Part shown: piece after piece, positions 1 through 64,000 of the stretch
Layout: every line of letters starts with the position of its first letter
Numbering within the stretch: position 1 is the stretch's first letter
IMG/VR virus record: IMGVR_UViG_3300019754_000001
Coordinates: 29,905-93,904 of that record
Length of the DNA: 64,000 nucleotides
Origin: a virus
Strand: one strand, 5' to 3'
The notes under the pieces: model-generated
What the model saw: the letters and a program-made list of their open reading frames with translations, nothing else
Told to the model about the DNA's origin: nothing
Database searches by the model: none
Made by a program: the position numbers and the translations under genes

Positions 1-1
1 C

Positions 2-223
2 GTCGAAGTAGTATCAGATTCAGGTATGGTAATAGATTATGTAAATCCTCCAGAACTGAATTTAGAATACCCTTATATAACAATAGGGAGTAGTCATTCT
101 ATTAGACCTGTAATGGAACCTTTAGTAATGCGATTAAAAAAGAATACTCCAATATACTGCATGGATAATAATACAAGTATAAAGACAGTTGGAGAATACA
201 TTAAAAGCATAAACGAATATTAA
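2..223 (+). CDS. C-terminal part of an unidentified early-region protein
   Basis: The reading frame is open from the first bases of the window to the TAA at 221-223, so only the last 73 or so residues are present and the true start lies outside. An internal ATG at 26 is unlikely to be the start because the frame continues upstream without a stop. I see no motif I trust; the stretch reading GMVIDYVNPPEL is the most distinctive. It is followed after 7 nt by the next gene on the same strand, so it belongs to the plus-strand operon of small genes. Confidence 0.6.
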   Translation, partial: VEVVSDSGMVIDYVNPPELNLEYPYITIGSSHSIRPVMEPLVMRLKKNTPIYCMDNNTSIKTVGEYIKSINEY

Positions 224-230
224 ATAAAAC

Positions 231-425
231 ATGGCAAAGAAAGTAACAACAATAGAAGAAGTATATTCAGACATACTGGATAATAATATCCGAACTAACT
301 TAGTAGACAGCCCAATATGGAAAAATTGTTTACATAAAGATGATATGGGGGCTAAAGATAAGAAATACAAATACCGTATCAAATTTGAAGGTACCTTACC
401 AATACAACTTTTAAATATAAAGTAA
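231..425 (+). CDS. Small hypothetical protein, 64 aa
   Basis: A 64-residue protein, mixed acidic and basic, with no signal peptide, membrane segment or recognisable motif. Its stop codon overlaps the next start by one base (TAATG at 423-427), so it is probably translationally coupled to the 85-aa gene that follows. It is supported as a gene mainly by its place in a tightly packed run of plus-strand genes and by lysine-rich AT-type codon use like its neighbours. Confidence 0.6.
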   Translation: MAKKVTTIEEVYSDILDNNIRTNLVDSPIWKNCLHKDDMGAKDKKYKYRIKFEGTLPIQLLNIK

Positions 426-682
426 TGGATTTAAAAGATAAGATAGCAGTATTTAAAGGAGAGTTAGCAGACCTTGAATGGAAACAGGACAGATGGGGTA
501 ACTTTAAAAAGAAAGTTATTCGGAATGGAAAGGAAGTAGAATGCAGAGTTAAGTTTAAAAGTACGTCCGTACGAGTAGAGCAGAAAACCAGTAATGGAGA
601 TTGGGCTAACTTGTCAAGAGTCGCTCTCTACATATCTAAACAGTCTAGCATGGAAGGAATGCTAAAAAACTTTAATTTGTAA
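425..682 (+). CDS. Small basic hypothetical protein, 85 aa
   Basis: An 85-residue protein rich in lysine and arginine, with two short beta-rich stretches (WGNFKKKVIRNGKEVECRVKF and SVRVEQKTSNGDWANLSRVA). The composition would suit nucleic-acid binding, but that is only inference. It overlaps both neighbours by a single base (TAATG junctions at each end), a strong sign of coupled translation in one operon with the exonuclease gene downstream. Confidence 0.65.
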   Translation: MDLKDKIAVFKGELADLEWKQDRWGNFKKKVIRNGKEVECRVKFKSTSVRVEQKTSNGDWANLSRVALYISKQSSMEGMLKNFNL

Positions 683-1575
683 TGAAATACTTTATAGATA
701 CAGAGTTCCACGAATACGGTAAACAACCTAAAGTATTAGGGTTAAAAGTAGGTAAACCTATTGATACTATAGATTTAATTAGTATTGGTATAGTTAGTGA
801 GGAAATAGGAGAACCTCTAGCCTCCATGACTGACGAAAGAAGAAATAATTTAATTAAATCTGGAAAAGGGATTAAACATCAAAATAGTAGAGAATACTAT
901 GCTATATGTAAAGAGTTTGATTTAAAAGCTGCTTGGGATAATGAGTGGTTGAAGGAGAATGTATTGAAGTCTATACATGAGGAACTTGTAAATATGAATA
1001 TACAAGATGCTAAGAGAGCTACAAGATTTATGGTTGGAGGTGTACTTCTATCAGAACAGTTTACATACAGGAAGTTTAAAAGACTTATAAACAAATATGG
1101 TAAAACTAAAAAGCAGATAGCTGAGGAGGTTAAGAAGTTCGTTTTACTAAAAGAAATTGGAGAGGATGGAAGATGTAAATGCACTTGTGCAGATACATGT
1201 CTAAACGGCAAAGCTGGCTCTGCTGATAGATGTACTACGCAAGAATTACATAAATATCTACCTGAGTTTTATGCCTACTATGCAGATTATGATTGGGTAG
1301 TATTCTGTTGGCTATTTGGAAGAATGATTGATTTGCCTAAGGGTTTTCCTATGTACTGTAACGATTTAAAGCAGGACTTGGATGCTTATGTGAATGACAA
1401 ATGGCTTCCTGGCAGTATATCTTATATGAAAGGTGTGAATGATAATGTAACTTTTGATTTAGCTTTAGAGAAATTAAAAGGATTGCCTGAATACCCTAAA
1501 CAAGAGAATGAACATAATGCTCTAGCTGATGCTAAGTGGAATAAGGAATTGTACAGTTTTATAAATTCATTATAA
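682..1575 (+). CDS. DEDDh-family 3'-5' exonuclease with a cysteine-rich insert
   Basis: 297 aa. The first Exo motif is at the N terminus (FIDTEF: D6 and E8). A central YADYDW segment fits the second, and HNALADA near the C terminus supplies the third (H278, D283). This arrangement fits the DEDDh fold and especially the compact 3'-5' exoribonucleases of the Rv2179c type, so it likely trims RNA or DNA 3' ends using two metal ions. An unusual insert at about residues 155-185 contains five cysteines, including CKCTC; this may bind zinc. The gene is coupled by TAATG overlaps to both neighbours. The fold is fairly sure; whether the substrate is RNA or DNA is not. Confidence 0.8.
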   Translation: MKYFIDTEFHEYGKQPKVLGLKVGKPIDTIDLISIGIVSEEIGEPLASMTDERRNNLIKSGKGIKHQNSREYYAICKEFDLKAAWDNEWLKENVLKSIHEELVNMNIQDAKRATRFMVGGVLLSEQFTYRKFKRLINKYGKTKKQIAEEVKKFVLLKEIGEDGRCKCTCADTCLNGKAGSADRCTTQELHKYLPEFYAYYADYDWVVFCWLFGRMIDLPKGFPMYCNDLKQDLDAYVNDKWLPGSISYMKGVNDNVTFDLALEKLKGLPEYPKQENEHNALADAKWNKELYSFINSL

Positions 1576-1787
1576 TGAATAGAAGACAGAAAAATAAGCA
1601 ACGTAAAAAGTCTATATTAATTTATGATATGGCAGCTGCTCCTGTAAATGCATCTCTAGAAGATATATCACTACTATATAGTAAATTTGGATTAGTAGTA
1701 TACGATAGCTTTAGAGGTAATAAGCCTGAAATAGTTCCTAGAAGAAATACAAATCTATTTAAATTTAAAGATAAAGACAAAATATGA
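1575..1787 (+). CDS. Small hypothetical protein with basic N terminus, 70 aa
   Basis: A 70-residue protein that starts with a strongly basic segment (MNRRQKNKQRKKS) followed by a mixed region and a lysine-rich tail. There is no recognised family. It begins at a TAATG overlap with the exonuclease gene and ends in an ATGA overlap with the DHH gene (ATG at 1784, TGA at 1785-1787), so it sits between two predicted phosphodiester hydrolases in the same translational relay. Confidence 0.6.
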   Translation: MNRRQKNKQRKKSILIYDMAAAPVNASLEDISLLYSKFGLVVYDSFRGNKPEIVPRRNTNLFKFKDKDKI

Positions 1788-2719
1788 AAATAATATGTAT
1801 ATATCACTCTCGAGATCTGGATGGGTGGATGAGTGCTGCAATAGTTAAACATTGGTTTGAAGAAACTGTTAATAGAAAAGGTGAAGAAGATATTCCTGTA
1901 GATAGTTTAGATTTTATAGGTTACGACTATGGTCAACCTATTCCTGATTTAAATGAATACGATAAAGTAATAATGTGTGATGTTAGTTTTCCACCAGATA
2001 AAATGGAAGAAGTATATGATTCAAGTGAATTCATATGGATAGACCACCATAAATCAGCTATAGAAGCCAGTAAATGGATTAATAATACTGTAGACGGATT
2101 AAGAGATACTAATTATGCAGCCTGTGAATTAACATGGAAATATTTCTTTCCTGATGAAGAGATACCTGAAATAGTTAGACTACTTGGTAGATATGATTGC
2201 TTTGGACATAAAGGTACGGACGAAGAACAGAAAGTATTAGAGTTTCAATATGGTGCAAGACACTATATGAATAATTATAATGATTGTTATACCTGGCTTA
2301 CGGGAAATGGTACTGAAGAATCTTTGGTGAATGCTATATTGGATTATGGCATTCCTATTTATCAATACCTTTGTACAGAAGCTAAACAGATTTATAGCAA
2401 AGCTTTTGAGATTTTATTAGTAGAAAACAAAGAAGATGTTACTGTAGGAGAACAAGTGAAAAAGTTCCTTTGTGTAAACCAAGAAAGATTTAATCCTATA
2501 AACTTTGGTATAGATTACCATAAAGAAGGATATGATGGATTTGCTTGTTTCTGGTTAAAAGATGGAAAGTGGATGTGGTCATTATATAATGACAATGGGC
2601 AAGTAGACTGTTCACTAATAGCTAAACAGTATGGAGGCGGCGGTCATAAAGGAGCTGCTGGTTTTGTATGTGACCGCAATACAATGTTAAATATAATTAA
2701 ACGAATAAGTAAAATATAA
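1784..2719 (+). CDS. DHH/DHHA1-family phosphoesterase
   Basis: 311 aa. The N terminus shows the DHH domain: SRDLDG with D11 and D13, then CDVSF with D66, then the name-giving DHH at 87-89 (WIDHHKS). The C-terminal DHHA1 substrate-binding motif is GGGGHKGAAGF at 284-294. Family members hydrolyse short RNA (NrnA), pAp, or linear and cyclic dinucleotides, using manganese. Lying two genes from a DEDDh exonuclease, it may finish RNA degradation to mononucleotides. Removing cyclic-nucleotide defence signals is a second possibility. The fold is confident; the substrate is inference. The start is fixed by the ATGA overlap with the gene before it. Confidence 0.88.
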   Translation: MKIICIYHSRDLDGWMSAAIVKHWFEETVNRKGEEDIPVDSLDFIGYDYGQPIPDLNEYDKVIMCDVSFPPDKMEEVYDSSEFIWIDHHKSAIEASKWINNTVDGLRDTNYAACELTWKYFFPDEEIPEIVRLLGRYDCFGHKGTDEEQKVLEFQYGARHYMNNYNDCYTWLTGNGTEESLVNAILDYGIPIYQYLCTEAKQIYSKAFEILLVENKEDVTVGEQVKKFLCVNQERFNPINFGIDYHKEGYDGFACFWLKDGKWMWSLYNDNGQVDCSLIAKQYGGGGHKGAAGFVCDRNTMLNIIKRISKI

Positions 2720-2725
2720 GAATTA

Positions 2726-2908
2726 ATGGAAGACAAAGAATATAATTATAGATTAATATTTATAGATGGACATAGATTTGATACAAAAAGCAATAAAAGT
2801 TTAAAAGAATTTACAGAATATTTATTAGAGCTTAAAATAATATTTACTAATGATGCCTCTTTCATGGTAGCTCATCTAGTAGTAATACAAGACATTACAA
2901 ATAAATAA
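2726..2908 (+). CDS. Small hypothetical protein, 60 aa
   Basis: A 60-residue protein following the phosphoesterase after a 6-nt gap. It contains no motif that I recognise. Its sequence is ordinary for a soluble small domain (alternating charged and hydrophobic residues, no membrane segment). It is kept as a gene because it fills the operon spacing without overlapping anything and matches the codon use around it. Confidence 0.5.
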   Translation: MEDKEYNYRLIFIDGHRFDTKSNKSLKEFTEYLLELKIIFTNDASFMVAHLVVIQDITNK

Positions 2909-2924
2909 TTAAATATTATAGGAA

Positions 2925-3725
2925 ATGAATAAAAGTTTCACAGTTTTAGGAAACGCACATCTAATAAAGCAGTTCTTAGAAGATATAAGAATAAAAGGAT
3001 ATGAATTTAAAGGAAATGAATTTATATTACAAATATTCTTAAAGTACTTTGAAGTAGCAGCAGAGGCAGATAAATCACACTATGACCTAGATACTCAATA
3101 TAAGGATGCTTTAGACCATTACAAACAATTAGAATTAGATGATATAGCTGATAAGGGAGCAAATAGTGTACTAAATGACCTTATGTATAAAGCCTTCACA
3201 CATACTTACCAGTACGAAAAGCAGCAAGAAGAGAAAGAGAAAGTAGAAAGAGCGTATAGGGAAAAAGTAGAAAGGATGGCAGAAGGATTTTGGGAAAAGG
3301 GTGGCATACGCATAATTCATATAAACCGTGTGGATTACCTCCAACCTCCCCCCGGATTTAAGTTAAGTAGTTCAGATGTAATAGGTGTAATAGACCATAA
3401 TAGAAAAGAATCTGCAAAAGAGTATGGATTTAAATTAACAAATCCAAATACAGAAGAAATGCTAGAAAAATTAGCAAGTTTTTATACACCCAAAGAAGAT
3501 AGTTTAAATATGGGCTTTCTTACCTACGTTACAAACGATAAAGAAAAAATACATAGTATAGACACTGAAGTATTTGCAGTAAGAGGTACAGGTATTCAGA
3601 AGATGACTTTACTTGAAGCTCTCCAAATGCAAGATGTTATTATTTTTGCTAGAGAAGAGAACGCTAACAAGTGTGCATACGATAGGCACGTTGAAAGATT
3701 AAAGAAAGTATATAAACAGAAATAG
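2925..3725 (+). CDS. Hypothetical protein with central coiled coil, 266 aa
   Basis: 266 aa. Residues from about 60 to 130 are highly charged and helical (a run rich in EKQQEEKEKVERAYREKVERM), typical of a coiled coil. The N and C parts look globular. I do not recognise a family. The last section contains GTGIQKMTLLEALQMQDVII, which could be a helical binding element. It ends with TAG, which shows that TAG is a normal stop in this genome. The next gene starts 2 nt later. Confidence 0.75.
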   Translation: MNKSFTVLGNAHLIKQFLEDIRIKGYEFKGNEFILQIFLKYFEVAAEADKSHYDLDTQYKDALDHYKQLELDDIADKGANSVLNDLMYKAFTHTYQYEKQQEEKEKVERAYREKVERMAEGFWEKGGIRIIHINRVDYLQPPPGFKLSSSDVIGVIDHNRKESAKEYGFKLTNPNTEEMLEKLASFYTPKEDSLNMGFLTYVTNDKEKIHSIDTEVFAVRGTGIQKMTLLEALQMQDVIIFAREENANKCAYDRHVERLKKVYKQK

Positions 3726-3726
3726 T

Positions 3727-4032
3727 ATGAAAGATAAATTAAAATTTAAATTAGATTCAGAAGAACTTCGCAATATAGTATATGAAAATTACTGCATAGA
3801 TACTAACGGAAATGAATGGGAATTTGAAACTATAGAGAATATTCATGAGGGAGAAGGAAGACATGAAACATTCTGGAGTAGGGTAGTTAAAAGAAATGAC
3901 GGGATTTTCTTTAAGATTAAGTGGGCTAGCTCTATAAAAGATAATATGGATTGGGAAGTATGTAACCCCCTAAAAGAGTACACTGTTGAAGAGGTAATTG
4001 CAACAGATGTAACAATTACAAAGTATTTATAA
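3727..4032 (+). CDS. Hypothetical protein, 101 aa
   Basis: An acidic, tryptophan-containing 101-residue protein predicted to be mostly beta strands, with no recognised motif. It starts one base after the stop codon of the 266-aa gene, so the two are very probably co-translated. A 60-nt A/T-rich gap separates it from the last gene of the operon. Confidence 0.6.
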   Translation: MKDKLKFKLDSEELRNIVYENYCIDTNGNEWEFETIENIHEGEGRHETFWSRVVKRNDGIFFKIKWASSIKDNMDWEVCNPLKEYTVEEVIATDVTITKYL

Positions 4033-4092
4033 CTATAATTATATTCAATAGATAGCATAGACAAATTAAATTCTTACTTAAATAATATTAAT

Positions 4093-4395
4093 ATGAGAGA
4101 ATTTAAAACAAGCCCATATGGAGATATAGTAGATTTAGATGATAAAGAAACATTTAAGCACTTACCAAATACCATTAAATCACTGGGAAAGCTAATGCTT
4201 AGTGAAATAGGATATGCTATTTGCTATATGGATTATTGGCATAAAGATGTATTTAAAATAGATGACCCACAGAGAAAAAGAGTAAACAAGCTAATTAAAG
4301 ACTTCACAGAGAACGAAATAAATAACTATAAGAACGTTAAGTGGTATAGAGAGCAGGTATTCTTATTTCAGGATGAGATAGAAAATATGTGTTAA
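4093..4395 (+). CDS. Hypothetical protein, last gene of the plus-strand operon, 100 aa
   Basis: A 100-residue protein of helical character with no known motif (MREFKTSPYGDIVDLDDKET at the start). It is the last plus-strand gene before the convergent virion operon; its stop lies about 20 nt upstream of the bidirectional terminator. Function unknown. Confidence 0.6.
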   Translation: MREFKTSPYGDIVDLDDKETFKHLPNTIKSLGKLMLSEIGYAICYMDYWHKDVFKIDDPQRKRVNKLIKDFTENEINNYKNVKWYREQVFLFQDEIENMC

Positions 4396-4408
4396 AGATT
4401 AGCACAAA

Positions 4409-4457
4409 CAAAAAAAGGGGAACCCTACCATTACGGTAGAGTTCCCCTATTTTTTTT
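4409..4457. terminator. Bidirectional rho-independent terminator between convergent operons
   Basis: A 13-bp hairpin with one mismatch (arms 4417-4429 and 4435-4447, loop ATTAC) is flanked by A6 on the left and T8 on the right. It therefore ends in a U tract when read from either strand. It closes the plus-strand early-type operon and, on the other strand, the virion operon, whose last stop codon lies inside the T run. Confidence 0.93.
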
Positions 4458-7400
4458 ACAACCACCTCTGGAACATAGCCAATCCAGGGATTGCTCTAAA
4501 AGTTCCTTTAATGAGGTAAGTTTCATCATGTCTAGCATCATCGCTAGTTGCGTATTTAGTAACCACGCTAGGAATATTGACTACATTGTCAATTGTTCTT
4601 AGAAGTGGGGATGGATTCTTAAACATATCCATAAGAGCTTTAGGGTTCATATAGAGTGATACATCATCTTGCAACCTAGATACTGTCTTATATGCTAATC
4701 TGTAACCTTCAGCCTTCTCATCTTCATCATCAAATGCTAAATTAGCTATCAACATAGCAGCACTCATCATAAGAAACCATTGAATCTCCTTCAAGTTTCT
4801 TCTCATGTTGTCTAAATCTGTTTGCATCTCTTTATTATCTGCATTAAACTCTTCTCCAACTGCTAAGTTCTTTAATAGTATTGATTTCATTATCTTAACA
4901 CTATTGGCAAAGCCTAAGTCTTTATAGGTTCTATATCTACCCTTCACAGGGTCTCCCATCTGGTCATCTTCTTTATAAGTTTCTATTCTAGTTGCAATAC
5001 CCTCAGCTATCCAAGATTTAAGAGCTAATGTAGCCCTCCCTATTAAATACTTCTTAGCTTGCATAGGGGAGGAGGGGTCATAGTTACCATGAACCCTCTT
5101 AATTAGCTGTATTAGATTGTTTCTCTTCTTTGTAAAGCTATTTGACTTAGTAGCATCATACATAGTATCCCATTGCTCACTGTCTAAAACTTCTTCTGAC
5201 ATGTTAGCGTGGTTATCATAAGACTCCCACAAGCTAACTTCTGTGCCGTCTACAGTTTGAACTTTAGTGTGCATTAGATTAGCAACCAACACAGCAGCTT
5301 GATTTAAATATTCAGCCCTTTTAGTAAGTTCCATTGGGGCAGCCAAGCCAAGTTTCTTATTATGCTCTTTAATCTTAGAACTCCCAGAGGCATCCTCCAA
5401 CAAGTCAAACATAATACCATATTTTGCCATAAGACTTCTAACTTTAGTAGAAACATCATCAACACGTCCTGTAGCAGATCTCTTCATTGAGTGCTTTAAT
5501 ACACCCATAGCTCTATTAAGTTCCTGCTTAGTGAAATACCTACCAGAAGCAGCTTCTACACTATTTGATATATACCCATATAAAGTATTTGTAAGTGCTG
5601 AGGAAGCATTCCAACCCAAAGATGTAAAAAAAGTTAACTTTAAAGCTTTATCGAATGCCTTGACGGGTGATACAAATCCAGTATCTTGTACCGCATCTTT
5701 CCTTGCCTGTATACTTAATTTTCTTTCTTCATAATCTTCTTTTTCTACTCTGCCGTGCATCATATCTAGCTCTAATTCATTCTTTTCTTTTTTTAATGCT
5801 TTTAATGTTTTTCTTGCCTCTTTTGTTAATCCTACCTTGGTTGATAAAATTCCACCCTTATTATGGCCTTTATTGTATAATATATTATCTATTTCATACT
5901 CTAACTGCCTAACAACATTAAGTTTTTCTCCCTTACCTATCTTATTTCTTATAATGCTATTGGATTTTGATTTTTCTATTTCTATTGATTTTTCTACCAT
6001 CTCCTTTCCTATTGTTAATATATCTTCTACTGCTGATTTTCTTTTATAGTTAATTGCTGAAAAGGAAAACATTTTAAATGCTTTTATAACATCAGAAGAC
6101 TTGCTATTAAATTCTCTATCGTAGTCACTTTTTATACTATCTCTAGTTCCTTTAACTACATCTAAAATATCTTTTTGTATTTTTATTGATGCTTCCGTAG
6201 CCCCTTTACTAGTAATGTGGCCATTAAATACAGACTCTTGTCTTATATAGTCTTTTTCAGCCTTACTTAATGCAACTCTTAATTTTCCTACAGTATCCTT
6301 AGTAAACTTAATAGGAACTGATTTTATAGGCTTACCGTTACTATCTCTCAACTGAGAATCTAAATCATCCTGCTCCTCTGAAAGGCCCCCATAGACTCTA
6401 TCTAATAGAGACTTTCCTGTAATTACACCTGCTATACCCTCATCTCTAACTTTTTCAAGTATGTCTTTATTTACCTGAGGTAAGTGATTATGTTGTAAAG
6501 CGTATGCAACGTGGGGTGGAAAGTAATCCTTAAGGTTGTTAATATTCTCTGTTATAAAATTATAAAGCTTTCCGTATGTTTCTGGATTGTTTTGTATAAA
6601 TTCATAATCTTTATCATACCATTCACTCTTTTGTCCATTTACCTCACTTTTTGGTGCATAGGATAGAAATCTTGTAACACTGGTAAAGTTAGTAGTTTCT
6701 ACATTATTACTAGTTAACTCTTCATATAACTGCATTGGGTTATTATAAGATTCCCACTCAGCTATCTTACCCTTGTATTCTGCTATTGTTTTAAATCCTA
6801 CCCTCCCCGCATCGTGGTATCTCTGAAAGGTTTCAACAACTGCCACTTTAGATTTATTATAAGATGTAATCTTCTTTTCCATAGATGATACCAATCTCTC
6901 TCCTACAACTTCACCTAATAGGTCTTTTATCTTAGCAATCTCTTCATTTCTAGCGTCCTCATTATCATTACCAAAAAGGATATTATAGTTAGGTAAATAA
7001 ATATTATCCATAAAGTCTTGATAAGCTTTCTTTTTTTGATTCTTCTTTCTAGCATCCTTAACCCTATTAAGTTGACCTAACTCTACTCTTTGTTTAGATT
7101 TCCAATCATAGTAGCTTTGTGAAAAAACATCTACAAGATTTTTAGTTATATTACCATCAGCATCTTTCTGTAACACCCTCTCGTTAAAATCTTTTCCATT
7201 CTTATCGAATCCAGTCTCCTCTAATATCTTAGTCAATTGAATACCAATAGTTTCCTCAAATTCAGCCATAATGTTTCTATTAGTGTCTTTAAGGACTCCT
7301 GATAGATAAGATACTAATTTATTATCTACCCTAGAACTATCCATTACAGCAGACCAAAGTAGCCCTACATCTTTAATTTCTGTTAAATCTTTTAATGGTA

Positions 7401-9057
7401 TGGGGTCTCCATTCTTATCTTTAGCCAAGTCACTTATAACAGTTCTAGTTAAATTGAGAAGTGTATTATCTAATTCATTTAGCTTAGCTTCAATTCGTTC
7501 CGCTTCGTCAGTTCGGGGAGAATCTTCAAGCCTATAAATAGGTTTACCTGAAGACTTGTTAATACCCTTGACTTCTAAAACTTGACTGACCATGGAGCGG
7601 AGGGCAGATATCTCCTCACTAGCTTGTTTAACATCTGTTACAGTTACTCTTTTGTTACTCGTTAATACACCCTCTATATTAGATATACTTTTTTCTGCAA
7701 TATCTATTACATTTTTAACTAAGGCGCTCTTTTTTAATTTCTCTATATTTTCTTTTATCTCTTCTATTCTAACCATTACGGATTCCTTAGTCTCCGGATT
7801 CTTACTTATTGAATTATAAAGACTGTTCTTTCTAACTTTTAATTCATTTATAGCTTTAGTTAGAATGGCATCAGAAATCGGGTCTATATTACCATCAGTG
7901 TCTTCTCCCCCAAAGTAGCTTGACTCAAATACATCAGTAGATACATGGTCGTCAAAGAACATTATATCATCATCTATTAATTCTTCATTCTCTATTAAAG
8001 ACCCTTCATAGTCTTCAACTGTATCAAAGGCCGCATTAACATTATCATTAAGACCATTAAAAAAGTCATCGTCATCAATATCGTCTTGAGACCTATTATT
8101 AGTCTGTCTATATCTAGCCTCCCCTTCCAATATCTTTCTAAGCCTTGCATTGTTGTTTTCTAGCTTATTTGTGTATAAGTAATCACTAGTTGTATTTAAT
8201 ATTGCATGCAGTGCTGACCCTTTATTTACACTGATATTTAACAGTCCACTAATATAGTCTAATATACCTTCCCACACTGACTTCTTAGAGTTGAATTTAA
8301 TACCATTTAAAAAATCTCTAAATACACCTTCAGTTAAGGCATAAGATAAAAACTCATCAACACTTTCAATTACTACTGTATCAAGTCCATAACTTTCCAT
8401 TAAGTTCCGGTCTTCCAGTAGTCCTTTTACATGTTCGTATACCTCATCTATTCTTTCTTTAAATATCTGCTCTTCCTCAGTTTTAGGGTTTAGTAATGCC
8501 GCCACTGTAATAACATGTAGCATCTCATGAGTGGCTGTTAATCTAAACTCTTCCTTACTCACTGTCTTATCTAAAAATAATCTTATCTTGTCGTTTTCTA
8601 TCACTTCTATAAAACCTGCTGTGCCTTCAGCTCTATCTTCATCTGTGAGTAAAGTAGTATCGTTTGTGTATTCTAAAACTGTTCCAGATTCTTCGACTTT
8701 AGATACTAGCTTATCGAAGAGGGGGTAGTTTGGGTCTTCTGAATCTACTTCTCCATAGTCTTCAGTTAGGTTACTTAAGGTGAGGGGCTCTTTACCAATT
8801 ATTTCGTTTACTATTCTATCGACACCTGCTATTGATTCTATTAGTATTTCTTTATCTAGTGGTATATCCACTCCATCAAACGTATCCCAAACCTTATAAG
8901 CCATATCCATAGCTACCTTATCATTACCTTCTCTTAGGGCTCTTTCTCCCTCATTTCTAAATTCACTATTAGTTAGCGGTTTACCATCAAATAGTGTTAC
9001 AATTTCGTTGAACTCAAAGCGAGCTTCACCGTCATTTATATTTGGACATTTTGCCAT
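4456..9057 (-). CDS. Giant virion protein with zincin-type metallopeptidase motif, 1533 aa
   Basis: Last gene of the morphogenesis operon. Near the N terminus, TATHEMLHVITV contains a zincin HExxH motif (H177, E178, H181) with a downstream EFLSYALTEG segment that could supply a third ligand. The remainder is mainly long charged helices with coiled-coil character. At the C-terminal side a stretch rich in small hydrophobics (WFLMMSAAMLIANLAF) could enter a membrane. In crAss-like phages a large protein next to the RNA polymerase gene is typically packaged and ejected; I infer the same here. The gene has its own 135-nt leader carrying a motif shared with the divergent control region, so it may be transcribed separately. 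Peptidase activity is a prediction. Confidence 0.75.
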   Translation of the reverse strand: MAKCPNINDGEARFEFNEIVTLFDGKPLTNSEFRNEGERALREGNDKVAMDMAYKVWDTFDGVDIPLDKEILIESIAGVDRIVNEIIGKEPLTLSNLTEDYGEVDSEDPNYPLFDKLVSKVEESGTVLEYTNDTTLLTDEDRAEGTAGFIEVIENDKIRLFLDKTVSKEEFRLTATHEMLHVITVAALLNPKTEEEQIFKERIDEVYEHVKGLLEDRNLMESYGLDTVVIESVDEFLSYALTEGVFRDFLNGIKFNSKKSVWEGILDYISGLLNISVNKGSALHAILNTTSDYLYTNKLENNNARLRKILEGEARYRQTNNRSQDDIDDDDFFNGLNDNVNAAFDTVEDYEGSLIENEELIDDDIMFFDDHVSTDVFESSYFGGEDTDGNIDPISDAILTKAINELKVRKNSLYNSISKNPETKESVMVRIEEIKENIEKLKKSALVKNVIDIAEKSISNIEGVLTSNKRVTVTDVKQASEEISALRSMVSQVLEVKGINKSSGKPIYRLEDSPRTDEAERIEAKLNELDNTLLNLTRTVISDLAKDKNGDPIPLKDLTEIKDVGLLWSAVMDSSRVDNKLVSYLSGVLKDTNRNIMAEFEETIGIQLTKILEETGFDKNGKDFNERVLQKDADGNITKNLVDVFSQSYYDWKSKQRVELGQLNRVKDARKKNQKKKAYQDFMDNIYLPNYNILFGNDNEDARNEEIAKIKDLLGEVVGERLVSSMEKKITSYNKSKVAVVETFQRYHDAGRVGFKTIAEYKGKIAEWESYNNPMQLYEELTSNNVETTNFTSVTRFLSYAPKSEVNGQKSEWYDKDYEFIQNNPETYGKLYNFITENINNLKDYFPPHVAYALQHNHLPQVNKDILEKVRDEGIAGVITGKSLLDRVYGGLSEEQDDLDSQLRDSNGKPIKSVPIKFTKDTVGKLRVALSKAEKDYIRQESVFNGHITSKGATEASIKIQKDILDVVKGTRDSIKSDYDREFNSKSSDVIKAFKMFSFSAINYKRKSAVEDILTIGKEMVEKSIEIEKSKSNSIIRNKIGKGEKLNVVRQLEYEIDNILYNKGHNKGGILSTKVGLTKEARKTLKALKKEKNELELDMMHGRVEKEDYEERKLSIQARKDAVQDTGFVSPVKAFDKALKLTFFTSLGWNASSALTNTLYGYISNSVEAASGRYFTKQELNRAMGVLKHSMKRSATGRVDDVSTKVRSLMAKYGIMFDLLEDASGSSKIKEHNKKLGLAAPMELTKRAEYLNQAAVLVANLMHTKVQTVDGTEVSLWESYDNHANMSEEVLDSEQWDTMYDATKSNSFTKKRNNLIQLIKRVHGNYDPSSPMQAKKYLIGRATLALKSWIAEGIATRIETYKEDDQMGDPVKGRYRTYKDLGFANSVKIMKSILLKNLAVGEEFNADNKEMQTDLDNMRRNLKEIQWFLMMSAAMLIANLAFDDEDEKAEGYRLAYKTVSRLQDDVSLYMNPKALMDMFKNPSPLLRTIDNVVNIPSVVTKYATSDDARHDETYLIKGTFRAIPGLAMFQRWL

Positions 9058-9192
9058 TTGTATATAGTATTAAAATATTTTATTATTAGCCATAGAAGAA
9101 GACAATATTTCTACTATTGTAGTAATCCCGGCGGAATTAGTGTTGTACAGGCTACCAACCCATAGGAAAGGCAACCTGTACACTTAACTAAT
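9058..9192 (-). promoter_or_regulatory. Leader between the RNAP gene and the 1533-aa gene, with shared motif
   Basis: This gap holds, in minus-strand order, a hairpin with 8-bp arms TGTACAGG/CCTGTACA (about 9152-9181), a CTAC-AATA-GTAG hairpin, then GTCTTCTTCTATGGC (complement of 9089-9103). That 15-mer is identical to one at 57550-57564 and shares its last 12 bases with 57694-57705. Each copy follows a CGCCG. The position fits a phage promoter for the 1533-aa gene, with the first hairpin ending or processing the RNAP transcript. No T run follows the hairpin. Confidence 0.5.
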
Positions 9193-12100
9193 CTAGCATT
9201 TCTTATGCTCGTCCCTTATGACATCTCTAACTTGTACTAAGCTAGGATTGACATTTGAGGTCATTGAACTTGTATTAACTCTAGGCTTATACTCACTAAC
9301 TTTCCCATTAGCAAATGGAAACTCCTTATAACCTTTACTTAATACCCACCTAATTAAATGCTCCTCGCTAAACTGACCATTAACATATTTATTAGAGTAG
9401 GCTTGTACACTACTATCTAATAGAATAGAAGCTCCAGCCTCAACAGCTACACTTAACATCTCTACAGTTCTTTTAAACTTAGCTTCAGATCTACCGTGTG
9501 CCCCAACACCACCAGATATACTTGCAAAGACCTTATCATCTTTAGTATATGTTTCTGAATTTACAGGTATATTATTATTACGTGCATCAAAGGCATAAGT
9601 AAGAGTACTAGAACTTTTAGGATTATAAGCCCTACTGTTAAAGTCTTTACCAAAGTTAGCAAATACATAAGCTGTAGCTCTAGCCGCTTTATATTGATCT
9701 TTTCCAGTCTTATCCATCGATAGTATGAACTTAGTTGTTCCATTCTCCTTTTCACTATCAATACCATTATTGATTAAATAACTTAAAACAGTAGCATGAG
9801 ATGGCTGTCCTAACTCTTTCCAGTATAGCAACTTCTTACCTTTAAGCTTTCCAGAGTTAATTAGATCAACTATCCATTCCTTTCTAGCCATTAGTTGTGG
9901 ATATTCTTTATCAAACTTATCAGTAGTTAACCAATCATGGTAGTTTTGAACAGACTCTGCTATAGTTCCTGCAGGTATAATAGCACTAGTAGAGCTCATG
10001 TGAGAAGAAGGGTTACCGAAGTGCTTCTCTCCACCCTTTCTTAGGGTATAAACCATACCATTCTCTTTAGCATATTTTTCCATTCCTTGATAATCTAAAC
10101 CCTTATCTGTCATGAAAGAAGGTATACCATTCATACCCCTAATTACAACAGTTTCATTAGCAGTAGTCTTACCCATCTTACTAATAGCATGTAATTTTTC
10201 ATGCTTTGGAGGACTATCAAATAGTGTTTGTTGTACAGCAAGTTTTTCTTCTAAACCTCTTATCTTTTCTGCAACTTCCATATACTCTCCCATTATAATG
10301 TTTCTTGATTGTTTATCTATCATTGTGTTGGAAGCAAATACATACTCATTAGTAGTCAAGTCAAAAATGCTATCTGTAGGCATTACTGCAAATTCCTTTC
10401 CAAGCGTAGTTACTTTTCTGTGTGGTTCTTTATTAAGTAATACCTCTACAGCTACTCGCTTAGTTATTGCAGGGTTTGTTATTCTTCTCAAATCATTACC
10501 TGGCCTTATTTCATATACTGAGTTATTGTAGCCAGTTCCATATGTTTTTCCATTTATAGTCACAGTATCATATACTACATTCTTTGTTTGTTTATCTTTT
10601 TCTATTTCATTAAAACCTGAAGTAGCTATAAAGAAGTTACCAAAAGCTTCATATAATGCAGTACCTTTTTTAAGTTTAGCTCCTATCATGTTCTCAAACA
10701 GGTTAGTCATATACTTAAGTATTCTCTCCCCAAAGGTTGATTCTTTATATGGAGTCTCTTTATGGAAATTTATAAACTCTCTATTTGTTAAAGCTACCAT
10801 AAATTCATTAAGGTTGGTTAGTGGCTCATACCTTCCAACATCTTTTAAATCAGACTCCTTCTTTTCCTTTATATTTGCTTTTATCTTATTAATTTCTCTT
10901 TTGTGGATATCAGCTAAGTGCGCTCTGACAGCTTCAATATTACCCATTGCAATCCTTATATCTCTAAATTCGTCACCCTTAAGCTGTCCGGATATATATC
11001 TATCTACAAGTTGAGATGTTTGAGTGTGAGCTATTTCATGAAGTAATACCTCTTCCAGTTCTGCTTTGAATATATTAGGTGCTAGATTTCTAGACCCCAT
11101 CTTATTAACATTGAGGCTTATTGAACCTCCAACTTGCTGACCCCTATGCTGAAGGGTTGGATCTTTTACATATTTAATACCGTTAGGCATTAACCATTTA
11201 AGGTCTTTTAAAATCCTTGCTGCAGGTATTAGATGTGGTGTAGTTATATTATCCAATGCACTCATAAAAGAACTTACGCCCTCCGTGCCATTAGAAAAGT
11301 AGCCAGTTACAGGGTCTCCTTGAAGTGCTACTGTTTTATCAGCTCTGTAGTTTGCAACCTTCTCTTTTACATTTGGGTTATTGTAATCAAATACAGACTT
11401 GCCCTCATACTCTTCACCTAGATTTTCTGACATCTTCTTATGACCTTTTGTATTCATTTCTAGATATATAAAACCGTCCTCCATTGGAACTCTCTCATAT
11501 AAACTATCTTTATTCTTTCCTCTGACATGTGCATATAGGGGAGGATTTGAGTTCTTAGAGCTAAACACTACTTTATCTGTATATAAAACTTTATTAGTAT
11601 CAGGGTCATAGTTATTTTTATTTTCTATTCCATCAATCTTATTAAGCTCTGGAGTACTCTTTGGATAATGTTCTACATACTCTTTAAATACTTCCACGGG
11701 GTTTATATTATTAAGTAGTGTAGAATTTAATCCAAGGCCATGACCTGATTCAATTAATATCTTTAAAGGTCTAATCATCTTAATGGAGCGTGGGCTAAAC
11801 TTAGCACCCTCCATTAAACTGTACCTGACTAAATCAAGAGCTAAAGAACGTTGCTCAGCATTACCTCTATAGAGTTCCATCCAGGATGCTATCAGCATTG
11901 TCTGTGCGTTCTGAGTTAATGCAAAGGTATTTATCTCTACGAAGGAGGGGGCATCCAGTGTCTTTCCTTGTGAAGGGATTAAGTTACTTATGAACAAAGA
12001 ACCTATTGGATTATTAGTTCTTTTGTATCTATTAATCCTATTAGCTAATGAGTTACTTCCATACAACATATCAACCATCAACTGTTTCTTATCTATCTCT

Positions 12101-15100
12101 TCACCATTATCCTTAAACAAACTACTTTCATCTGTTTTCTTAAGCAATAGGTGTGAGAGCATTGATTCATGAAGTTGTTTTGATATAAATGGAATATCTG
12201 AATAAGATAGGGAGCTGTTATTATCTAGTACCATATCAAGAAGTGTATTGAACTTGGGGGTAGCACCAACACTCATAGGAAAACCTCCTATATTAGTACC
12301 CCATATAGCACGAGCCGTGTTAAGAGAATTATATACTCCATAGCCAACTTCAGTAAGTTCACCATCACCATTTAATACTAGATTATCAAGACCTACTATA
12401 TCAGACTTGCCATTTATAACTTCAGAGTATATTTTAACTTTTTGAACTATACTGCTGATATCTTTACCAACACCCTTAGTTTCAATTTTAAGTACACTAT
12501 TTGCTATCCCTATTGTTTTTGCAGGATTATACAGTGCTGCAAAAATAGAAGCTACTTTATACTGAGCTGAATTACTTTGACTCTTTAGTTCTTCTGTTGT
12601 TAGCGGACCCTCCACCCTATTCTCTTCATAGGATTTTAATACAGACTGTATAATAGCCATATCTTCACTACTATTTCTTTTGCCAAGTTTATTACTTGTT
12701 GTTTTTAACTCTTCTGTTATTTCCTGTATTGCAGGCTGTGTCATTATTAAGGCTACTGTTTCAGCTGAGAGTGCTTTATTCTTACTTTGAGTTTCTCCTT
12801 TATCTACCATTTGTATTAATAAATTATACACACCGGAATTTACAGCATCATAACCAAGATACGCTAAGTTTCCATTATTAGCATTATCAACAGCTTCTGA
12901 TAGCAACATCATTAAGGAGTCAGCATTGCTCCTTACTCCACCACCACTAGTTCCTAAATCTATATCAGATAAAGTAAGTACTTCACCTTCTGATTCCACC
13001 TCTAAGAAAAGTTTACTACCATCCTTATCAATAGGATACAATCCCTTATTCTCGGCCATTGCTAAAAACACTAGAGCATTAGCTTCAATAGCTACACCTA
13101 TTTTACCAGCCTGAGCATTATTGTATTCTTTTTCTGAGTATTCAATACCCAAAGGGACGAATCGCTTAGTACCATCTCTGTACTGTTCTTCTTCCTTAGC
13201 TTTAGCAACCTTAGCAAAGTTTTGAAAGTCTGGTAAATCTAAAGTAGTTAACATCTTTTTAGTAATATCCGGATGACTTAAAACTGCCTCATGTAATCTT
13301 ATATACTGATTTTGTAATAACTTACTCTCTTCCTTAGCTGTTACATTTTCTTCAGATATTATCTTTAGTGTTTTATTGCCGTCAGCATCTTCTACATTTT
13401 TATAGTTATACATATAAGTATAAAGGTGGTCTACGTCAAAGTCAGACCCCATCTGTGCAGTAATCTCATCAGGCAGTATTATGAGAGACTTCATTTGGGG
13501 AGGTAAAAATCCAACTATCTCTATGTTAGACATGGAACTAAATCCCTGATTAGGAATACGCGCTCCTATTAACGATAACAACTCTTTATCTATTTTAGAC
13601 ATATCAAGCTTTCCGCCACTGCCTATAAAATTGTTAATGTCTTCATTAAACATCCAAGGGAGTATTACTTGCATCTTTTGAATACCTATAACCTTACCTT
13701 TCTTGTTTAATATAATATCTCCAGCCTTTAGCTCTGTATCAAACTCACTGGTAAATATAACATTATTTTCATTATCACTCAACTTTGATACATTCATCTT
13801 ACCCTTAATCCCAAAAGCAGCTCCTTGTACAAAAGACCTTCCTCTAAGTTCAGGTCTTAGTATTTTTTTACTAATTGCTGAATTGATTTTTTGAACTATC
13901 TTATTACGTGATGCTGACATATCTAAAGGCCAGGCGAATGCTCCATGCTTAAACTTTAAAGATTGTAGTTCATTATCACTTATACCCTCATTGACAAGTA
14001 TCTCTTTGAAAGCATCTCTAAACTTAGCTTGGTTAGTTACAACTCCATTCTTTATTCCAAAGGAGTGCTCTAACTTACCAAGCCCTTCCTCCATCATTCT
14101 TACTTTAATCTTATCTCTCATCTCTCTTATACCCTTACCATCTTTAATAACGTGGTCATCTATAAATAAATCAAAACCTGCCATTTCTGAAATACCCATA
14201 GTAATAAGTTGATTCATCTGAGACACTGAGATTGTCTTATAATCCTCATGGTTTCCTTCTTCTTGTTGAGTTTTCAATCCCTCTCTCTTAACTATAGTAG
14301 GCTCCATCAAATCTATCTTATCTTTATTTAAACCAATTGCTCTAGAATTCCCCTCATGGTCATTTTCATAATTAAACACATCCCACTTATCTCTAGAACC
14401 TGCCTTAACTGCCGATTCAAAAGCTAAATGTACAGTGGTTAAATTACCAGTTTTCTCTTCATTGTTATCATCTATTAGATACTTTCTTTCCTCTCGTTCC
14501 ATCTTTTCTCTAATCATATCTATTTCTAGGTCTTTTGTATATTGGGGTATTAATGGAAAGAATGAAGACTTTACAATCATCGTATCATTTGAAGAAGTCT
14601 CCTTATTGAAGTTGTTTGAGGTATACAAAGGCTTTTGTGGAATTATGTCCATCTGTGTCAGTCTAGCTATTTCTGCATCCTCTCCAGAGTTTAATAGTAA
14701 TGGCTTGTTAGTTTTATAGCTTTCCATTATCTTCTTGTTAATACTGTCATACACTTCTTCTTTAATCTTACCCCTCTGGGCCATAAATACTATATAGCTT
14801 TTAAGAGTTACTAACTCTTGTGCATCTGTACTATTAACATTCTTATACCCCTTAGCTATTTCAGGGCTTAGGGATTTTTTATACTTATTATACATTCTAG
14901 AAGTATACTTATCATTAAGAACAAAATAAGCTATGTTTTCATAGTTATTAATTATTCTTTTACCGTTAACCATCTCAGCAACTTCTGTTGATGGGTCCAT
15001 TCCAGTACCTATTAAAGAACCTAACCTCTTAAGGTAAGTAGTCCATGTACCAAACTCATCACGTTTAAAATACTGTGCTGGGTCAGATAACAGCTGTACA

Positions 15101-17940
15101 ACCTCACCTGTTCCTATCATATTATTTATAACATAATCAGCAGCTATTGCAGTTAAAGCATAGGCATCTGGATTAGTTATATTTCTTTTTTCTAGAGTTT
15201 CAGTATCCAAACCCATTCTTTTTAAGTACTCTTTATTTAATGTCTTTGTTATTGGATATGATTTAAAATTTTCATTCAATATATCAAACACATGCTTAAC
15301 TTCTTGCTGTATATCCTTATGTACCTCATCTAGCATAAGTTTTACAGTATCGTTATTAAATATTATACCATTAGAACTTAGTATTGAAGTAGCTGGGTCT
15401 GTACTATCTAAAAGTTTATTAAGTGAAGGAAATAAATAAAACCTGTCACCACCCTTAAGAAGTGCTATATCCATTCCTTTTCTACTGTCTTCTTTTCGTT
15501 TATTTATAACTCTAGTAATTCGTTTAGCTTCTCCTCTTATAAGATCTTCAAGAGCATTGTTTACTTCTATTCTTGTTATAGTATCACCTATAAGACCCTC
15601 CTCATACTTATATTTAATATCTTTTCCATTGGCATCTTTTAACTTAGTATTATTATCCTTGTCTGCAAATATACCTCTAGGGCCAGTTATTCCATCAGTT
15701 TTACCTACCCCTGTTATATTGATACGTGGCCACTTAAATATTATATTTCTACTCTTATCTGAAAACGTTAACGGCATTAGGTGCATGAATTTATCATTAC
15801 CGTTATTGGCCATTAAAGATAATCTCATAACGAGTTTCTCTAGTGGGGATGCTTCTTTTCTTGTTATGTTAACATTATTAGAAGTAGATATTGCATCTAA
15901 AACCCCCATAACAATATCCCCCTCTTTTAAAGCACCTCTCTTTAATAGTTTAACAACTCTAGAAGTTGAAGTAAAGTCTCCATCTTCCATATCTTTCATA
16001 AATTTACTATCTTTAGTTGTTAACTTCTTTACTAACTGTGTGGCAAAACTAGGTAATCCGTATTTAGCTACTTGGTTATCTGAAGAGTTTAGAAAGGTCT
16101 GGTCTACGTGTTCTGCAGATTCTTCATAAAGTGTCTTTAATACTATTTTTACCATCCTATCCTCTAAAGGGTTAGAGTTGTTACCAACAAATGAAGAGGT
16201 TGTGTCAATATCTGTTATGTTTGATAGTGATGTTATAAAGTTAAACCCTCCCTCATTATCTGTAGATATAAATGTTATGGGATTCATACCTGACTTTAAG
16301 AATTTAGCAGCCTTATCACTTCCATTTTGTATATACTTTTGTGGGTTTCTAATAAGGTCTTCATATTGAGAGGAGGTAAGCTTAATACCGTATTGATCTA
16401 ATATATCCATAATCTCAACAGCGTTATCAAGCATATGCTGTACACCAGCATTCCTATCAGCTTTACTAAAATCAATACCAAACTTCCTTAAAGCCTCAAC
16501 AGCTAAAACACCAACTCTATTAGATAGCTCAATCATCTTACTTTCATCTAGAACAAAGTTGTTATTTGATATCTTTAATATCCCAGCCTTGCCTTCAGAC
16601 TCTTCATGCTTTTCTATTTGATGCTCTCTAGCTAGGTTTAAGGAACTTCGGGTGGCGGAAGTGGAATCAGTATTTATAATCCTATACTGTCGTTCTACTG
16701 TATTTGGAGTTTCAAAATCTCCATCATTTAGTTCTCTAGAGTATTCTTTAACTGTAACCATGTTATGATTTTGTAGATTAGTAGCTACATAGAATAAGTT
16801 TCTAAACCTATTATACTCTGGTGTAGTTGGGTCTTTTAGCTTTGCAGCTATAGACATTAAGACTGGGTCTTGTGTCTTCTCTAACATTTCAACCCTCTGA
16901 CTTATCGTACCGTATGAATCAGCTAGGGCATTAGTTATTTTACTAAATACTACCTTGTGGCTATAAGTATCAATGAACCCTAAAATGTTTGCTTTGAGTT
17001 GGGGAGTGTATTTCTTACCATCTTGAACATAAGTTACTTTAGGTATATTCATAAGATAGGTTTTAAATACAAACCCTACAGTATCTGATACTGGGATAGC
17101 CATTTTCTTAGCATCATCCCAAACAGCACCAAAGACCTCTTCACCAAACATATCTGAATCATCTTGTGTTTCAGCATTCTCTGTTACAGTCTCAGTTGTT
17201 AGTTTAGTATCATCTTCTAAGTTATTATCTTTAGTAGTTTCGTCCTTATCTTTATTTATCTTTTCTTCCTTATACCCTTCAGATATTAATCTACCTTTAA
17301 GTAGCTTTTGAAAAGACTTAAAAGCATCAGGCTCAAGTAGCTTATTAACGGAGGATAGAAAAAGCTCTCCCTTGGTGCGTTGTTCTTTTGTTATTGTTTT
17401 ATTTGCCAGTCCTTCTTTATATTCTTGTTGTGCTGTCCTTAACATTTTTTCCATTTCAACAGCAAGTGATTTAGTACTAATAGCATCATTAAATAAGCTC
17501 TTTAGTACAATACTTTCTCCCCACCCCAAGATAGATTCTACTTCTAAAGTATTAAATCCTTCTATTAGCGTATCAGGGTCTTCTATATATTCATCAGCTT
17601 CTAATCCATAACCTTCTACTCTTTTAATGACTTCCTCATATACAGGCTCTCCATTTTCATCTACTCTTCCGTTATAGTTTTCAGGATTAAATTCCCAATC
17701 TCCATAGGTATCTTTATACTTATCTGTTCTTACAGCTATTGATACTTCTACAGCTCTTTTTATATTTTTTGTTTTATCTAGAACAGTCTTAAATAAATAA
17801 GATGCTTCACCATTAGATGCTTTTTCAAATGGAATCTCATCTTCTTTTAAGTTATACTTCTTAAAAAGACTTAAAGCAGTATCCGAAGATACTACTTTAG
17901 TCAATGAGTTAAATACTTTTGTTCCTTTAGGACACTTCAT
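9193..17940 (-). CDS. Giant virion-packaged RNA polymerase, 2915 aa
   Basis: The catalytic signature is SDFDVDHLY, with the DFDVD aspartates at 1500, 1502 and 1504. This matches the DxDxD loop of the single-chain two-barrel polymerase characterised from the crAss-like Cellulophaga phage phi14:2. The family enters the cell with the DNA and transcribes early genes. The protein is much longer than a bare polymerase. A second region has LLHEIAHTQ, a zincin HExxH motif at 2301-2305. Around 2625-2725 a stretch with GNP, a YHDWL helix, GKKLLYW and SHATVLSYL resembles the DUF4326 family. The final 150 residues include GGVGAHGRSEAKFKRT, which I do not recognise. It lies 3 nt after the 2006-aa gene, so both are one unit. 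The polymerase call is confident; roles of the added domains are unknown. Confidence 0.88.
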   Translation of the reverse strand: MKCPKGTKVFNSLTKVVSSDTALSLFKKYNLKEDEIPFEKASNGEASYLFKTVLDKTKNIKRAVEVSIAVRTDKYKDTYGDWEFNPENYNGRVDENGEPVYEEVIKRVEGYGLEADEYIEDPDTLIEGFNTLEVESILGWGESIVLKSLFNDAISTKSLAVEMEKMLRTAQQEYKEGLANKTITKEQRTKGELFLSSVNKLLEPDAFKSFQKLLKGRLISEGYKEEKINKDKDETTKDNNLEDDTKLTTETVTENAETQDDSDMFGEEVFGAVWDDAKKMAIPVSDTVGFVFKTYLMNIPKVTYVQDGKKYTPQLKANILGFIDTYSHKVVFSKITNALADSYGTISQRVEMLEKTQDPVLMSIAAKLKDPTTPEYNRFRNLFYVATNLQNHNMVTVKEYSRELNDGDFETPNTVERQYRIINTDSTSATRSSLNLAREHQIEKHEESEGKAGILKISNNNFVLDESKMIELSNRVGVLAVEALRKFGIDFSKADRNAGVQHMLDNAVEIMDILDQYGIKLTSSQYEDLIRNPQKYIQNGSDKAAKFLKSGMNPITFISTDNEGGFNFITSLSNITDIDTTSSFVGNNSNPLEDRMVKIVLKTLYEESAEHVDQTFLNSSDNQVAKYGLPSFATQLVKKLTTKDSKFMKDMEDGDFTSTSRVVKLLKRGALKEGDIVMGVLDAISTSNNVNITRKEASPLEKLVMRLSLMANNGNDKFMHLMPLTFSDKSRNIIFKWPRINITGVGKTDGITGPRGIFADKDNNTKLKDANGKDIKYKYEEGLIGDTITRIEVNNALEDLIRGEAKRITRVINKRKEDSRKGMDIALLKGGDRFYLFPSLNKLLDSTDPATSILSSNGIIFNNDTVKLMLDEVHKDIQQEVKHVFDILNENFKSYPITKTLNKEYLKRMGLDTETLEKRNITNPDAYALTAIAADYVINNMIGTGEVVQLLSDPAQYFKRDEFGTWTTYLKRLGSLIGTGMDPSTEVAEMVNGKRIINNYENIAYFVLNDKYTSRMYNKYKKSLSPEIAKGYKNVNSTDAQELVTLKSYIVFMAQRGKIKEEVYDSINKKIMESYKTNKPLLLNSGEDAEIARLTQMDIIPQKPLYTSNNFNKETSSNDTMIVKSSFFPLIPQYTKDLEIDMIREKMEREERKYLIDDNNEEKTGNLTTVHLAFESAVKAGSRDKWDVFNYENDHEGNSRAIGLNKDKIDLMEPTIVKREGLKTQQEEGNHEDYKTISVSQMNQLITMGISEMAGFDLFIDDHVIKDGKGIREMRDKIKVRMMEEGLGKLEHSFGIKNGVVTNQAKFRDAFKEILVNEGISDNELQSLKFKHGAFAWPLDMSASRNKIVQKINSAISKKILRPELRGRSFVQGAAFGIKGKMNVSKLSDNENNVIFTSEFDTELKAGDIILNKKGKVIGIQKMQVILPWMFNEDINNFIGSGGKLDMSKIDKELLSLIGARIPNQGFSSMSNIEIVGFLPPQMKSLIILPDEITAQMGSDFDVDHLYTYMYNYKNVEDADGNKTLKIISEENVTAKEESKLLQNQYIRLHEAVLSHPDITKKMLTTLDLPDFQNFAKVAKAKEEEQYRDGTKRFVPLGIEYSEKEYNNAQAGKIGVAIEANALVFLAMAENKGLYPIDKDGSKLFLEVESEGEVLTLSDIDLGTSGGGVRSNADSLMMLLSEAVDNANNGNLAYLGYDAVNSGVYNLLIQMVDKGETQSKNKALSAETVALIMTQPAIQEITEELKTTSNKLGKRNSSEDMAIIQSVLKSYEENRVEGPLTTEELKSQSNSAQYKVASIFAALYNPAKTIGIANSVLKIETKGVGKDISSIVQKVKIYSEVINGKSDIVGLDNLVLNGDGELTEVGYGVYNSLNTARAIWGTNIGGFPMSVGATPKFNTLLDMVLDNNSSLSYSDIPFISKQLHESMLSHLLLKKTDESSLFKDNGEEIDKKQLMVDMLYGSNSLANRINRYKRTNNPIGSLFISNLIPSQGKTLDAPSFVEINTFALTQNAQTMLIASWMELYRGNAEQRSLALDLVRYSLMEGAKFSPRSIKMIRPLKILIESGHGLGLNSTLLNNINPVEVFKEYVEHYPKSTPELNKIDGIENKNNYDPDTNKVLYTDKVVFSSKNSNPPLYAHVRGKNKDSLYERVPMEDGFIYLEMNTKGHKKMSENLGEEYEGKSVFDYNNPNVKEKVANYRADKTVALQGDPVTGYFSNGTEGVSSFMSALDNITTPHLIPAARILKDLKWLMPNGIKYVKDPTLQHRGQQVGGSISLNVNKMGSRNLAPNIFKAELEEVLLHEIAHTQTSQLVDRYISGQLKGDEFRDIRIAMGNIEAVRAHLADIHKREINKIKANIKEKKESDLKDVGRYEPLTNLNEFMVALTNREFINFHKETPYKESTFGERILKYMTNLFENMIGAKLKKGTALYEAFGNFFIATSGFNEIEKDKQTKNVVYDTVTINGKTYGTGYNNSVYEIRPGNDLRRITNPAITKRVAVEVLLNKEPHRKVTTLGKEFAVMPTDSIFDLTTNEYVFASNTMIDKQSRNIIMGEYMEVAEKIRGLEEKLAVQQTLFDSPPKHEKLHAISKMGKTTANETVVIRGMNGIPSFMTDKGLDYQGMEKYAKENGMVYTLRKGGEKHFGNPSSHMSSTSAIIPAGTIAESVQNYHDWLTTDKFDKEYPQLMARKEWIVDLINSGKLKGKKLLYWKELGQPSHATVLSYLINNGIDSEKENGTTKFILSMDKTGKDQYKAARATAYVFANFGKDFNSRAYNPKSSSTLTYAFDARNNNIPVNSETYTKDDKVFASISGGVGAHGRSEAKFKRTVEMLSVAVEAGASILLDSSVQAYSNKYVNGQFSEEHLIRWVLSKGYKEFPFANGKVSEYKPRVNTSSMTSNVNPSLVQVRDVIRDEHKKC

Positions 17941-17943
17941 ATG

Positions 17944-20900
17944 TTAACATTCTGTTTTATTCTTATTTGGTGTGTTATTGAATCCCTTAACATCTATAAC
18001 AGTAGTTGCAGAAGAAAAGGATAAATTAAAAGCATTTGGAACAGTAGTACTCTTAGGAGTGTTATCTATATTAACCAACTCAAAAGATGTAACAGAGTTG
18101 TTAAAGTAAGATACTTCTACATGTCCACCAGCTCCATCAGAGTGTACATCCTCTGGAAGATTATCATTATCAAATTCTTTATCTGTTTTGTACATCTTTG
18201 ACTTTATTGTCTTGCTTTCTAAATCTGTTTTTATATTCTTAAATAAAAAGTCTTTATAAGTTCCTGAAGCATATTGATACCTTATTCCAGAAGCAGTAGT
18301 AGTATGCCCTGTGGGTATCCTACTTTCTCCTCTCTTAGTCCCTAGTTTATTTAAACCTAGTAACTTATCACTAGTGTTTATAGGAACTTTTCCAAGAGCT
18401 TCTTTGAATGCTTGTTTTTCTTCTTCTGTTGAATCTTCAGTGAGACTCATACCAGTACCTACTTTAGCCTGATTAAACAAGTGAATACCAGTAACATTTC
18501 CGTCACCATCCTTATCCATGTATACTATTGAGGGTCTTCCTGATATATTGTCTGCAGCTATAATAGCATCTGATTTCTTTTTCTTATCTACAACTATTAA
18601 ATTAGATATAGTGTTTATGTGATTTTTAGCATTATTACCTTTTAAAATCTCATCCATTCCAGCCATTACTGCATCTAATGCTTTACCATCATTTACTTCA
18701 GCTATACTATTTTTAATTATGAACCTTCTAACCTTCTCCCCATTTGGAGCTTTTAAGACTATGGCAGTCCTTCCCTTGAAGTCACTAAGGAATTGTGAGT
18801 CATCTCCAGTCTCATGTATCTCTCCATTTGAACCCATAATGCCTTTATCTGTGACTAAGGCTATGTCGAAAAACTTTGGTGTGGATTGTTCGTCTTTGAA
18901 TACATCACTTAGTGGTTTCATTTCACCACTTTGACTAGTATTTAAATGGCCTGTACCTTTATCAACTACTTCTAACATTTTATTGATATATGTTCCATCC
19001 TCTTCTGTTTCAGTATTAGCTAGTATTGTTCTTAGCTCTCTAACTCTCCCTTGCTGTTCTGCTAAATTATTCTCTTTATTGTCACCAACTGTTAAATAAT
19101 TAACTGCATCCAGTGTGGGTACATATCCAATGAGTTCTCTAACTTTCACTCCGTCAACATAGACTACCTTATATATAGCTATTGGCATATTATTAGATAT
19201 CCAAGCTTCTCCCTCCGTTCCTTTCTCTTTAGCTTTTTTCCTTGAGTAATTCTCCCAAGAGTCCTCTATAGTTTTTCTTTGCAACTCTCCCTCTTTATTG
19301 CTCCAATCAAATAGTTTTCCTTTATATCCTACATCAGCAACAATCTCTAAAGTTTCTCCAACTTTTATTAAATGTTTACTTTCAGTTGGAACACCATCCT
19401 TGCTGACGTCTATTAATGTAAGGTTATTAACATCCCAAACATGACTAGCTCTAGCGATTGCCATACCATCCATTCTTAAAACTGCTGGTTTACTTAATTC
19501 ACTTTTCTTTGGAGTAGTTACTTGATTAGCTAATTCTAAACTATCTCCTTCAAGTACTTCAGTATCCACATTAACTACTTCTAGCTCGTTACCTTTAGGC
19601 CTCAATTCATTTGCAGAAAAATCAACATCTGCTTTATTAGCTTCTGCTAAAGCATTAAAATAACTATTAACATGCTTAATTAGTCTATTTAGAGTTTCTA
19701 ATTGGTTATCTTCGCTTTGTATTAAGCTATTAAATCCGGAAGCCTTTTCATATAATTCAACTATCTTATCAATAGCGTCTTTATGCCCCCTAACTAAATC
19801 TGATGAAGTAAATCCATTATCTTTTATAAATTTACCAATGCTATTAAACATATCTACTGAATCTAATATGTTAGAAGACTCTACAGTAGAAGACGAGTAA
19901 AGCTTTCCTCCATCAATATCTTTTAGAGTGGTTGATATACTATTATTAGTATCTGTCCTATTATCTATAAAATCAGTATAGGACATAGCATTAACACCAT
20001 ATTTGCCAAGCTTCTCTTTTAAAAGGGTAGTAATCATATTGAACGGTACATCATTACCAGCTTTAGAGTCTGATAAAGCTTTAACTAAAGTCATTTGATC
20101 CATTACTGAGAGTATGTCAGCTAGTATGCCCTTTTGATCTTCAACTGGCATGCCATCCTTAAAGTCTAGTTGCTCTGAATCCTTTATAGAACTAGCTAAG
20201 TGCACAAAGTACTTAAATAGGTCTGAGTTTCTATCAATAGAATTAGGTATTATTTTACCATCCTTAAACTCACTTATCCACAGTAGTAAGTTACCAACAG
20301 CTCCTTTAACCTGAACACTATTTCCATCAGCATCCTTTATAGTAGCTGTAAAGACACTCCCTCGAGTATCCATAGGATTAGCTCTAAATAAGTGTGTTAT
20401 TATCTTATGTCTATTATTGTCTCCAGTAAGTTCTTGCAGTGCATCATCGTCAGATAAGTAAGTAGAACCGTCCCCATCATCTTGAAATCCATACAACTGT
20501 ATTATATCATCCAATGCCATTACAAACTTATCGTTTTCAATTACTCCATCTTTTTCTAATTTAGTCTTTATATCAACATCAGTAAGACCTACTTCAAATA
20601 TCTTTGAAATACTTGTCTGTGATGCGTCCTTGCTTGCTATAAACTTTTCTAACCTAAGCTTATTAAATGACTCAGTGCCTTTATGTTTACCATCCTTATT
20701 TAAGTCTAAAGGCTTTGGGGGTGTAGGGATAACCTTTTTATCAATATTATCTTTCTTTTCTATTACTTTCTTCTTATTCTTAGCATCCTTTTCCTCATTA
20801 GCTTTCTTTTGCTTTTCTACCTTACGTTTCTTTAAGTTAGCTAAATTCGTAAGTTCTGCTAATTGAGACCTAGCCATTTTTAATTTAGCATCTTTAAACT

Positions 20901-23900
20901 CTTTTCTCTCTAGTTCTGCCCTTTTCTTTAGAGATGCTTTTAGGGTTGAGGAGCCTTGATTAGAGGTAAAATACGCATACTGATTAAATGCATAATCTTC
21001 AGCTACTTGTAATTGCTTTTGATATATTTTATCAGATGCTTTTTGTATTACATTATTTTTACCATTACTTATATTTCTTAAACTTCTTATATTTTCTTTT
21101 AACTCTCTTAATATCTCTGGTGGAAATTTATTATCAAACTCTATCTTATCAACATCATCTTCAATTTCATCAATTAAAGACTGTTCTATATCAAGTCTCT
21201 TTCGTTTTAAAACTTCCTCCAAGTACTCTATTGATTTCTCTGTACCTACCTTTTCTAACTTACTATGTTCTTTTTTCTCATATCCTGCCAATACCTTCTT
21301 TTGGTTGTCTAACTCTTTCTTAACATTGTCAATTGTAGTGTGTACATTTTTCTCACGTTGGCTTCCAAACCATATTGCTTTATTTATCTTTTCTTTTAAG
21401 TTACTTGGTATCTTTTTATTACTCTCTCTATTGTTTTTAAGACTGCTGTGAAAACTCAAGAGTTTATCATCAATCACTTGATTATACTCTCTATTAACAT
21501 CAACACCGTCAACTATCTTAGGTTCTTTCTTTTGTTTATATAACTCATCTATGTATTGTTGTTGAGTTTCTTCCGAAGCACTTAACAAAGTTTTTAAAGA
21601 CTCAATAGCGTTATACATAACCCCCTTACTTTCTTTGGGTCTATTTTCCTTAGCCGCTTTATTAGAAAATTCAGAATCCATTCCTTCCAGCCCCTCTTTA
21701 TATACTTCATCATATAATACTGAAGTAACATAATCGGTGGCTTCTTTAGTTAGGGGGTCACTATTAGTATCGTCATTCTCTATTTGCTTTTGCATCTTTT
21801 TATTTAGCTTGGCAAATCTTTTATTGTTTATCCATATATCAAGTATCTTCTCAGGATATTGGTATACTTCATCACTTGAACTATCAAATTTACTCTTTAA
21901 TACTTCATACTGTTCTCTTGTAGCCTTAAGTTCACTTATAAACTCGTTATTGACTTCTTTAAAATCATCAAGATTTCCATCCGAATCCTTAGCTTGAGCA
22001 TATCCTGCAGCCATTGCACTACTCTTCCCAGAATACTTAACAATGTTATCCTCTATTATTTTAGCTTGTTCCTCCATAGAGATAAGCATTTCACTTTGCT
22101 TCTCGCTCAATCCTCCGGCGGCTTCACCCTCCCCCTTTAACTTGTCAATGCTTTTAAGCACCTCATCAAGATCTTTTTTGTATTCTTCTCCAAGGTCGTT
22201 AGTGTTACTCATCTGATTAGCCTCCCCCAGTGTTTGCTCTATATTCTCACTAAAGCCTTGAGTGACGCTATTAAACTTTGTCATATCAAACAAGTCTTGT
22301 TTAACCTCATCTAAAGACCTACCATCTTTAGTCATTCCACCATTCTGAGCAGCTTCTGCCATGTCCTGGTAGCTTTTCTTTACAAAGTCTATATCTTTTA
22401 TTATAGTGTTTCTATATTTTTCATAGTCTTCTTCAGCTTTTGTTCTAAGTCCCTTAGCTGTTCCAAATTTCCATTCCTTGACAGGCTTCTTTGTTACAGT
22501 GCCATCTGCATTTTTAACTTCTTGATATATTATCCCATTCTCATCATACTTGTTTGTTCTATTTGGAGTTCCTCTCTCCCTCCCGGCCTTAAGAGCACCT
22601 CCCATAAAGGCTCCCCAGAAGGCAGCTTCTAATCCTTCTTTAGAAGTAGAACCTTTAAACCAGGCGTCTAAGTATGTTAGGTTATCAATATCTGGAGAGT
22701 TACCTGTGAGTTTATTTACTTCCTTATCTACTTGTGCACTTCCAACCTCTGCAGCTCCCTCCAACATAGCTTCCTCAAAAGCTTCTGATAGCATTTCTTT
22801 AGGGTAGCTTCTAATACCTACCTCTTTATTTACTGCTTTCTTTAATTCTTTTCTTATTACATCATCAGATACTCCTGAAGCTTTTAACCTTTTAACATAC
22901 TGCTCTGTTGTCTCTGTTGCTCCTTTAATTCCTTTATTCTTAAGCTTAAGTAGATTCTTTTGCTTTTTTAGTATGGATGAAGTTGTCATCCTTGTAGCAG
23001 TTAAAGGAACTAGGTTTGTAACCATTCCGAGGGCAGTTCCTAACATTACAGATGTATGGGCAGCCTGTGTAGCTATTTCTAATTTATCCTCCTCTGATAT
23101 ACCTTCAACACCTGCCATCTTCTCAATAGCTGCATCATATACTTGAGCCCCTGTTCTACCAGCCTCTGCAGAACTTAAAACTGCTGCATTGGCTACTTCT
23201 GATAACTTAGGTACAAACTTTATTGCATTATATCCTTTTATTGTTTTGCTTGATAATAGTGCGGCCTTATTAGCCATTTTAACTGATAGCTCTAGTCCTT
23301 TAGAAGTTCCAGCAGCTACCTTAGCAGCCCTGGATAGAGCCTTACCTGTAACAGATGCACCTCTAGCCATAGCACCTCCAACGCCTCCAGTAACAGCTTC
23401 AACAGCCATAAAAGCACCAACAGATGCTACTCCATCTGATATGTTATTAACCCAATAAGCATAGTCAGAAAAGTCAGACGTTCCAGGACTTTGTTGATAT
23501 ACATCTCTTTTAAGACCGTTAATCATCTCTCCAAAAGCAGTTATATCATTAGTGTAAGGATTATCCACAGTATATCCAAATATACCTTCCTTTACTATAG
23601 CTCCTAGTGTTCCAACATCTGTAACTATCTCTCCTACAAATCCAGGTAATGTATTAGTAATACCTCTCCATGTTTGCTCTGTCCAGTGCTGTTCTTGGGC
23701 TCTAAGACTGCCTAAATTATCTAAATCAGTATTCTTTACTAGGTCTAAATCTACATAGCTTTTAAACTCTTCTAAATTAACCTTTTCAGGGTCTATACTA
23801 TTTATACTTATTCCACTAGAGGGTCTTAATTTAATTGTATCTTGTAGCTCTTCTATCTCAATCTCTCTAGCTGTTTTATTGTTTGGATTGCTTTTAGGTG

Positions 23901-23964
23901 CTTTCCTTATTCCTACTTTCTTATCAAATAGTGAATTAGTTTGTACTTTATCGTCTTCTTCCAT
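17944..23964 (-). CDS. Giant internal virion (ejection-type) protein, 2006 aa
   Basis: Three hydrophobic, glycine/alanine-rich helical stretches near residues 105-130, 177-205 and 303-322 are of the kind seen in ejected pore-forming proteins of podoviruses. Long charged helices follow, with an extreme K/E coiled coil at about 1020-1080, and a beta-rich C-terminal half. No enzyme motif was seen. Its start overlaps the stop of the 726-aa gene by one base (TAATG) and it precedes the RNA polymerase gene by 3 nt. By position and size it corresponds to the large cargo proteins of crAss-like phages, which may line or pass through the tail and carry the polymerase into the cell. This role is inferred. 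Confidence 0.75.
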   Translation of the reverse strand: MEEDDKVQTNSLFDKKVGIRKAPKSNPNNKTAREIEIEELQDTIKLRPSSGISINSIDPEKVNLEEFKSYVDLDLVKNTDLDNLGSLRAQEQHWTEQTWRGITNTLPGFVGEIVTDVGTLGAIVKEGIFGYTVDNPYTNDITAFGEMINGLKRDVYQQSPGTSDFSDYAYWVNNISDGVASVGAFMAVEAVTGGVGGAMARGASVTGKALSRAAKVAAGTSKGLELSVKMANKAALLSSKTIKGYNAIKFVPKLSEVANAAVLSSAEAGRTGAQVYDAAIEKMAGVEGISEEDKLEIATQAAHTSVMLGTALGMVTNLVPLTATRMTTSSILKKQKNLLKLKNKGIKGATETTEQYVKRLKASGVSDDVIRKELKKAVNKEVGIRSYPKEMLSEAFEEAMLEGAAEVGSAQVDKEVNKLTGNSPDIDNLTYLDAWFKGSTSKEGLEAAFWGAFMGGALKAGRERGTPNRTNKYDENGIIYQEVKNADGTVTKKPVKEWKFGTAKGLRTKAEEDYEKYRNTIIKDIDFVKKSYQDMAEAAQNGGMTKDGRSLDEVKQDLFDMTKFNSVTQGFSENIEQTLGEANQMSNTNDLGEEYKKDLDEVLKSIDKLKGEGEAAGGLSEKQSEMLISMEEQAKIIEDNIVKYSGKSSAMAAGYAQAKDSDGNLDDFKEVNNEFISELKATREQYEVLKSKFDSSSDEVYQYPEKILDIWINNKRFAKLNKKMQKQIENDDTNSDPLTKEATDYVTSVLYDEVYKEGLEGMDSEFSNKAAKENRPKESKGVMYNAIESLKTLLSASEETQQQYIDELYKQKKEPKIVDGVDVNREYNQVIDDKLLSFHSSLKNNRESNKKIPSNLKEKINKAIWFGSQREKNVHTTIDNVKKELDNQKKVLAGYEKKEHSKLEKVGTEKSIEYLEEVLKRKRLDIEQSLIDEIEDDVDKIEFDNKFPPEILRELKENIRSLRNISNGKNNVIQKASDKIYQKQLQVAEDYAFNQYAYFTSNQGSSTLKASLKKRAELERKEFKDAKLKMARSQLAELTNLANLKKRKVEKQKKANEEKDAKNKKKVIEKKDNIDKKVIPTPPKPLDLNKDGKHKGTESFNKLRLEKFIASKDASQTSISKIFEVGLTDVDIKTKLEKDGVIENDKFVMALDDIIQLYGFQDDGDGSTYLSDDDALQELTGDNNRHKIITHLFRANPMDTRGSVFTATIKDADGNSVQVKGAVGNLLLWISEFKDGKIIPNSIDRNSDLFKYFVHLASSIKDSEQLDFKDGMPVEDQKGILADILSVMDQMTLVKALSDSKAGNDVPFNMITTLLKEKLGKYGVNAMSYTDFIDNRTDTNNSISTTLKDIDGGKLYSSSTVESSNILDSVDMFNSIGKFIKDNGFTSSDLVRGHKDAIDKIVELYEKASGFNSLIQSEDNQLETLNRLIKHVNSYFNALAEANKADVDFSANELRPKGNELEVVNVDTEVLEGDSLELANQVTTPKKSELSKPAVLRMDGMAIARASHVWDVNNLTLIDVSKDGVPTESKHLIKVGETLEIVADVGYKGKLFDWSNKEGELQRKTIEDSWENYSRKKAKEKGTEGEAWISNNMPIAIYKVVYVDGVKVRELIGYVPTLDAVNYLTVGDNKENNLAEQQGRVRELRTILANTETEEDGTYINKMLEVVDKGTGHLNTSQSGEMKPLSDVFKDEQSTPKFFDIALVTDKGIMGSNGEIHETGDDSQFLSDFKGRTAIVLKAPNGEKVRRFIIKNSIAEVNDGKALDAVMAGMDEILKGNNAKNHINTISNLIVVDKKKKSDAIIAADNISGRPSIVYMDKDGDGNVTGIHLFNQAKVGTGMSLTEDSTEEEKQAFKEALGKVPINTSDKLLGLNKLGTKRGESRIPTGHTTTASGIRYQYASGTYKDFLFKNIKTDLESKTIKSKMYKTDKEFDNDNLPEDVHSDGAGGHVEVSYFNNSVTSFELVNIDNTPKSTTVPNAFNLSFSSATTVIDVKGFNNTPNKNKTEC

Positions 23965-26144
23965 TACTTTTTCAAGATATCAGCATACGAGTATAAAGCT
24001 ACTGCAGCCATCATTTCAGTATCGTCTGTAAAAGATTTCTCTTGCCCATTCTCATCAAAGAATAAAGCTCTAATATCATTAGATTCTGGAGAATCATCTG
24101 TTGGGTATTCTATATCAGCTACATACTTTCTACTATAGCTACCTGGTAGTTTTCTAAATGTCATACTAGCTTGTCCGGCTGGAACTTCTATTACATCATT
24201 ATCTTTACTAAAGTCACTTAAGAATGAATTAAGTTTAGTTGCATCAGTATCATATCCTGCATACGTTAGGGCTGCATTTGATCTTGTATTCATAGCCTTA
24301 TCTTGGTCTGAACCTGACGTAAAAGATGTTTGATATTGACTTTTAGCTAATTGCTTACCTGAAGCTTTTGAATTATTAGTAGGTTTTTCTGTTATAATTA
24401 CTCCTTCTTTAGTTGTATGTCTTAAATAACTTTTACCATATTGAAACTCTGTACTTGTTGATTCTATTGGGTCTTCTTTTGTATTATGAATATTTCCATT
24501 AATGTCTGTTACACTACCTGAGTTATTCTTGGATTCAATAACTGCATCTTCAGTGTTCTTATAGATAGCACTTCCAGAAGCATTCCCTATAATACTTCCA
24601 GGTACTGAAGCCATAACTTCATCTGTAAAGTATTTAGTTTTAACATCACTCCAGTCAAATAAACCTCGAGCTAGATGTTCATATTTATCCGCAGTTCCAG
24701 TAGTGACTACTTGAGTTACTTCCTTTGTAAGGGGGTCTACTTTACTATCGCTTCTTTTCTTTGTTTGTCCTGCAGCATCCCTTGCAAAGTCTGGGTCAGT
24801 TAAAATGTTATACTCTATTTGATCAACACTCAAGTCAGAATTAGTTGCATTCTTATAATCATTAGCCATATCTGAACTGCTTACTTTTAATGTTTCTTGA
24901 AACTTATTTCTAAGTAGTTTTGTTACTTTACCCATCTCAAGTTCTGTAGCTAATGCATTATTTTGAGCATCCAACTTTTCTTCATCTGTTGCATCTGCTT
25001 TATTAGTTATAGCTATTGAAGCATCCCTCCTAGCAGTCAAGTCTTTAAAGTGTGTTTTAAATTCATCTGCTGTCTTTGGTGTTACTTTACCATTTGAGAA
25101 GGCTGCCATACCTTTAGGATTGGTACCTCCACCACCACCACCGTAGTTTGGATTAGCTTTCATTGTCCTATCTCTCTCTGTCATTCTAGTTTTAAATGTA
25201 GAAGTTGCACCTGCCAGCATAGTACCAACTCTAGTATCCATCATACCAGCTAAATCTTTTTCACTGTTGATATTGAAAAATGCTTCTTGTTCTCTATTCC
25301 ATATAGCATCAACTCTAGCTTCTGCTTCTTCTTTTGTTATTTGGCCACTCTTTACGTAGGGTGTTAATTGCGTTATAGCGTCTCCCCTTATTTCATTCTC
25401 CAGGGAAGCCATACTTTCAGGGTCTGCTATGAAGCTCTTCTTAACCCCATCTATTATCCTATCTCCTGTTCTTTGAACTACACCATTAGTATCGTGGTAT
25501 ACCCATTCACCTGTTGCAGGGTCTACATAAGATCTACCGACTTTTGAACCATCCTTTTCAACCATTCCAGCATATTTCATCATCCTCTCTTGTGGATTTA
25601 CATAGGTACCTACAGTACTTGCATTGTAAGGGTTATATCTATCTCCATTTTTAAATGAACCTTTACCTTCATACTCTCTATCAAAACCATGTAATACGGC
25701 TGTAGCTGCATTCTTAGAATATCCCTTGGCGTCTAATGCTTTTATTACATTCTCTCTTTCAGCTTTGTTTTCACTAGTTTGTTTAAAGTCTCCACTCTTA
25801 AGTCTATCAACTCCAGTCTTTAATGCCATTATTTCTCTACTAACTGCTGATAGGTCTGTTTTCCAATCCTCTTTGTCTAGAGAAGCTAATTTAGTAGCTG
25901 TTTCAGATACTTTTTTATTTATAGCTTCTGTTTGACTTTTTACGTATTGGGCGTCTAGTGTATCAGAGCCGAATGTGCCCTCCTGTATGTACTCCCCTTG
26001 AAGGTCTGTAAGAGCTCCTAAAGACTGCTCTTGAGTTTTTAACTTATTGCCAGCGTCTGTGAGCTGTTTTTGCATGAACTCTAGTGGTAGAGGCACATAC
26101 ATTGAAGGAACCTTTGTGTCCCTACGTTGGTAATATCTTGCCAT
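23964..26144 (-). CDS. Virion structural/cargo protein, 726 aa
   Basis: 726 aa, starting MARYYQRRDTKVPSMYVPLP. Long amphipathic helices fill the first 130 residues. They are followed by a middle region with glycine-rich linker (NPNYGGGGGGTNPKG) and a helical/beta C-terminal region. It is not recognised as an enzyme. It is the first gene behind a clear host-type promoter and is coupled by a TAATG overlap to the 2006-aa gene, so 726-2006-2915 aa form one transcription unit. In crAss-like phages this place is taken by a conserved protein accompanying the polymerase in the particle; the same job is inferred here. Confidence 0.7.
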   Translation of the reverse strand: MARYYQRRDTKVPSMYVPLPLEFMQKQLTDAGNKLKTQEQSLGALTDLQGEYIQEGTFGSDTLDAQYVKSQTEAINKKVSETATKLASLDKEDWKTDLSAVSREIMALKTGVDRLKSGDFKQTSENKAERENVIKALDAKGYSKNAATAVLHGFDREYEGKGSFKNGDRYNPYNASTVGTYVNPQERMMKYAGMVEKDGSKVGRSYVDPATGEWVYHDTNGVVQRTGDRIIDGVKKSFIADPESMASLENEIRGDAITQLTPYVKSGQITKEEAEARVDAIWNREQEAFFNINSEKDLAGMMDTRVGTMLAGATSTFKTRMTERDRTMKANPNYGGGGGGTNPKGMAAFSNGKVTPKTADEFKTHFKDLTARRDASIAITNKADATDEEKLDAQNNALATELEMGKVTKLLRNKFQETLKVSSSDMANDYKNATNSDLSVDQIEYNILTDPDFARDAAGQTKKRSDSKVDPLTKEVTQVVTTGTADKYEHLARGLFDWSDVKTKYFTDEVMASVPGSIIGNASGSAIYKNTEDAVIESKNNSGSVTDINGNIHNTKEDPIESTSTEFQYGKSYLRHTTKEGVIITEKPTNNSKASGKQLAKSQYQTSFTSGSDQDKAMNTRSNAALTYAGYDTDATKLNSFLSDFSKDNDVIEVPAGQASMTFRKLPGSYSRKYVADIEYPTDDSPESNDIRALFFDENGQEKSFTDDTEMMAAVALYSYADILKK

Positions 26145-26181
26145 TTTTAATGTATTTATAAAGTGTTATTGTGTGTTTACT

Positions 26182-26213
26182 CAAAGGTACGAATAAAAAA
26201 TGAAAAATCCAAA
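26182..26213 (-). promoter_or_regulatory. Bacteroidota-type housekeeping promoter
   Basis: On the minus strand TTTG (complement of 26210-26213) is followed after exactly 20 nt by TACCTTTG (complement of 26182-26189). This matches the Bacteroidota sigma-A consensus TTTG, N19-21, TAnnTTTG perfectly. Transcription would start about 6 nt further on, leaving a leader of about 30 nt before the 726-aa gene. It implies that the cargo and RNA polymerase genes are read by the host polymerase late in infection. Confidence 0.85.
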
Positions 26214-26227
26214 TATCTAAAACTTAC

Positions 26228-26253
26228 AAAAAGTGTGAAAAATGGACTTTTTA
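26228..26253. repeat. AAAAAGTGTGAAAAA element, intergenic copy 1
   Basis: The 15-mer at 26228-26242 recurs exactly at 49534-49548, also directly between two minus-strand virion genes. Here it forms a weak hairpin (AAAAAGT/ACTTTTT) and lies just upstream of the host-type promoter. It could be a weak terminator, a processing site or a protein-binding site. Confidence 0.5.
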
Positions 26254-26301
26254 GAAGCCCTGACGAATTTAAAATCAAAATAGGAGTATTCATATGAGAA
26301 C

Positions 26302-26344
26302 AAAAAAATGGGTTAAAAGTTGCATAAACAAACTTCTAACCCAT
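26302..26344 (-). terminator. Rho-independent terminator after the 619-aa gene
   Basis: Read on the minus strand, arms of 8 bp (complement of 26337-26344 and 26308-26315, ATGGGTTA/TAACCCAT) extended by AAGTT/AACTT pairing are followed by seven T residues. It lies 30 nt past the stop of the 619-aa gene and separates the tail genes from the cargo/RNAP unit, which has its own promoter. Confidence 0.9.
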
Positions 26345-26374
26345 CCATTATTAAATATTATTAAATACTATATG

Positions 26375-28234
26375 TTAACCTACTCTAATCACCTTTCCAT
26401 TCTCATCAAACTTAAAACCATACTCTTCCATTTGTCGTGCTATATTAGCATCCCTCTCGGTGTATTGTTTATCTCTATTTAGGCTCATTAAATTTTCAGC
26501 CCTATTGCTTAATCCACCTTGAATCATGTTAGCAGCAACGTCTCTTTCCTTTTGATTAATATCTTCTTGATATCGCTGTTGATCTAAATTAGTCATCATT
26601 GCTTTCTCTCTTTGACCTGCGTTAAACATACTAAACTGATTACCTATTTGTGCATTCTGTGTTGCGTATCTATTTTCAACTCCCGATATAGATTTAGCTC
26701 TTGAGCTTGCTAATCCTAATCTATTTGCTATATAGTTACCTATACCACTAGACTGCCCAGCAACTGCTCTTTCAGCAGATGAATATCCCATGTTTACATC
26801 TTGTATTTCTCTTGTTGGGTCTAGATAAGAGGGGCTAGCTTGCATAGCATCTGCCCTATCGAATTCTTTTTCATCTTTAGTCAGTCCATGAATACCCCTA
26901 GCAATATCAAAATAATTACCCATGTTGGCCTGCCTCTTTAGCTTATTCCAAGGGTCGTTAAACTCTGTATACTGTTTTGAGTTTTTAACTCTATCTACAA
27001 GTCCATCAGTAGAACTTCTATCTCCAGGGTCTCCTACATTACTGTTATATTCTTTAGAAACACCATCTTCGACTACACTCCGCCAATCCGTTTCTGTTCC
27101 ATTAACCTTTGTATTATTTGTAGGAAGTCTAAGAACACCTCTTGAAGTCTCCTCTGGAGTTATTACATTTTGATAGGGTGCATTATATCCAAAAGGCATT
27201 TGAGTTGCTATATCTCCTGAGCCTGTTCCAGCTCCCCACCCTGGATTAGTAACATCTCCACTTATAGATTGACTAGTTGGGTTAGCAGTATTAGACACTA
27301 AACTATCATAATAGTCATAATATCCTTCATCGTTAGCTACTTTATTGTGACTCTTACCCCAATTGTCTCTACCATTAACCATCTTAGTTATCTTAGCGTC
27401 GTCATATCCTTTGCTAGATAGATAAGCATAGAAATCTTCATAAGAGGTTCCTTCCGGTAAACCTCCCCCATCTCTCATTTTTCTCTTTTCTTTGTTGAAT
27501 TTCTGTTTAGTCTCTTTATTAATTGTTTCAACTTTACCATTTATTCTCTTTACTTCTTGACCAAGCTTTAAATATTCCATTAACTTGTCTTTAAGTTTTG
27601 AATCGTAGGGGTCTTTACTCCTTAGTCCATATTCTTTTTCTATCTTCTTTGTTGCAGCTGCTATAGTCATACCTTTATAAGGAATTAAAGACTTATCCAT
27701 GGATACTATCTCATCATCTACTAGGGTTGTATCACTATATACATATCTGTCTTTCATTGTTTCTCCACCCTCTACTTCAGCTACGCCTATATCAATACCT
27801 CCATTTTCATGACTAGCGCCTTCAAAAGAAGTTAACTCACCACCATCCCTAAAAGTAGGTTTAGTCATTTGAGCTCCTGCTACATTATTCATAGTTCTTG
27901 TATATGCTTCTTGCTTCTTGGCATTAAGCTCATCTTCTTTAGCTTTCTTCTCAGCGGCTATTCTGTCCTCATTAGACATTATTAGGGAGGCAGCTAAACC
28001 ACCAACTACAGGAAAAGCACTAATAGCACTAACTCCTAATTTCATTCCAGTATCCATATTTTTATTTGCCATAATACTAGGTACCATACCAAAGCTTAAA
28101 CCACCCATGGCACCCCCAGCCATTCCAGGGAGGGAACCTGCACCCCCACCTGCATTTTGGGGAGTGCCTGCGAACTGTTGCATGCTTTGTATATGTGTAG
28201 GGTCTAGGGCTGGCTTAGTTTCAAAAGGTCCCAT
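26375..28234 (-). CDS. Virion protein of crAss-like type, possible tail or cargo component, 619 aa
   Basis: 619 aa. The N-terminal 80 residues are glycine/alanine/methionine-rich with a hydrophobic stretch (GVSAISAFPVVGGLAASLIM). A short compact module then follows (GGELTSFEGASHENGGIDIGVAEVEGGE), a type of sequence I associate with Bacteroidota phage virion proteins. The C-terminal part is helical with many Q/N/R residues. The gene sits between the nozzle-like 1402-aa protein and the cargo unit and is followed by a strong terminator. An internal tail or head-tail role is inferred; no enzyme motif is present. Confidence 0.65.
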   Translation of the reverse strand: MGPFETKPALDPTHIQSMQQFAGTPQNAGGGAGSLPGMAGGAMGGLSFGMVPSIMANKNMDTGMKLGVSAISAFPVVGGLAASLIMSNEDRIAAEKKAKEDELNAKKQEAYTRTMNNVAGAQMTKPTFRDGGELTSFEGASHENGGIDIGVAEVEGGETMKDRYVYSDTTLVDDEIVSMDKSLIPYKGMTIAAATKKIEKEYGLRSKDPYDSKLKDKLMEYLKLGQEVKRINGKVETINKETKQKFNKEKRKMRDGGGLPEGTSYEDFYAYLSSKGYDDAKITKMVNGRDNWGKSHNKVANDEGYYDYYDSLVSNTANPTSQSISGDVTNPGWGAGTGSGDIATQMPFGYNAPYQNVITPEETSRGVLRLPTNNTKVNGTETDWRSVVEDGVSKEYNSNVGDPGDRSSTDGLVDRVKNSKQYTEFNDPWNKLKRQANMGNYFDIARGIHGLTKDEKEFDRADAMQASPSYLDPTREIQDVNMGYSSAERAVAGQSSGIGNYIANRLGLASSRAKSISGVENRYATQNAQIGNQFSMFNAGQREKAMMTNLDQQRYQEDINQKERDVAANMIQGGLSNRAENLMSLNRDKQYTERDANIARQMEEYGFKFDENGKVIRVG

Positions 28235-28235
28235 A

Positions 28236-28322
28236 TTATTTCTTTTTAATTAATTTACGTGTTGTTGATTTAGGTTTACTAACTCCTTTCATTTTTCCCT
28301 TACTCTTACATTTTTTTTTCAT
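28236..28322 (-). CDS. 28-residue lysine-rich peptide
   Basis: A tiny gene between two virion genes. It reads MKKKCKSKGKMK, then GVSKPKSTTRKLIKKK: half of the residues are lysine or arginine and none is acidic. Its ATG overlaps the stop of the 1402-aa gene in the sequence ATGA, and its TAA is followed at once by the ATG of the 619-aa gene (TAATATG). Both junctions are those of coupled translation, which argues that it is a real gene and not chance. A role in binding DNA or RNA in the particle is a guess from composition. Confidence 0.65.
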   Translation of the reverse strand: MKKKCKSKGKMKGVSKPKSTTRKLIKKK

Positions 28323-31300
28323 AATTCTGTTGAAGTTGAATAGAATGTTCTAGTGTTGTATATTCTAATTTCATCTACTGCTATAGAGTTATCATATATA
28401 AGTTTAACTACTAATTGCTTTCCTCTTATTCTTTCGGTAACTAATCTACCACCCTCGTCCAGCTGTCCTGTTTTTAATCTAGGCATTGCGAGATTAAAGC
28501 TATTAAGTGAATTTCTAGTATTAAATAAGTAATCTTTATATGGAAGTATTTTTACTCCTTCTGCCTCATATATAGTTCTATTTGATTCTGTAAATACTAC
28601 ATCATCTATATCATCTGTATATACCTTAACTGTATCAATTGTTGTATATTCAGTAGGAACTTCAGCATTCTTTACATATATAGGAATATGTTCTGTTCTA
28701 GCCCTATCGCCATAGCTTGTTATCTCACTTATTGTTTTATTACTGATGTTACTAGCTTCAAGGTATGAAAATTTATTGAAAGTATCAATACCGTATCTAT
28801 ATATTTTATTGTGTATTGACAGTGCGTCAAGTTGCTTATTTATAGGTAATTCATTTCCTACTTCATAGGACACTACAAATGGATAAACTACTCCAAAAAA
28901 TTCCCCTTTGTTAGTATTAACTTTATCATATTCATAAAGTGACCTAGAATCACCACTAAGTACAAACTGCTTAAACCTTTTTATATAAATACTTGGGATA
29001 AAAGACATATAAGAAATTACAGCATTTATAGGCTCATTTATCTTAAGAGTATAAGAGTCTGGCTCTTCTATGTATTTAGACATGTTAATAGAGTCTCCAC
29101 TTCCAAATGTATAACCACTTACATAAGTAAATGCTACACCACCTTCAAAAATTTCATAAAGTAGATATTCTCCACTTTGTCCCTCACCACTTAAAGTATA
29201 TATATTACCAATATTCATTAACAGCTTTGAAGAATCTCCATAAATATAGGTATACCCTATAATACTACCAACATCAAAATATATATCATCATATAAATAA
29301 CCATTTGCTTCATTTCTTATAGTAAGAAGCATGTTAGAAGTTATAGAGTCATACCCTCCTATTAATGTAGTATTTAGATCTATTGTTTTTTTAGCATGAC
29401 TTGCTATTCCCATCAGGTCTGATATAGGCTCTAGACTACTACTATATCTATATATCTTTTTTTTATTTATATCCATAAAGTATATATAAGAATTACTTGT
29501 AAGAGCTTCATTTAATTTTTGAATCCCTACATTATCACTTATATAAGTAAAGCCATCGAGCACTGTACTTATTCCCATAAGAGCTGTAGTACCATCATCC
29601 TGCGGTATTTGTGTCCTAGTGTTTATTCTTGCTAGTGACATACCACTATCTTGAAAAACATACACATTCCCATTCTTCTCTATCATATGATTTACAGGGC
29701 CTAGCCTATTTTCAGCTGAGTTGAAGTTATTTACCCTAAAGCTTAAAAATGAATCTAATGTTTCGCCATTAACTTTAGTATCGCTGTATGCTACTTTAGT
29801 TGGAAATTTTTCTAGTTGGTTATTACTATAATCTTTTTCAACAGCATAGGAGCCAGTGTCTGTTTGACTATAAACACTATTATATTTATACAAAGGTGGA
29901 TAATCTACTTCAGTACCATCATCTTTAAGATAGTTACCCTCCTCTCTAAACTCTCCAGGTATTGTGTTTAGTGTTGACTCCGTAGGGTTTTTACCTACAA
30001 AAAGATTAGTATTTACAGTACTTGCTACAGGGAAAGCTATCAATTCAGCATACTTTGCATTACTGGTTAGTGCTGAGTAGGGATTAATTACCCTTTGTAG
30101 TTCAAATAGATTTGGAAATACATCTCCAGTATAACCTGTTTCAGCTATGTAATTTAATTCAGGTATGTATATTTTTGCAGGTTTCCTTGGAGTACCTTGA
30201 AGTACGTATATAGAAGATAATCTACTTTGGTAACTTCCTCCCCCATAAGGATAAACATCTCTTTTTATTGCAAAGTATCCCAAGTGTGTTGAATCAAGTA
30301 ACGCCATTGCATTGGTAAGTGAATCACACTTTATCCCTATTGCTGTAGCACCATCTCCTTGTACAGTAAACCCAGAGCTACTATCACTACTAGTCCATAC
30401 AAAATCATGCACCTTATTTAAAAATAAGTCCCCATCTATAGATACTTGATTTCCAGGCTCTATTGTTTCACTATCTATTATATCCTTAATATTATCTGAA
30501 TCATATTCTATAGGCTCAAAATGTGGATACTTTGCATAGGCTCCAAAAGAGGATGGATAGCTTAGGGCTAGTGCATTGAAAAAGTCTCCAGTTGGATTGA
30601 AGTATTCATTGGCCCCAATATTGGAAAGTTTTCCTATTAACTCTATTTTCAGTCCTGTAACTTTACTGTTCTTAAATACTGAAATCTCTGGACTGTAGAA
30701 GTATAGCCTGGTATCTATCTTATCACTTCCACTTAGGCCCTCCCCATTATATATAGTACCTCCAGCCGTAGGGTTTGATGGTACTTTTGTTGTTGTTGTT
30801 GACGTTAGATATGAATTGCCTGCATTTACTTGGTCATAAGTAGCAGCCCCGACAGCAACACCCTCATATAGTATTCTCCTATCTGTAAAATCTCTTTTAA
30901 CTACTGCTAAACTAAAATAAGAATCATATAGTTCAGGGTAATCAGTTACATTTATATCAACTGCTAAAATAAGACCAAATGCTTTTATTTCATCTGTATC
31001 ATTAGAAGCTGACATTTCATCATGTCGTGGTGTCCTAATATCACCAATCCACTTAGCAGAACTTCTCCTAAGATATTTATCATGCACAACTACAGCTACT
31101 CTATATATCTCATCAAATTGGCAGAATTGTGTAAGGAGGGTAGAATCTGTTCCATTAAGAAGTGATTCTGTATCTCCAACTGTTATACTTCTTAAAAGGA
31201 AAGAATAACTAACATTCTTACCTTCCCCTCCCAAAACTCCTGCTTGATTAAATTTATAACCACTGGCATAGTTTGTATTGAAAGGATTAACTAAATCATC

Positions 31301-32527
31301 TGTTAAATCAAAATCTATATTATCTTTCCAATTAACATCTGTACTATCTATATAAACATTCCCATCAGAATTAGTCAATACTGCTTGGCCACTACTATTA
31401 AATCTATAAGCTCTTGCATCAAAATCAATATCAAAATAATCTTCTTCAAGATTAGCTAAAAATAAAGTATTATCTTTAATAGCGTGTGTCTTTGGACTTA
31501 TAAATGGTTTTAATAGATTCAACTCTCCTATATCTACGGTTGATAAGATACTATCATATTTAACATCCTGTAGTAGTGAAGTTCCACTCCCTTCATAAAT
31601 TATACTAGCCTCCCCTGTACCATTTAATTCTGAAAACCAAACACGTAGTACTTGGCAATTTGTTGCCATTTTAGCTGAAGGTATAGATAATCCAACAGTA
31701 GTATTAATGTAACCAGTATCATTAGTACTATATTCTCCAAATACTTTATTTGTTGTTGAGTTATTGATAGTTGAACTAATAGGTGTTAGCCCTGTTAGTT
31801 GAACCCATTCAGTATAACCACCATTCTCATATCCTCTTATGTAGTAAATGTAAACACCTACCCTTAAATTACCACCTATATAAGATGCTGTTCTGAATGG
31901 TATATAGGTTTGAGAAGGCATTATATCTAAATCTTCTGAAGTTAAAGAATTTATCCTTGTGTAAGACCCTTGAAGTAGGGGGTCTTCACTAACCTCATTA
32001 GTAAAATCAGGAGCTATATTCAGATGCTTAAGTTTAGTATTACCCCCCTCACCTTTTGAGTAAAAGTAAAGTTTTACTAAGTCATCCTTCTCTCTATTAA
32101 CAAATGCATCTACTATGCCGTTACTTAAAATGCCAGCATATTTATCATCAATTAATACTATTCTAGTGTAACTAATATCTCCATACTTCAATAAATCTAT
32201 TTTAATGTTTCCGGTATTATTAGTATCTTTATAAATTAAAATTATATCATCTTTATCGTTTATCCCTTTACTTATAACCCAATTATTGTTGTAAGGGCTT
32301 GAAGCATCAGCAGTTGAAGTTACATCAGTAGGCCATACTACTGACATTAATGTATTACCATTTGAATTAACTGCTACTCCTTTACTGTTATTCTCATCTT
32401 TATAAATATCTCCATTTAACATATACCTGTACTTACCTTGTTGTAAGTGTAGGGATGGAGAATCTTTATCTATTCCGCTTGTAAATATATTAAACTGTTC
32501 CATAGAGGAAAGTATGTCGCGCGACAA
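28319..32527 (-). CDS. Large tail nozzle/tubular protein, 1402 aa
   Basis: 1402 aa, almost entirely beta strands with many Y, S, T and N residues. The N-terminal part is typical of T7 gp12 / P22 gp10-like nozzle proteins in gene order and style (SMEQFNIFTSGIDKDSPSLHLQQGKYRYMLNGD). It likely forms the end of the short tail tube. The central part has repeated beta-blade-like segments. It lies immediately behind the ring protein gene (4-nt gap), as in other crAss-like genomes. Assignment is by position, size and character; no catalytic motif was seen. Confidence 0.72.
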   Translation of the reverse strand: MSRDILSSMEQFNIFTSGIDKDSPSLHLQQGKYRYMLNGDIYKDENNSKGVAVNSNGNTLMSVVWPTDVTSTADASSPYNNNWVISKGINDKDDIILIYKDTNNTGNIKIDLLKYGDISYTRIVLIDDKYAGILSNGIVDAFVNREKDDLVKLYFYSKGEGGNTKLKHLNIAPDFTNEVSEDPLLQGSYTRINSLTSEDLDIMPSQTYIPFRTASYIGGNLRVGVYIYYIRGYENGGYTEWVQLTGLTPISSTINNSTTNKVFGEYSTNDTGYINTTVGLSIPSAKMATNCQVLRVWFSELNGTGEASIIYEGSGTSLLQDVKYDSILSTVDIGELNLLKPFISPKTHAIKDNTLFLANLEEDYFDIDFDARAYRFNSSGQAVLTNSDGNVYIDSTDVNWKDNIDFDLTDDLVNPFNTNYASGYKFNQAGVLGGEGKNVSYSFLLRSITVGDTESLLNGTDSTLLTQFCQFDEIYRVAVVVHDKYLRRSSAKWIGDIRTPRHDEMSASNDTDEIKAFGLILAVDINVTDYPELYDSYFSLAVVKRDFTDRRILYEGVAVGAATYDQVNAGNSYLTSTTTTKVPSNPTAGGTIYNGEGLSGSDKIDTRLYFYSPEISVFKNSKVTGLKIELIGKLSNIGANEYFNPTGDFFNALALSYPSSFGAYAKYPHFEPIEYDSDNIKDIIDSETIEPGNQVSIDGDLFLNKVHDFVWTSSDSSSGFTVQGDGATAIGIKCDSLTNAMALLDSTHLGYFAIKRDVYPYGGGSYQSRLSSIYVLQGTPRKPAKIYIPELNYIAETGYTGDVFPNLFELQRVINPYSALTSNAKYAELIAFPVASTVNTNLFVGKNPTESTLNTIPGEFREEGNYLKDDGTEVDYPPLYKYNSVYSQTDTGSYAVEKDYSNNQLEKFPTKVAYSDTKVNGETLDSFLSFRVNNFNSAENRLGPVNHMIEKNGNVYVFQDSGMSLARINTRTQIPQDDGTTALMGISTVLDGFTYISDNVGIQKLNEALTSNSYIYFMDINKKKIYRYSSSLEPISDLMGIASHAKKTIDLNTTLIGGYDSITSNMLLTIRNEANGYLYDDIYFDVGSIIGYTYIYGDSSKLLMNIGNIYTLSGEGQSGEYLLYEIFEGGVAFTYVSGYTFGSGDSINMSKYIEEPDSYTLKINEPINAVISYMSFIPSIYIKRFKQFVLSGDSRSLYEYDKVNTNKGEFFGVVYPFVVSYEVGNELPINKQLDALSIHNKIYRYGIDTFNKFSYLEASNISNKTISEITSYGDRARTEHIPIYVKNAEVPTEYTTIDTVKVYTDDIDDVVFTESNRTIYEAEGVKILPYKDYLFNTRNSLNSFNLAMPRLKTGQLDEGGRLVTERIRGKQLVVKLIYDNSIAVDEIRIYNTRTFYSTSTEL

Positions 32528-32531
32528 CTGC

Positions 32532-33200
32532 TTAATCTACAACTCTAACTGCTCCAGAGTTGCTATAAAGCGGCTGCAACCTAGATAATGGCATTATTGA
32601 ACTAAGTCCAAACCACTCATTCATGGCATCAAAGTCTGGCATCAGTGTAGCTGTAGTAGCCGTATTAACATAATATAACCAATCTCTTTCAAACTCCCTA
32701 TAAACTCTCTCATCCACCTTATTATTAATCCAAAGCTTTTTTGATATGTTATACATAACAAAGGAATAAAGAGCTTGTATTACCTCCTCACTATTTAAAA
32801 TTAGAGGGTTTCCCATTTCATCTCTAGGGAATTCTATAACTTCAACATCGAGAGTCCCCTCCTCAAAGTTGGTATGTATGTTCATGCCGTTAATCATGTA
32901 GGCTGGTGTATTTAAATACCGAACATCCATAAATGATTCTACTTTAGACATTGGAAGTCCGTTATATGTTATACTTCTTAAAAAATTAACGCTTTCAGGA
33001 AATGTTCCCATCTTACCTTCTACTTTAACTTCTATGATTCTTTTAACATTAAATCTAGGACTACCTATTTTTCTTAAGGCTCTATATACATATTGTTTTA
33101 CTTTAGGAACTTGTGCCTCCCTAGTGAAAGTACTGTTAGGCATATCTGAGTGCAATCTACTCATGAACTTTTCAAAACTAATAAAATTTACGCTACTCAT
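32532..33200 (-). CDS. Tail ring / head-tail connector protein, 222 aa
   Basis: 222 aa with a helical N-terminal half and a beta-rich segment in the middle, then long helices (EEVIQALYSFVMYNISKKLW). This pattern fits the T7 gp11 / P22 gp4-type adaptor rings that join portal and nozzle. It overlaps the HU-like gene by 8 nt and is followed after 4 nt by the nozzle gene. The ring role is inferred from context. Confidence 0.6.
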   Translation of the reverse strand: MSSVNFISFEKFMSRLHSDMPNSTFTREAQVPKVKQYVYRALRKIGSPRFNVKRIIEVKVEGKMGTFPESVNFLRSITYNGLPMSKVESFMDVRYLNTPAYMINGMNIHTNFEEGTLDVEVIEFPRDEMGNPLILNSEEVIQALYSFVMYNISKKLWINNKVDERVYREFERDWLYYVNTATTATLMPDFDAMNEWFGLSSIMPLSRLQPLYSNSGAVRVVD

Positions 33201-33654
33201 GTAATTTGTGTATTAACTTATAATGGTGTGGGTATATGTATAAACTATACAGTCTGTTATTCTTAAACCTCCCTTTAAAAAATCTTATTGCATATAAGTT
33301 AAATAATAGGAAATTATAACTACCACTAGTCTTGTCATATTTTTTTATACTCTTATCTTCTTTTTTTGGATAAGTTGTCCTAAATACCTTACCCCTATTG
33401 TCAAGTACAACACTAGGACTTCTTTCTATTATCCTCAGTATCCCTAAGTTACTTGGCAACTTTGCTATGTAGAATTCTGTTGCTACTTTATTAAAGACCT
33501 CCTCATAAAAATCATTAACTACCTCAGTGAAGACTTCTTTAGAGATATTGGAAAGTTTTCCTTTATTCCTAGCTGCTTCATATATATCTGAGGTAGTTAC
33601 TGTTTTTGCCTTTGTTATTTTATTTCTAAGGCTATTTATTCTCCCTTCCGTCAT
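33193..33654 (-). CDS. HU/IHF-like DNA-binding protein in the tail gene cluster, 153 aa
   Basis: 153 aa. Residues about 18-85 follow the HU/IHF pattern: an initial helix (TSDIYEAARNKGKLS), a second long helix (KEVFTEVVNDFYEEVFNKVATEF), then the turn and strand (YIAKLPSNLGILRIIERSP), which matches the conserved G-x-G-x-F region. A basic arm region follows (GKVFRTTYPKKEDKSIKK). About 60 extra residues at the C terminus are basic and aromatic. IHF-like genes are a known mark of the crAss-like structural block. It may bend DNA in the particle or at the tail entrance. It overlaps both neighbours. Confidence 0.72.
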   Translation of the reverse strand: MTEGRINSLRNKITKAKTVTTSDIYEAARNKGKLSNISKEVFTEVVNDFYEEVFNKVATEFYIAKLPSNLGILRIIERSPSVVLDNRGKVFRTTYPKKEDKSIKKYDKTSGSYNFLLFNLYAIRFFKGRFKNNRLYSLYIYPHHYKLIHKLHE

Positions 33655-34306
33655 TTTCTAATGTAGGTCTAATACTCATCGGAACATTTAGTTTTTTAAC
33701 TACTTCACCTAAAATGTATTCCCACAGTGCATAGTTAATTGGATAATCATCCCTCTCAACATCATAATAACTCTTACCGTTTATATCTTTGTAGTAAGAT
33801 ACTAGTATTGGATTCTCACATATTAAATCTACTCTTATGTGAGTAAAGAGGGATGCTTTAAAGTTTGCTTCTGGAACTTTTATATAAATATATCCATTAT
33901 CATAATAGGCATATATATCATTTTCTGTATAGTCTTCAAAATTAACCCATTCTGCAGAAGCCTTATCTACCACAGTAACGCTATACCCCCCAAACTCTTC
34001 TATACTGATTTTCTCTAGTGCTAATCTTTCTTTGAAGTTTATTGGTTTTGGTATCTTTACTTTAGTCTTTAGTAGCTTTATTTTTCTATTACTTAAAGTA
34101 GTGCCCACTACAGGCACCACTTCTAAATAACCAATTGTTTGTACTACATTATCTTCTATTGTCTTATTAGCATTTACTTCATTCTTTATAAATAAAGCCC
34201 TTTGAGAATTAATGATAGAAGTATAAAATCTATCATCCATTCTAGTTTCATCTTTATCTAATCTTAAAAGAAGTTTAACTTCATCTATATATTGTCTTAT
34301 TACCAT
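33632..34306 (-). CDS. Putative tail/connector structural protein, 224 aa
   Basis: 224 aa: a helical N-terminal part (MVIRQYIDEVKLLLRLDKDETRMDDRFYTSIINSQRALFI) followed by beta-rich central and helical C-terminal portions. This mixed architecture fits ring or adaptor proteins in short-tailed phages. It begins at a TAATG overlap with the holin-like gene and overlaps the HU-like gene by 23 nt, so the lysis and tail genes are read as one unit. No firm family call. Confidence 0.55.
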   Translation of the reverse strand: MVIRQYIDEVKLLLRLDKDETRMDDRFYTSIINSQRALFIKNEVNANKTIEDNVVQTIGYLEVVPVVGTTLSNRKIKLLKTKVKIPKPINFKERLALEKISIEEFGGYSVTVVDKASAEWVNFEDYTENDIYAYYDNGYIYIKVPEANFKASLFTHIRVDLICENPILVSYYKDINGKSYYDVERDDYPINYALWEYILGEVVKKLNVPMSIRPTLENDGRENK

Positions 34307-34785
34307 TATCTGTCAAGTTTATCAACTACCCATTCTATCTTCTGGTTAAAGTTTTCTGTTGTTGTATTTCTATCTTTTATACTAACTGTTAGTAGCTTAA
34401 CAGCTTCTGCTACATTTTCATTACTCTCTGATATACTATTAAAGGCCATAGAGTTTTCTTTAACAATCTCAAGTAGTTTTGTTTCAGAGCATTCCAAGTG
34501 TTCTATGAATTTACTAACTGTGCCTTCTCTAAGTTCTACAGCTGCATCTCTGTCTGCTCTTAGTGTTGCTATTTCTTCCTTATACTTCTCTAGCATTTTC
34601 CTATGGGTAGCAGATACCTCAGCCATTTGCTTATTCGATAGCTTCGCTAAATACCTTACAGTATATATTAAAGCTATTAAGAACAAGCCGAGGGAGCCTT
34701 TGTCCAATAGAAATGCACTAATACTTACGACATCTGGTGCCCCTGTATTAAGTATTACAAGTAGAAAGGGTAGCATATACATCAC
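34306..34785 (-). CDS. Holin/spanin-like membrane protein with coiled coil, 159 aa
   Basis: 159 aa. The N terminus is hydrophobic (LPFLLVILNTGAPD), and a clear transmembrane helix follows at about 31-47 (GSLGLFLIALIYTVRYL). The remaining 110 residues form a charged coiled coil. Together with the overlapping upstream amidase-like gene this looks like a lysis cassette: the membrane protein would release or help the cell-wall enzyme. A holin is the most likely role; a spanin-like protein is an alternative because of the long coiled coil. The start lies 38 nt inside the preceding gene; a later ATG is possible. Confidence 0.62.
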   Translation of the reverse strand: MMYMLPFLLVILNTGAPDVVSISAFLLDKGSLGLFLIALIYTVRYLAKLSNKQMAEVSATHRKMLEKYKEEIATLRADRDAAVELREGTVSKFIEHLECSETKLLEIVKENSMAFNSISESNENVAEAVKLLTVSIKDRNTTTENFNQKIEWVVDKLDR

Positions 34786-35254
34786 TTGGTTGTGTTGATT
34801 CTACATCGGTGAAAGTATTTGGAAATAATACATTATAGCATCTAGCAGTATCTTCAGAACATATCCTTTTGAGGGGACTATTTAACTTAATATCTGTTAT
34901 ATCTTTTAAAGGTTGTTTAAGAAGTAAATTAACAAAGTCATATTCACTACGTTGATTATGGCAATAGCCGTTAAAAACTTCCAACCTTTCAGATTTCTTA
35001 GTCTCTTCATAAATTCCGTATATTCGATTTTCGTACTCTTTTAGATATGTTATTAGATCTATTTTAATATTTCCATCTTTTTCCATTTCCCTGACCATCA
35101 TATTCCCGTCAGGAGATTTATACACTATTGCAGTATGAGTTACCTTTCCTTGAAACTTTTCAATTAAGAGACTTAACCAAGCTCTAAATGAAAAGAATTT
35201 AAATGGCCTGCGTGTTATAAATATAACACTTCCTTCTTTTAAGTTTTTATTCAT
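34748..35254 (-). CDS. YiiX-type permuted NlpC/P60 cysteine hydrolase, probable endolysin
   Basis: 168 aa. The fold is the circularly permuted papain-like type (YiiX/YebB group). The histidine comes first (KVTHTAIVY, H40), then an acidic residue (MVREME, E56), a YDF element (105-107) and finally the nucleophile in ICSED (C132). An early strand pair (GSVIFITRRP) begins the domain. Such enzymes cleave peptide or amide bonds of peptidoglycan. Position next to a holin-like gene supports a role in host lysis; deacylation of lipids is an alternative activity of the superfamily. The start overlaps the previous stop by 4 nt. Confidence 0.75.
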   Translation of the reverse strand: MNKNLKEGSVIFITRRPFKFFSFRAWLSLLIEKFQGKVTHTAIVYKSPDGNMMVREMEKDGNIKIDLITYLKEYENRIYGIYEETKKSERLEVFNGYCHNQRSEYDFVNLLLKQPLKDITDIKLNSPLKRICSEDTARCYNVLFPNTFTDVESTQPSDVYATLSTCNT

Positions 35255-35757
35255 ATTCTTCTATTTGTTGTAATATAAAATCCGTTAACTTTAATTGAAG
35301 CTCCGTCTTCACTACTGAATACTATTTCAGCAGGATTATCCCTTGTCCCCACATTACCTATATAGAAACCAGACATTCCTACTAATTGATACTCTCCAGC
35401 AGCTTTAAATTGCCACGTGCCTATATGTAAACTGTATTGATTACCTCCTATATCACATACTAAATCTAAATCAGCTTCTTGATTAATAGCAGTAGTGGTA
35501 ACCAATAAATCAGTTCTTATTATTAATTGATCTCCTAAAGAAAAGCCACTAAAGTCAAACTGGCTTGTTTGTGAATTAAATATACTATCTATATCTAAGG
35601 GCTTATATTCTTCTGTAGAATAAGGCCCATTCTTATCGCAAGGTATAGTTAAATTTCCAGAAATATATGATAAGGGAGTTGTTTGAGTTGTTAAGTCATT
35701 CAAATCCCAAAATCCATTAATTGGTAATCTAACTACCTTAGTAAAATTAGTTCCCAT
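35251..35757 (-). CDS. Fibre-tip-like beta-sandwich protein, 168 aa
   Basis: 168 aa, beta-rich throughout, with the pattern of a jelly-roll receptor-binding or fibre tip domain (repeated short strands, SGFSLGDQLIIRTDL, GTWQFKAAGEYQLVGMSGFYIGN). Its first residues (MGTNFTKVVRLP) resemble those of the upstream 215-aa protein (MGTGFIRTSI), suggesting a shared attachment peptide. It joins its neighbours by TAATG and ATGA overlaps. Role inferred from the fibre gene cluster. Confidence 0.58.
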   Translation of the reverse strand: MGTNFTKVVRLPINGFWDLNDLTTQTTPLSYISGNLTIPCDKNGPYSTEEYKPLDIDSIFNSQTSQFDFSGFSLGDQLIIRTDLLVTTTAINQEADLDLVCDIGGNQYSLHIGTWQFKAAGEYQLVGMSGFYIGNVGTRDNPAEIVFSSEDGASIKVNGFYITTNRRI

Positions 35758-36404
35758 TATACATGTTTTGAATATTCTGTTTCAGAACCTCTTGAATCGT
35801 ATTCTATATGAGCATCTACAAATACAGCCTCAACATTCCCACTATTGCTATCTGTTCTTGCTAATCTAAATTCTATTGTTGAAGATATACTGTGACCACT
35901 TAAATCTACATTGACTAATCTTGTTATTTGGTTAATAGACCCAGTTCCTGGATATGTAAATACATTATTAACTGAAGTAGAAGATGTAGCAGTTGTCCAT
36001 TCTGTAGCAACTACCTGAGAATTATCTTGTATTCTATATTGGACAGTGAATATCTTTTCAGCAGCGTCAGCCTGTTTCCAATGTATGTGGAGTCTCATTT
36101 CTGAATCAGGTTTAGCTCCATGGGGCTTTTGAAAATTAAATATAAGTCTGTCATTAGAATCAGATATATCTCCTCCGGGCTGCATAGTTATTGAATTATC
36201 TTCATAATTATAATCAACTGTTCCAGATGTACTTGTCAATCTTCTACCTGTTAAACTTCCTGTTAAATCATCCCATATAGTAGCATCTCCTCGATGCCTC
36301 ATATCACCAGTCTCACTGAACTCAGTATAATTACCTCCACTTACATCACCTATCTTTAGTTCAGGAGGATTAACTATAGATGTTCTAATAAATCCTGTTC
36401 CCAT
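35757..36404 (-). CDS. Fibre-associated beta-sandwich protein, 215 aa
   Basis: 215 aa. After a short N-terminal tag and a segment with GDATIWDDLTGSLTGRRL, the C-terminal 120 residues form a beta sandwich (SEMRLHIHWKQADAAEKIFTVQYRIQ). That type of module is common in fibre and receptor-binding proteins of phages. It is probably part of the adhesion apparatus. The start is 2 nt after the preceding stop and the end overlaps the next start (TAATG). Confidence 0.58.
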   Translation of the reverse strand: MGTGFIRTSIVNPPELKIGDVSGGNYTEFSETGDMRHRGDATIWDDLTGSLTGRRLTSTSGTVDYNYEDNSITMQPGGDISDSNDRLIFNFQKPHGAKPDSEMRLHIHWKQADAAEKIFTVQYRIQDNSQVVATEWTTATSSTSVNNVFTYPGTGSINQITRLVNVDLSGHSISSTIEFRLARTDSNSGNVEAVFVDAHIEYDSRGSETEYSKHV

Positions 36405-36406
36405 AA

Positions 36407-37267
36407 TTAAACTATTTTAAGTATTTCTATACTACCTGTTGTAATCACATAAGCTAAAGCTCCTAAAGTATTATTTAAACTTGCCGTGAATAAGTAAGCT
36501 GCACTTGCTTGAGCTGTATCTCCTAATATACTACCTGTAAAATCAGAACTTGTTATAAATGTTACAGATTTTGCTCCAGAAGCTACTGTTCCATCCGCAA
36601 TAACAGTAGTCTTACTAGGAGTTTCAGTAGTTGTAGCTATTGATACTGGTTGTGTATCAGTTAAATTTGCCTTTAATGCAATTTCAACTAATAAGCTATC
36701 TAGCACTGTTTTAACTAAAGCTAATGTAGTTTCTGTCGAAGCGCCTGAAGCTAAAGGTAAAGTTGCTATACTGACCGGTTGGGTTTCTGATAAATCAGCT
36801 TTTGATTGCAACTCTGTAAGGAGATTAACTAAAGAAGTAGTTATATCCCCAGTATCTATATTTATACTACCATCAGCATTTATAGATAATAAATTAGTTC
36901 CATCTCCTATTCTAGTGCTATCAAAATTAACACCTAGATGACTTAACTGCACTGCTAAGTCTCCAGCTGTTATATTAATATCCCCAGTCACTCCAGTCAA
37001 CTTAACTGGGAGGGGAGCATTATTACTTGGAGTAGCTATATCTTCAGTTACTGTAACTTCAGTTCCATTTAAACTAAATCTAGCTAATGAATACTGGTCT
37101 TCAGTCGCATCTGCCTTGGCCTGTAAATCTGATAGTATTGAAGATAAGTTAGCTAGTATCGATGCTGAGTTAGCTTCTACTACGCTCCCGGTATTAGATA
37201 ATGCGGGGGAGTTTAATAGAAAGCTGCCCAGCCTTAAAAATAGTATTTCTGCCTGTGTTAACGCCAT
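36407..37267 (-). CDS. Repeat-containing tail/head fibre protein, 286 aa
   Basis: 286 aa, rich in S, T, A and L. Two copies of a unit can be read: LQSKADLSETQPVSIATLPL and, further on, IALKANLTDTQPVSIATTTE. A related copy lies nearer the N terminus (LQAKADATEDQYSLA). Helical segments between the units (ETTLALVKTVLDSLLVEI) suggest an alternating trimeric shaft. It is probably a fibre shaft; the downstream small beta proteins could be its tips. Confidence 0.6.
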   Translation of the reverse strand: MALTQAEILFLRLGSFLLNSPALSNTGSVVEANSASILANLSSILSDLQAKADATEDQYSLARFSLNGTEVTVTEDIATPSNNAPLPVKLTGVTGDINITAGDLAVQLSHLGVNFDSTRIGDGTNLLSINADGSINIDTGDITTSLVNLLTELQSKADLSETQPVSIATLPLASGASTETTLALVKTVLDSLLVEIALKANLTDTQPVSIATTTETPSKTTVIADGTVASGAKSVTFITSSDFTGSILGDTAQASAAYLFTASLNNTLGALAYVITTGSIEILKIV

Positions 37268-37292
37268 AATTAAATTATTTAATATTCTGTGT

Positions 37293-37685
37293 TTATGTTT
37301 CGTTTATTATGCTTGGAATGTTAATATCTGAATACTCTGTAGATATTAGTTTAATTACAGTCGATTCAGGAAAAACAACTTCCTCATTCTCATTAAAATT
37401 CTCAACTGTAGATATTAAAACTATTCCAGTCTCTTCTGGAAATCTTCCAATCTCTTCTCCCTGCTCTTGAGTAGATATAGTAATAACATCAGTAAGTGTA
37501 TCATCTGCATATACTTTCATATTTACATCAGATGTTGTATAAGTATCATTTGCAACTTGACCTACAAATGAACTACCTTGATAGTAGTCGTCACCTTGAT
37601 AAGTGATATAACCTACACCATCTACTGTGTTACTTACAGTATACCTTGTCCCTATTTGTATATTTCCACTAATTACTTCTATCAT
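37293..37685 (-). CDS. Small beta-rich structural protein, 130 aa
   Basis: 130 aa, acidic and beta-rich (GNIQIGTRYTVSNTVDGVGYITYQGDDYYQGSSF). The N-terminal half resembles the short repeat-type domains found in phage fibre proteins. It starts at a TAATG overlap with the beta-helix spike gene, so the two are probably made together and may form one complex. No specific family call. Confidence 0.52.
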   Translation of the reverse strand: MIEVISGNIQIGTRYTVSNTVDGVGYITYQGDDYYQGSSFVGQVANDTYTTSDVNMKVYADDTLTDVITISTQEQGEEIGRFPEETGIVLISTVENFNENEEVVFPESTVIKLISTEYSDINIPSIINET

Positions 37686-39229
37686 TATGATTTAGCATTA
37701 TCTACCTGTATTGTTATTTTTCTTTGCTCCCATCGTAACGGGACTCTCGTTGCTGTTGCATAGCTAAATCCTGTATCTGCATCTCCGAGTAAACCATCTG
37801 CTGACATCATTGGCGGCATTGCTGTTGTTCCGTCATAAGCCTTTATGTAAAATTTCAAATAGTTTAACCCTGATAACGTTGGGTCTGTTTTACTAAATTT
37901 ACATTCAATTGTAGGTCTTTTGCTTGGATATAATTCTCTCAACACACCTGCTCCACTTGACGTTATTACATAAGAAGCGCTATCCGCATAGAAGTTCTCG
38001 CCTACTGCTAAAACAATTACACCTGTTCCGTCATCTACGCTAAGCGTTTCACTTTCACATACGTAAGTTGAACCATTTGTCAGCGTATCTGTGTCTCCTA
38101 ATGTTGTGTTTGCCGTATCTTTATCAGCATTAGTGTATTCACCATTCCGCATAGCTTCAATAACACCATTACCCCATTCTTCGACTAATACAATTTTACT
38201 GTTATCTCGAATATTTGATTCTACAACCCCAATAGATGACGTGGATATTAGATTACCGCTTGCGTCTATGTTTGTTAGTGTGAAGTCTGTCGGAAATGAC
38301 CACGCTCTACCAACAGGCACAGCTCCGATATGCTTTCCTGTTACATAGTTAGCTGTTGCCGAAGGACTCAGGGGGTCTAATGCAAAACCTGCTTTTGTTC
38401 CACTTGTTTGGTCTACGAAGCAAGGTGTTGTTGATGCGTCATACACATCACAATTTGGAAAGTAATCTGTATAAACTCCACCATATAGCAATGCGGCACG
38501 CTCACGCAATGCTCTCATATCGTTCTGTGTAGATAAATCAGGGGTAGTCTCGTTGTAAGGGATAGAACCATCATAAGTAACATAACCGTAAGCATCTGAG
38601 GCAATATCTATTAAACAGCTATAAAAATGATTGTATTTTAATTTCGTTGAAAACGCCGTGGTTAAACTCAAATTGCAACTATTGTATATGTTGTTTATGT
38701 AATCATTTACCTGATTAACATCATAAACCCTCAAGAAAATATCCGATAAGTAAAAAGTATTGTTTTTTACTATTGGTGTTCCATAAGAGCCATTATGAAA
38801 GGTTAACTCTGCGCAATTTAAAAATGTGTTGTTTTCAAAATTAGTTCCTATGCCTAAAGTTGAAAGGTTTGAAGTAGCAAGTAAACTGATGCTTTCTAAA
38901 AAACAATATTTAAAATAATTATTCCCCCCCCTTAATGAAGATATGTCATTATACCCGACTATGTACAGATTTATAAAATTGTATATTGATAAATTGAGAC
39001 TTGAACTTGTTGTTAGTGTATTAAATAACGTCCCGTCCAATACTACATTTCCAATGCCAATGAAATCTTTTGTTGCTGCTAGGGATGTTAAAATCTCAAG
39101 ATATTTTCCATCTTGTATGTAGAGTGTATTATCAATCGCCAAAGCACTGTTAATTGATTGAAGGGGTGCATCTGATGCTCCATTTCCAAGGGTGTCGTTG
39201 CCGAATTTTGAACTTACATATTTTGCCAT
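37685..39229 (-). CDS. Right-handed beta-helix tail spike, 514 aa
   Basis: 514 aa. The first 230 residues show the pattern of a right-handed parallel beta helix: a start segment (YVSSKFGNDTLGNG..PLQSINSAL) typical of pectate-lyase-like spikes, followed by rungs such as FENNTFLNCAEL and IVKNNTFYLSD. The C-terminal half is beta-rich and ends in a domain with TGFSYATATRVPLRW. Such proteins bind and often cut surface polysaccharide. Base composition and codon use are visibly more GC-rich than in neighbouring genes, which suggests exchange between phages. No catalytic residues can be named from sequence alone. Confidence 0.68.
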   Translation of the reverse strand: MAKYVSSKFGNDTLGNGASDAPLQSINSALAIDNTLYIQDGKYLEILTSLAATKDFIGIGNVVLDGTLFNTLTTSSSLNLSIYNFINLYIVGYNDISSLRGGNNYFKYCFLESISLLATSNLSTLGIGTNFENNTFLNCAELTFHNGSYGTPIVKNNTFYLSDIFLRVYDVNQVNDYINNIYNSCNLSLTTAFSTKLKYNHFYSCLIDIASDAYGYVTYDGSIPYNETTPDLSTQNDMRALRERAALLYGGVYTDYFPNCDVYDASTTPCFVDQTSGTKAGFALDPLSPSATANYVTGKHIGAVPVGRAWSFPTDFTLTNIDASGNLISTSSIGVVESNIRDNSKIVLVEEWGNGVIEAMRNGEYTNADKDTANTTLGDTDTLTNGSTYVCESETLSVDDGTGVIVLAVGENFYADSASYVITSSGAGVLRELYPSKRPTIECKFSKTDPTLSGLNYLKFYIKAYDGTTAMPPMMSADGLLGDADTGFSYATATRVPLRWEQRKITIQVDNAKS

Positions 39230-39237
39230 AATTATAT

Positions 39238-39714
39238 TTATTTATCTTCTATTATTATTTGTGGATAAGTAGTTAATAATACATCACCGCCATCCATTTC
39301 GTTAAAATATACAATCTGTTCCGTGTCAGTGCTTTCAGTGAAATTACCTTGCTCTAATACCTTAGCTGTGAAATACTTTAATAAGTCTGTGCTTAACAAG
39401 TTACTCGGCACAACCATTCGCATTATACAATTATCATCTTTCCAACTTATTATATATTTTAAATCTTCTACTTTATAAACGATATCGTTATTTATCTCAC
39501 AATAAATATCTCCATTTAGATTAGTTTTATAAGAAAGCATATCCTTATAAAATCTTTCAGCATAAAATCTTATATTAACGCCATCTTGCTCAACTATTAC
39601 TTCTTGTCTATCTCCTTTGTATGCTGATTTTGTAAGCAAATCATTCATAGAAAACTTATTAAGTATTTCTATAACTATTTGTCTTTGTGCTTCTGTTAAA
39701 TTATAATAGCTCAT
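39238..39714 (-). CDS. Hypothetical protein in the fibre cluster, 158 aa
   Basis: 158 aa. The N-terminal 35 residues are helical (LTEAQRQIVIEILNKFSMNDLLTKSAYKG) and the rest alternates strands and helices. It might be an adaptor or chaperone for the spike encoded directly after it (8-nt gap). No family recognised. Confidence 0.5.
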   Translation of the reverse strand: MSYYNLTEAQRQIVIEILNKFSMNDLLTKSAYKGDRQEVIVEQDGVNIRFYAERFYKDMLSYKTNLNGDIYCEINNDIVYKVEDLKYIISWKDDNCIMRMVVPSNLLSTDLLKYFTAKVLEQGNFTESTDTEQIVYFNEMDGGDVLLTTYPQIIIEDK

Positions 39715-39717
39715 ATT

Positions 39718-40596
39718 TTAAATTTTTGTTCCTTTAATTAACAGTACTCCATCAGTTGATGGGTCTATAAATGACACTACTTGTATTCTAAATATTTCAT
39801 TTGCCCCAATAGTTGTTCCAGGAATAAAAGCTCCGTAAGCCCCACCATTAAGACTTATTAAAATAGAAGTTATATTCTCTAATACAACACTGTCTAATGT
39901 TACAGCGACGTCTTTGGCTATGGCTATTGGTAAGTAGGTAGTTGGAAAATGAACTGTCCAATTTAATGAAGATATATCAAATTGAGTATTAACCCACTTA
40001 CCTCCAATATACTGCATAATATCATTTTCTGTAGGAGTGGTTAATGTAACATCGCTTAATGAATCTAAATCGTAAGTAGGCTTGTCAGAGATATTGCTCC
40101 AATTTACTATAGATTCCCCACCTGTTTGCAACTCAACCTTAGTGTAATAAGCACTTAAATCGATATCAACATTAACATCTCCCCACTCATACCTATTAAA
40201 TACACCTTTTTTTAAAAACTGACCTTCGTTACCACCAGCAGGTATATGAGAAACTCCTTCATCTTTTGCATGAAGTAGTACTCCATCTTTTAACACTATT
40301 GGATAAACAGCTTTAACTACTCCAGTATCACCTTTATCCCCTTTATCACCTTTAACTCTAGAAGGAGTACTCCAAGTTCCTAATCTCCTTAACTTAAATC
40401 TACTCCAAACATGGTAAGGTATCCACTTTCCATCCTCATAAGTTACAGGTCTATACTCATTACTCCAGTTAAATACAGGCTCAGTTCCTTTTGGATATTC
40501 ACCACTATCCCAATCCCACTCAATATCGGGGCTATACTGAAATATATAACCTATTGGAGATTCTATTGTATAGGGGCTGTTATCAATTTTTCCCAT
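39718..40596 (-). CDS. Fibre protein with collagen-like linker, 292 aa
   Basis: 292 aa. A tryptophan/tyrosine-rich N-terminal domain (about 1-80) is followed by a short collagen-like repeat (VKGDKGDKGDTGVV), a helix/strand section containing WSNISDKPTYDLDSLSDV that is typical of fibre shafts, and a beta-rich end. It is probably a trimeric head or tail fibre; the 699-aa protein upstream has the same collagen-like linker. The start overlaps the 124-aa gene by 34 nt; a later start is possible but the N-terminal domain looks intact. Confidence 0.62.
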   Translation of the reverse strand: MGKIDNSPYTIESPIGYIFQYSPDIEWDWDSGEYPKGTEPVFNWSNEYRPVTYEDGKWIPYHVWSRFKLRRLGTWSTPSRVKGDKGDKGDTGVVKAVYPIVLKDGVLLHAKDEGVSHIPAGGNEGQFLKKGVFNRYEWGDVNVDIDLSAYYTKVELQTGGESIVNWSNISDKPTYDLDSLSDVTLTTPTENDIMQYIGGKWVNTQFDISSLNWTVHFPTTYLPIAIAKDVAVTLDSVVLENITSILISLNGGAYGAFIPGTTIGANEIFRIQVVSFIDPSTDGVLLIKGTKI

Positions 40597-40937
40597 CCAT
40601 TTTTAGTTTTAATTCTTACATTAATTCCATCTGTGTATATAGTACCGACTTCTGCATTTTTTTCTATTGCCTTATTTCTTAACATATTTATATTCTTAGT
40701 ACTATCTAAATCTATTTTATTTTTATCTTTTTTCGTATTATTCATCTCCATCTTTAACTTACTTAAAGTACCTTTTAACTCTTTTACCTCTAAATCAATA
40801 CTCATAATACTACTTAGCATTTTACCAAAAGTTACTTTAAACTTCTCCCCTTCAGAAGTAATACCTAGAAGATGAGATACATCTTCTAGGGTTGCTTCTT
40901 TATATAAATGCACTTTAGGACTTGATTCCTTATTCAT
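40563..40937 (-). CDS. Coiled-coil fibre-associated protein, 124 aa
   Basis: 124 aa with a central coiled coil (about 45-95) and a C-terminal beta hairpin element (EVGTIYTDGINVRIKTKNGWEKL) like those at the ends of short fibres. It lies between two collagen-linker fibre genes, follows the 699-aa gene by 1 nt and overlaps the next gene. A small fibre or fibre-assembly protein is likely. Confidence 0.52.
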   Translation of the reverse strand: MNKESSPKVHLYKEATLEDVSHLLGITSEGEKFKVTFGKMLSSIMSIDLEVKELKGTLSKLKMEMNNTKKDKNKIDLDSTKNINMLRNKAIEKNAEVGTIYTDGINVRIKTKNGWEKLITAPIQ

Positions 40938-40938
40938 C

Positions 40939-43038
40939 TTACTGAGGAGTTGCTAGTATTAAATCGAAGTTATCGTCTAATTCTAGTTTTTTAATTGTTC
41001 CATTCTTTGTAATGAACAAGCCACCAGAAGTACCACTTTTAAGTGTGATGTTTCCAAACATTACATCATATTCAGGTCTTGCGTCTAGTTCATCTTCTAA
41101 CCCAGTTATATCTGATATTGGATGCGTATGATTAATTGCTGCGTAGTCTAAGTCAATGAGTGCTGCTTGTAGAGCTGCTATATCAACTTCTGCTTCTATC
41201 TTAACTACGTTATTTGTATTTGTAACATTTATATTTACATAGTTATTTAAAGTATCTCCTACAAAAACAACTTCACCTACTAATTTATTATTTCCTATCT
41301 GAATCTTATTAACTATTTGATCTGTTAACCAATCTAAGTTATTAGGGTCCATAGCTAATCCTTCATTTGCTACAATTATAAGGCCTCCATTAGCCTTAAC
41401 CATTACTGAGATAGCATCATTCACTAAATCCATAAGCAAAGCACCACTCGTACTATTTGCAACATTACTAGCTAAATGCCACCCCTCTACTTTATGGTTT
41501 CCAATTAATACACCGTTTGGGTCAAACTCTAAAGCTATATGGTCAGTTGACAACTTAAGTTCTAAACCATCGTTATGATTTAATCCAATAGCTTTATCCC
41601 CATTAGCTACTGAAGTATTTAAGTGTATTGAGTTGACGCCATCATCTCCTGTTATAAATTCTTTTATAGTAACTTCATCCTCTTCTGATATATCTAAAGA
41701 AGTATAATCAACCTTTACATTAACACCATCAGAATTAACCTCTACCCCTTTACCTGGTTTAACATATAAATCATCGTACCCATCAGTATTTGAAGTAATT
41801 ACTGTTAATCCAGGATATTCAGGATTATCTATTGTTGGAGTAGTATTTAATAAGTCTTCAACATTAACTTTAATTAAATTTCTATCCTCTCCGTCAGTAG
41901 GTGTTCCAGGGTCTATTGCTAAACCGTCAGATACGAGTGCATCAGAATCTACCTCTAAATTAACATACCCATCAGAATTAGATACGTAAGAAGATAAACC
42001 AAATCCCATAATAGCCTCTGCATTGACTTTTATAGGGGAAGTTTTTATACCATCTACATTAGCAGTACCTTCATCTAAACCATCTCCAAATGTACCATCT
42101 TCTAGGTGGGATGCGTTTATAGAATTTAACTTAACTCTTAATTTAAATTCTGAGTCCATATAGATAGTTCCTACTGAATCGACTTCAGTATGCACATAAT
42201 CTTCCATGTATAATCCAGATTGGAAGTTTGTATAGTATGTACTATTAGGGCTAAGTAAATAATCAGGGATAGCCACATTAAATAGCAATTCCCAACTCTC
42301 CCCAGAGCAGTAGTATACTTTTCCTCTAGTGTTTAAATTATCTGTTTTTCTGTAGTCTATTTGATTAGTTCCAATAGCATCTTCTGCAATAAAACGAGTC
42401 TCATTACCAACATCATTAGCACCTATAGCTATCCACACATCACCTGCATTACTTCTAAAATTTCCTATGTCTGATAGTTCTATAACTTTCTTACCATCCC
42501 CCAAACTAAGCATTAGCTTAATGTTGTTTGCAGTTGATGGCTGTGTTATTGTAGGAGAACATGATGTGCAGTTCTGTACTGTGGGCTGTATTGAATCACA
42601 GCAGTCAGGTCTATCTAACCACCACGTAGCTAAATTAATATTCCAACCCGTTCCTGTATCTCCTTTATCTCCTTTAGCTCCTTTTACATTATCCATATCA
42701 AATAACTCAACATAGGCCTCATCAACTTCGTCCATATACTTTATATACATTATGTTATTCTCTACTTTAAACATTGGAGTTTTGCCGTCTTTGGCTACTA
42801 TATACTCAGGGTGTTGGAAAAAGTCATCCCCAGCATGCCTAACTCTACGATATTGATGAGGCTCTATTTTATTACTTAGATTTCGTGAATCCGGATGCTC
42901 ATATGGGATAAATGTATCTTCCCAAAATGTACCATCTGCTGAATATTGAATCTCTTCTATATAGATATACTTTCCATTCTCAAATAAAAAGACGCCCCTA
43001 TTAAACTGGTCTTTAGAGACATTTATTATTTTTGCCAT
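40939..43038 (-). CDS. Large fibre protein with collagen-like linker, 699 aa
   Basis: 699 aa. The N-terminal domain is followed at about 120 by GAKGDKGDTGTG, a collagen-like linker. A beta-rich domain with cysteines follows (DCCDSIQPTVQNCTSCSPT), and then a long repetitive shaft of short strands carrying recurring 'VN.D' and 'SDGV' motifs. Near the C terminus ALIDLDYAAINHTHPISDITGLEDEL is the HTH-containing hinge typical of phage fibre shafts. This is probably the main head or tail fibre and a host-range determinant. Confidence 0.7.
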   Translation of the reverse strand: MAKIINVSKDQFNRGVFLFENGKYIYIEEIQYSADGTFWEDTFIPYEHPDSRNLSNKIEPHQYRRVRHAGDDFFQHPEYIVAKDGKTPMFKVENNIMYIKYMDEVDEAYVELFDMDNVKGAKGDKGDTGTGWNINLATWWLDRPDCCDSIQPTVQNCTSCSPTITQPSTANNIKLMLSLGDGKKVIELSDIGNFRSNAGDVWIAIGANDVGNETRFIAEDAIGTNQIDYRKTDNLNTRGKVYYCSGESWELLFNVAIPDYLLSPNSTYYTNFQSGLYMEDYVHTEVDSVGTIYMDSEFKLRVKLNSINASHLEDGTFGDGLDEGTANVDGIKTSPIKVNAEAIMGFGLSSYVSNSDGYVNLEVDSDALVSDGLAIDPGTPTDGEDRNLIKVNVEDLLNTTPTIDNPEYPGLTVITSNTDGYDDLYVKPGKGVEVNSDGVNVKVDYTSLDISEEDEVTIKEFITGDDGVNSIHLNTSVANGDKAIGLNHNDGLELKLSTDHIALEFDPNGVLIGNHKVEGWHLASNVANSTSGALLMDLVNDAISVMVKANGGLIIVANEGLAMDPNNLDWLTDQIVNKIQIGNNKLVGEVVFVGDTLNNYVNINVTNTNNVVKIEAEVDIAALQAALIDLDYAAINHTHPISDITGLEDELDARPEYDVMFGNITLKSGTSGGLFITKNGTIKKLELDDNFDLILATPQ

Positions 43039-43562
43039 ATTGCTAAAATTCGATTAAACTTATCAAGTGTGTTGTTAATACTTACTTCATCAGTATTTAT
43101 ACTAACATCTACAAGCATTTTATTATACAATGCAACTACATATAGAAGTTGCTTTGCTTCATTCTCTAATTCTTTATTTAAATATACATTATTTAAAATA
43201 GTATCATAGTCTAAATCTTTAGTCAGTTCTACAATACTTGCATCTATTGCAGTTGTAACAACTAATGTTTCTTCAACAGTCTCTACATTATTTATTAAGA
43301 ATTTTAAATGATATACGCCATCCGGAATATCCATACCTGGAAAAAGTCCCAAGGTACCTGACGTTATTCTAATCATCTCCCTCTCTTGTCTTACCGTATT
43401 CATATACTCTAATACGTCTAATTCGACTGTGAAAGGAATTTTAGAACTCATGACATACAGTACAATACTATTAATAGTATCGTACTTTAGCGGGTATGTC
43501 TTAGTAGTTACATCTACTATTAATAAATTTTTATTATCCGCTAGTATCGCTTTTATTTCCAT
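43026..43562 (-). CDS. Structural or fibre-anchor protein, 178 aa
   Basis: I choose the ATG at 43562 (protein starting MEIKAILADNKN, 178 aa). The longer frame to 43598 would begin inside the terminator hairpin of the previous gene and add an odd cysteine-containing leader. The protein is beta-rich at first (LLIVDVTTKTYPLKYDTINSIVLYV..IPFTVELDVLEYM) and helical at the end. It precedes the large fibre gene, overlapping it by 13 nt, and may anchor the fibre to the capsid. Confidence 0.55.
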   Translation of the reverse strand: MEIKAILADNKNLLIVDVTTKTYPLKYDTINSIVLYVMSSKIPFTVELDVLEYMNTVRQEREMIRITSGTLGLFPGMDIPDGVYHLKFLINNVETVEETLVVTTAIDASIVELTKDLDYDTILNNVYLNKELENEAKQLLYVVALYNKMLVDVSINTDEVSINNTLDKFNRILAIWQK

Positions 43563-43569
43563 ATAGATA

Positions 43570-43604
43570 CAAAAAAGGGGAGAACAAAGCCTCCCCATTT
43601 TTAA
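43570..43604 (-). terminator. Rho-independent terminator after the 456-aa structural gene
   Basis: On the minus strand a GGGGAG/CTCCCC stem with a 7-nt loop is followed by six T residues. It sits 4 nt after the stop of the 456-aa gene and just before the next start. It would reduce read-through into the fibre genes, which fits a capsid block expressed more strongly than the fibres. Confidence 0.85.
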
Positions 43605-43606
43605 AT

Positions 43607-44977
43607 TTATACATCTATTGCGGCACCAAAGTTAGCACCTGCTGTTATCTCATTACCACCATTAGGTATAGTATTTGCAGTAGCATTGATTACACCAATA
43701 TCTACCATCAAAGCATTAAGGACAGTTAAAACACCATCTCCTGCAGCTCCTCCAATTCCTGTTCCATTTAAAATGTTGGTTCCAAGTGTTGCAGTTGCTG
43801 GAGTTAACAAGGCTTCATAAGTTCCACGTTGTAAATAAATTACCGTAGAAGAAGGCTGTCCGTTTGTCTCGACAGTGTTAATCCTTTCCGATGTTTCGGT
43901 TTGAAACATTACAGAACTGTAACCTGTACCTGCATCTGTAACAACCGATGGGTTTTGAAATTCTACAGTTTGTAGAGCATTCCTACCGAAGTAGCTTTGA
44001 TGTGCAATCTCTCCATTAGCTACAAGTTCGTGGCGTCCACTTCCAAAATCACCATAATCTTCTACTAAGGTAGTGTTGTAAAAGTTACCTGCCATAACAT
44101 CTATTGTTGCTTTCATATAAGCTTCATATCCATTTTTTTGTCCGTATATTCCCGGTTCTATTTTAATACCATAATTATCTCCAGAAGTAGAAGATGTATC
44201 GGCGATATATGCAATAGATACAGAAGCTTGTGTGGTTCCATTATACTCTTTGTCCAATGTAACTACTGAATTAACAGAGTCAATTGCTGTGACAGTATAT
44301 ACTCCAGCAGCTTCAGTTCCATAGATACCTACATAGCCAGGAATTTTATAAGCTCCACCGAGTACAGGAGTTCCACCACCATAAGATACAGCTTTACTTC
44401 CTCTAGTTACAGCGGCAGTAGTTAAACCTGCAGCACCCGTAGCATCAGTAACAACCGTTGCTTTTGGAGTAGCTTCATTAAACTGTGTAAAGTTTAAAGA
44501 TAATAGTTTAACTAATGAATTGGCAATGTTAAACTGTGAGTCTCCAGAGGCTGCAGATGTATAGTTAACCTTAGTTATATAAGGATTAGCATTACCTACA
44601 GAAATGTTTGATTCAAACTCAAGTCCAACCATATAGTTGTTTACACCAACAACATCAATAAATCCATTTGTTCCATCACTACCAATAACATAGGAGAATG
44701 GCTTAGCTTGTAAGAATTTACTAGACTTGAAAGACTTAACATCTTTTTTCTTATACATTGGAGAATATATTGGCGATTGACCATTAGACCCTTGTACAAT
44801 TTGGAATGCTTTAGCAGCTTTTGCCTTAGCTTCAGTGTTTATAATTTTACCACCTTGGTCTAAGACTAGAATCTCTCCAGGAGCTAATAACTCGTTTAAG
44901 TTAGAATCTAAGAGGCCAACTGTACGTGTACAATTCTTGGCTACAAATACTCTTTTAAAATTTGATCCGTTTGTCAT
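43607..44977 (-). CDS. Abundant-type virion structural protein, 456 aa
   Basis: 456 aa, rich in G, A, T and V, with few charged residues and many predicted strands. Its codons and base composition are richer in GC than those of neighbours, and its own terminator follows. Both are signs of high expression. A capsid-decoration, auxiliary head or tail-barrel protein would fit. It is not the HK97-type capsid protein, which I assign to the 485-aa gene upstream. Confidence 0.55.
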   Translation of the reverse strand: MTNGSNFKRVFVAKNCTRTVGLLDSNLNELLAPGEILVLDQGGKIINTEAKAKAAKAFQIVQGSNGQSPIYSPMYKKKDVKSFKSSKFLQAKPFSYVIGSDGTNGFIDVVGVNNYMVGLEFESNISVGNANPYITKVNYTSAASGDSQFNIANSLVKLLSLNFTQFNEATPKATVVTDATGAAGLTTAAVTRGSKAVSYGGGTPVLGGAYKIPGYVGIYGTEAAGVYTVTAIDSVNSVVTLDKEYNGTTQASVSIAYIADTSSTSGDNYGIKIEPGIYGQKNGYEAYMKATIDVMAGNFYNTTLVEDYGDFGSGRHELVANGEIAHQSYFGRNALQTVEFQNPSVVTDAGTGYSSVMFQTETSERINTVETNGQPSSTVIYLQRGTYEALLTPATATLGTNILNGTGIGGAAGDGVLTVLNALMVDIGVINATANTIPNGGNEITAGANFGAAIDV

Positions 44978-44979
44978 TA

Positions 44980-45177
44980 TTATTTACTTTTAGTTCCCTC
45001 TACTTGAGGAGTTTTAGTGTCAATGTCTGATTTTGTATTAGTTTCAGTAACTTCTATTGTCTTTAACATATCAGTTAGCTTACTAACTAACTTTTCTAGG
45101 TTCATAATCTTGTCGGTTAATTTACCGATTTCTCTTAATATTTCGTTATTCATCTTCACGCTTTTCTTTATCCGCAA
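44980..45177 (-). CDS. Small coiled-coil protein, 65 aa
   Basis: 65 aa. The first 45 residues form a heptad-like helix (ILREIGKLTDKIMNLEKLVSKLTDMLKTI) and the tail is rich in T, K and D. It overlaps the adaptor gene upstream and ends 2 nt before the 456-aa structural gene. It may be a chaperone or minor component for that protein. Inference only. A start at the later methionine (MNNEILREI) is possible. Confidence 0.5.
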   Translation of the reverse strand: MRIKKSVKMNNEILREIGKLTDKIMNLEKLVSKLTDMLKTIEVTETNTKSDIDTKTPQVEGTKSK

Positions 45178-46045
45178 TCTGATATTTTTGTAATTCAGGT
45201 ATGCTTGCTTGTATTACTAGTGATACAGCTATATCTACTATCTCATCATGTACCGCTGGGTGTAGTTCACAGTCAACTTTACCGGCTGGATATATTGTAT
45301 CTACAACAATCCTTCTAGGTCGTTTTACATATGACATTCTATAAGACTCTACTATAAAATCTTTACCTGGTATTAAATGGTTTATACGACTTGTGCTCAA
45401 AGATGTAGTAGCTGTATCTCCAGCAATGACTCCACCTTTAGGAGCTAAGGATGTAAATCCATTAATAGCACTAGCAGGTGTAAAATTACCTGTTTCTATT
45501 CTCCATACAGTATGCTTACCTGGATTTTCATATATATTGTTAATATCAGACATATACTTCTCTAAAGGAATTCTTTTAACAGGAACGTTAGTTCTTATCT
45601 CCATCCCTCTAGATATAGTAGCATGCTCTGATAGAATATATAAAGCTTCATTTGGGTAGTTGCACATTACGCCATATCTACTTATAGAAGCATCATACTC
45701 ATATGTTTCTCCTAGTTCAACAGTGTATCCTTCTTCAAGCTCTTGATAATCTAAATCTGGAGTTCTAAAAGCTCCATTATTTTCATTACCCTCTATGAAA
45801 TCACCATTCGCTTTTTCAAATAGGTATGTAGAAGATATAATAGAGCTTAAATCTAAATCTCTTTTAGTGTCTATACCAACACCCTTTTGTTTTGTATTTG
45901 CATCAGCGATTGTCCTTCTCGTTACAAACTCATCCTGCGCATGATTAAGCACAACTGACTTTTCTCTATCATCTAAGTTAAGTAATGAGTAGTTAGAACT
46001 TTTAAGTTTCCTTACAAGTTCTTGACCCATAGTATTTCCGTCCAT
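45146..46045 (-). CDS. Head-tail adaptor / connector protein, 299 aa
   Basis: 299 aa. The N-terminal helix (SLLNLDDREKSVVLNHAQDEFVTRR), the central beta domain and the closing helical segment with RRIVVD and CELHPAVHDEIVDIAVSL resemble head-completion or ring proteins seen in Bacteroidota phages. It probably forms a ring under the portal. It starts at the base where the 283-aa gene ends (TAATG) and overlaps the small coiled-coil gene. Confidence 0.58.
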   Translation of the reverse strand: MDGNTMGQELVRKLKSSNYSLLNLDDREKSVVLNHAQDEFVTRRTIADANTKQKGVGIDTKRDLDLSSIISSTYLFEKANGDFIEGNENNGAFRTPDLDYQELEEGYTVELGETYEYDASISRYGVMCNYPNEALYILSEHATISRGMEIRTNVPVKRIPLEKYMSDINNIYENPGKHTVWRIETGNFTPASAINGFTSLAPKGGVIAGDTATTSLSTSRINHLIPGKDFIVESYRMSYVKRPRRIVVDTIYPAGKVDCELHPAVHDEIVDIAVSLVIQASIPELQKYQIADKEKREDE

Positions 46046-46896
46046 TATTTAATTCTTTCTTTTAGCAATTGTAATTCTTTTTGGTCTTCCAAAGATTCTA
46101 GCTTCTTGATGTACTTAACAACGTCTTGAATACTTCTACCAATTACTGTACCATTTGCATAGTTAGCTCTAATCTCACCACTTTGTTTAACAAATGCACC
46201 CTTATGTAGTCCTCTATAGTAAATGACTTTGTATTTATAATCTACATCTTTCATAATGTCCAAGAACATTTCTGAGTGGTCTTCTGTATAAGAATAAAGT
46301 TGTAGTTTTGCAGCTTCTAAGTTACCCTCTAGTGGTAAGTTAGCTCCTCTACCCATATAAGCAACTAAGAAGAAGTTGTATATTTTAGAAAAACTTACAG
46401 ACACCTCACTAAATAATGAGAGTACATTAAGTTTTATTTCCATCTTACTGTTAAGAGATTGATTAACCTCTGAACTTTTTTCTAAGTAGAATAAAAATTC
46501 TCCACCCTTAGACTCTTCATAAGAAGGAGCAATATCTCTAGAGTTTGCTAATAAAATCTTATAGTGTACGTACTCTAGGGGGTTATTTAAGTTAAGCTCT
46601 AAAGACTCAGGATAGGGAATACTTACTACAAATCTCCTATCTGTTTTCCATACATTACCATTAAGCAGTGTATGACTAAGCCATCCAGGGCCTCTACTAG
46701 AATCTAAAACCTTTTCTAAATAAACTTGCTCTTCATCTGTTAGCACTTTAACAACTCCGCTATAATTGAAAGGAGCGGGATATGAAGTGGAAGTACCCTC
46801 CCACCTCAGATGTCCGTCCTTACCTTCTGGAATCCATGTTGATTTGTAACTATCTGTTACTTTAACTTTTACTGTTTCTTCCGGTAATGTAAACAT
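46045..46896 (-). CDS. Structural protein directly after the capsid gene, 283 aa
   Basis: 283 aa, beta-rich in the first 100 residues (VKVKVTDSYKSTWIPEGKDGHLRW) and more helical afterwards. It ends in a charged helix (YIKKLESLEDQKELQLLKERIK). The position between capsid and adaptor genes suggests a head-completion, auxiliary or ring protein. No motif allows a firmer call. Confidence 0.52.
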   Translation of the reverse strand: MFTLPEETVKVKVTDSYKSTWIPEGKDGHLRWEGTSTSYPAPFNYSGVVKVLTDEEQVYLEKVLDSSRGPGWLSHTLLNGNVWKTDRRFVVSIPYPESLELNLNNPLEYVHYKILLANSRDIAPSYEESKGGEFLFYLEKSSEVNQSLNSKMEIKLNVLSLFSEVSVSFSKIYNFFLVAYMGRGANLPLEGNLEAAKLQLYSYTEDHSEMFLDIMKDVDYKYKVIYYRGLHKGAFVKQSGEIRANYANGTVIGRSIQDVVKYIKKLESLEDQKELQLLKERIK

Positions 46897-46907
46897 AATT
46901 TAAAATT

Positions 46908-48365
46908 CTAATATAAAATGTTGGGTCTGTAAATCATAGTATTTTTAGGGTTATTAATAGTAACCATAAATTGTGACATGCGTCGCTCTGACCATGCATC
47001 TTTAAGTGAAGCTACACTTCGTTTTACTCCTTCACCTGTTGGTGAGAAAGGACTACGTAAACCCTCTTTAATGACCATAATGTCAGCAGCAGTTTTAACG
47101 TAATGAAGTTTAATATTATCTTCACCTTTAGTTTGTCCTAAGTCCATTACATGGTATTCACGTGAACGTGCAAACCCACCTTTTGGATGTTTTACCCTTG
47201 TTCGTGAATCGTCATCTAACATTGGTTCTAATCGGAAGTCTACTTCAAAACCTGCGGGGTGGCGATATCTACGGAAAGATTGACCAAAACCTTGAGCCAT
47301 ATTTGTACCATAGATAGCATCATTATTAATGAGTGTCCATCCTTGAGCTTTAGCAGAAATAGCATCATGCGCTTGCATCATACCATAAGTACCTGTAGAA
47401 ACTACATAACGTATAATATCTGTAGAAGTCTTACCAACACGTAAGGCTAATAAGTGGTCTGAGAATGCGTCAATATCAAACTCTGAATAGTAATGTAAAT
47501 TACCACGCTCAATTTGTTGAACTATACCATTACCTTCAGAAATCTCAACACCTGACTTTTCGTCAATGTCATCAATACCACCATCTGCATTACGATTGCT
47601 ACGACCCCAAACTACAGTATTAGCTTTCAACTCACGGAAGTGCATGTCGTTTTTATAAGTTCTAAAGTCTTCCCATGTCCAATCATATGTCTTGTCATCA
47701 ACTTGCCAAGCAAATGCAACCGGACGGGCTTTCATGTTACCAGGAACATCATCCTGTACTGAAACACTTGACCAATCAAATGTAATAGCATAAGGACTAG
47801 AGTAACTTGTCTTAGCACCTTTCATAGAGTCAGTCAACGGTACAGGTGCACCCTCACGACTCCAAGTACTACCTTTTTTCAATTCAGTAGGTGGGATGAA
47901 TTTAGTTGCAGGGCCGAATACCTTACAAGTATATTCCCATCCACCAGCAGCTTCAAAGCCGTCTGATATGATACGAATTTTGTATCTATCACTCATACCT
48001 ATAATAGTATGCACATCACTAAAGAAAGGCGAATCAAATACCATTGTAAACTCAGCTTTATTCATACCTACACGATTCATATCATCTGCACGGTAGCTAA
48101 GTAATGTTGCGTATTTACGACCTTCACCATATATTTTCATATTGATTGGAGAGTCATCATCCTCATATTTTACTTCTGTTACCATTCTAAGGTATTCCTC
48201 GTAAGTGAGAGCCTTACTGTTAGCATTACCGATATAGGTCATTATATCACTTCCCCACTTAGGTTCAGTCATTCTTGCATTAGCTAAATGTTTTGATGTT
48301 GTGTAGCCACTCCATTCAGGACCTGGAGAGAATAGCTTACCATCTAATCTTAAATTTGTATCCAT
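46908..48365 (-). CDS. Major capsid protein (HK97 fold, crAss type), 485 aa
   Basis: 485 aa; size and place (portal, scaffold, then this) match the capsid protein of crAss-like phages. The sequence shows alternating strand and long-helix blocks and ends in NNPKNTMIYRPNILY, a C terminus I associate with this family. Codon use is distinctly different from neighbours (more CGT, GGT and ACC-type codons), as expected for the most abundant protein. About 900 copies or fewer would form the shell. Identification is by context and family resemblance; no cleavage site was assigned. Confidence 0.78.
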   Translation of the reverse strand: MDTNLRLDGKLFSPGPEWSGYTTSKHLANARMTEPKWGSDIMTYIGNANSKALTYEEYLRMVTEVKYEDDDSPINMKIYGEGRKYATLLSYRADDMNRVGMNKAEFTMVFDSPFFSDVHTIIGMSDRYKIRIISDGFEAAGGWEYTCKVFGPATKFIPPTELKKGSTWSREGAPVPLTDSMKGAKTSYSSPYAITFDWSSVSVQDDVPGNMKARPVAFAWQVDDKTYDWTWEDFRTYKNDMHFRELKANTVVWGRSNRNADGGIDDIDEKSGVEISEGNGIVQQIERGNLHYYSEFDIDAFSDHLLALRVGKTSTDIIRYVVSTGTYGMMQAHDAISAKAQGWTLINNDAIYGTNMAQGFGQSFRRYRHPAGFEVDFRLEPMLDDDSRTRVKHPKGGFARSREYHVMDLGQTKGEDNIKLHYVKTAADIMVIKEGLRSPFSPTGEGVKRSVASLKDAWSERRMSQFMVTINNPKNTMIYRPNILY

Positions 48366-48367
48366 TT

Positions 48368-49474
48368 TTAATTACTTTTTAACCCTGCTGCTAAACCAGC
48401 TAATGCAGGAATTGTTTTGCGTGTGTTGGACGAGGAGGGGAGCTTAAAATTAGCTCCACCAAACGCCCCTTTAAGCTGTTCTGTAGCTTCTGATTTTATT
48501 CTATTAACTAGAGAATCTAACTTCCCTGCTTTACCTAGAACACCTTTCATATACAAGTAGTTAACTTGTACCCATATACTAGGGTCTTCATTCATTGCTT
48601 TTTGGATTTCTAATAACTTATCCTTGTCTGATTTTACCGGAATCGACATTAAAGCTTTTAACCTATCTCTATCTTTAGAGGGCATTTCAATACCCCATGT
48701 AGTCTTAGTATCTTCGGCTATCTTATAAAGACTTTCATAGTAAATTTCAATCTCTTTATCTGCTTTTTCTTTATCTTCCTTGAGTCTTTGAATCTCTTGG
48801 TCTTTTCTACTTGATACCATCTCTTTCCATTCTTTATAAAGTTCTGTAGCTTCTTCTGTAAGAACATCTCCATCCTTAAATAATTTAACTCTTCGATCTA
48901 TGTAGCTAGCATCTTTATTGTTGGCTTTAAGTACTTCTTTAATTACATTCTCAGCAACCTCTTCATTACTTAAATCCTTTTCTGTTATTGTTTCTATATA
49001 AGCTTTAGGCTTTGTTTGGTCCATTCCATATTGGCCCGTTGCACTATACACTTCTATATCATTCCTAAGCTTCTCTGGGAATGACTCTATCACCTCTGTA
49101 ACTTTAGCATTTACCTGTTCTTCAAATAATGCTGTTACATCACTAACACTTTTAATATCTCTACCTTCTGGTAAAAGACCACTTTCAACATGCCAGTTAT
49201 ATACAGCTGTAGCTACGCTATCATCAGTAGTTGGCTTAAGGTCTTTTATAGCTGTTTTATCTTCTTCAGTAGAAACTGGTTGCATTCCTTCAGGAACTAT
49301 TATTCCTGCATTAGAATCTACATCTCCTTCTACAACTTCCTCTATCTTTTTATTCTTACCTTCAGCCTCTGCTAACGCGTTAGCTTCTACCTGCTTGTTG
49401 AACTCCTCTAATACATTAGGGTCAACCGTTTTATTTGCAGTTTTTACATCGTCAATAATACCAACTTCTGCCAT
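48368..49474 (-). CDS. Scaffold-like protein, 368 aa
   Basis: 368 aa, acidic, almost all helical, with a coiled coil at about 225-255 (KDQEIQRLKEDKEKADKEIEIYYESLYKIAE) and a flexible glycine/serine-rich C terminus. Lying directly between portal and capsid genes, it fits a scaffolding protein that guides shell assembly. The capsid gene starts 3 nt after its stop. No protease motif was seen. Confidence 0.65.
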   Translation of the reverse strand: MAEVGIIDDVKTANKTVDPNVLEEFNKQVEANALAEAEGKNKKIEEVVEGDVDSNAGIIVPEGMQPVSTEEDKTAIKDLKPTTDDSVATAVYNWHVESGLLPEGRDIKSVSDVTALFEEQVNAKVTEVIESFPEKLRNDIEVYSATGQYGMDQTKPKAYIETITEKDLSNEEVAENVIKEVLKANNKDASYIDRRVKLFKDGDVLTEEATELYKEWKEMVSSRKDQEIQRLKEDKEKADKEIEIYYESLYKIAEDTKTTWGIEMPSKDRDRLKALMSIPVKSDKDKLLEIQKAMNEDPSIWVQVNYLYMKGVLGKAGKLDSLVNRIKSEATEQLKGAFGGANFKLPSSSNTRKTIPALAGLAAGLKSN

Positions 49475-49519
49475 TCTTAAAAATTTATCTTTATTATAGT
49501 ATAGCTTTGGGGTGCAAAG

Positions 49520-49560
49520 TTCAGAAAACGCCTAAAAAGTGTGAAAAACTCACTTTGTAG
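49520..49560. repeat. AAAAAGTGTGAAAAA element, intergenic copy 2
   Basis: The 15-mer at 49534-49548 is identical to that at 26228-26242. Here it starts one base after the portal stop codon and forms a weak AAAGTG/CACTTT hairpin. The 75-nt gap to the scaffold gene also has TATAAT-like sequence, so a promoter for the scaffold-capsid genes may lie here, but no clean TAnnTTTG element is seen. Confidence 0.45.
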
Positions 49561-51898
49561 GTAGATTTTTCTTAGATTTCAGAATTTCTGTTTGAAATTT
49601 TAGATTAATCTCTTTATCTTTCATTGCTAATTCTTTATCCTTTTGCATATTAATCATTCTCTGTTTGATTATTTCAACAGTATCATCCACTCCATTTTCA
49701 TTAGAGTCTTTATAATACTGACTAAATGCATCCGACATAACTTTATCCTCAAGCTTTATTCGTTCAAGTTCTAATTTATATGCTTGTTTCATCTCTTCAA
49801 GCCTAAATTCAAAGTCTTGTTCTTTTTGCAATTTTCTATCCTCAACCTCAGCTTGCGCAGTAATTGCTTCCATCTGTCTTTGATAGTCTTGCTCTCTCAT
49901 TTCTTCTGCTTTAGCTGCATTGGCCGCTTCAAGTTTTTCTTGTGTATTTAACATATCAAATACAGTTCCAGACTTGTAAATACTGGCTAGTTGTGTAATA
50001 GTCATTTGACCATTAGGTATTGCATTAACAGCAGTTTGTTTAATTATATTCTTAAGTTCATCATACTTTCTAGCATTAACTGGCAATAGACCAAATGTAG
50101 ATAGTTTAAAAGAATCAAACGAATCTAATATAACATGGCTAAAGTCATCTAATACAGTTTGTAACCTAGTGTCTGAATTAAGAACAGCTTTAGAGCTTTC
50201 TATTATTAGTTCATAAAATTTAAGCAATACAAGCTCAAACTTCTTAAACCAAATCTCAGTAACTAAACTACTCTGCACCATGCTCCTATTAACATTACCA
50301 ACAAGTTCATGTTGTGCTATGGCACCAAGTCTTTGGTCAGTTACACCAGTAGCTCTTGAAATCATTTGATCAACTACGCCAATCATGTTAAGATATACAG
50401 TTATAGATGAACTAGTATCCATATCATCAACTCTGGTGGGGGAGTTGTATTGACCAGCAAGTTTACCTGTAGAGAATCCTTTATCCCCCTCCTTGAAACT
50501 GTCTGTAACTTTAATCCTGTGGACTTTAATCATAGAATACCACTTCTCTAGAGACCACCCAGTAGGCATCTTAGACAGGTCTAAATTAATTACTTTACCT
50601 GTATTAGTAGCGAGTACATCTTCAATACGTGCAAATAGCATATCTCTGAAATAGATATATGTCTTAACCATATCTATCATTGACCTTGCTTTATTCTTAC
50701 CTACATTAAAAAATTCTCCTACATAGCCACTAAAAGATTCAAAGGGCATATCAGGGTCTCTCAATTGAACTTCCCTAACTTTAGCATTTAATACCATGTC
50801 GCTTCCAACTAGGTCACCTTCGTGCCATTCAGTTACCCACATTGCATTTAATACTTCCCCTTTATCTAAATCAGCTTTATGTTTTTCTGAAACATAATCA
50901 TATTGGATATCTCCAAACTCATCATTGTACTGTCTGTGGTATATTTTCCTATACCCTTTCCAAGAAGCCTTAGCTACTCTAATGTTTCCATCATCGTCAA
51001 TGTATTCGTCTATTGAACCACCACCGATCTGTTTCTGTGTAAATCTATTGAGCTCCTCCATCGTATCAAAAACTAGTTCCTTTTTACTCTCAATAGCTCC
51101 AGCACTACTTTCAAAGCCTGTGTCTAATATCTTTTTTATTTGAGTCTCCGTTAAGACTTCTGCGTACTTATCTAATATTTTTCCTTTAGGAAGGTATTCT
51201 ACTTCTACTATTATTTCAGCATCCCTTATATCACTACTTTGCCCATTTCTAACAGCAAATATATTCTCTGGGGATGGCTTTCTAATAACTAGCCTGCCAT
51301 GCTCTATACCAACATAGAATGTAACAACTGCTGTTATTAGTACCTCCCTAAAAGCTTCAAACTCTAAATAACTAAGGTTATATAGACCTCTGTAGTAAGA
51401 TAATACTCTATTGGCAACTATTTCAGCTTTACTTAAGAATTTAGCATTACTAAACTCCTGTAGCTGTTTTGTTACCATCTCTTCTGTCAAATCTTTTTTT
51501 CCTATCAAATCTACCAACAAACCAAATGCTTTCTTTTTTCTCTCTTCTATTTTTTCAGATATAGCTTCACTATTAAGTGCCGCTATAACATACTCATTAT
51601 CCTTTTCAATAAACTCTCCAACCAGTTCATCTATCCTATCTCTTATTACAGAAAAGTGATCGAATCTTGGATTCAAGTCTTTATTCTTAAGCATGCTTGT
51701 TGTAAATCTTTCTCGTACTTTTTCAGCTTTAATGTCTCCATCGTAAATATCAAAGTTCTCTTTAATATTTTCATTAGAAGGCTTAATGCTATTCTTCTCA
51801 TTTAAAGCTATATTGACAGCTCCTACTACACAATCCTTAAACCAATTAGTGTTCTTTTTGCTCGAAACCACTTTTTGAGTTGGTAGATTATATATCAT
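49550..51898 (-). CDS. Portal protein, 782 aa
   Basis: 782 aa, the usual size for crAss-like portals. It has long helices with a beta-containing wing, a helical stem-like region and a C-terminal, strongly charged coiled coil (about 660-780, EEMREQDYQRQMEAITAQAEVEDRKLQKEQDFEFRLEEM) that could form the barrel reaching into the head. It lies between TerL and the scaffold gene. The dodecameric ring would form the DNA gate. Called by position and architecture. Confidence 0.78.
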   Translation of the reverse strand: MIYNLPTQKVVSSKKNTNWFKDCVVGAVNIALNEKNSIKPSNENIKENFDIYDGDIKAEKVRERFTTSMLKNKDLNPRFDHFSVIRDRIDELVGEFIEKDNEYVIAALNSEAISEKIEERKKKAFGLLVDLIGKKDLTEEMVTKQLQEFSNAKFLSKAEIVANRVLSYYRGLYNLSYLEFEAFREVLITAVVTFYVGIEHGRLVIRKPSPENIFAVRNGQSSDIRDAEIIVEVEYLPKGKILDKYAEVLTETQIKKILDTGFESSAGAIESKKELVFDTMEELNRFTQKQIGGGSIDEYIDDDGNIRVAKASWKGYRKIYHRQYNDEFGDIQYDYVSEKHKADLDKGEVLNAMWVTEWHEGDLVGSDMVLNAKVREVQLRDPDMPFESFSGYVGEFFNVGKNKARSMIDMVKTYIYFRDMLFARIEDVLATNTGKVINLDLSKMPTGWSLEKWYSMIKVHRIKVTDSFKEGDKGFSTGKLAGQYNSPTRVDDMDTSSSITVYLNMIGVVDQMISRATGVTDQRLGAIAQHELVGNVNRSMVQSSLVTEIWFKKFELVLLKFYELIIESSKAVLNSDTRLQTVLDDFSHVILDSFDSFKLSTFGLLPVNARKYDELKNIIKQTAVNAIPNGQMTITQLASIYKSGTVFDMLNTQEKLEAANAAKAEEMREQDYQRQMEAITAQAEVEDRKLQKEQDFEFRLEEMKQAYKLELERIKLEDKVMSDAFSQYYKDSNENGVDDTVEIIKQRMINMQKDKELAMKDKEINLKFQTEILKSKKNLPTK

Positions 51899-51944
51899 AT
51901 TGTAAAGGTATTAAAAATTGTCCACATATCAAATACGTATTGTT

Positions 51945-54047
51945 CTAATCTATTTCACCATATAATAACTTATCAAAGAACGAGTCTTCTTCAATTGAGT
52001 AAGCCTCTCTTATATTATTTCTAACAACAATATCTTTACGCTCCTCTAAGTGTATAAGTAACATAAACAAAGCTATTATCCTATCAAAGTTATCATCATC
52101 GTTATAGTCTATAAGCTCTTGTAGAAGTGCTACGCTTTTGATTGTATGCACATATTCTATGTCTTCATTTTCAAATACTTTTCTTTGTAAGTATTCATTA
52201 ACTAGTTCTTTCCCCAGTGTAAAGATGCCAGTTAATCCTGGAGTTCCAAACTCCCTATCTATTGTAGATGACTTACTAGTTTTTCTAACTATCTCGGGGG
52301 CTGGTAGTAATAAATAAGATTGTCTTTTTCCTACAATGTAGTTTTTAAACCCTAGTAAGTTATTCTCATAGTTAGTTACTGCATTAAAGTACATTAGTAA
52401 TAACCTCAACTGCTCATAATATTCTGTAGATTTAGAGGGTCTTCCTGTATACTCAGCCACTATTACTCCAGTAACTTTATTAGCTATCAAAGTACTTCCC
52501 AAGGAGTCCGTTGTACTCTTATCATGGTCATATGGGTCAGTCCCTGCAAGATACATGAATGAAGGAACCTTACCTTCCCTATCTTTAACCGGTTTTTCCC
52601 ATATGACAATAGCACCTGTTGATGGCATTGATTTATCATGTGGGTATTCACTTATCTCTATAACATTAGGATCGTATATAAACTCAGCCTTTCCTTCAGA
52701 TGTCAATGTCATTCTACCTACCCACTTAGCTTCTCTTTCTGTATCATTAGTCTGCAATTCAGCCAACCTATCTCTTAGCTTTTGTATTGGAAAATCTGAT
52801 ACTGCACGTCTTAACAAAGCTTCTTCTGGATGCTTTGGTCTCTCCATCCTCCTCTGTATAATTGAAGCAGGCTCTGCTCTATTAAGCCTCATCTCATCAA
52901 ACTTATCTTCTTCTATCTCATATGCATTATATATATCTGTATTACCGTTCCTATCTGTAAATCCGTTAATATTTGTATAAGCCGGACAGAAGAATGCTGT
53001 TTTTGTTGTAGGCCTTTTAGACCATATATCTGGAATGCCATGAATATTATACGCTCCGGGCTTATAAAACATTTCCTTTAATCCTCTAAACGATTTCATA
53101 TCATCTCCAGAAGTACCAAAGCCAAGCATTAAACCAAACACTACTGAATCTTGTTCAAAAGACTCCCTTGCTATTTGCCAAGCTTTTACTAACTGGGGGT
53201 TAGACCCAGCTTCCTCAAATATCATAAGTTTTCCCCTCTGCCCCCTAACCTTATCAGCATTATCTTTAACAGATAGACCAATAATAGAGGACTTGTAACC
53301 CTTCTCTAACTTTTGTCCTTTATATATTACCTCCTTAGAGGCTCTCATATGTAAGGTGGTATTCTTCTTTTGGGAATGCTTGAAGAAAGCAGTATGCTCA
53401 TTAACAAATTCTCTCATGTTAAAAGCCCTAGTCATAATGGCATCTGAACCATCTAAGTAAGTCTTATCTCCAGCAACAATATAAGTTTTACTGTCTCTTA
53501 TTAAAAAATAGTTACGCAAGGCCATGCTAGCTCCCTTATATGAATAACCTTTACCCCTTGACTTTAAAACTAGTCCATGCTCTCCTGACTGCTCTGCTTC
53601 TTCTATATAGTGGTAAAAATGGTAATCATAATCCCACATTGAAGGAAAAGATACTATCCTATCCCCACTAACTTTTTTACCTTCTCTAATAGCTGCGTGG
53701 TCTTCTTCTGTATATACTACTTTTTCAATAGGCATGTAGTTAAGATACCAATAGTAATACCCTGTAATAAAATCTCTACCTATGTGATACCCTTCTAAAC
53801 ATCTTCTCCTCTCTTCTTTCCAGAATGCCATATACTTAGAAGTCTTAAATCTATTTTCTAAGTGCTTTGTGTAAACTCCAAACTCTTTAAAGTGTTGTGA
53901 AGTAGCTGTGAATTGATCAATATCTCTGAGGGTATGTGAGAAATTTAATCCAATATGGTTACTCTTTACATAATTTTCATTATAGGGACTAGAGGTCAAA
54001 CTCTTCCTTTCCACCACCCCTAATTTTAGAATCGTTAAGTACATCAC
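51945..54047 (-). CDS. terL: Terminase large subunit
   Basis: 700 aa. The ATPase domain has a Walker A-like loop LKSRGKGYSYKGA (161-173) and a Walker B LMIFEEAG (274-281) with the paired glutamates. The nuclease domain begins with YLAGTDPYDHD (499-509), whose D504 is the expected first metal ligand. It cuts and pumps genome DNA into the head through the portal. The start chosen overlaps the preceding gene by 59 nt; the sequence upstream of residue 45 is less typical, so a later non-ATG start cannot be excluded. Confidence 0.92.
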   Translation of the reverse strand: MMYLTILKLGVVERKSLTSSPYNENYVKSNHIGLNFSHTLRDIDQFTATSQHFKEFGVYTKHLENRFKTSKYMAFWKEERRRCLEGYHIGRDFITGYYYWYLNYMPIEKVVYTEEDHAAIREGKKVSGDRIVSFPSMWDYDYHFYHYIEEAEQSGEHGLVLKSRGKGYSYKGASMALRNYFLIRDSKTYIVAGDKTYLDGSDAIMTRAFNMREFVNEHTAFFKHSQKKNTTLHMRASKEVIYKGQKLEKGYKSSIIGLSVKDNADKVRGQRGKLMIFEEAGSNPQLVKAWQIARESFEQDSVVFGLMLGFGTSGDDMKSFRGLKEMFYKPGAYNIHGIPDIWSKRPTTKTAFFCPAYTNINGFTDRNGNTDIYNAYEIEEDKFDEMRLNRAEPASIIQRRMERPKHPEEALLRRAVSDFPIQKLRDRLAELQTNDTEREAKWVGRMTLTSEGKAEFIYDPNVIEISEYPHDKSMPSTGAIVIWEKPVKDREGKVPSFMYLAGTDPYDHDKSTTDSLGSTLIANKVTGVIVAEYTGRPSKSTEYYEQLRLLLMYFNAVTNYENNLLGFKNYIVGKRQSYLLLPAPEIVRKTSKSSTIDREFGTPGLTGIFTLGKELVNEYLQRKVFENEDIEYVHTIKSVALLQELIDYNDDDNFDRIIALFMLLIHLEERKDIVVRNNIREAYSIEEDSFFDKLLYGEID

Positions 54048-54537
54048 CCTGCAGAACTTTCTTTTCTAAGTCCGCTAGTACTGTTACTGTAACTACAGCT
54101 TTATTAATCAAATCAAGAAATACTTTTGGGTCATTAACTAGCTTCCCAAAGTCATCCCTCTCTAATACATCCATCTTATCTAATAGTCCTTTTAGTTTAT
54201 TCAATGCCGATATATTTGACCTAACATAAGATAAAGCTACCGAATGCCTATCTTCCATTCTAATGTAAGCCCCCAACCCTGCTACTGTTATTGGGTCAAC
54301 TGGGTTTATGGAAGGTATGGAACTTTGTAACTCTTTTAACCTACTGTCCCTATCTAAAATTCTGTAAGGGTTCTCTGGGTGGGCTGAACCCATAAAGTAG
54401 ATAAAGGCTAAAATATCCTTAGCCTCACCTTTATCTTCAGACGTATCTCTATCTAAAATATCTTTAAACTCTTTTAGTCTAGAGGCCTCCGCAGAAAGTA
54501 TTGGGAGGCCATCATCGTTCATGGTAAGTAAACTCAT
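53989..54537 (-). CDS. Small-terminase candidate, 182 aa
   Basis: 182 aa, mainly helical, acidic, placed directly before TerL and overlapping it. The central helices (GLGAYIRMEDRHSVALSYVRSNISALNKLKGLLDKMD) could form an oligomerisation core. In many phages the DNA-recognising small subunit takes this place. No helix-turn-helix can be seen by eye, so the call is contextual. It starts in an ATGA overlap with the GIY-YIG gene. Confidence 0.45.
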   Translation of the reverse strand: MSLLTMNDDGLPILSAEASRLKEFKDILDRDTSEDKGEAKDILAFIYFMGSAHPENPYRILDRDSRLKELQSSIPSINPVDPITVAGLGAYIRMEDRHSVALSYVRSNISALNKLKGLLDKMDVLERDDFGKLVNDPKVFLDLINKAVVTVTVLADLEKKVLQGDVLNDSKIRGGGKEEFDL

Positions 54538-54986
54538 TTCTTATAGTATTTTTTATTTGATTTATTGAATAGATTAAATCCATTCAGCTTTAAAAAACTT
54601 ATCCATTCATTCTCTACATCGTATATAATTTTCTCATTTACGCTATTTAAAAGGAACATTTTAAGTTCATTCTTTGATTCCATCACTTGGAACATCCAGT
54701 AGTATTTAGCTCTCCATATCTTTCTTTTCTTTATCATCTTTTTTATTTCTGTGATGTGCTCATTAAACCTGACAGATATATCATTCTTTGTTACTCCTAT
54801 ATACATATTCATAGGCATACTACCATCTAAAGGCTCTTCATATATAATATAAACGTTATTCCTTTTGGGCAGATACTTAAATCCTTTATCTATATAAAAT
54901 AAATCTACCCTCTTAGACCTCTCTTTAACGTAATCAATTTTCTTCTGTATTATCAATTCGAATAGATTTATTCCATACATAGCCAT
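54534..54986 (-). CDS. GIY-YIG-family endonuclease, 150 aa
   Basis: 150 aa. The GIY and YIG halves read as VYIIY (45-49) and MYIGVT (61-66). They are followed by R73 and H77 in SVRFNEH, a probable catalytic glutamate in YDVENEW (E125 or E127) and N141 near the end. These match a single-domain GIY-YIG nuclease that nicks or cuts DNA using a metal ion. About 44 leading residues are basic and helical. It may be a free-standing homing endonuclease or a packaging nuclease, since it sits next to the terminase genes. It overlaps the upstream gene by 53 nt. Confidence 0.75.
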   Translation of the reverse strand: MAMYGINLFELIIQKKIDYVKERSKRVDLFYIDKGFKYLPKRNNVYIIYEEPLDGSMPMNMYIGVTKNDISVRFNEHITEIKKMIKKRKIWRAKYYWMFQVMESKNELKMFLLNSVNEKIIYDVENEWISFLKLNGFNLFNKSNKKYYKK

Positions 54987-55884
54987 ACATTTTTTTGCCT
55001 GTATCTAATACCCTTAATATAGGTGATACTTTTATATTAGATTTGTTTGTAATTGCTTTCAATAATTGAACAGCTTCGTAAGGCTTTCCAATTTCTTTTA
55101 TTAAAACATTACCTTCCGCATCGCACATATCTATTAAGAAGTTATGTTTAACAGTAGCTTTACCAACGTTTGGATAAATCTTTTGGGGAGCTTCTCCATC
55201 CAAATAATACCAAAGGCGTTTATTCAAACTACCTACCTTATTACTTTTATTGATAAACTCCCCATAAGCTTCCAAAGCTAAACCTAACTTATTTATATTT
55301 ATGCCACTCTTCTTATGCGCATTGTAGATGTTATTATGAACTTCAATTAAATCTCCATCCATAGTATATTCAGCTACTCTTCTTATTGTAAACTCTTTTA
55401 GCATTGAGACTCTGGTAAAGTCTAAACCGTGTTTAGCTTTATCCTTATTAACAATCTCTGCAAATCTAACTTCTGCATTGAAAGCATTATATATTTTATT
55501 ATCTTGCAGTTTGTATAGTTCACTAGTTTCAGTATTTATAAACATAAAACCATCTTCAACTGTCCAATCAAAATACTTCCAATTATTCTTTTCCAAGTAA
55601 GCCTTAGCATACTTAAATTCTTTAGTCAAATCCTCTTCTTTAATTCCTTCAGGATTAAACATCTTATTTCGAAGTGCCCTATGCTTAATTCTAAACTCTC
55701 CAATCTTTCCTAGCTTTATCCTACTGATGTATGGCTTTTTATCTATAGAGCCATACATCATTAGGCGTTTAACTGCTAAAGAGTGAAGTAAAAGTATAGA
55801 TTCTATAGCTTCTACGGGCATACCTTGTTTATAACTTAACTCTTTAACAATTTCCCTCTGTACATAATCAAACTCCAGGGACAT
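54934..55884 (-). CDS. Putative DNA-binding protein with NUMOD-like C terminus, 316 aa
   Basis: 316 aa. Residues about 5-65 (YVQREIVKELSYKQGMPVEAIESILLLHSLAVKRLM..SRIKLGKIGEF) have the helix-helix-strand spacing of HU/IHF-type proteins. The last 55 residues (LIDMCDAEGNVLIKEIGKPYEAVQLL..SNIKVSPILR..GYVW) look like a NUMOD1-type module, which binds DNA in homing endonucleases. Overlap with the GIY-YIG gene suggests the two act together: this protein would recognise, the other cut. Both domain calls are by eye and moderate. Confidence 0.5.
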   Translation of the reverse strand: MSLEFDYVQREIVKELSYKQGMPVEAIESILLLHSLAVKRLMMYGSIDKKPYISRIKLGKIGEFRIKHRALRNKMFNPEGIKEEDLTKEFKYAKAYLEKNNWKYFDWTVEDGFMFINTETSELYKLQDNKIYNAFNAEVRFAEIVNKDKAKHGLDFTRVSMLKEFTIRRVAEYTMDGDLIEVHNNIYNAHKKSGININKLGLALEAYGEFINKSNKVGSLNKRLWYYLDGEAPQKIYPNVGKATVKHNFLIDMCDAEGNVLIKEIGKPYEAVQLLKAITNKSNIKVSPILRVLDTGKKMYGYVWNKSIRIDNTEEN

Positions 55885-56719
55885 CTAAAACACTGAGTGT
55901 TTTCTTCATAGGTGTAAGTATTTCATCCATCTCCTCTCCTAAATCTCTAACTACGTAGTGTTGATAACCTTTCTCATACCAATCATCTGCCAATGCTCCA
56001 TCAACATGAAAAAGTACCATTCCATCAACCTGTATTCCAGTATCTTCTTCATATAGCTTTTTATAAAGATTGAGCTGAATCTCTCCGGAGTGTTGAACAC
56101 AATTACGCATAGCTAACTTTCTGAAAGGGTCTAACAAGTAACCAGGTAGCTTGTTTTTATGCTGTTCCCTATATTGTTCTACAGTAAATGCTTTAGCAAA
56201 TTTAAAATCTCCTATAAGTACAGAACCGCTAACTTTATTCCTTAAGACGATGTCTATTGTGTATCCTATGAGGTGTGTCTTATTACCCCTACTGACTTCC
56301 ATTTCTAATATATCATACTTTTGCACTATGCTAGTCATGAGGGCGTGTGCATTTCTCTCTAATCTACTTTTAGCTACTGTTCCGATTGGGTCTAAGTAAA
56401 ACATCTCACAGAACTCATGACCTGCTGTACCTATGCAGGCAGCTCTATTACCATCAAGTCTCCAATACCTTCTTATATCCTCTGCAGTATTTAAGTATGC
56501 TTTCTTATTTCTTTTATTGTTGTTAGCCATCAGTTGAGATATCATGCCCTTTTCAAAAGGTTTCTTGTACCTTGCAACAATAGTTGTTCCACTAACTAAC
56601 TCTACACCACCGAGTAAGTATTTATGGGATTGGGGGTCAAACTTAAACCCCTTATTATTGTTTAATTTCTTTCTTACTTCTGGGTCTTTTTCCCCTTGAT
56701 TCTTAAATGTTAATCCCAT
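55868..56719 (-). CDS. PD-(D/E)XK nuclease of RecB/Cas4 type, 283 aa
   Basis: 283 aa. The motifs appear in order: GTAGHEFCEMF (H101, E105), an acidic position at about E141, GYTIDIV (D156), IGDFKFA (D171, K173) and QLNLYKKLY, which fits the QxxxY motif of RecB-type nucleases. It should cut DNA ends or single strands using magnesium. Placed just before the terminase block, it may process DNA for recombination or packaging. There are too few cysteines for the iron-sulfur cluster of true Cas4. Confidence 0.82.
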   Translation of the reverse strand: MGLTFKNQGEKDPEVRKKLNNNKGFKFDPQSHKYLLGGVELVSGTTIVARYKKPFEKGMISQLMANNNKRNKKAYLNTAEDIRRYWRLDGNRAACIGTAGHEFCEMFYLDPIGTVAKSRLERNAHALMTSIVQKYDILEMEVSRGNKTHLIGYTIDIVLRNKVSGSVLIGDFKFAKAFTVEQYREQHKNKLPGYLLDPFRKLAMRNCVQHSGEIQLNLYKKLYEEDTGIQVDGMVLFHVDGALADDWYEKGYQHYVVRDLGEEMDEILTPMKKTLSVLDVPGV

Positions 56720-56720
56720 A

Positions 56721-56963
56721 TTACCCTACTGTTAATTTTAATTTCATTGTTAATTCGTCTGTCTCATTTGCTATCCACCAATCATTTCCGATTCTTATAT
56801 TCAACATACCTTCATCATCTTTATAATACTGTCTTACTTCTTCACTAGATACAGATAGAACTGTTTCATAGTATTCAACCTTTGGGTGAGGCATTCCAAG
56901 CCTATGTGCCTTGTCTAATTCTTCTTCACTCCTTGTTTTAATTAACCTTACTGTTATTTCCAT
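56721..56963 (-). CDS. Small hypothetical protein, 80 aa
   Basis: An 80-residue protein with a beta-rich pattern (MEITVRLIKTRSEEELDKAHRLG...IRIGNDWWIANETDELTMKLKLTVG). Its stop lies one base before the nuclease start, and its own start overlaps the preceding gene by 10 nt. It may be an accessory factor to the nuclease, but there is no direct evidence. Confidence 0.55.
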   Translation of the reverse strand: MEITVRLIKTRSEEELDKAHRLGMPHPKVEYYETVLSVSSEEVRQYYKDDEGMLNIRIGNDWWIANETDELTMKLKLTVG

Positions 56964-57241
56964 GACCTTTCAATTATATTTAAAATAGTTAATAATTCCC
57001 TTTCACTTTTAAAGATACCTCTAAACCTTACTACCATTACCTTAATATCTTTTCCTACTACTTCAATCTTTACATTTTCTTTTATTGTTATTTTTAACTC
57101 ATTCTCCTCTATCTCTAATAAAACTTCTACTATCTTTAATCCTTTTCTTAATATATTTTCTATATTCCATTTTCCTTCTTCTATTTCTTTATAACCTTTA
57201 AACTTTAATATCTTATAAATAGCTTCTATAAACTCTTTCAT
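56954..57241 (-). CDS. Small hypothetical protein, first gene of the minus-strand operon, 95 aa
   Basis: A 95-residue protein rich in E, K and I, with alternating strands and helices and no known motif. It is the first gene of the leftward operon. The codon use (very AT-rich, low complexity) resembles the control region next to it, so it could be young. The 60 nt in front of it lack a host-type promoter; a shared motif 310 nt upstream is the best promoter candidate. Confidence 0.5.
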   Translation of the reverse strand: MKEFIEAIYKILKFKGYKEIEEGKWNIENILRKGLKIVEVLLEIEENELKITIKENVKIEVVGKDIKVMVVRFRGIFKSERELLTILNIIERSWK

Positions 57242-57298
57242 GCCTTAGTCTTTTATTGTTACTATGTAGTGTATTATGAAATTTGAGTAGTCAAGAGT

Positions 57299-57365
57299 AT
57301 CTTTAATTTGTAACTTTGTGTCCTTGAAAACGAGCTTTCATGCCTCAAAGTTACAAATTAAAGAT
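57299..57365. repeat. Perfect 20-bp inverted repeat with inner stem
   Basis: Arms 57299-57318 and 57346-57365 are perfectly complementary over 20 bases. The 27-nt loop contains a further TGAAA/TTTCA stem. There is no T run after it on either strand, so it is not a usual terminator. A cruciform, an operator for a dimeric protein or the stem of a leftward transcript's leader is possible. Confidence 0.85.
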
Positions 57366-57547
57366 GACTTTTGCAATACCCAAAATATCAAAAAACTAGC
57401 ATAAAGAAGAAAGGTAAATAAAATAATATAATAAAGAATAAGAATAAAGAAATAAAGAATAAGAATAAAAAAGATAAAGAATAAGTTAAAAGAATTAGAT
57501 TGGGGGATAGTTTATATTTAAGTTTAATATAAATTATATCTTCAATG

Positions 57548-57707
57548 AAGCCATAGAAGAAGACTAGTCGGCGGCTATTGATTAATCCCCCACTTAATAC
57601 CCCCACGCTTAATACTTAAAGATTTTACAACAATAGTAGTCTTACAGGATTTAATCTACTACGTTAGATTGAGCGGCGCGCCGAACTACTGCTTTCTTCT
57701 ATGGCTT
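57548..57707. promoter_or_regulatory. Two divergent copies of CTTCTATGGCTT motif
   Basis: The minus-strand copy (57548-57564) and plus-strand copy (57694-57707) form a 14-base inverted repeat AAGCCATAGAAGAA/TTCTTCTATGGCTT. Each copy is preceded, in its own direction, by CGCCG and ACTA. Each points toward the genes it would serve, the leftward operon and the rightward gene set. A third copy stands before the 1533-aa gene. No host-type promoter was seen in the rightward region, so a promoter for a phage polymerase is a reasonable reading. Confidence 0.5.
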
Positions 57708-58038
57708 AAGTGCTAAAATACTTAGAATTTATATATAGGAAAGACACTTGATAAATAACCCCCCCCCTTCCAATAATTCATTAAGAACAATAGATATAAA
57801 ACAATAGCTACTGGAAAGAGAATAGAGATGAGCCCCTCTATATACTACTTATTGTTGAAAAGGAGGTATTGAAAAAGAAAGGAGAGGAGTAGTGGGGGGG
57901 GTTATTATAGAAAAGTGATATAAAAAAAGGAAATATAAGGGGGGGGTATAATGTAAGGTAGATAATATAGAATAGGAGAATGTGGAGGGATATTATGTGG
58001 GAGGGTATTATAAGGGAAGGTATCGTGTTGGAGATATT

Positions 58039-58072
58039 GGGGGGAGGTGGGGGGGGGAGAGGTGGGGGGGGG
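58039..58072 (+). other. G-quadruplex-prone G-run cluster
   Basis: G6, G9 and G9 runs (58039-58044, 58049-58057, 58064-58072) lie within 34 nt, with further G8 runs near 57893 and 57940. Long enough runs can split to give four G tracts. In an AT-rich genome this is striking and only the plus strand carries the Gs here. Possible roles are replication start or polymerase arrest. Confidence 0.7.
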
Positions 58073-58202
58073 AGTATAAAAAATTTTTATATAAAAAAAA
58101 ATTAGTATGTCGGTATATATATAGAACACTTTAGGAGACCCCTACGGTGTATTGGTTGTATTGAAACCCTACGGGGGAGTAAGCAGATACAGCTCGGTTT
58201 AA

Positions 58203-58227
58203 AAGTGAACCGGATAACGAATCACTT
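58203..58227. repeat. Short inverted repeat before the 169-aa gene
   Basis: AAGTGA (58203-58208) and TCACTT (58222-58227) are separated by 13 nt and end 17 nt before the start codon at 58245. It may be an operator or a leader hairpin that hides the translation start. Confidence 0.5.
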
Positions 58228-58244
58228 CAAATACATTTACAGTT

Positions 58245-58754
58245 ATGGCACAGCCGAAAGCGGAAGCTACATTCAAATCAACGTCTTTATTTAACGGTTT
58301 TAAAGTCCGCCAAGACGGTTCAGTTTACATTTCAACATCCTTAGCAGTAACTAAAGCTACTGAGGTAATATCCAAATCGGGACGAAAAAGGATATACAAT
58401 ATCGGCGATAAAATGCCGTTAGCTATCCCAAGTTCTACAAAGTTCATGAGAGCAATTGGACTGGACTGGACACCTGGAAAAACAATGCTGGATATCTTTT
58501 CCAGAGAGTTAACAGTAGGCACAGCCTACGAGGGCACAGATGGCAAGGAATTCATCTTCGGTTTAGACAAGGATGGTAATCCCTATGAGGGCAATCCTGT
58601 AGGGACTGCTATCGAACGTTTCGAAGCTACGGCTTCAGAAGAACAAGAGGTTAACACACACCTCGTTAATGCAATTGAAACAGCTCAGGCTAATGCCTAC
58701 CTAAACATGGTTGGTGCAATGGCTAAAGAGGAAACTTCTGCCGACTTGGACTAA
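58245..58754 (+). CDS. Probably abundant hypothetical protein, 169 aa
   Basis: 169 aa, with a compact N-terminal half (KSTSLFNGFKVRQDGSVYISTSLAVTKATEVISKSGRKRIYNIGDKMPLAIP) that has the strand pattern of an OB-like or beta-barrel fold. Its C-terminal part is acidic and helical, ending in EETSADLD. An acidic tail with a beta barrel recalls single-strand DNA-binding proteins, but no motif proves it. The gene uses GC-richer codons than its surroundings, has tandem TAA stops and is followed by a strong hairpin, all pointing to high expression. It is the first gene of the rightward set. Confidence 0.7.
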   Translation: MAQPKAEATFKSTSLFNGFKVRQDGSVYISTSLAVTKATEVISKSGRKRIYNIGDKMPLAIPSSTKFMRAIGLDWTPGKTMLDIFSRELTVGTAYEGTDGKEFIFGLDKDGNPYEGNPVGTAIERFEATASEEQEVNTHLVNAIETAQANAYLNMVGAMAKEETSADLD

Positions 58755-58761
58755 TAACAAA

Positions 58762-58787
58762 ATCCCCTCACTTAATTGTGGGGGGAT
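58762..58787 (+). terminator. Hairpin after the 169-aa gene
   Basis: A 10-bp stem ATCCCCTCAC/GTGGGGGGAT (one G-U pair) with a 6-nt loop lies 8 nt after the stop. No U tract follows, so it may stabilise the 3' end of the mRNA or act as a weak terminator instead of a full one. Confidence 0.55.
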
Positions 58788-59669
58788 ACTTGTTAACACC
58801 TGAGGGGCAAGGATAGACTCTCACTTAGTGGATTAATACTACCCACTGGTGGAGGGGCTAATCAATGCTCCACATCCAACTCATGCTACTGATAGTGCTA
58901 CATTACTACGTAATGTTCAGCTCACGGAAAGCCCTCCCATGTAATCTTTTTTACAGGCTACGCAAGAGACCAAGAGGCCAACATATACAAGCCTCCTCCG
59001 TAGATTAGATGAATGAATAAAATAACACAACCCCTTAAGAAGTTTTTTCGCAATATCTTATAGGGTAGTCTCCTCCATTCCTAAGTTTAGGGGGGGGAGA
59101 CAATATATTGTTAAGTTACTAGAGTAGTGGTGATTGTAAGTGGACCAGGTTAATATGGACAGACTCCTAACATACCTCCACCACCCCCCTACAACACTGA
59201 CTTAACAACAATAGTAGGTCACAAAGTCCTCACCTATGCCTTACCTTAATATGTCATGCTTCTGTATGTCATGCTATTGTAGAGTGTGGGGGGGCAGACC
59301 TATGCTAGAGTAGTCTTGGCTAAGATAAGCTTTAGTAAAGTATACTTACTGATGCTTATGGGGCAGTCTGTATGAGGATAAAGACACCCCCCCCCACACA
59401 TCATACTCACCTCAATTCCCCTCCCTACAATAAAACCGATACTGATTCTTTAGTATTCTATTGGTAGTGAAGGTCTCCCCACCCCACACCCTCTCCCTTA
59501 CTTTCCTCACTTCTATAAATTAGATAAGATATCTATTGTTTAAGATGAATGAAATTAAGACTACATTTTATTATAATGTGGAGGAAGTATGTATAACATA
59601 TATTAATACCGTTAAATATACACACACGCTCAATACTCGGCAGAAAACACTAGAGTATAAAACAATATA
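58788..59669 (+). other. Non-coding stretch with hairpins and G/C homopolymer runs
   Basis: No convincing gene on either strand over about 880 nt. Visible elements: a CATTAC/GTAATG hairpin (58901-58915), a GTCTCCTCC/GGGGGAGAC stem with inner CCTA/TAGG (59068-59101), an 11-nt direct repeat TATGTCATGCT (59250-59260 and 59265-59275), and runs of G or C of 6-9 nt (near 59091, 59186, 59286 and 59389). A short frame starting at 59536 is rejected as coding because it runs through the tandem hairpins that follow. Confidence 0.5.
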
Positions 59670-59670
59670 C

Positions 59671-59755
59671 CCCCAGACTGCAAAGTCAGTAAAAAATAGT
59701 AAACTGGGGTTAGCACATCAGACTGTAAAGTCAGGACAAATAGTAAACTGATGTG
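59671..59755 (+). ncRNA. Tandem structured RNA element with covarying stems
   Basis: Two adjacent copies share one architecture. Copy 1 (59671-59709): stem CCCCAG/CTGGGG. Copy 2 (59714-59755): stem CACATCAG/CTGATGTG. Inside each is a GACT-GNAA-AGTC hairpin with a GNRA tetraloop (GCAA, then GTAA), then a strand ending in AAATAGTAAAC. The outer stems differ in sequence but keep pairing, while the inner part is conserved. That is what selection on RNA shape looks like. They might be a tandem ligand-binding or protein-binding RNA. Confidence 0.65.
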
Positions 59756-60300
59756 TTATTTTAATAGTAAATACAACCTCACTAAAGAGTATAACAAGCG
59801 TTAAGGCATACCACACCAATAGGTGTAAGGTCCCCACGATAGAGGGAGCAAAGGTATAGTAAATGAGGCAACTCTTATCTTATTTAACCTGTCAAACCTC
59901 AATATTGAGAAAGACATAAACCCACAGTTTGGTTAGCTGTATAATCATGGAATAAAACTTATAGTGGGATAATGACCCACCACGCTGCATTGATATGTAG
60001 TAAAACAAACGATGGAGTTATAATAACTCCTGCTCCTATTAGTCTCAGGGGGCAAACTAAGAGACTAAATTTAAAACATCTGCAAAACAAGGAATTGCTG
60101 CTACGGAACGATGTGTAGTAGCATTGAGAATTTGAGCAGATGTTTTTAATAAACTTAAGCCTCCAGAGGCCACACTTACAACTTGAGACGTATGTCCAAT
60201 AGTTTGCACAATAAGCATTAGTCCACTTCGTTCAGAAGAAGATAGGTGTTGTAAGTGAAAAGCAGTGAAATGCTGTAATTTAAACTCTAGTATGTTAAAT
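59756..60300 (+). ncRNA. Densely structured non-coding region, part 1
   Basis: Plus-strand hairpins follow one another: ACACC-AATA-GGTGT (59813-59826), CTCAATATTGAG palindrome (59898-59909), GTGGG/CCCAC (59964-59980), GGAGTTA/TAACTCC (60014-60030), TTAGTCTC/GAGACTAA (60039-60068), an 11-bp stem AAAACATCTGC/GCAGATGTTTT (60073-60146) enclosing an 8-bp stem (60097-60122), and a perfect 10-bp stem CACTTACAAC/GTTGTAAGTG (60173-60257). No gene fits. This looks like a large folded RNA or several in series. Confidence 0.55.
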
Positions 60301-60800
60301 ACTAAATCTCTGAAAATATGTGGAAAGTGTAGGTTATGGAGAGTTGAGTAATGAAGGGCTAATACCTGGAGCTTAGATATCTACAACACTATTTAACTTA
60401 TTAGGGTTTATTTATTAAAGAAAAGCTGCACCCTCCGCAATTAAATACAAACCGGGTTGTAGCCTAAATAGCTTCACAGTGATGTGTGGAGTAGACGAAA
60501 GTCTGAGGAGATGAAAGAGCTCTTATTGACAACACCCTTTATCAGGGGCGAAACTCCGCCTGCATTAAGCGTCTCGGAAATTGTCAATATATATATTATG
60601 TAGGATGAAGGGGGCTACCGAAAGCTCTCCTTCATACCTATGTATTAAAGCCTCATCGTGGGCATTATCTAGTTCGTCCTTACATCTAATATGTGAGGAA
60701 TCTACCCCTTAAAGCTGGAGGGATAGTAGGACAAAAGAAGCTCTAAGGTTACCAGATAAGTGTAGGTAATCTTAGTATCAACACTAGTTACTATATGCAT
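60301..60800 (+). ncRNA. Densely structured non-coding region, part 2
   Basis: Hairpins: AGAC-GAAA-GTCT with GNRA loop (60493-60504), ATTGACAA/TTGTCAAT (60525-60588), ATGAAGG/CCTTCAT (60605-60635), TCCTTACAT/ATGTGAGGA (60677-60699), CTACCCCT/AGGGATAG with one mismatch (60702-60726) and an 11-bp CTAAGGTTACC/GGTAATCTTAG stem with one G-U pair (60743-60775). The region reads continuously on from part 1. About 190 nt at its start (60301-60490) show fewer obvious stems. Confidence 0.55.
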
Positions 60801-61146
60801 GTAGTAGCGACTAATGGAGCAATTTGTTAGTAAATACGTTTAGAGACAACTCTAGTCTTGAAGCGGTATAATGGGCGGTTCGAAACGTTTGTTATATTAA
60901 AAAGATGAATCACTACTTATATAGAGATGCTCCTTTAGAGGGGAGTATGTAAGACTCTATAGTGAGGATTCAGATTACTTGGGAAGAGCCTCATGGAGAG
61001 CCCTTCCCTCGTAATCTAAATAAGGCTACCCTTAGCCTACTAATAATAAGGAATGGTGCAGAAGATTAGCTCTTCGGTCTATCGAAAGATAGGTTTAAAC
61101 CCTCTACGAATGTGTAGGTGTGGAGTTCAAACCAATAAATTAAGAT
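60801..61146 (+). ncRNA. Densely structured non-coding region, part 3, leader of the 122-aa gene
   Basis: A 13-bp stem with a symmetric 2x2 internal loop (60972-61017: AGATTAC+GGGAAG with CTTCCC+GTAATCT) is followed by GGCTA-CCCT-TAGCC (61024-61037), GAAGA-TTAGC-TCTTC (61061-61075), a GNRA hairpin CTATC-GAAA-GATAG (61079-61092) and CTAC/GTAG (61104-61117), with GGTTT/AAACC (61092-61133) able to close the last part. It ends 13 nt before the start codon at 61147, so it could also control that gene. Confidence 0.55.
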
Positions 61147-61515
61147 ATGACGATTATAGAAACAAAAGCCTATCTTAAAGGCTACCTAGCTGCACTGGGG
61201 ACTAATGTGCAGAATACTAGAGATGAAGATTCCTTATGGAGTCTCAACCAAAAATTAATGTATAACGAGATAGTAACAGAGGTTGGAACCTTGGGATTTA
61301 CGATCAATAGGGGGATATGCCCTGTTGGTGGAAATGTTACTTACGCTTGTACAAGTCCCGAAAATTCTACTGTAGATATATATCTGGGGTGGGCAGACAA
61401 CAAGTTCTTTAAAGAGGCCTTTGAAGGACTCGAAATGGAGTTTGTATACCAAGAGACAAGAATAAGCATAGAGGAGCTTGAAAAACTCTTATATGTTTTA
61501 GAGATAAAAGACTAA
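61147..61515 (+). CDS. Hypothetical protein within the RNA-rich arm, 122 aa
   Basis: 122 aa, acidic, helical at both ends with a central beta section (GFTINRGICPVGGNVTYACTSPENSTVDIYLGWADNKFF). No known motif. The start follows a structured leader and has no Shine-Dalgarno sequence. It stands alone between two non-coding stretches, so it is probably read from a long transcript. Confidence 0.6.
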   Translation: MTIIETKAYLKGYLAALGTNVQNTRDEDSLWSLNQKLMYNEIVTEVGTLGFTINRGICPVGGNVTYACTSPENSTVDIYLGWADNKFFKEAFEGLEMEFVYQETRISIEELEKLLYVLEIKD

Positions 61516-61634
61516 TAATATTTAATCTTCAATTAGCGACAATAAGTGAGAGTGTCCGCTTCATTAAGAAGAAGTAAGAGATACTGTTAAAATACTATTA
61601 TACACTTATAATAAAAATATGATGTAAAATAAAT

Positions 61635-61802
61635 ATGAACTATCGAAGAGAAGCTAGAGAAGTAACACAAAACCATTATGGAGGATATTGTGAGATGTGT
61701 AGAAAGTTAGGAATTAAAATAGTTCCTTATCATAAATTTACTATGGAATTATATGATAAAATTAAAGAGTTAAGTAAAATAAAAAAAGATTTTAAAAGAT
61801 AA
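61635..61802 (+). CDS. Small basic protein with CxxC motif, 55 aa
   Basis: A 55-residue frame from ATG at 61635 to TAA at 61800-61802. It starts MNYRREAREVTQNHYGG, contains YCEMCRKLG (a CxxC pair) and ends in a lysine-rich helix (DKIKELSKIKKDFKR). The paired cysteines and charge suggest zinc or nucleic-acid binding. The A-rich leader resembles those of true genes here. Moderate confidence, since it is short and lacks neighbours to couple with. Confidence 0.5.
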   Translation: MNYRREAREVTQNHYGGYCEMCRKLGIKIVPYHKFTMELYDKIKELSKIKKDFKR

Positions 61803-62100
61803 GCCCTAATTAAACTCCTAACACAGTTAAGACTACCCTCACTAACGCATGCAAAGCGAATAAAGGGAAACGCTGTGGCCTATTGGCAATAGGTGGAGAG
61901 TATTAATTGGTATTTAAAGAATTGGAGTGCCTTGCCAAAGCTAGGTAAAATACCCACTCACACTAAGATTCAATAGATACTTGCCAAGGGGCTTTATATT
62001 ATTAAAGGCAGGCCACCCTTCTGTGGTAATTCTCCCTTATGATATATTAGAATTTGAGGACTTTGGGGAAGTTTTAAACAAAGATAAAGACCTGAAATTA
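61803..62100 (+). ncRNA. Structured non-coding region between small genes, first part
   Basis: Hairpins include CCTATT-GGC-AATAGG (61879-61893), GGTATTT/AAATACC (61909-61954) and a compound TGCC..CTTTA/TAAAG..GGCA stem near 61983-62012, then CCAC/GTGG around 62020. No coding frame of note. The style is the same as in 59.7-61.1 kb. Confidence 0.45.
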
Positions 62101-62565
62101 CACGTGCCTGAAAGAGCATGAATAAGAATTTATAGTTACTGACTGAACGATACTATATATAGAGGGATAACAACCCCACAGGTATTGAGTTGTCCCCCCC
62201 AAACTGTCGTAGTATGGGGGAGCTCAGACAGGACAAGGAAAGTAACGAGAATGATAGACTTAAACTATTAGGCTACTGAATCCTCTACGTAAGTAGAAAG
62301 CTTATTGGAAACAATAGGAAGATTGTTACCTCTGACAAGGTAATATAGTGGAGAATGGCACAGGTATGTGAGATAAAGCTCACATCTATCATTACAATCT
62401 TAACAAGCGTCAAGCATGAAGCCCTGAGAGGGGTGGAATAGTTTAAATCGATATACAACACTGTCTCCTTTATTGGAAGTGGAAAATGTAGAAGATTGTG
62501 ACTATGACCTAAACCCTACCATGTTGGAGGGCATGGTGCTAAAATATTAACTCTAATTTAAAGAC
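62101..62565 (+). ncRNA. Structured non-coding region with GNRA-capped hairpins, second part
   Basis: A stem GGGA-CAAC with bulge pairs with GTTGTCCC (about 62172-62204). A GNRA hairpin TCTAC-GTAA-GTAGA (62284-62297) is followed at once by another, CTTATTG-GAAA-CAATAGG (62301-62318). An 8-bp stem AAGATTGT/ACAATCTT (62319-62326 with 62394-62401) then closes a multibranch loop holding TTACCT/AGGTAA (62326-62343) and ATGTGAG/CTCACAT (62366-62385). The regular, adjacent stacking is typical of compact structured RNA. Confidence 0.58.
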
Positions 62566-63309
62566 ATGAAAGTAAACATTAATCGCCTTGAAGATGAGGA
62601 ATACTTAACTGAAATTAAGTTAGGTAAGGAAAGAATAGTCAGGAGGTGGTATAGAGATACACCCCATATTTACGATTACACAAAGTTTTTAAGACTAGTT
62701 GATAAGTTAGTCGGCAAGCATGTTAATGTGCTTAAAAGAAAGTTACGTAAGGATAGGTGCTATCAATCTCCAGAACAGATAGTGAGGAGATATATGTTAG
62801 TGTTGAATAGGAATGGAGACATTATAAATGAGGACGGCTTAGTATATAAACCTACTCACGGAAGGGCTAACAGTTATTTAGTTAACTCTGATGGTATAAT
62901 ATCTATTACATATGAGAGAGTAGCTAAAAAGCAACCCACACTGACAAAGAGTGAAATTCTAACAAAAAAGATTGATAATCTTAGTGAAGCATATGGATTA
63001 GCTTTGAGGCTCTATAAATGCAGACAAGATTGGGGATTAATACCTCCATCAGATAGAAGGAGAGCCATGCGTAATATCCTATACGCATATCAAAGCCAGG
63101 CTGATGACCTATATACTGCTTACATGCACTCCAACAATTATAATACTAACAAATTTGATGGAGACAGAGTTAGAAAAATACCACAAAGGTATATAAAGGC
63201 TCTAAAAGGTAAGAAAGAGCATGTGAAAGTAAGGAAGGTGGAAGTAATTAAACCCACCCCCATACGAGTAAACTCTCCATATATCCACCTACCTGGAATA
63301 TGTGGATAA
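62566..63309 (+). CDS. Basic hypothetical protein, 247 aa
   Basis: 247 aa, strongly basic (many R and K, especially 50-70 and 215-235), mixed helices and strands. I read KLVGKHVNVLKRKLRKDRCYQSPEQIVRRYMLVLNRNGDIINEDG as a helix pair followed by a beta hairpin. The composition suits an RNA- or DNA-binding protein, and its place beside structured RNAs invites that idea, but no family is recognised. It begins about 165 nt after the multibranch element. Confidence 0.65.
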   Translation: MKVNINRLEDEEYLTEIKLGKERIVRRWYRDTPHIYDYTKFLRLVDKLVGKHVNVLKRKLRKDRCYQSPEQIVRRYMLVLNRNGDIINEDGLVYKPTHGRANSYLVNSDGIISITYERVAKKQPTLTKSEILTKKIDNLSEAYGLALRLYKCRQDWGLIPPSDRRRAMRNILYAYQSQADDLYTAYMHSNNYNTNKFDGDRVRKIPQRYIKALKGKKEHVKVRKVEVIKPTPIRVNSPYIHLPGICG

Positions 63310-63341
63310 TACTGAATTATTATTAACATTAAATATATATT

Positions 63342-63794
63342 ATGAAGTACGTAAAAGCAATTTATGAAAAAGGTCAGCCGATAACAATGGTTGAGAAAGA
63401 GGAAGCCACTGAATTGGTATCTAAAGGAACACATATTGTTGTATCTCGCCAAGAGGGAGAGGTCAATAGTAAGCATCACGAAGTTATCCCATGCCTTGGC
63501 ACAGCCGAGTGGGTAAACGATGCAAACGGTAATAAGGTTAAGCTCAATGTAGAGCAAAACCGTAAGTTCGAGTCAAGCAAAGTATATCCGAACAGCACCA
63601 AGATGGGAGCAGGAGCCTCACAGATTGGAACAGTTCGCCGGAAAGGAAAATACAACTATCCTTCAAAAGAGGAAACAGTTGTAGAAACTTACCTCACAAA
63701 GACAGGCATAGCTAAATTGGACAAATGCTCTACCAGTGAGGAGGAAAATGCTGTACTGGAAAAGTATAGTAAAAACCGACATCACGCAATATAA
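63342..63794 (+). CDS. Hypothetical protein, possibly abundant, 150 aa
   Basis: 150 aa, basic, starting with a small beta module (MKYVKAIYEKGQPITMVEKEEATELVSKGTHIVVS). The middle is less ordered (SKVYPNSTKMGAGASQIGTVRRKGKYNYPSKEE) and the end helical. Codons are GC-richer than the surroundings, like the 169-aa gene, suggesting strong expression. Its stop codon lies inside the left arm of a perfect 12-nt inverted repeat. Function unknown. Confidence 0.62.
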   Translation: MKYVKAIYEKGQPITMVEKEEATELVSKGTHIVVSRQEGEVNSKHHEVIPCLGTAEWVNDANGNKVKLNVEQNRKFESSKVYPNSTKMGAGASQIGTVRRKGKYNYPSKEETVVETYLTKTGIAKLDKCSTSEEENAVLEKYSKNRHHAI

Positions 63795-63978
63795 CATGTT
63801 TCCCACCCAAACAGTGAGGGTGAGTCGAAAGACTAAAAGTATCTGAATATTAAGTTTTAAACTTTGCATGTACTATGAAGTTGAAGATTTAAGAAAGTAT
63901 ATACATGGAAACATGTTAATCCCTCGCGCACATATATTGTTTGATTTGATTTGATTTAATACTGCGCGTATACTTTCT
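63792..63978 (+). ncRNA. Large 3' structure with two interleaved inverted repeats
   Basis: TAACATGTTTCC (63792-63803) pairs perfectly with 63907-63918, enclosing a GNRA hairpin AGTC-GAAA-GACT (63823-63834). A second 10-bp stem AGAAAGTATA/TATACTTTCT (63892-63901 with 63969-63978) stacks on CGCGCA/TGCGCG (63925-63930 with 63963-63968), whose loop has a TTTGA tandem repeat. The two structures interleave, so they either form a pseudoknot or are alternatives. Confidence 0.6.
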
Positions 63979-64000
63979 ATGACAAGGGGGTAAATATAAA

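What the first reader, a model, noticed from the sequence alone, without database searches (positions are those of the whole stretch)
59671..59755. Tandem RNA motif with compensatory changes: a possible new riboswitch-like or protein-binding element
Two neighbouring 39-42 nt units keep an identical design (outer stem, inner GACT-GNAA-AGTC hairpin, AAATAGTAAAC strand). The outer stems have different sequences that still pair (CCCCAG/CTGGGG versus CACATCAG/CTGATGTG), and the tetraloop differs only within the GNRA class. Covariation between copies in one genome is good internal evidence for RNA function.
Basis: seen in the sequence. Interest (0 to 1): 0.72.

Follow-up and report, generated by a model that had tools for sequence, protein, structure and literature searches.

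The report
Duplicated RNA module in crAss-like phage
Two neighbouring copies of a small RNA-like fold sit at the start of a long, gene-free, hairpin-rich stretch in a crAss-like phage genome, which looks like an uncharacterised phage RNA region rather than a riboswitch.

Summary
The sequence observation holds: two ~40-nt units (59671-59709 and 59711-59758) share a near-identical core, and each is closed by an outer stem whose flanks differ but still pair. The outer stems are well supported (P 0.93 and 0.999), with about 1e-5 chance of both flanks pairing. The inner GACT-GNRA-AGTC hairpin is not the preferred fold (P 0.12 and 0.05). In copy 2 the ACU(GU) strand pairs with the conserved (AU)AGU strand instead, leaving an AAA bulge. 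Real two-sided change between the copies is 2 of 9 pairs, which is weak evidence of selection.

The units lie in a 2.39-kb ORF-poor gap of an apparently complete, 93.9-kb crAss-like phage genome. Just downstream is a hairpin-rich region (59777-60967, MFE z -7.7), and tRNA genes follow about 4.5 kb on, across the circular join. No Rfam family matches. No homologue was found by covariance model, pattern or BLAST, including in the five nearest phages. Three of those relatives also carry ORF-poor gaps at the same place.

Best reading: a duplicated structural or binding module near the 5' end of a large phage non-coding RNA or RNA cluster. A riboswitch is unlikely, because no downstream gene is in reach. 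Function is inferred only.

The parts
59671..59709 (+). Unit 1: CCCCAG/CTGGGG outer stem with conserved core CAGACTGCAAAGTCAG...AAATAGTAAACTG
59711..59758 (+). Unit 2: 11-bp outer stem TAGCACATCAG/CTGATGTGTTA with the same core; inner ACUGU/AUAGU stem with AAA bulge favoured
59777..60967 (+). Hairpin-rich non-coding region directly downstream; MFE z -7.7 on plus, -5.2 on minus; possible long-range closing helices 59777-59790/60954-60967 and 59833-59845/60651-60662
   Evidence: the long-range pairing is not beyond shuffles
58755..61146 (+). ORF-poor gap that contains the units
58245..58754 (+). 169-aa ORF upstream of the gap (relatives have a 139-150-aa ORF at the same place)
61147..61515 (+). 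122-aa ORF that ends the gap

Best explanation
The two units are paralogous copies, made by tandem duplication, of a small RNA module near the 5' end of a long plus-strand non-coding RNA or RNA cluster beside the divergent gene modules of a crAss-like phage genome. Each is a stem that carries a conserved A-rich 3' strand (AAAUAGUAAAC) opposite a short inner stem. Most likely it works as a structural or binding element: the outer stem presents the AAA bulge and purine-rich loop to a protein or to another part of the RNA. It does not work as a switch for a downstream gene. Shown: the two similar copies, outer-stem pairing, ORF-poor context, plus-strand structure excess. Inferred: transcription, a common transcript with the downstream region, and any binding.
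For: Outer stems with different flanks both pair. Gap windows fold with mean plus-strand z -3.6 over the seven 350-nt windows of 58760-61209, against -0.75 (sd 1.64, n 109) elsewhere on plus and -2.1 for the same seven windows on minus. 59777-60967 has z -7.7 and 31 hairpins against 21 +/- 3 in 24 shuffles. ORFs in the gap score at or below weakly coding. TAGTAAA, the core of the conserved strand, occurs 7 times in the gap against 0.63 expected from the rest of the record. Related phages L089, L010 and L139 also have ORF-poor gaps behind the positional counterpart ORF, and L089 has tRNA matches there.
Against: No homologue anywhere, so no evolutionary covariation beyond two pairs between two copies. 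The 350-nt window that holds the units has only z -1.89 on plus and -1.71 on minus. Long-range pairs are no more than in shuffles, 24 against 15 +/- 13. The gap of L139 is only weakly structured. Neighbouring stretches 58756-59640 and 61147-62337 (the latter partly coding) also fold well, z -5.2 and -5.8 on plus, so the excess is not specific to the part next to the units. No expression data.
Confidence: 0.45

Rival explanations
1. DNA-level element: two ~45-bp repeats that bind a phage protein, or form hairpins in single strands, at a replication origin or promoter between the divergent gene modules.
For: Over 52-64 kb the cumulative GC skew is lowest around 57-60 kb; genes diverge here; the core contains a GACT/AGTC dyad; a promoter-like site with 10 of 12 matches lies at 59549-59577, but such sites are as frequent in shuffles (13 found, 12.6 expected).
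Against: Compensated flanks outside the shared core are not needed for a double-strand site; the skew change is also explained by gene direction.
Confidence: 0.2
2. Recent tandem duplication without a function.
For: No homologue in any collection searched; only 2 two-sided changes, reached by 115 of 500 shuffles.
Against: Chance pairing of both different flanks is about 1e-5.
Confidence: 0.17
3. A small self-cleaving or processing RNA that trims the long transcript.
For: The same divergent side of another crAss-like contig (L131) carries a Hatchet ribozyme and a RAGATH-9 RNA. Copy 2 gives a weak twister-P3 alignment, 14.8 bits, E 1.4.
Against: Far below the twister-P3 gathering score of 39.9, and the stretch that stands for 34 consensus positions is only 3 nt here.
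Confidence: 0.08
4. Cis-regulatory riboswitch or leader of a downstream gene.
For: Tandem arrangement and A-rich conserved strand, as in some aptamers (recalled, no call).
Against: Next convincing ORF is about 1.4 kb downstream; no Rfam match.
Confidence: 0.05
5. Part of a small coding gene, the 68-aa ORF 59545-59751, whose 3' end holds the repeats.
For: An open frame covers both units and scores slightly positive, 0.045 per codon.
Against: Three of the genes beside the gap score 0.19-0.34 per codon and most of the ORFs beyond it 0.12-0.17, though the 247-aa ORF at 62566 scores only 0.07; a stop-free run of 71 or more codons occurs in 86% of 100 shuffled gaps; no PHROG match.
Confidence: 0.05

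Closest known systems
GOLLD and ROOL RNAs (large ornate phage and prophage RNAs)
   Same: Long hairpin-rich non-coding stretch in a phage genome, near tRNA genes (description of GOLLD and ROOL from passages of PMC12286853 and PMC7567579).
   Different: No match to any Rfam model at gathering score, and neither family listed with permissive filters; no homologues; no transcript known.
Twister ribozyme type P3 (RF03154)
   Same: Order of outer stem, AAGUC, AAAU, AAC resembles copy 2 in one weak alignment.
   Different: 14.8 bits against a gathering score of 39.9, and the stretch that stands for 34 consensus positions is only 3 nt.
DUF805b RNA (RF02914)
   Same: 35-nt RNA with an A-rich 3' strand containing AGUA, found in the leader of the neighbouring ORF of the related phage L139.
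   Different: Consensus hairpin with an unpaired 3' tail, not a nested stem; not reported for the tandem units at E 10 or better.

Membership tests
GOLLD / ROOL | Match to the Rfam covariance model | tested here: not met
   No family at gathering score in the window; neither listed at E 5 or better in 58700-61200.
GOLLD / ROOL | Encoded in a phage or prophage, often near tRNA genes | tested here: met
   Crassvirales-like terminase; four tRNAs at record 407-2101, about 4.5 kb downstream across the 123-nt terminal repeat.
GOLLD / ROOL | Conserved ornate secondary structure by covariation, with pseudoknots | tested here: inconclusive
   Strong single-sequence fold but no homologue; long-range pairs not beyond shuffles.
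GOLLD / ROOL | Homo-oligomeric cage and abundant transcript | not testable with these tools
   Needs RNA-seq and cryo-EM.
Riboswitch | Leader of a regulated gene with an expression platform | tested here: not met
   No convincing ORF start for about 1.4 kb downstream.
Riboswitch | Ligand binding | not testable with these tools
   Needs a binding assay.
Twister ribozyme | Rfam score and P1 with cleavage site | tested here: not met
   14.8 bits against 39.9; the [34] stretch is 3 nt here. That P1 lies in that stretch is recalled, not from a call.
DUF805b RNA | Rfam model match | tested here: not met
   Not reported for 59655-59775 at E 10 or better.
Crassvirales (the phage that carries it) | Terminase and capsid protein similarity | tested here: met
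   Terminase about 40% identical to crAss-like phages, phrog_6681, major capsid protein up to 29% identical.

The most novel reading that the evidence does not exclude
The units are the duplicated 5' domain of a new class of giant (about 1.2-1.4 kb) ornate non-coding RNA in a crAss-like phage lineage, comparable in kind to GOLLD and ROOL but unrelated in sequence.
Probability: 0.18. Interest if true: 0.75.

Novelty: new variant of a known kind. Interest (0 to 1): 0.4.

Why it matters
Large structured phage RNAs such as GOLLD and ROOL form RNA-only cages but have no known function (passages of PMC12286853). A crAss-like phage lineage with its own long hairpin-rich RNA region would widen the range of such RNAs to an order of phages that is common in the gut (recalled). 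The tandem units give a small, testable piece of it.

Tried and rejected
Homologues of the units: exact patterns in viral contigs with the CAG/CTG frame (none), with free inner stem (one hit, L136, which lies inside a phage protein ORF) and without the outer frame (none). The covariance model on 40 sources (window plus 39 of the 136 loci then held) gave, besides the two units, seven further matches up to E 5; the best, L023 at E 0.0035, lies inside the ORF that follows the terminase, the rest have E 0.45 or worse. The records of L010, L089, L090 and L009 gave none, nor did that of L139.

Homologues of the whole gap: blastn in 'phages' (none); blastn against 133 loci (best E 0.012, short); pairwise blastn and nhmmer of 21 segments (nothing significant for the gap 58755-61146); DNA search of the L139 record (best E 0.67).

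Stop-codon reassignment: reading TAG as Q opens no frame longer than 114 aa in the gap.

The inverted repeat 59777/60967 looked like a closing helix at first. It has P 0.97, but shuffled sequences make as many long-range pairs, so I do not rely on it.

Literature: searches listed nothing on a large RNA of this kind in crAss-like phages. I read passages only, from PMC12286853 and PMC7567579; the other papers I saw only as search listings.

Full report
Setting. The window is bases 29905-93904 of a 93,904-base virus record. Its last 123 bases repeat the first 123 bases of the record, so the record looks like a complete, circular or terminally redundant genome. The large terminase (51945-54047, minus) is about 40% identical to crAss-like phages and matches the terminase family phrog_6681. 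The major capsid protein matches the same group at up to 29%. The nearest terminases found are 46-50% identical (L089, L009, L010, L090). The nearest exonuclease is 45% identical (L139). Very near records may be hidden from these tools, as their outputs say.

Observation. They share the core CAGACTGYAAAGTCAG...AAATAGTAAACTG. They are the only copies in the record. The outer stems are well supported by folding: 0.93 for CCCCAG/CTGGGG and 0.999 for the longer TAGCACATCAG/CTGATGTGTTA. If the flanks were random, pairing of 3 and 8 further positions would have a chance of about 1.3e-5.

The inner GNRA hairpin has probability 0.115 and 0.047. In copy 2 the ACUGU strand pairs with AUAGU of the conserved strand (0.896), leaving AAA bulged. 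In copy 1 no inner fold dominates. The inner stem strands are identical in the two copies, so comparison cannot decide between the folds. Two-sided changes are 2 of 9 pairs, and 115 of 500 shuffles reach that.

Surroundings. The units lie in a gap without convincing ORFs from 58755 to 61146. Over the seven 350-nt windows of 58760-61209 the mean z is -3.6 on plus and -2.1 on minus; elsewhere it is -0.75 (sd 1.64) on plus and -0.78 (sd 1.45) on minus, n 109 each. The window holding the units is among the weaker ones, -1.89. The stretch 59777-60967 has z -7.7 on plus and -5.2 on minus. Two coding-control strands gave -2.35 and -0.18, but 58756-59640 plus and 61147-62337 plus also gave -5.2 and -5.8. 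It holds 31 hairpins in its best fold against 21 +/- 3 in 24 shuffles, 2 GNRA loops against 0.4, and no clear excess of long-range pairs. TAGTAAA occurs 7 times in the gap against 0.63 expected; two of these are the units, and the count is not corrected for the many 7-mers tested. Four tRNA genes follow at record 407-2101, about 4.5 kb beyond the units across the join.

Relatives. L089, L010 and L139 have an ORF of 139-150 aa at the same place and strand, followed by ORF-poor stretches. In L089 the stretch includes two tRNA matches, and the end of that ORF with the start of the stretch folds very strongly (z -12 for 3800-3601). The L139 stretch is only weakly structured. Of 40 loci scanned for ORF-free stretches of 600 nt or more upstream of the terminase, 32 have one by the standard code and 16 when TAG is read as Q (ORFs of 70 aa or more masked, real or not). 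I found no significant sequence similarity to the window's gap.

Mechanism. The data fit best with a duplicated stem-and-bulge module in a non-coding plus-strand RNA region of the phage. The conserved A-rich strand opposite a short inner stem is the natural candidate for binding a protein or docking into another helix. This last step is inference. A gene-control switch is unlikely because no convincing gene start follows for about 1.4 kb. A DNA-level repeat at an origin or promoter, a neutral duplication, and a processing RNA remain possible.

Comparison with known families. GOLLD and ROOL share the setting (long phage RNA near tRNA genes; passages) but not the sequence model. Twister-P3 is a weak, below-threshold alignment. 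DUF805b occurs in the leader of the L139 neighbour ORF, not in the units. I therefore file the finding as a new variant within large or clustered phage non-coding RNAs, at low to moderate confidence.

Noticed in passing
window 58118-58244; L139 8721-8850 minus; L089 4132-4265 minus; L010 5491-5590 minus: Conserved leader upstream of the 139-169-aa ORF: GAAACCNTACGGGGG...CAGAT in window and L139, ATACCTATGGGGRTGACCC in L089 and L010; the L139 leader contains a DUF805b RNA (44 bits).
   Followed up: partly
L089 4550-4725 minus; L010 6160-6345 minus; L090 about 273-430 counted from the end of its 683-nt segment; possible window analogue 57530-57730: Stem-closed element of about 170 nt between the divergent modules (CCAGAGAAAGAT ... 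CTTTCTCTGG in L089 and L010), with a weaker match in L090; the window has a comparable 30-nt inverted repeat.
   Followed up: partly
L131 2190-2288 minus and 656-816 minus: Hatchet ribozyme and RAGATH-9 RNA in a crAss-like contig binned with a Bacilli MAG.
   Followed up: no
L137 205-292 (record start): tRNA-like stretch with a GGTTCGAGTCC T-arm that ARAGORN and Rfam do not call.
   Followed up: no
window 57763-58080 and 59091-59400: Runs of 7-9 G or C around the divergent region; L089 has similar G-rich stretches.
   Followed up: no
record 4901-6050 (L137): Other plus-strand windows with strong folding, z about -6.5, over and behind a predicted 262-aa ORF.
   Followed up: no
window 57299-57365: Perfect 20-nt inverted repeat with 27-nt spacer, a strong hairpin on both strands (z about -6).
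   Followed up: no

What the first reader, a model, noticed from the sequence alone, without database searches (positions are those of the whole stretch)
59756..61146. About 1.4 kb of contiguous hairpins: candidate large ornate non-coding RNA
There are at least fifteen stems of 5-13 bp, several perfect over 8-11 bp, and GNRA tetraloops at 60497 and 61084 that are correct only on the plus strand. No gene fits over this length. Dense, stacked, GNRA-capped helices are the hallmark of large structured RNAs; phages are known to carry such RNAs (for example GOLLD and ROOL classes). I cannot say whether this is one of those or new.
Basis: partly seen in the sequence, partly recalled or inferred. Interest (0 to 1): 0.8.

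Follow-up and report, generated by a model that had tools for sequence, protein, structure and literature searches.

The report
Large structured RNA in crAss-like phage
A crAss-like phage genome carries a gene-free stretch of about 1.4 kb whose plus strand folds into an unusually stable, many-armed RNA unlike any catalogued RNA, at a genome position where other crAss-like phages keep self-cleaving ribozymes and other structured RNAs; its function is unknown and no relative was found to prove the fold.

Summary
The window is the end of a 93.9-kb crAss-like phage record, distantly related to Suoliviridae. Window 59660-61146 has no coding signal. Its plus strand folds far below shuffled controls (-443 against -357 kcal/mol, z -12; minus strand z -8) and below all 40 other same-size stretches of the genome tested. 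Six GNRA-capped stems lie on the plus strand and none on the minus (about 1 expected). Two nested long-range helices, about 1.2 and 0.8 kb apart, suggest one large RNA. A tandem 43-nt element shows two compensatory base-pair changes.

No Rfam family matches, including GOLLD, ROOL, OLE and introns. No sequence or structure relative was found, so the fold lacks covariation proof.

New context: in the same genomic place, other Crassvirales carry gene-free stretches of 0.5-2.2 kb with hatchet and hammerhead ribozymes, RAGATH RNAs, tRNAs and an uncatalogued conserved RNA. The window's RNA shares place and strand with these, but no sequence. Best reading: an orphan large structured RNA in a Crassvirales "RNA locus", possibly working like GOLLD/ROOL but not a member.

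The parts
57242..58244 (.). Divergent junction between the leftward structural-gene arm and the rightward arm that carries the RNA
   Evidence: ORF list; non-coding hexamer score
58245..58754 (+). First gene of the rightward arm, 169 aa, no known family
   Evidence: ORF, coding score 0.56, no Pfam/PHROG/NCBIfam match above cut-off, no tblastn match in phages
58755..59659 (+). Gene-free leader with poly-G/poly-C runs, moderately structured
   Evidence: coding score -0.31; fold z -4.3 on plus
59669..59711 (+). Small element A: outer stem CCCCA/UGGGG, inner GACU-GCAA-AGUC, tail AAAUAGUAAAC
59714..59756 (+). Small element B, tandem copy of A: outer stem CAUCA/UGAUG with two compensatory pair changes, inner GACU-GUAA-AGUC
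   Evidence: no third copy in the window or related loci
59777..59802 (+). 5' strand of long-range helix P1 (CCUCACUA-A-AGAGU, then AUAACAAGCGUU as optional extension P1c)
60954..60967 (+). 3' strand of P1 (ACUCU-A-UAGUGAGG), mean pair probability about 0.9
60884..60896 (+). 3' strand of the optional P1 extension (AACGUUUGUUAUA), 13 bp with one G-U to 59790-59802; competes with a local hairpin
59833..59845 (+). 5' strand of long-range helix P2 (CCCACGAU-A-GAGG)
   Evidence: pair probability 0.76-0.90
60651..60662 (+). 3' strand of P2 (CCUC-AUCGUGGG)
60073..60146 (+). Hairpin arm: 11-bp stem 60073-60083/60136-60146 over 10-bp stem 60096-60105/60114-60123
   Evidence: P 0.96-0.99; window 60001-60150 z -5.4
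60153..60349 (+). Long branched arm closed by 60153-60158/60344-60349
   Evidence: P 0.81-0.98
60471..60504 (+). Hairpin 60471-60492 followed by GNRA hairpin AGAC-GAAA-GUCU
60597..60644 (+). Long hairpin (8+7+5 bp)
   Evidence: P 0.79-1.0
60743..60831 (+). Three successive stems of 11, 9 and 9 bp, the last with a GCAA loop
60968..61021 (+). Hairpin abutting the 3' strand of P1
   Evidence: (I13), P 0.99-1.0; window 60901-61050 z -5.9
61080..61133 (+). GNRA hairpin UAUC-GAAA-GAUA and arm closed by GGUUU/AAACC, at the 3' end
61147..61515 (+). 122-aa ORF directly after the RNA, no known family
   Evidence: coding score 0.38; no family or tblastn match
61516..62565 (+). Second gene-poor stretch (one 55-aa ORF), weakly structured
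   Evidence: (z -4.1)

Best explanation
59669-61135 encodes a plus-strand structured non-coding RNA. Its core, 59777-60967, is one large domain (about 1.2 kb) closed by long-range helices P1 and P2, with a 3' appendix of hairpins and a 5' tandem pair of small elements. It lies in the position that Crassvirales use as an RNA locus: on the strand opposite the terminase, directly after the first gene of the divergent arm, probably upstream of tRNA genes. Most likely it is transcribed in the rightward transcript, accumulates as a stable folded RNA during infection and acts as an RNA or RNA-protein structure, in the way GOLLD and ROOL are thought to act; it is not a messenger. Shown here: no coding signal, extreme strand-biased folding, nested long-range pairing in the model, GNRA bias, shared locus. 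Inferred: transcription, stability, the single-molecule boundary, and the function.
For: Whole-region fold z -12.3 on plus; more extreme than 40 same-genome controls and than ribozyme-bearing loci of related phages. GNRA stems 6 on plus, 0 on minus, 0/300 shuffles. P1 and P2 with P about 0.9; duplex energy -52 between the two P1 sides against -34 +/- 4.9 shuffled (2/1000), and the two best long-range window pairs at -65 and -58. Two compensatory changes between tandem elements A and B. Coding score at shuffled level. Same place and strand as RNA loci with hatchet/RAGATH/hammerhead in cr53_1, cr4_1, cr114_1, cr115_1, cr60_1 and in MAG-borne crAss contigs. tRNA genes on the same strand at the record's other end.
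Against: No homologue, so no covariation across phages. The single longest long-range helix (13 bp) is reached by 4 of 60 shuffles, so no one helix is decisive. The P1 extension and P2 compete in constrained folds. The minus strand also folds well below its shuffles (z -8.2), as expected of any DNA with many inverted repeats. No transcript data.
Confidence: 0.6

Rival explanations
1. It is not one RNA but a row of separate structured RNAs, possibly including unknown self-cleaving ribozymes, that cut one long transcript into pieces, as in the gut Suoliviridae loci.
For: That is the make-up of the same locus in relatives: RAGATH-6/-7/-14, hatchets and hammerhead in a row, with modules exchanged between phages. 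Tandem elements A and B look like independent small modules.
Against: No known ribozyme model matches the window; no hammerhead core with a plausible stem II. Nested long-range helices P1 and P2 enclose 1.2 and 0.8 kb.
Confidence: 0.25
2. It is a very long structured leader that controls translation or stability of the 122-aa ORF at 61147 or of the rightward operon.
For: The structure ends only about 10 nt before the ORF start.
Against: 1.4 kb is far longer than usual leaders; in relatives the locus is followed by different genes or by tRNAs.
Confidence: 0.08
3. The inverted repeats act as DNA: a replication origin, packaging site or recombination-prone junction.
For: It lies near the divergent junction, which is rich in poly-G/poly-C runs and has a perfect 20-nt inverted repeat at 57299-57365.
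Against: Plus-strand bias of GNRA loops (6 to 0) and of folding energy (-443 against -395) has no reason at DNA level.
Confidence: 0.07

Closest known systems
GOLLD RNA (phage/prophage, often over 800 nt)
   Same: Large, phage-encoded, many-armed, non-coding, often near tRNA islands (PMC12286853)
   Different: No match to any Rfam model in the region; the window RNA looks longer and lacks covariation support
ROOL RNA (659-nt example in PMC12286853)
   Same: Large ornate phage RNA near tRNA islands
   Different: No Rfam match; about twice the length
RAGATH / hatchet / hammerhead RNA loci of Crassvirales found here
   Same: Same genomic place and strand: gene-free stretch after the first gene of the arm opposite the terminase, tRNAs near
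   Different: No shared sequence, no ribozyme or RAGATH match in the window, and higher folding excess
Group I / group II introns (common in crAss-like phages, PMC10136315)
   Same: Large structured phage RNA
   Different: No Rfam intron match; flanking ORFs are separate, with no split gene shown

Membership tests
GOLLD | Match to the Rfam covariance model | tested here: not met
   No match among 4227 families at gathering level or, above chance, at E<=10 in the region
GOLLD | Phage-encoded, hundreds of nt, non-coding | tested here: met
   crAss-like capsid and terminase; no coding signal
GOLLD | Near tRNA genes | tested here: inconclusive
   Four plus-strand tRNAs at record 407-2101, about 3.3 kb downstream only if the linear record closes into a circle
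GOLLD | Forms homo-oligomeric cage | not testable with these tools
   needs cryo-EM or sizing
ROOL | Match to the Rfam covariance model | tested here: not met
OLE | Match to the Rfam covariance model | tested here: not met
Self-cleaving ribozymes and RAGATH RNAs (hatchet, hammerhead, twister, RAGATH-6/-7/-14) | Match to the Rfam covariance model | tested here: not met
   hatchet alone over the whole record, no match
Group I / group II introns | Conserved catalytic core (Rfam model) | tested here: not met
   no Rfam match
Group I / group II introns | Interrupted gene | tested here: inconclusive
   flanking ORFs are complete and separate, but have no relatives that could show or exclude one split protein
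Crassvirales RNA locus (described here) | Gene-free stretch after the first gene of the arm divergent from the terminase arm, on the strand opposite terminase | tested here: met
   searches compared
Crassvirales RNA locus (described here) | Shared RNA modules, such as motif M2 | tested here: not met
   M2 model R1 best score in window 9.5 bits, E 0.87; blastn/nhmmer none

The most novel reading that the evidence does not exclude
A single folded phage RNA of 1.2-1.4 kb, larger than GOLLD, ROOL and OLE, of a class not yet described, occupying a dedicated RNA locus that Crassvirales otherwise fill with self-cleaving ribozymes and RAGATH RNAs.
Probability: 0.42. Interest if true: 0.85.

Novelty: new variant of a known kind. 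Interest (0 to 1): 0.62.

Why it matters
Large ornate RNAs are rare and mostly of unknown function, and three of them turned out to form RNA-only assemblies (PMC12286853). A new and larger one in a crAss-like phage would add a class and a model for what such RNAs do in infection. The finding also led to a recurring Crassvirales RNA locus with hatchet and RAGATH RNAs; the 2015 hatchet paper knew these only from metagenomic DNA with no sequenced organism (PMC4604424). Some crAss-like phages can be grown on Bacteroides, so the locus is open to direct test.

Tried and rejected
Rfam at gathering level and at E up to 5-10: only chance miRNA-like, lncRNA-like or snoRNA-like hits. blastn of the region in phage records: only an AT-rich coding match. 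Same in 35 related viral records: best hit 22 nt, in the antisense of a methylase-like gene, rejected as chance. Patterns from elements A/B in IMG/VR: 76 and 120 stretches, none with the element's structure. A window-specific terminase pattern: no match. Covariance model of M2 against the window: none. Models of element A/B (R2) and of the 3' domain (R3) against related loci: none. Alternative genetic codes open larger frames in parts of the region, but hexamer scores stay at the shuffled level. Hammerhead-like core at 60503 rejected: no stem II. Promoter scan: fewer sites than in shuffles; terminator-like sites (8 against 3.8) all on the minus strand and unhelpful. Homology of the upstream gene to those of gut relatives: alignment not convincing, so the shared locus rests on position, not on gene homology. 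A longer same-genome folding control timed out and was repeated with 800-nt pieces.

Full report
What was checked. The window is positions 29905-93904 of a 93,904-base viral record. The major capsid protein matches Crass_capsid (E 3e-76) and the terminase and portal match PHROGs families of terminase and portal. The terminase is at most about 40% identical to GenBank phages, best to Suoliviridae such as cr55_1, cr50_1 and cr1_1. No close relative turned up in IMG/VR or in GTDB contigs. So this is a deep, lonely crAss-like lineage. Structural genes run leftward to 57241, the other arm starts rightward at 58245, and from 58755 to 61146 no gene fits.

Is the structure real? The region 59660-61146 folds at -443 kcal/mol on the plus strand against -357 +/- 7 for dinucleotide shuffles (z -12.3). 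The minus strand gives z -8.2, and a downstream coding stretch -5.8 and -3.9. In 800-nt pieces the excess is -45 and -63 kcal/mol per kb; 40 other pieces of the same genome average -5.7 with an extreme of -33.7. GNRA-capped stems are 6 on plus and none on minus, with none of 300 shuffles reaching six. Stems of 8 bp or more are threefold enriched. Hexamer coding scores are those of a shuffled sequence. These facts favour a plus-strand RNA over a protein gene or a DNA-level structure.

Anatomy. The pair-probability fold has a closing helix P1 (59777-59790 with 60954-60967) and inside it P2 (59833-59845 with 60651-60662), both near 0.9 probability, enclosing 1.2 and 0.8 kb. Long-range duplex energies of -65 and -58 kcal/mol stand well outside the shuffled -34 +/- 4.9; the P1 sides in one frame give -52, reached by 2 of 1000 shuffles. 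A further 13-bp helix in register with P1 (59790-59802 with 60884-60896) is possible at a cost of 2.6 kcal/mol but displaces P2 in the model, and helices that long arise in 4 of 60 shuffles, so details are provisional. Upstream, a 43-nt element occurs twice in tandem, with the loop and tail kept and two outer pairs changed on both sides (C-G to A-U and C-G to U-A). This is the only covariation available, and with two sequences it is weak (115 of 500 shuffles do as well). The word UAGUAAA occurs six times in the region (2 of 200 shuffles have any 7-mer that often).

Relatives of the place, not of the sequence. Looking for the same place in other phages gave a clear result. In cr55_1, cr1_1, cr10_1, cr53_1, cr118_1, cr113_1, cr115_1, cr114_1, cr60_1, cr109_1, cr6_1 and cr4_1 (several Suoliviridae subfamilies) and in cr128_1 (Steigviridae), a gene-free stretch of 0.5-2.2 kb lies close behind the start of the arm divergent from the terminase, in several cases followed by tRNAs. 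These stretches or their near surroundings contain hatchet ribozymes, RAGATH-6, -7 and -14 and hammerhead-like RNAs. crAss contigs inside MAGs add RAGATH-7, RAGATH-9 and hatchets, again opposite the terminase. Modules are exchanged between phages as patches. One module, called M2 here, has 46 + 20 nearly invariant nucleotides around a variable insert; its P3 stem covaries (three pairs changed on both sides, 99% of cells paired, covariation score above all 500 shuffles). It matches no Rfam family. None of this is in the window by blastn, nhmmer or covariance model. So the window's RNA belongs to the same locus by position and strand only.

How it most likely works. Inference from the anatomy and from GOLLD/ROOL as described in PMC12286853: the rightward transcript that carries the first gene runs on through the RNA, which folds into a stable particle during infection, on its own or with proteins. 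The tRNAs at the other end of the linear record lie on the same strand, about 3.3 kb downstream if the genome is circular, as in gut relatives and as with GOLLD/ROOL. The main rival is a row of separate RNAs, perhaps with unknown ribozymes, since that is what relatives carry.

Filing. It is not filed as GOLLD, ROOL, OLE, an intron or any known ribozyme, because the model test was made and not met. Working like GOLLD/ROOL remains possible. It is best called a new variant of a known kind: an orphan, candidate large ornate phage RNA. Certainty is limited by the lack of homologues and of expression data. A held-library search found no paper that joins crAss-like phages with hatchet, hammerhead or structured non-coding RNA; subscription journals are not held, so this does not show that nothing was published.

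Noticed in passing
L097:1369-1489, L098:2743-2888, L096:2774-2945, L102:2493-2606, L103-L108, L110, L114, L100 (alignment A2): An uncatalogued RNA motif (M2: CUCAAUAACUUCCCAAGACAUUGAGGGCACCAGUUUCUUA ... UAAGUUUUAGGUGUAAAAUGCA around a variable insert), almost invariant across Suoliviridae and in Steigviridae cr128_1, with a covarying stem and no Rfam match.
   Followed up: partly
L097:816-3057, L104, L105, L106, L109, L111, L112, L114, L192, L193, L197: Crassvirales genomes carry hatchet ribozymes, RAGATH-6/-7/-9/-14 and hammerhead-like RNAs in one gene-free locus opposite the terminase; hatchets were first known only from unassigned metagenomic DNA.
   Followed up: partly
L097:1131-1370 (M1), L096:2501-2664 and L002:1453-1614 (M3): Two further non-coding modules shared as patches between genera at about 79-97% identity, without Rfam match.
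   Followed up: no
window 57759-59395: Eight of the ten runs of at least 7 G or C in the 94-kb record lie in this 1.6-kb stretch around the divergent junction.
   Followed up: no
window 57299-57365: Perfect 20-nt inverted repeat with a 27-nt loop in the divergent junction; fold z about -6 on both strands.
   Followed up: no
window 58726-58875: Strong plus-strand hairpin region (z -5.5) at the end of the gene 58245-58754, perhaps an attenuator or a processing site.
   Followed up: no
window 4351-4500: Stable structure (z -6.0 on plus) in the gap between the convergent genes ending at 3725 and 4456, possibly a terminator.
   Followed up: no
L066:4472-5324 and L086:4981-6632: Two environmental crAss-like contigs share a 172-nt module at 81% identity in gene-poor stretches upstream of the terminase.
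   Followed up: no
window 61516-62565: Second gene-poor stretch with one 55-aa ORF and weak structure (z -4.1), directly after the 122-aa ORF.
   Followed up: no
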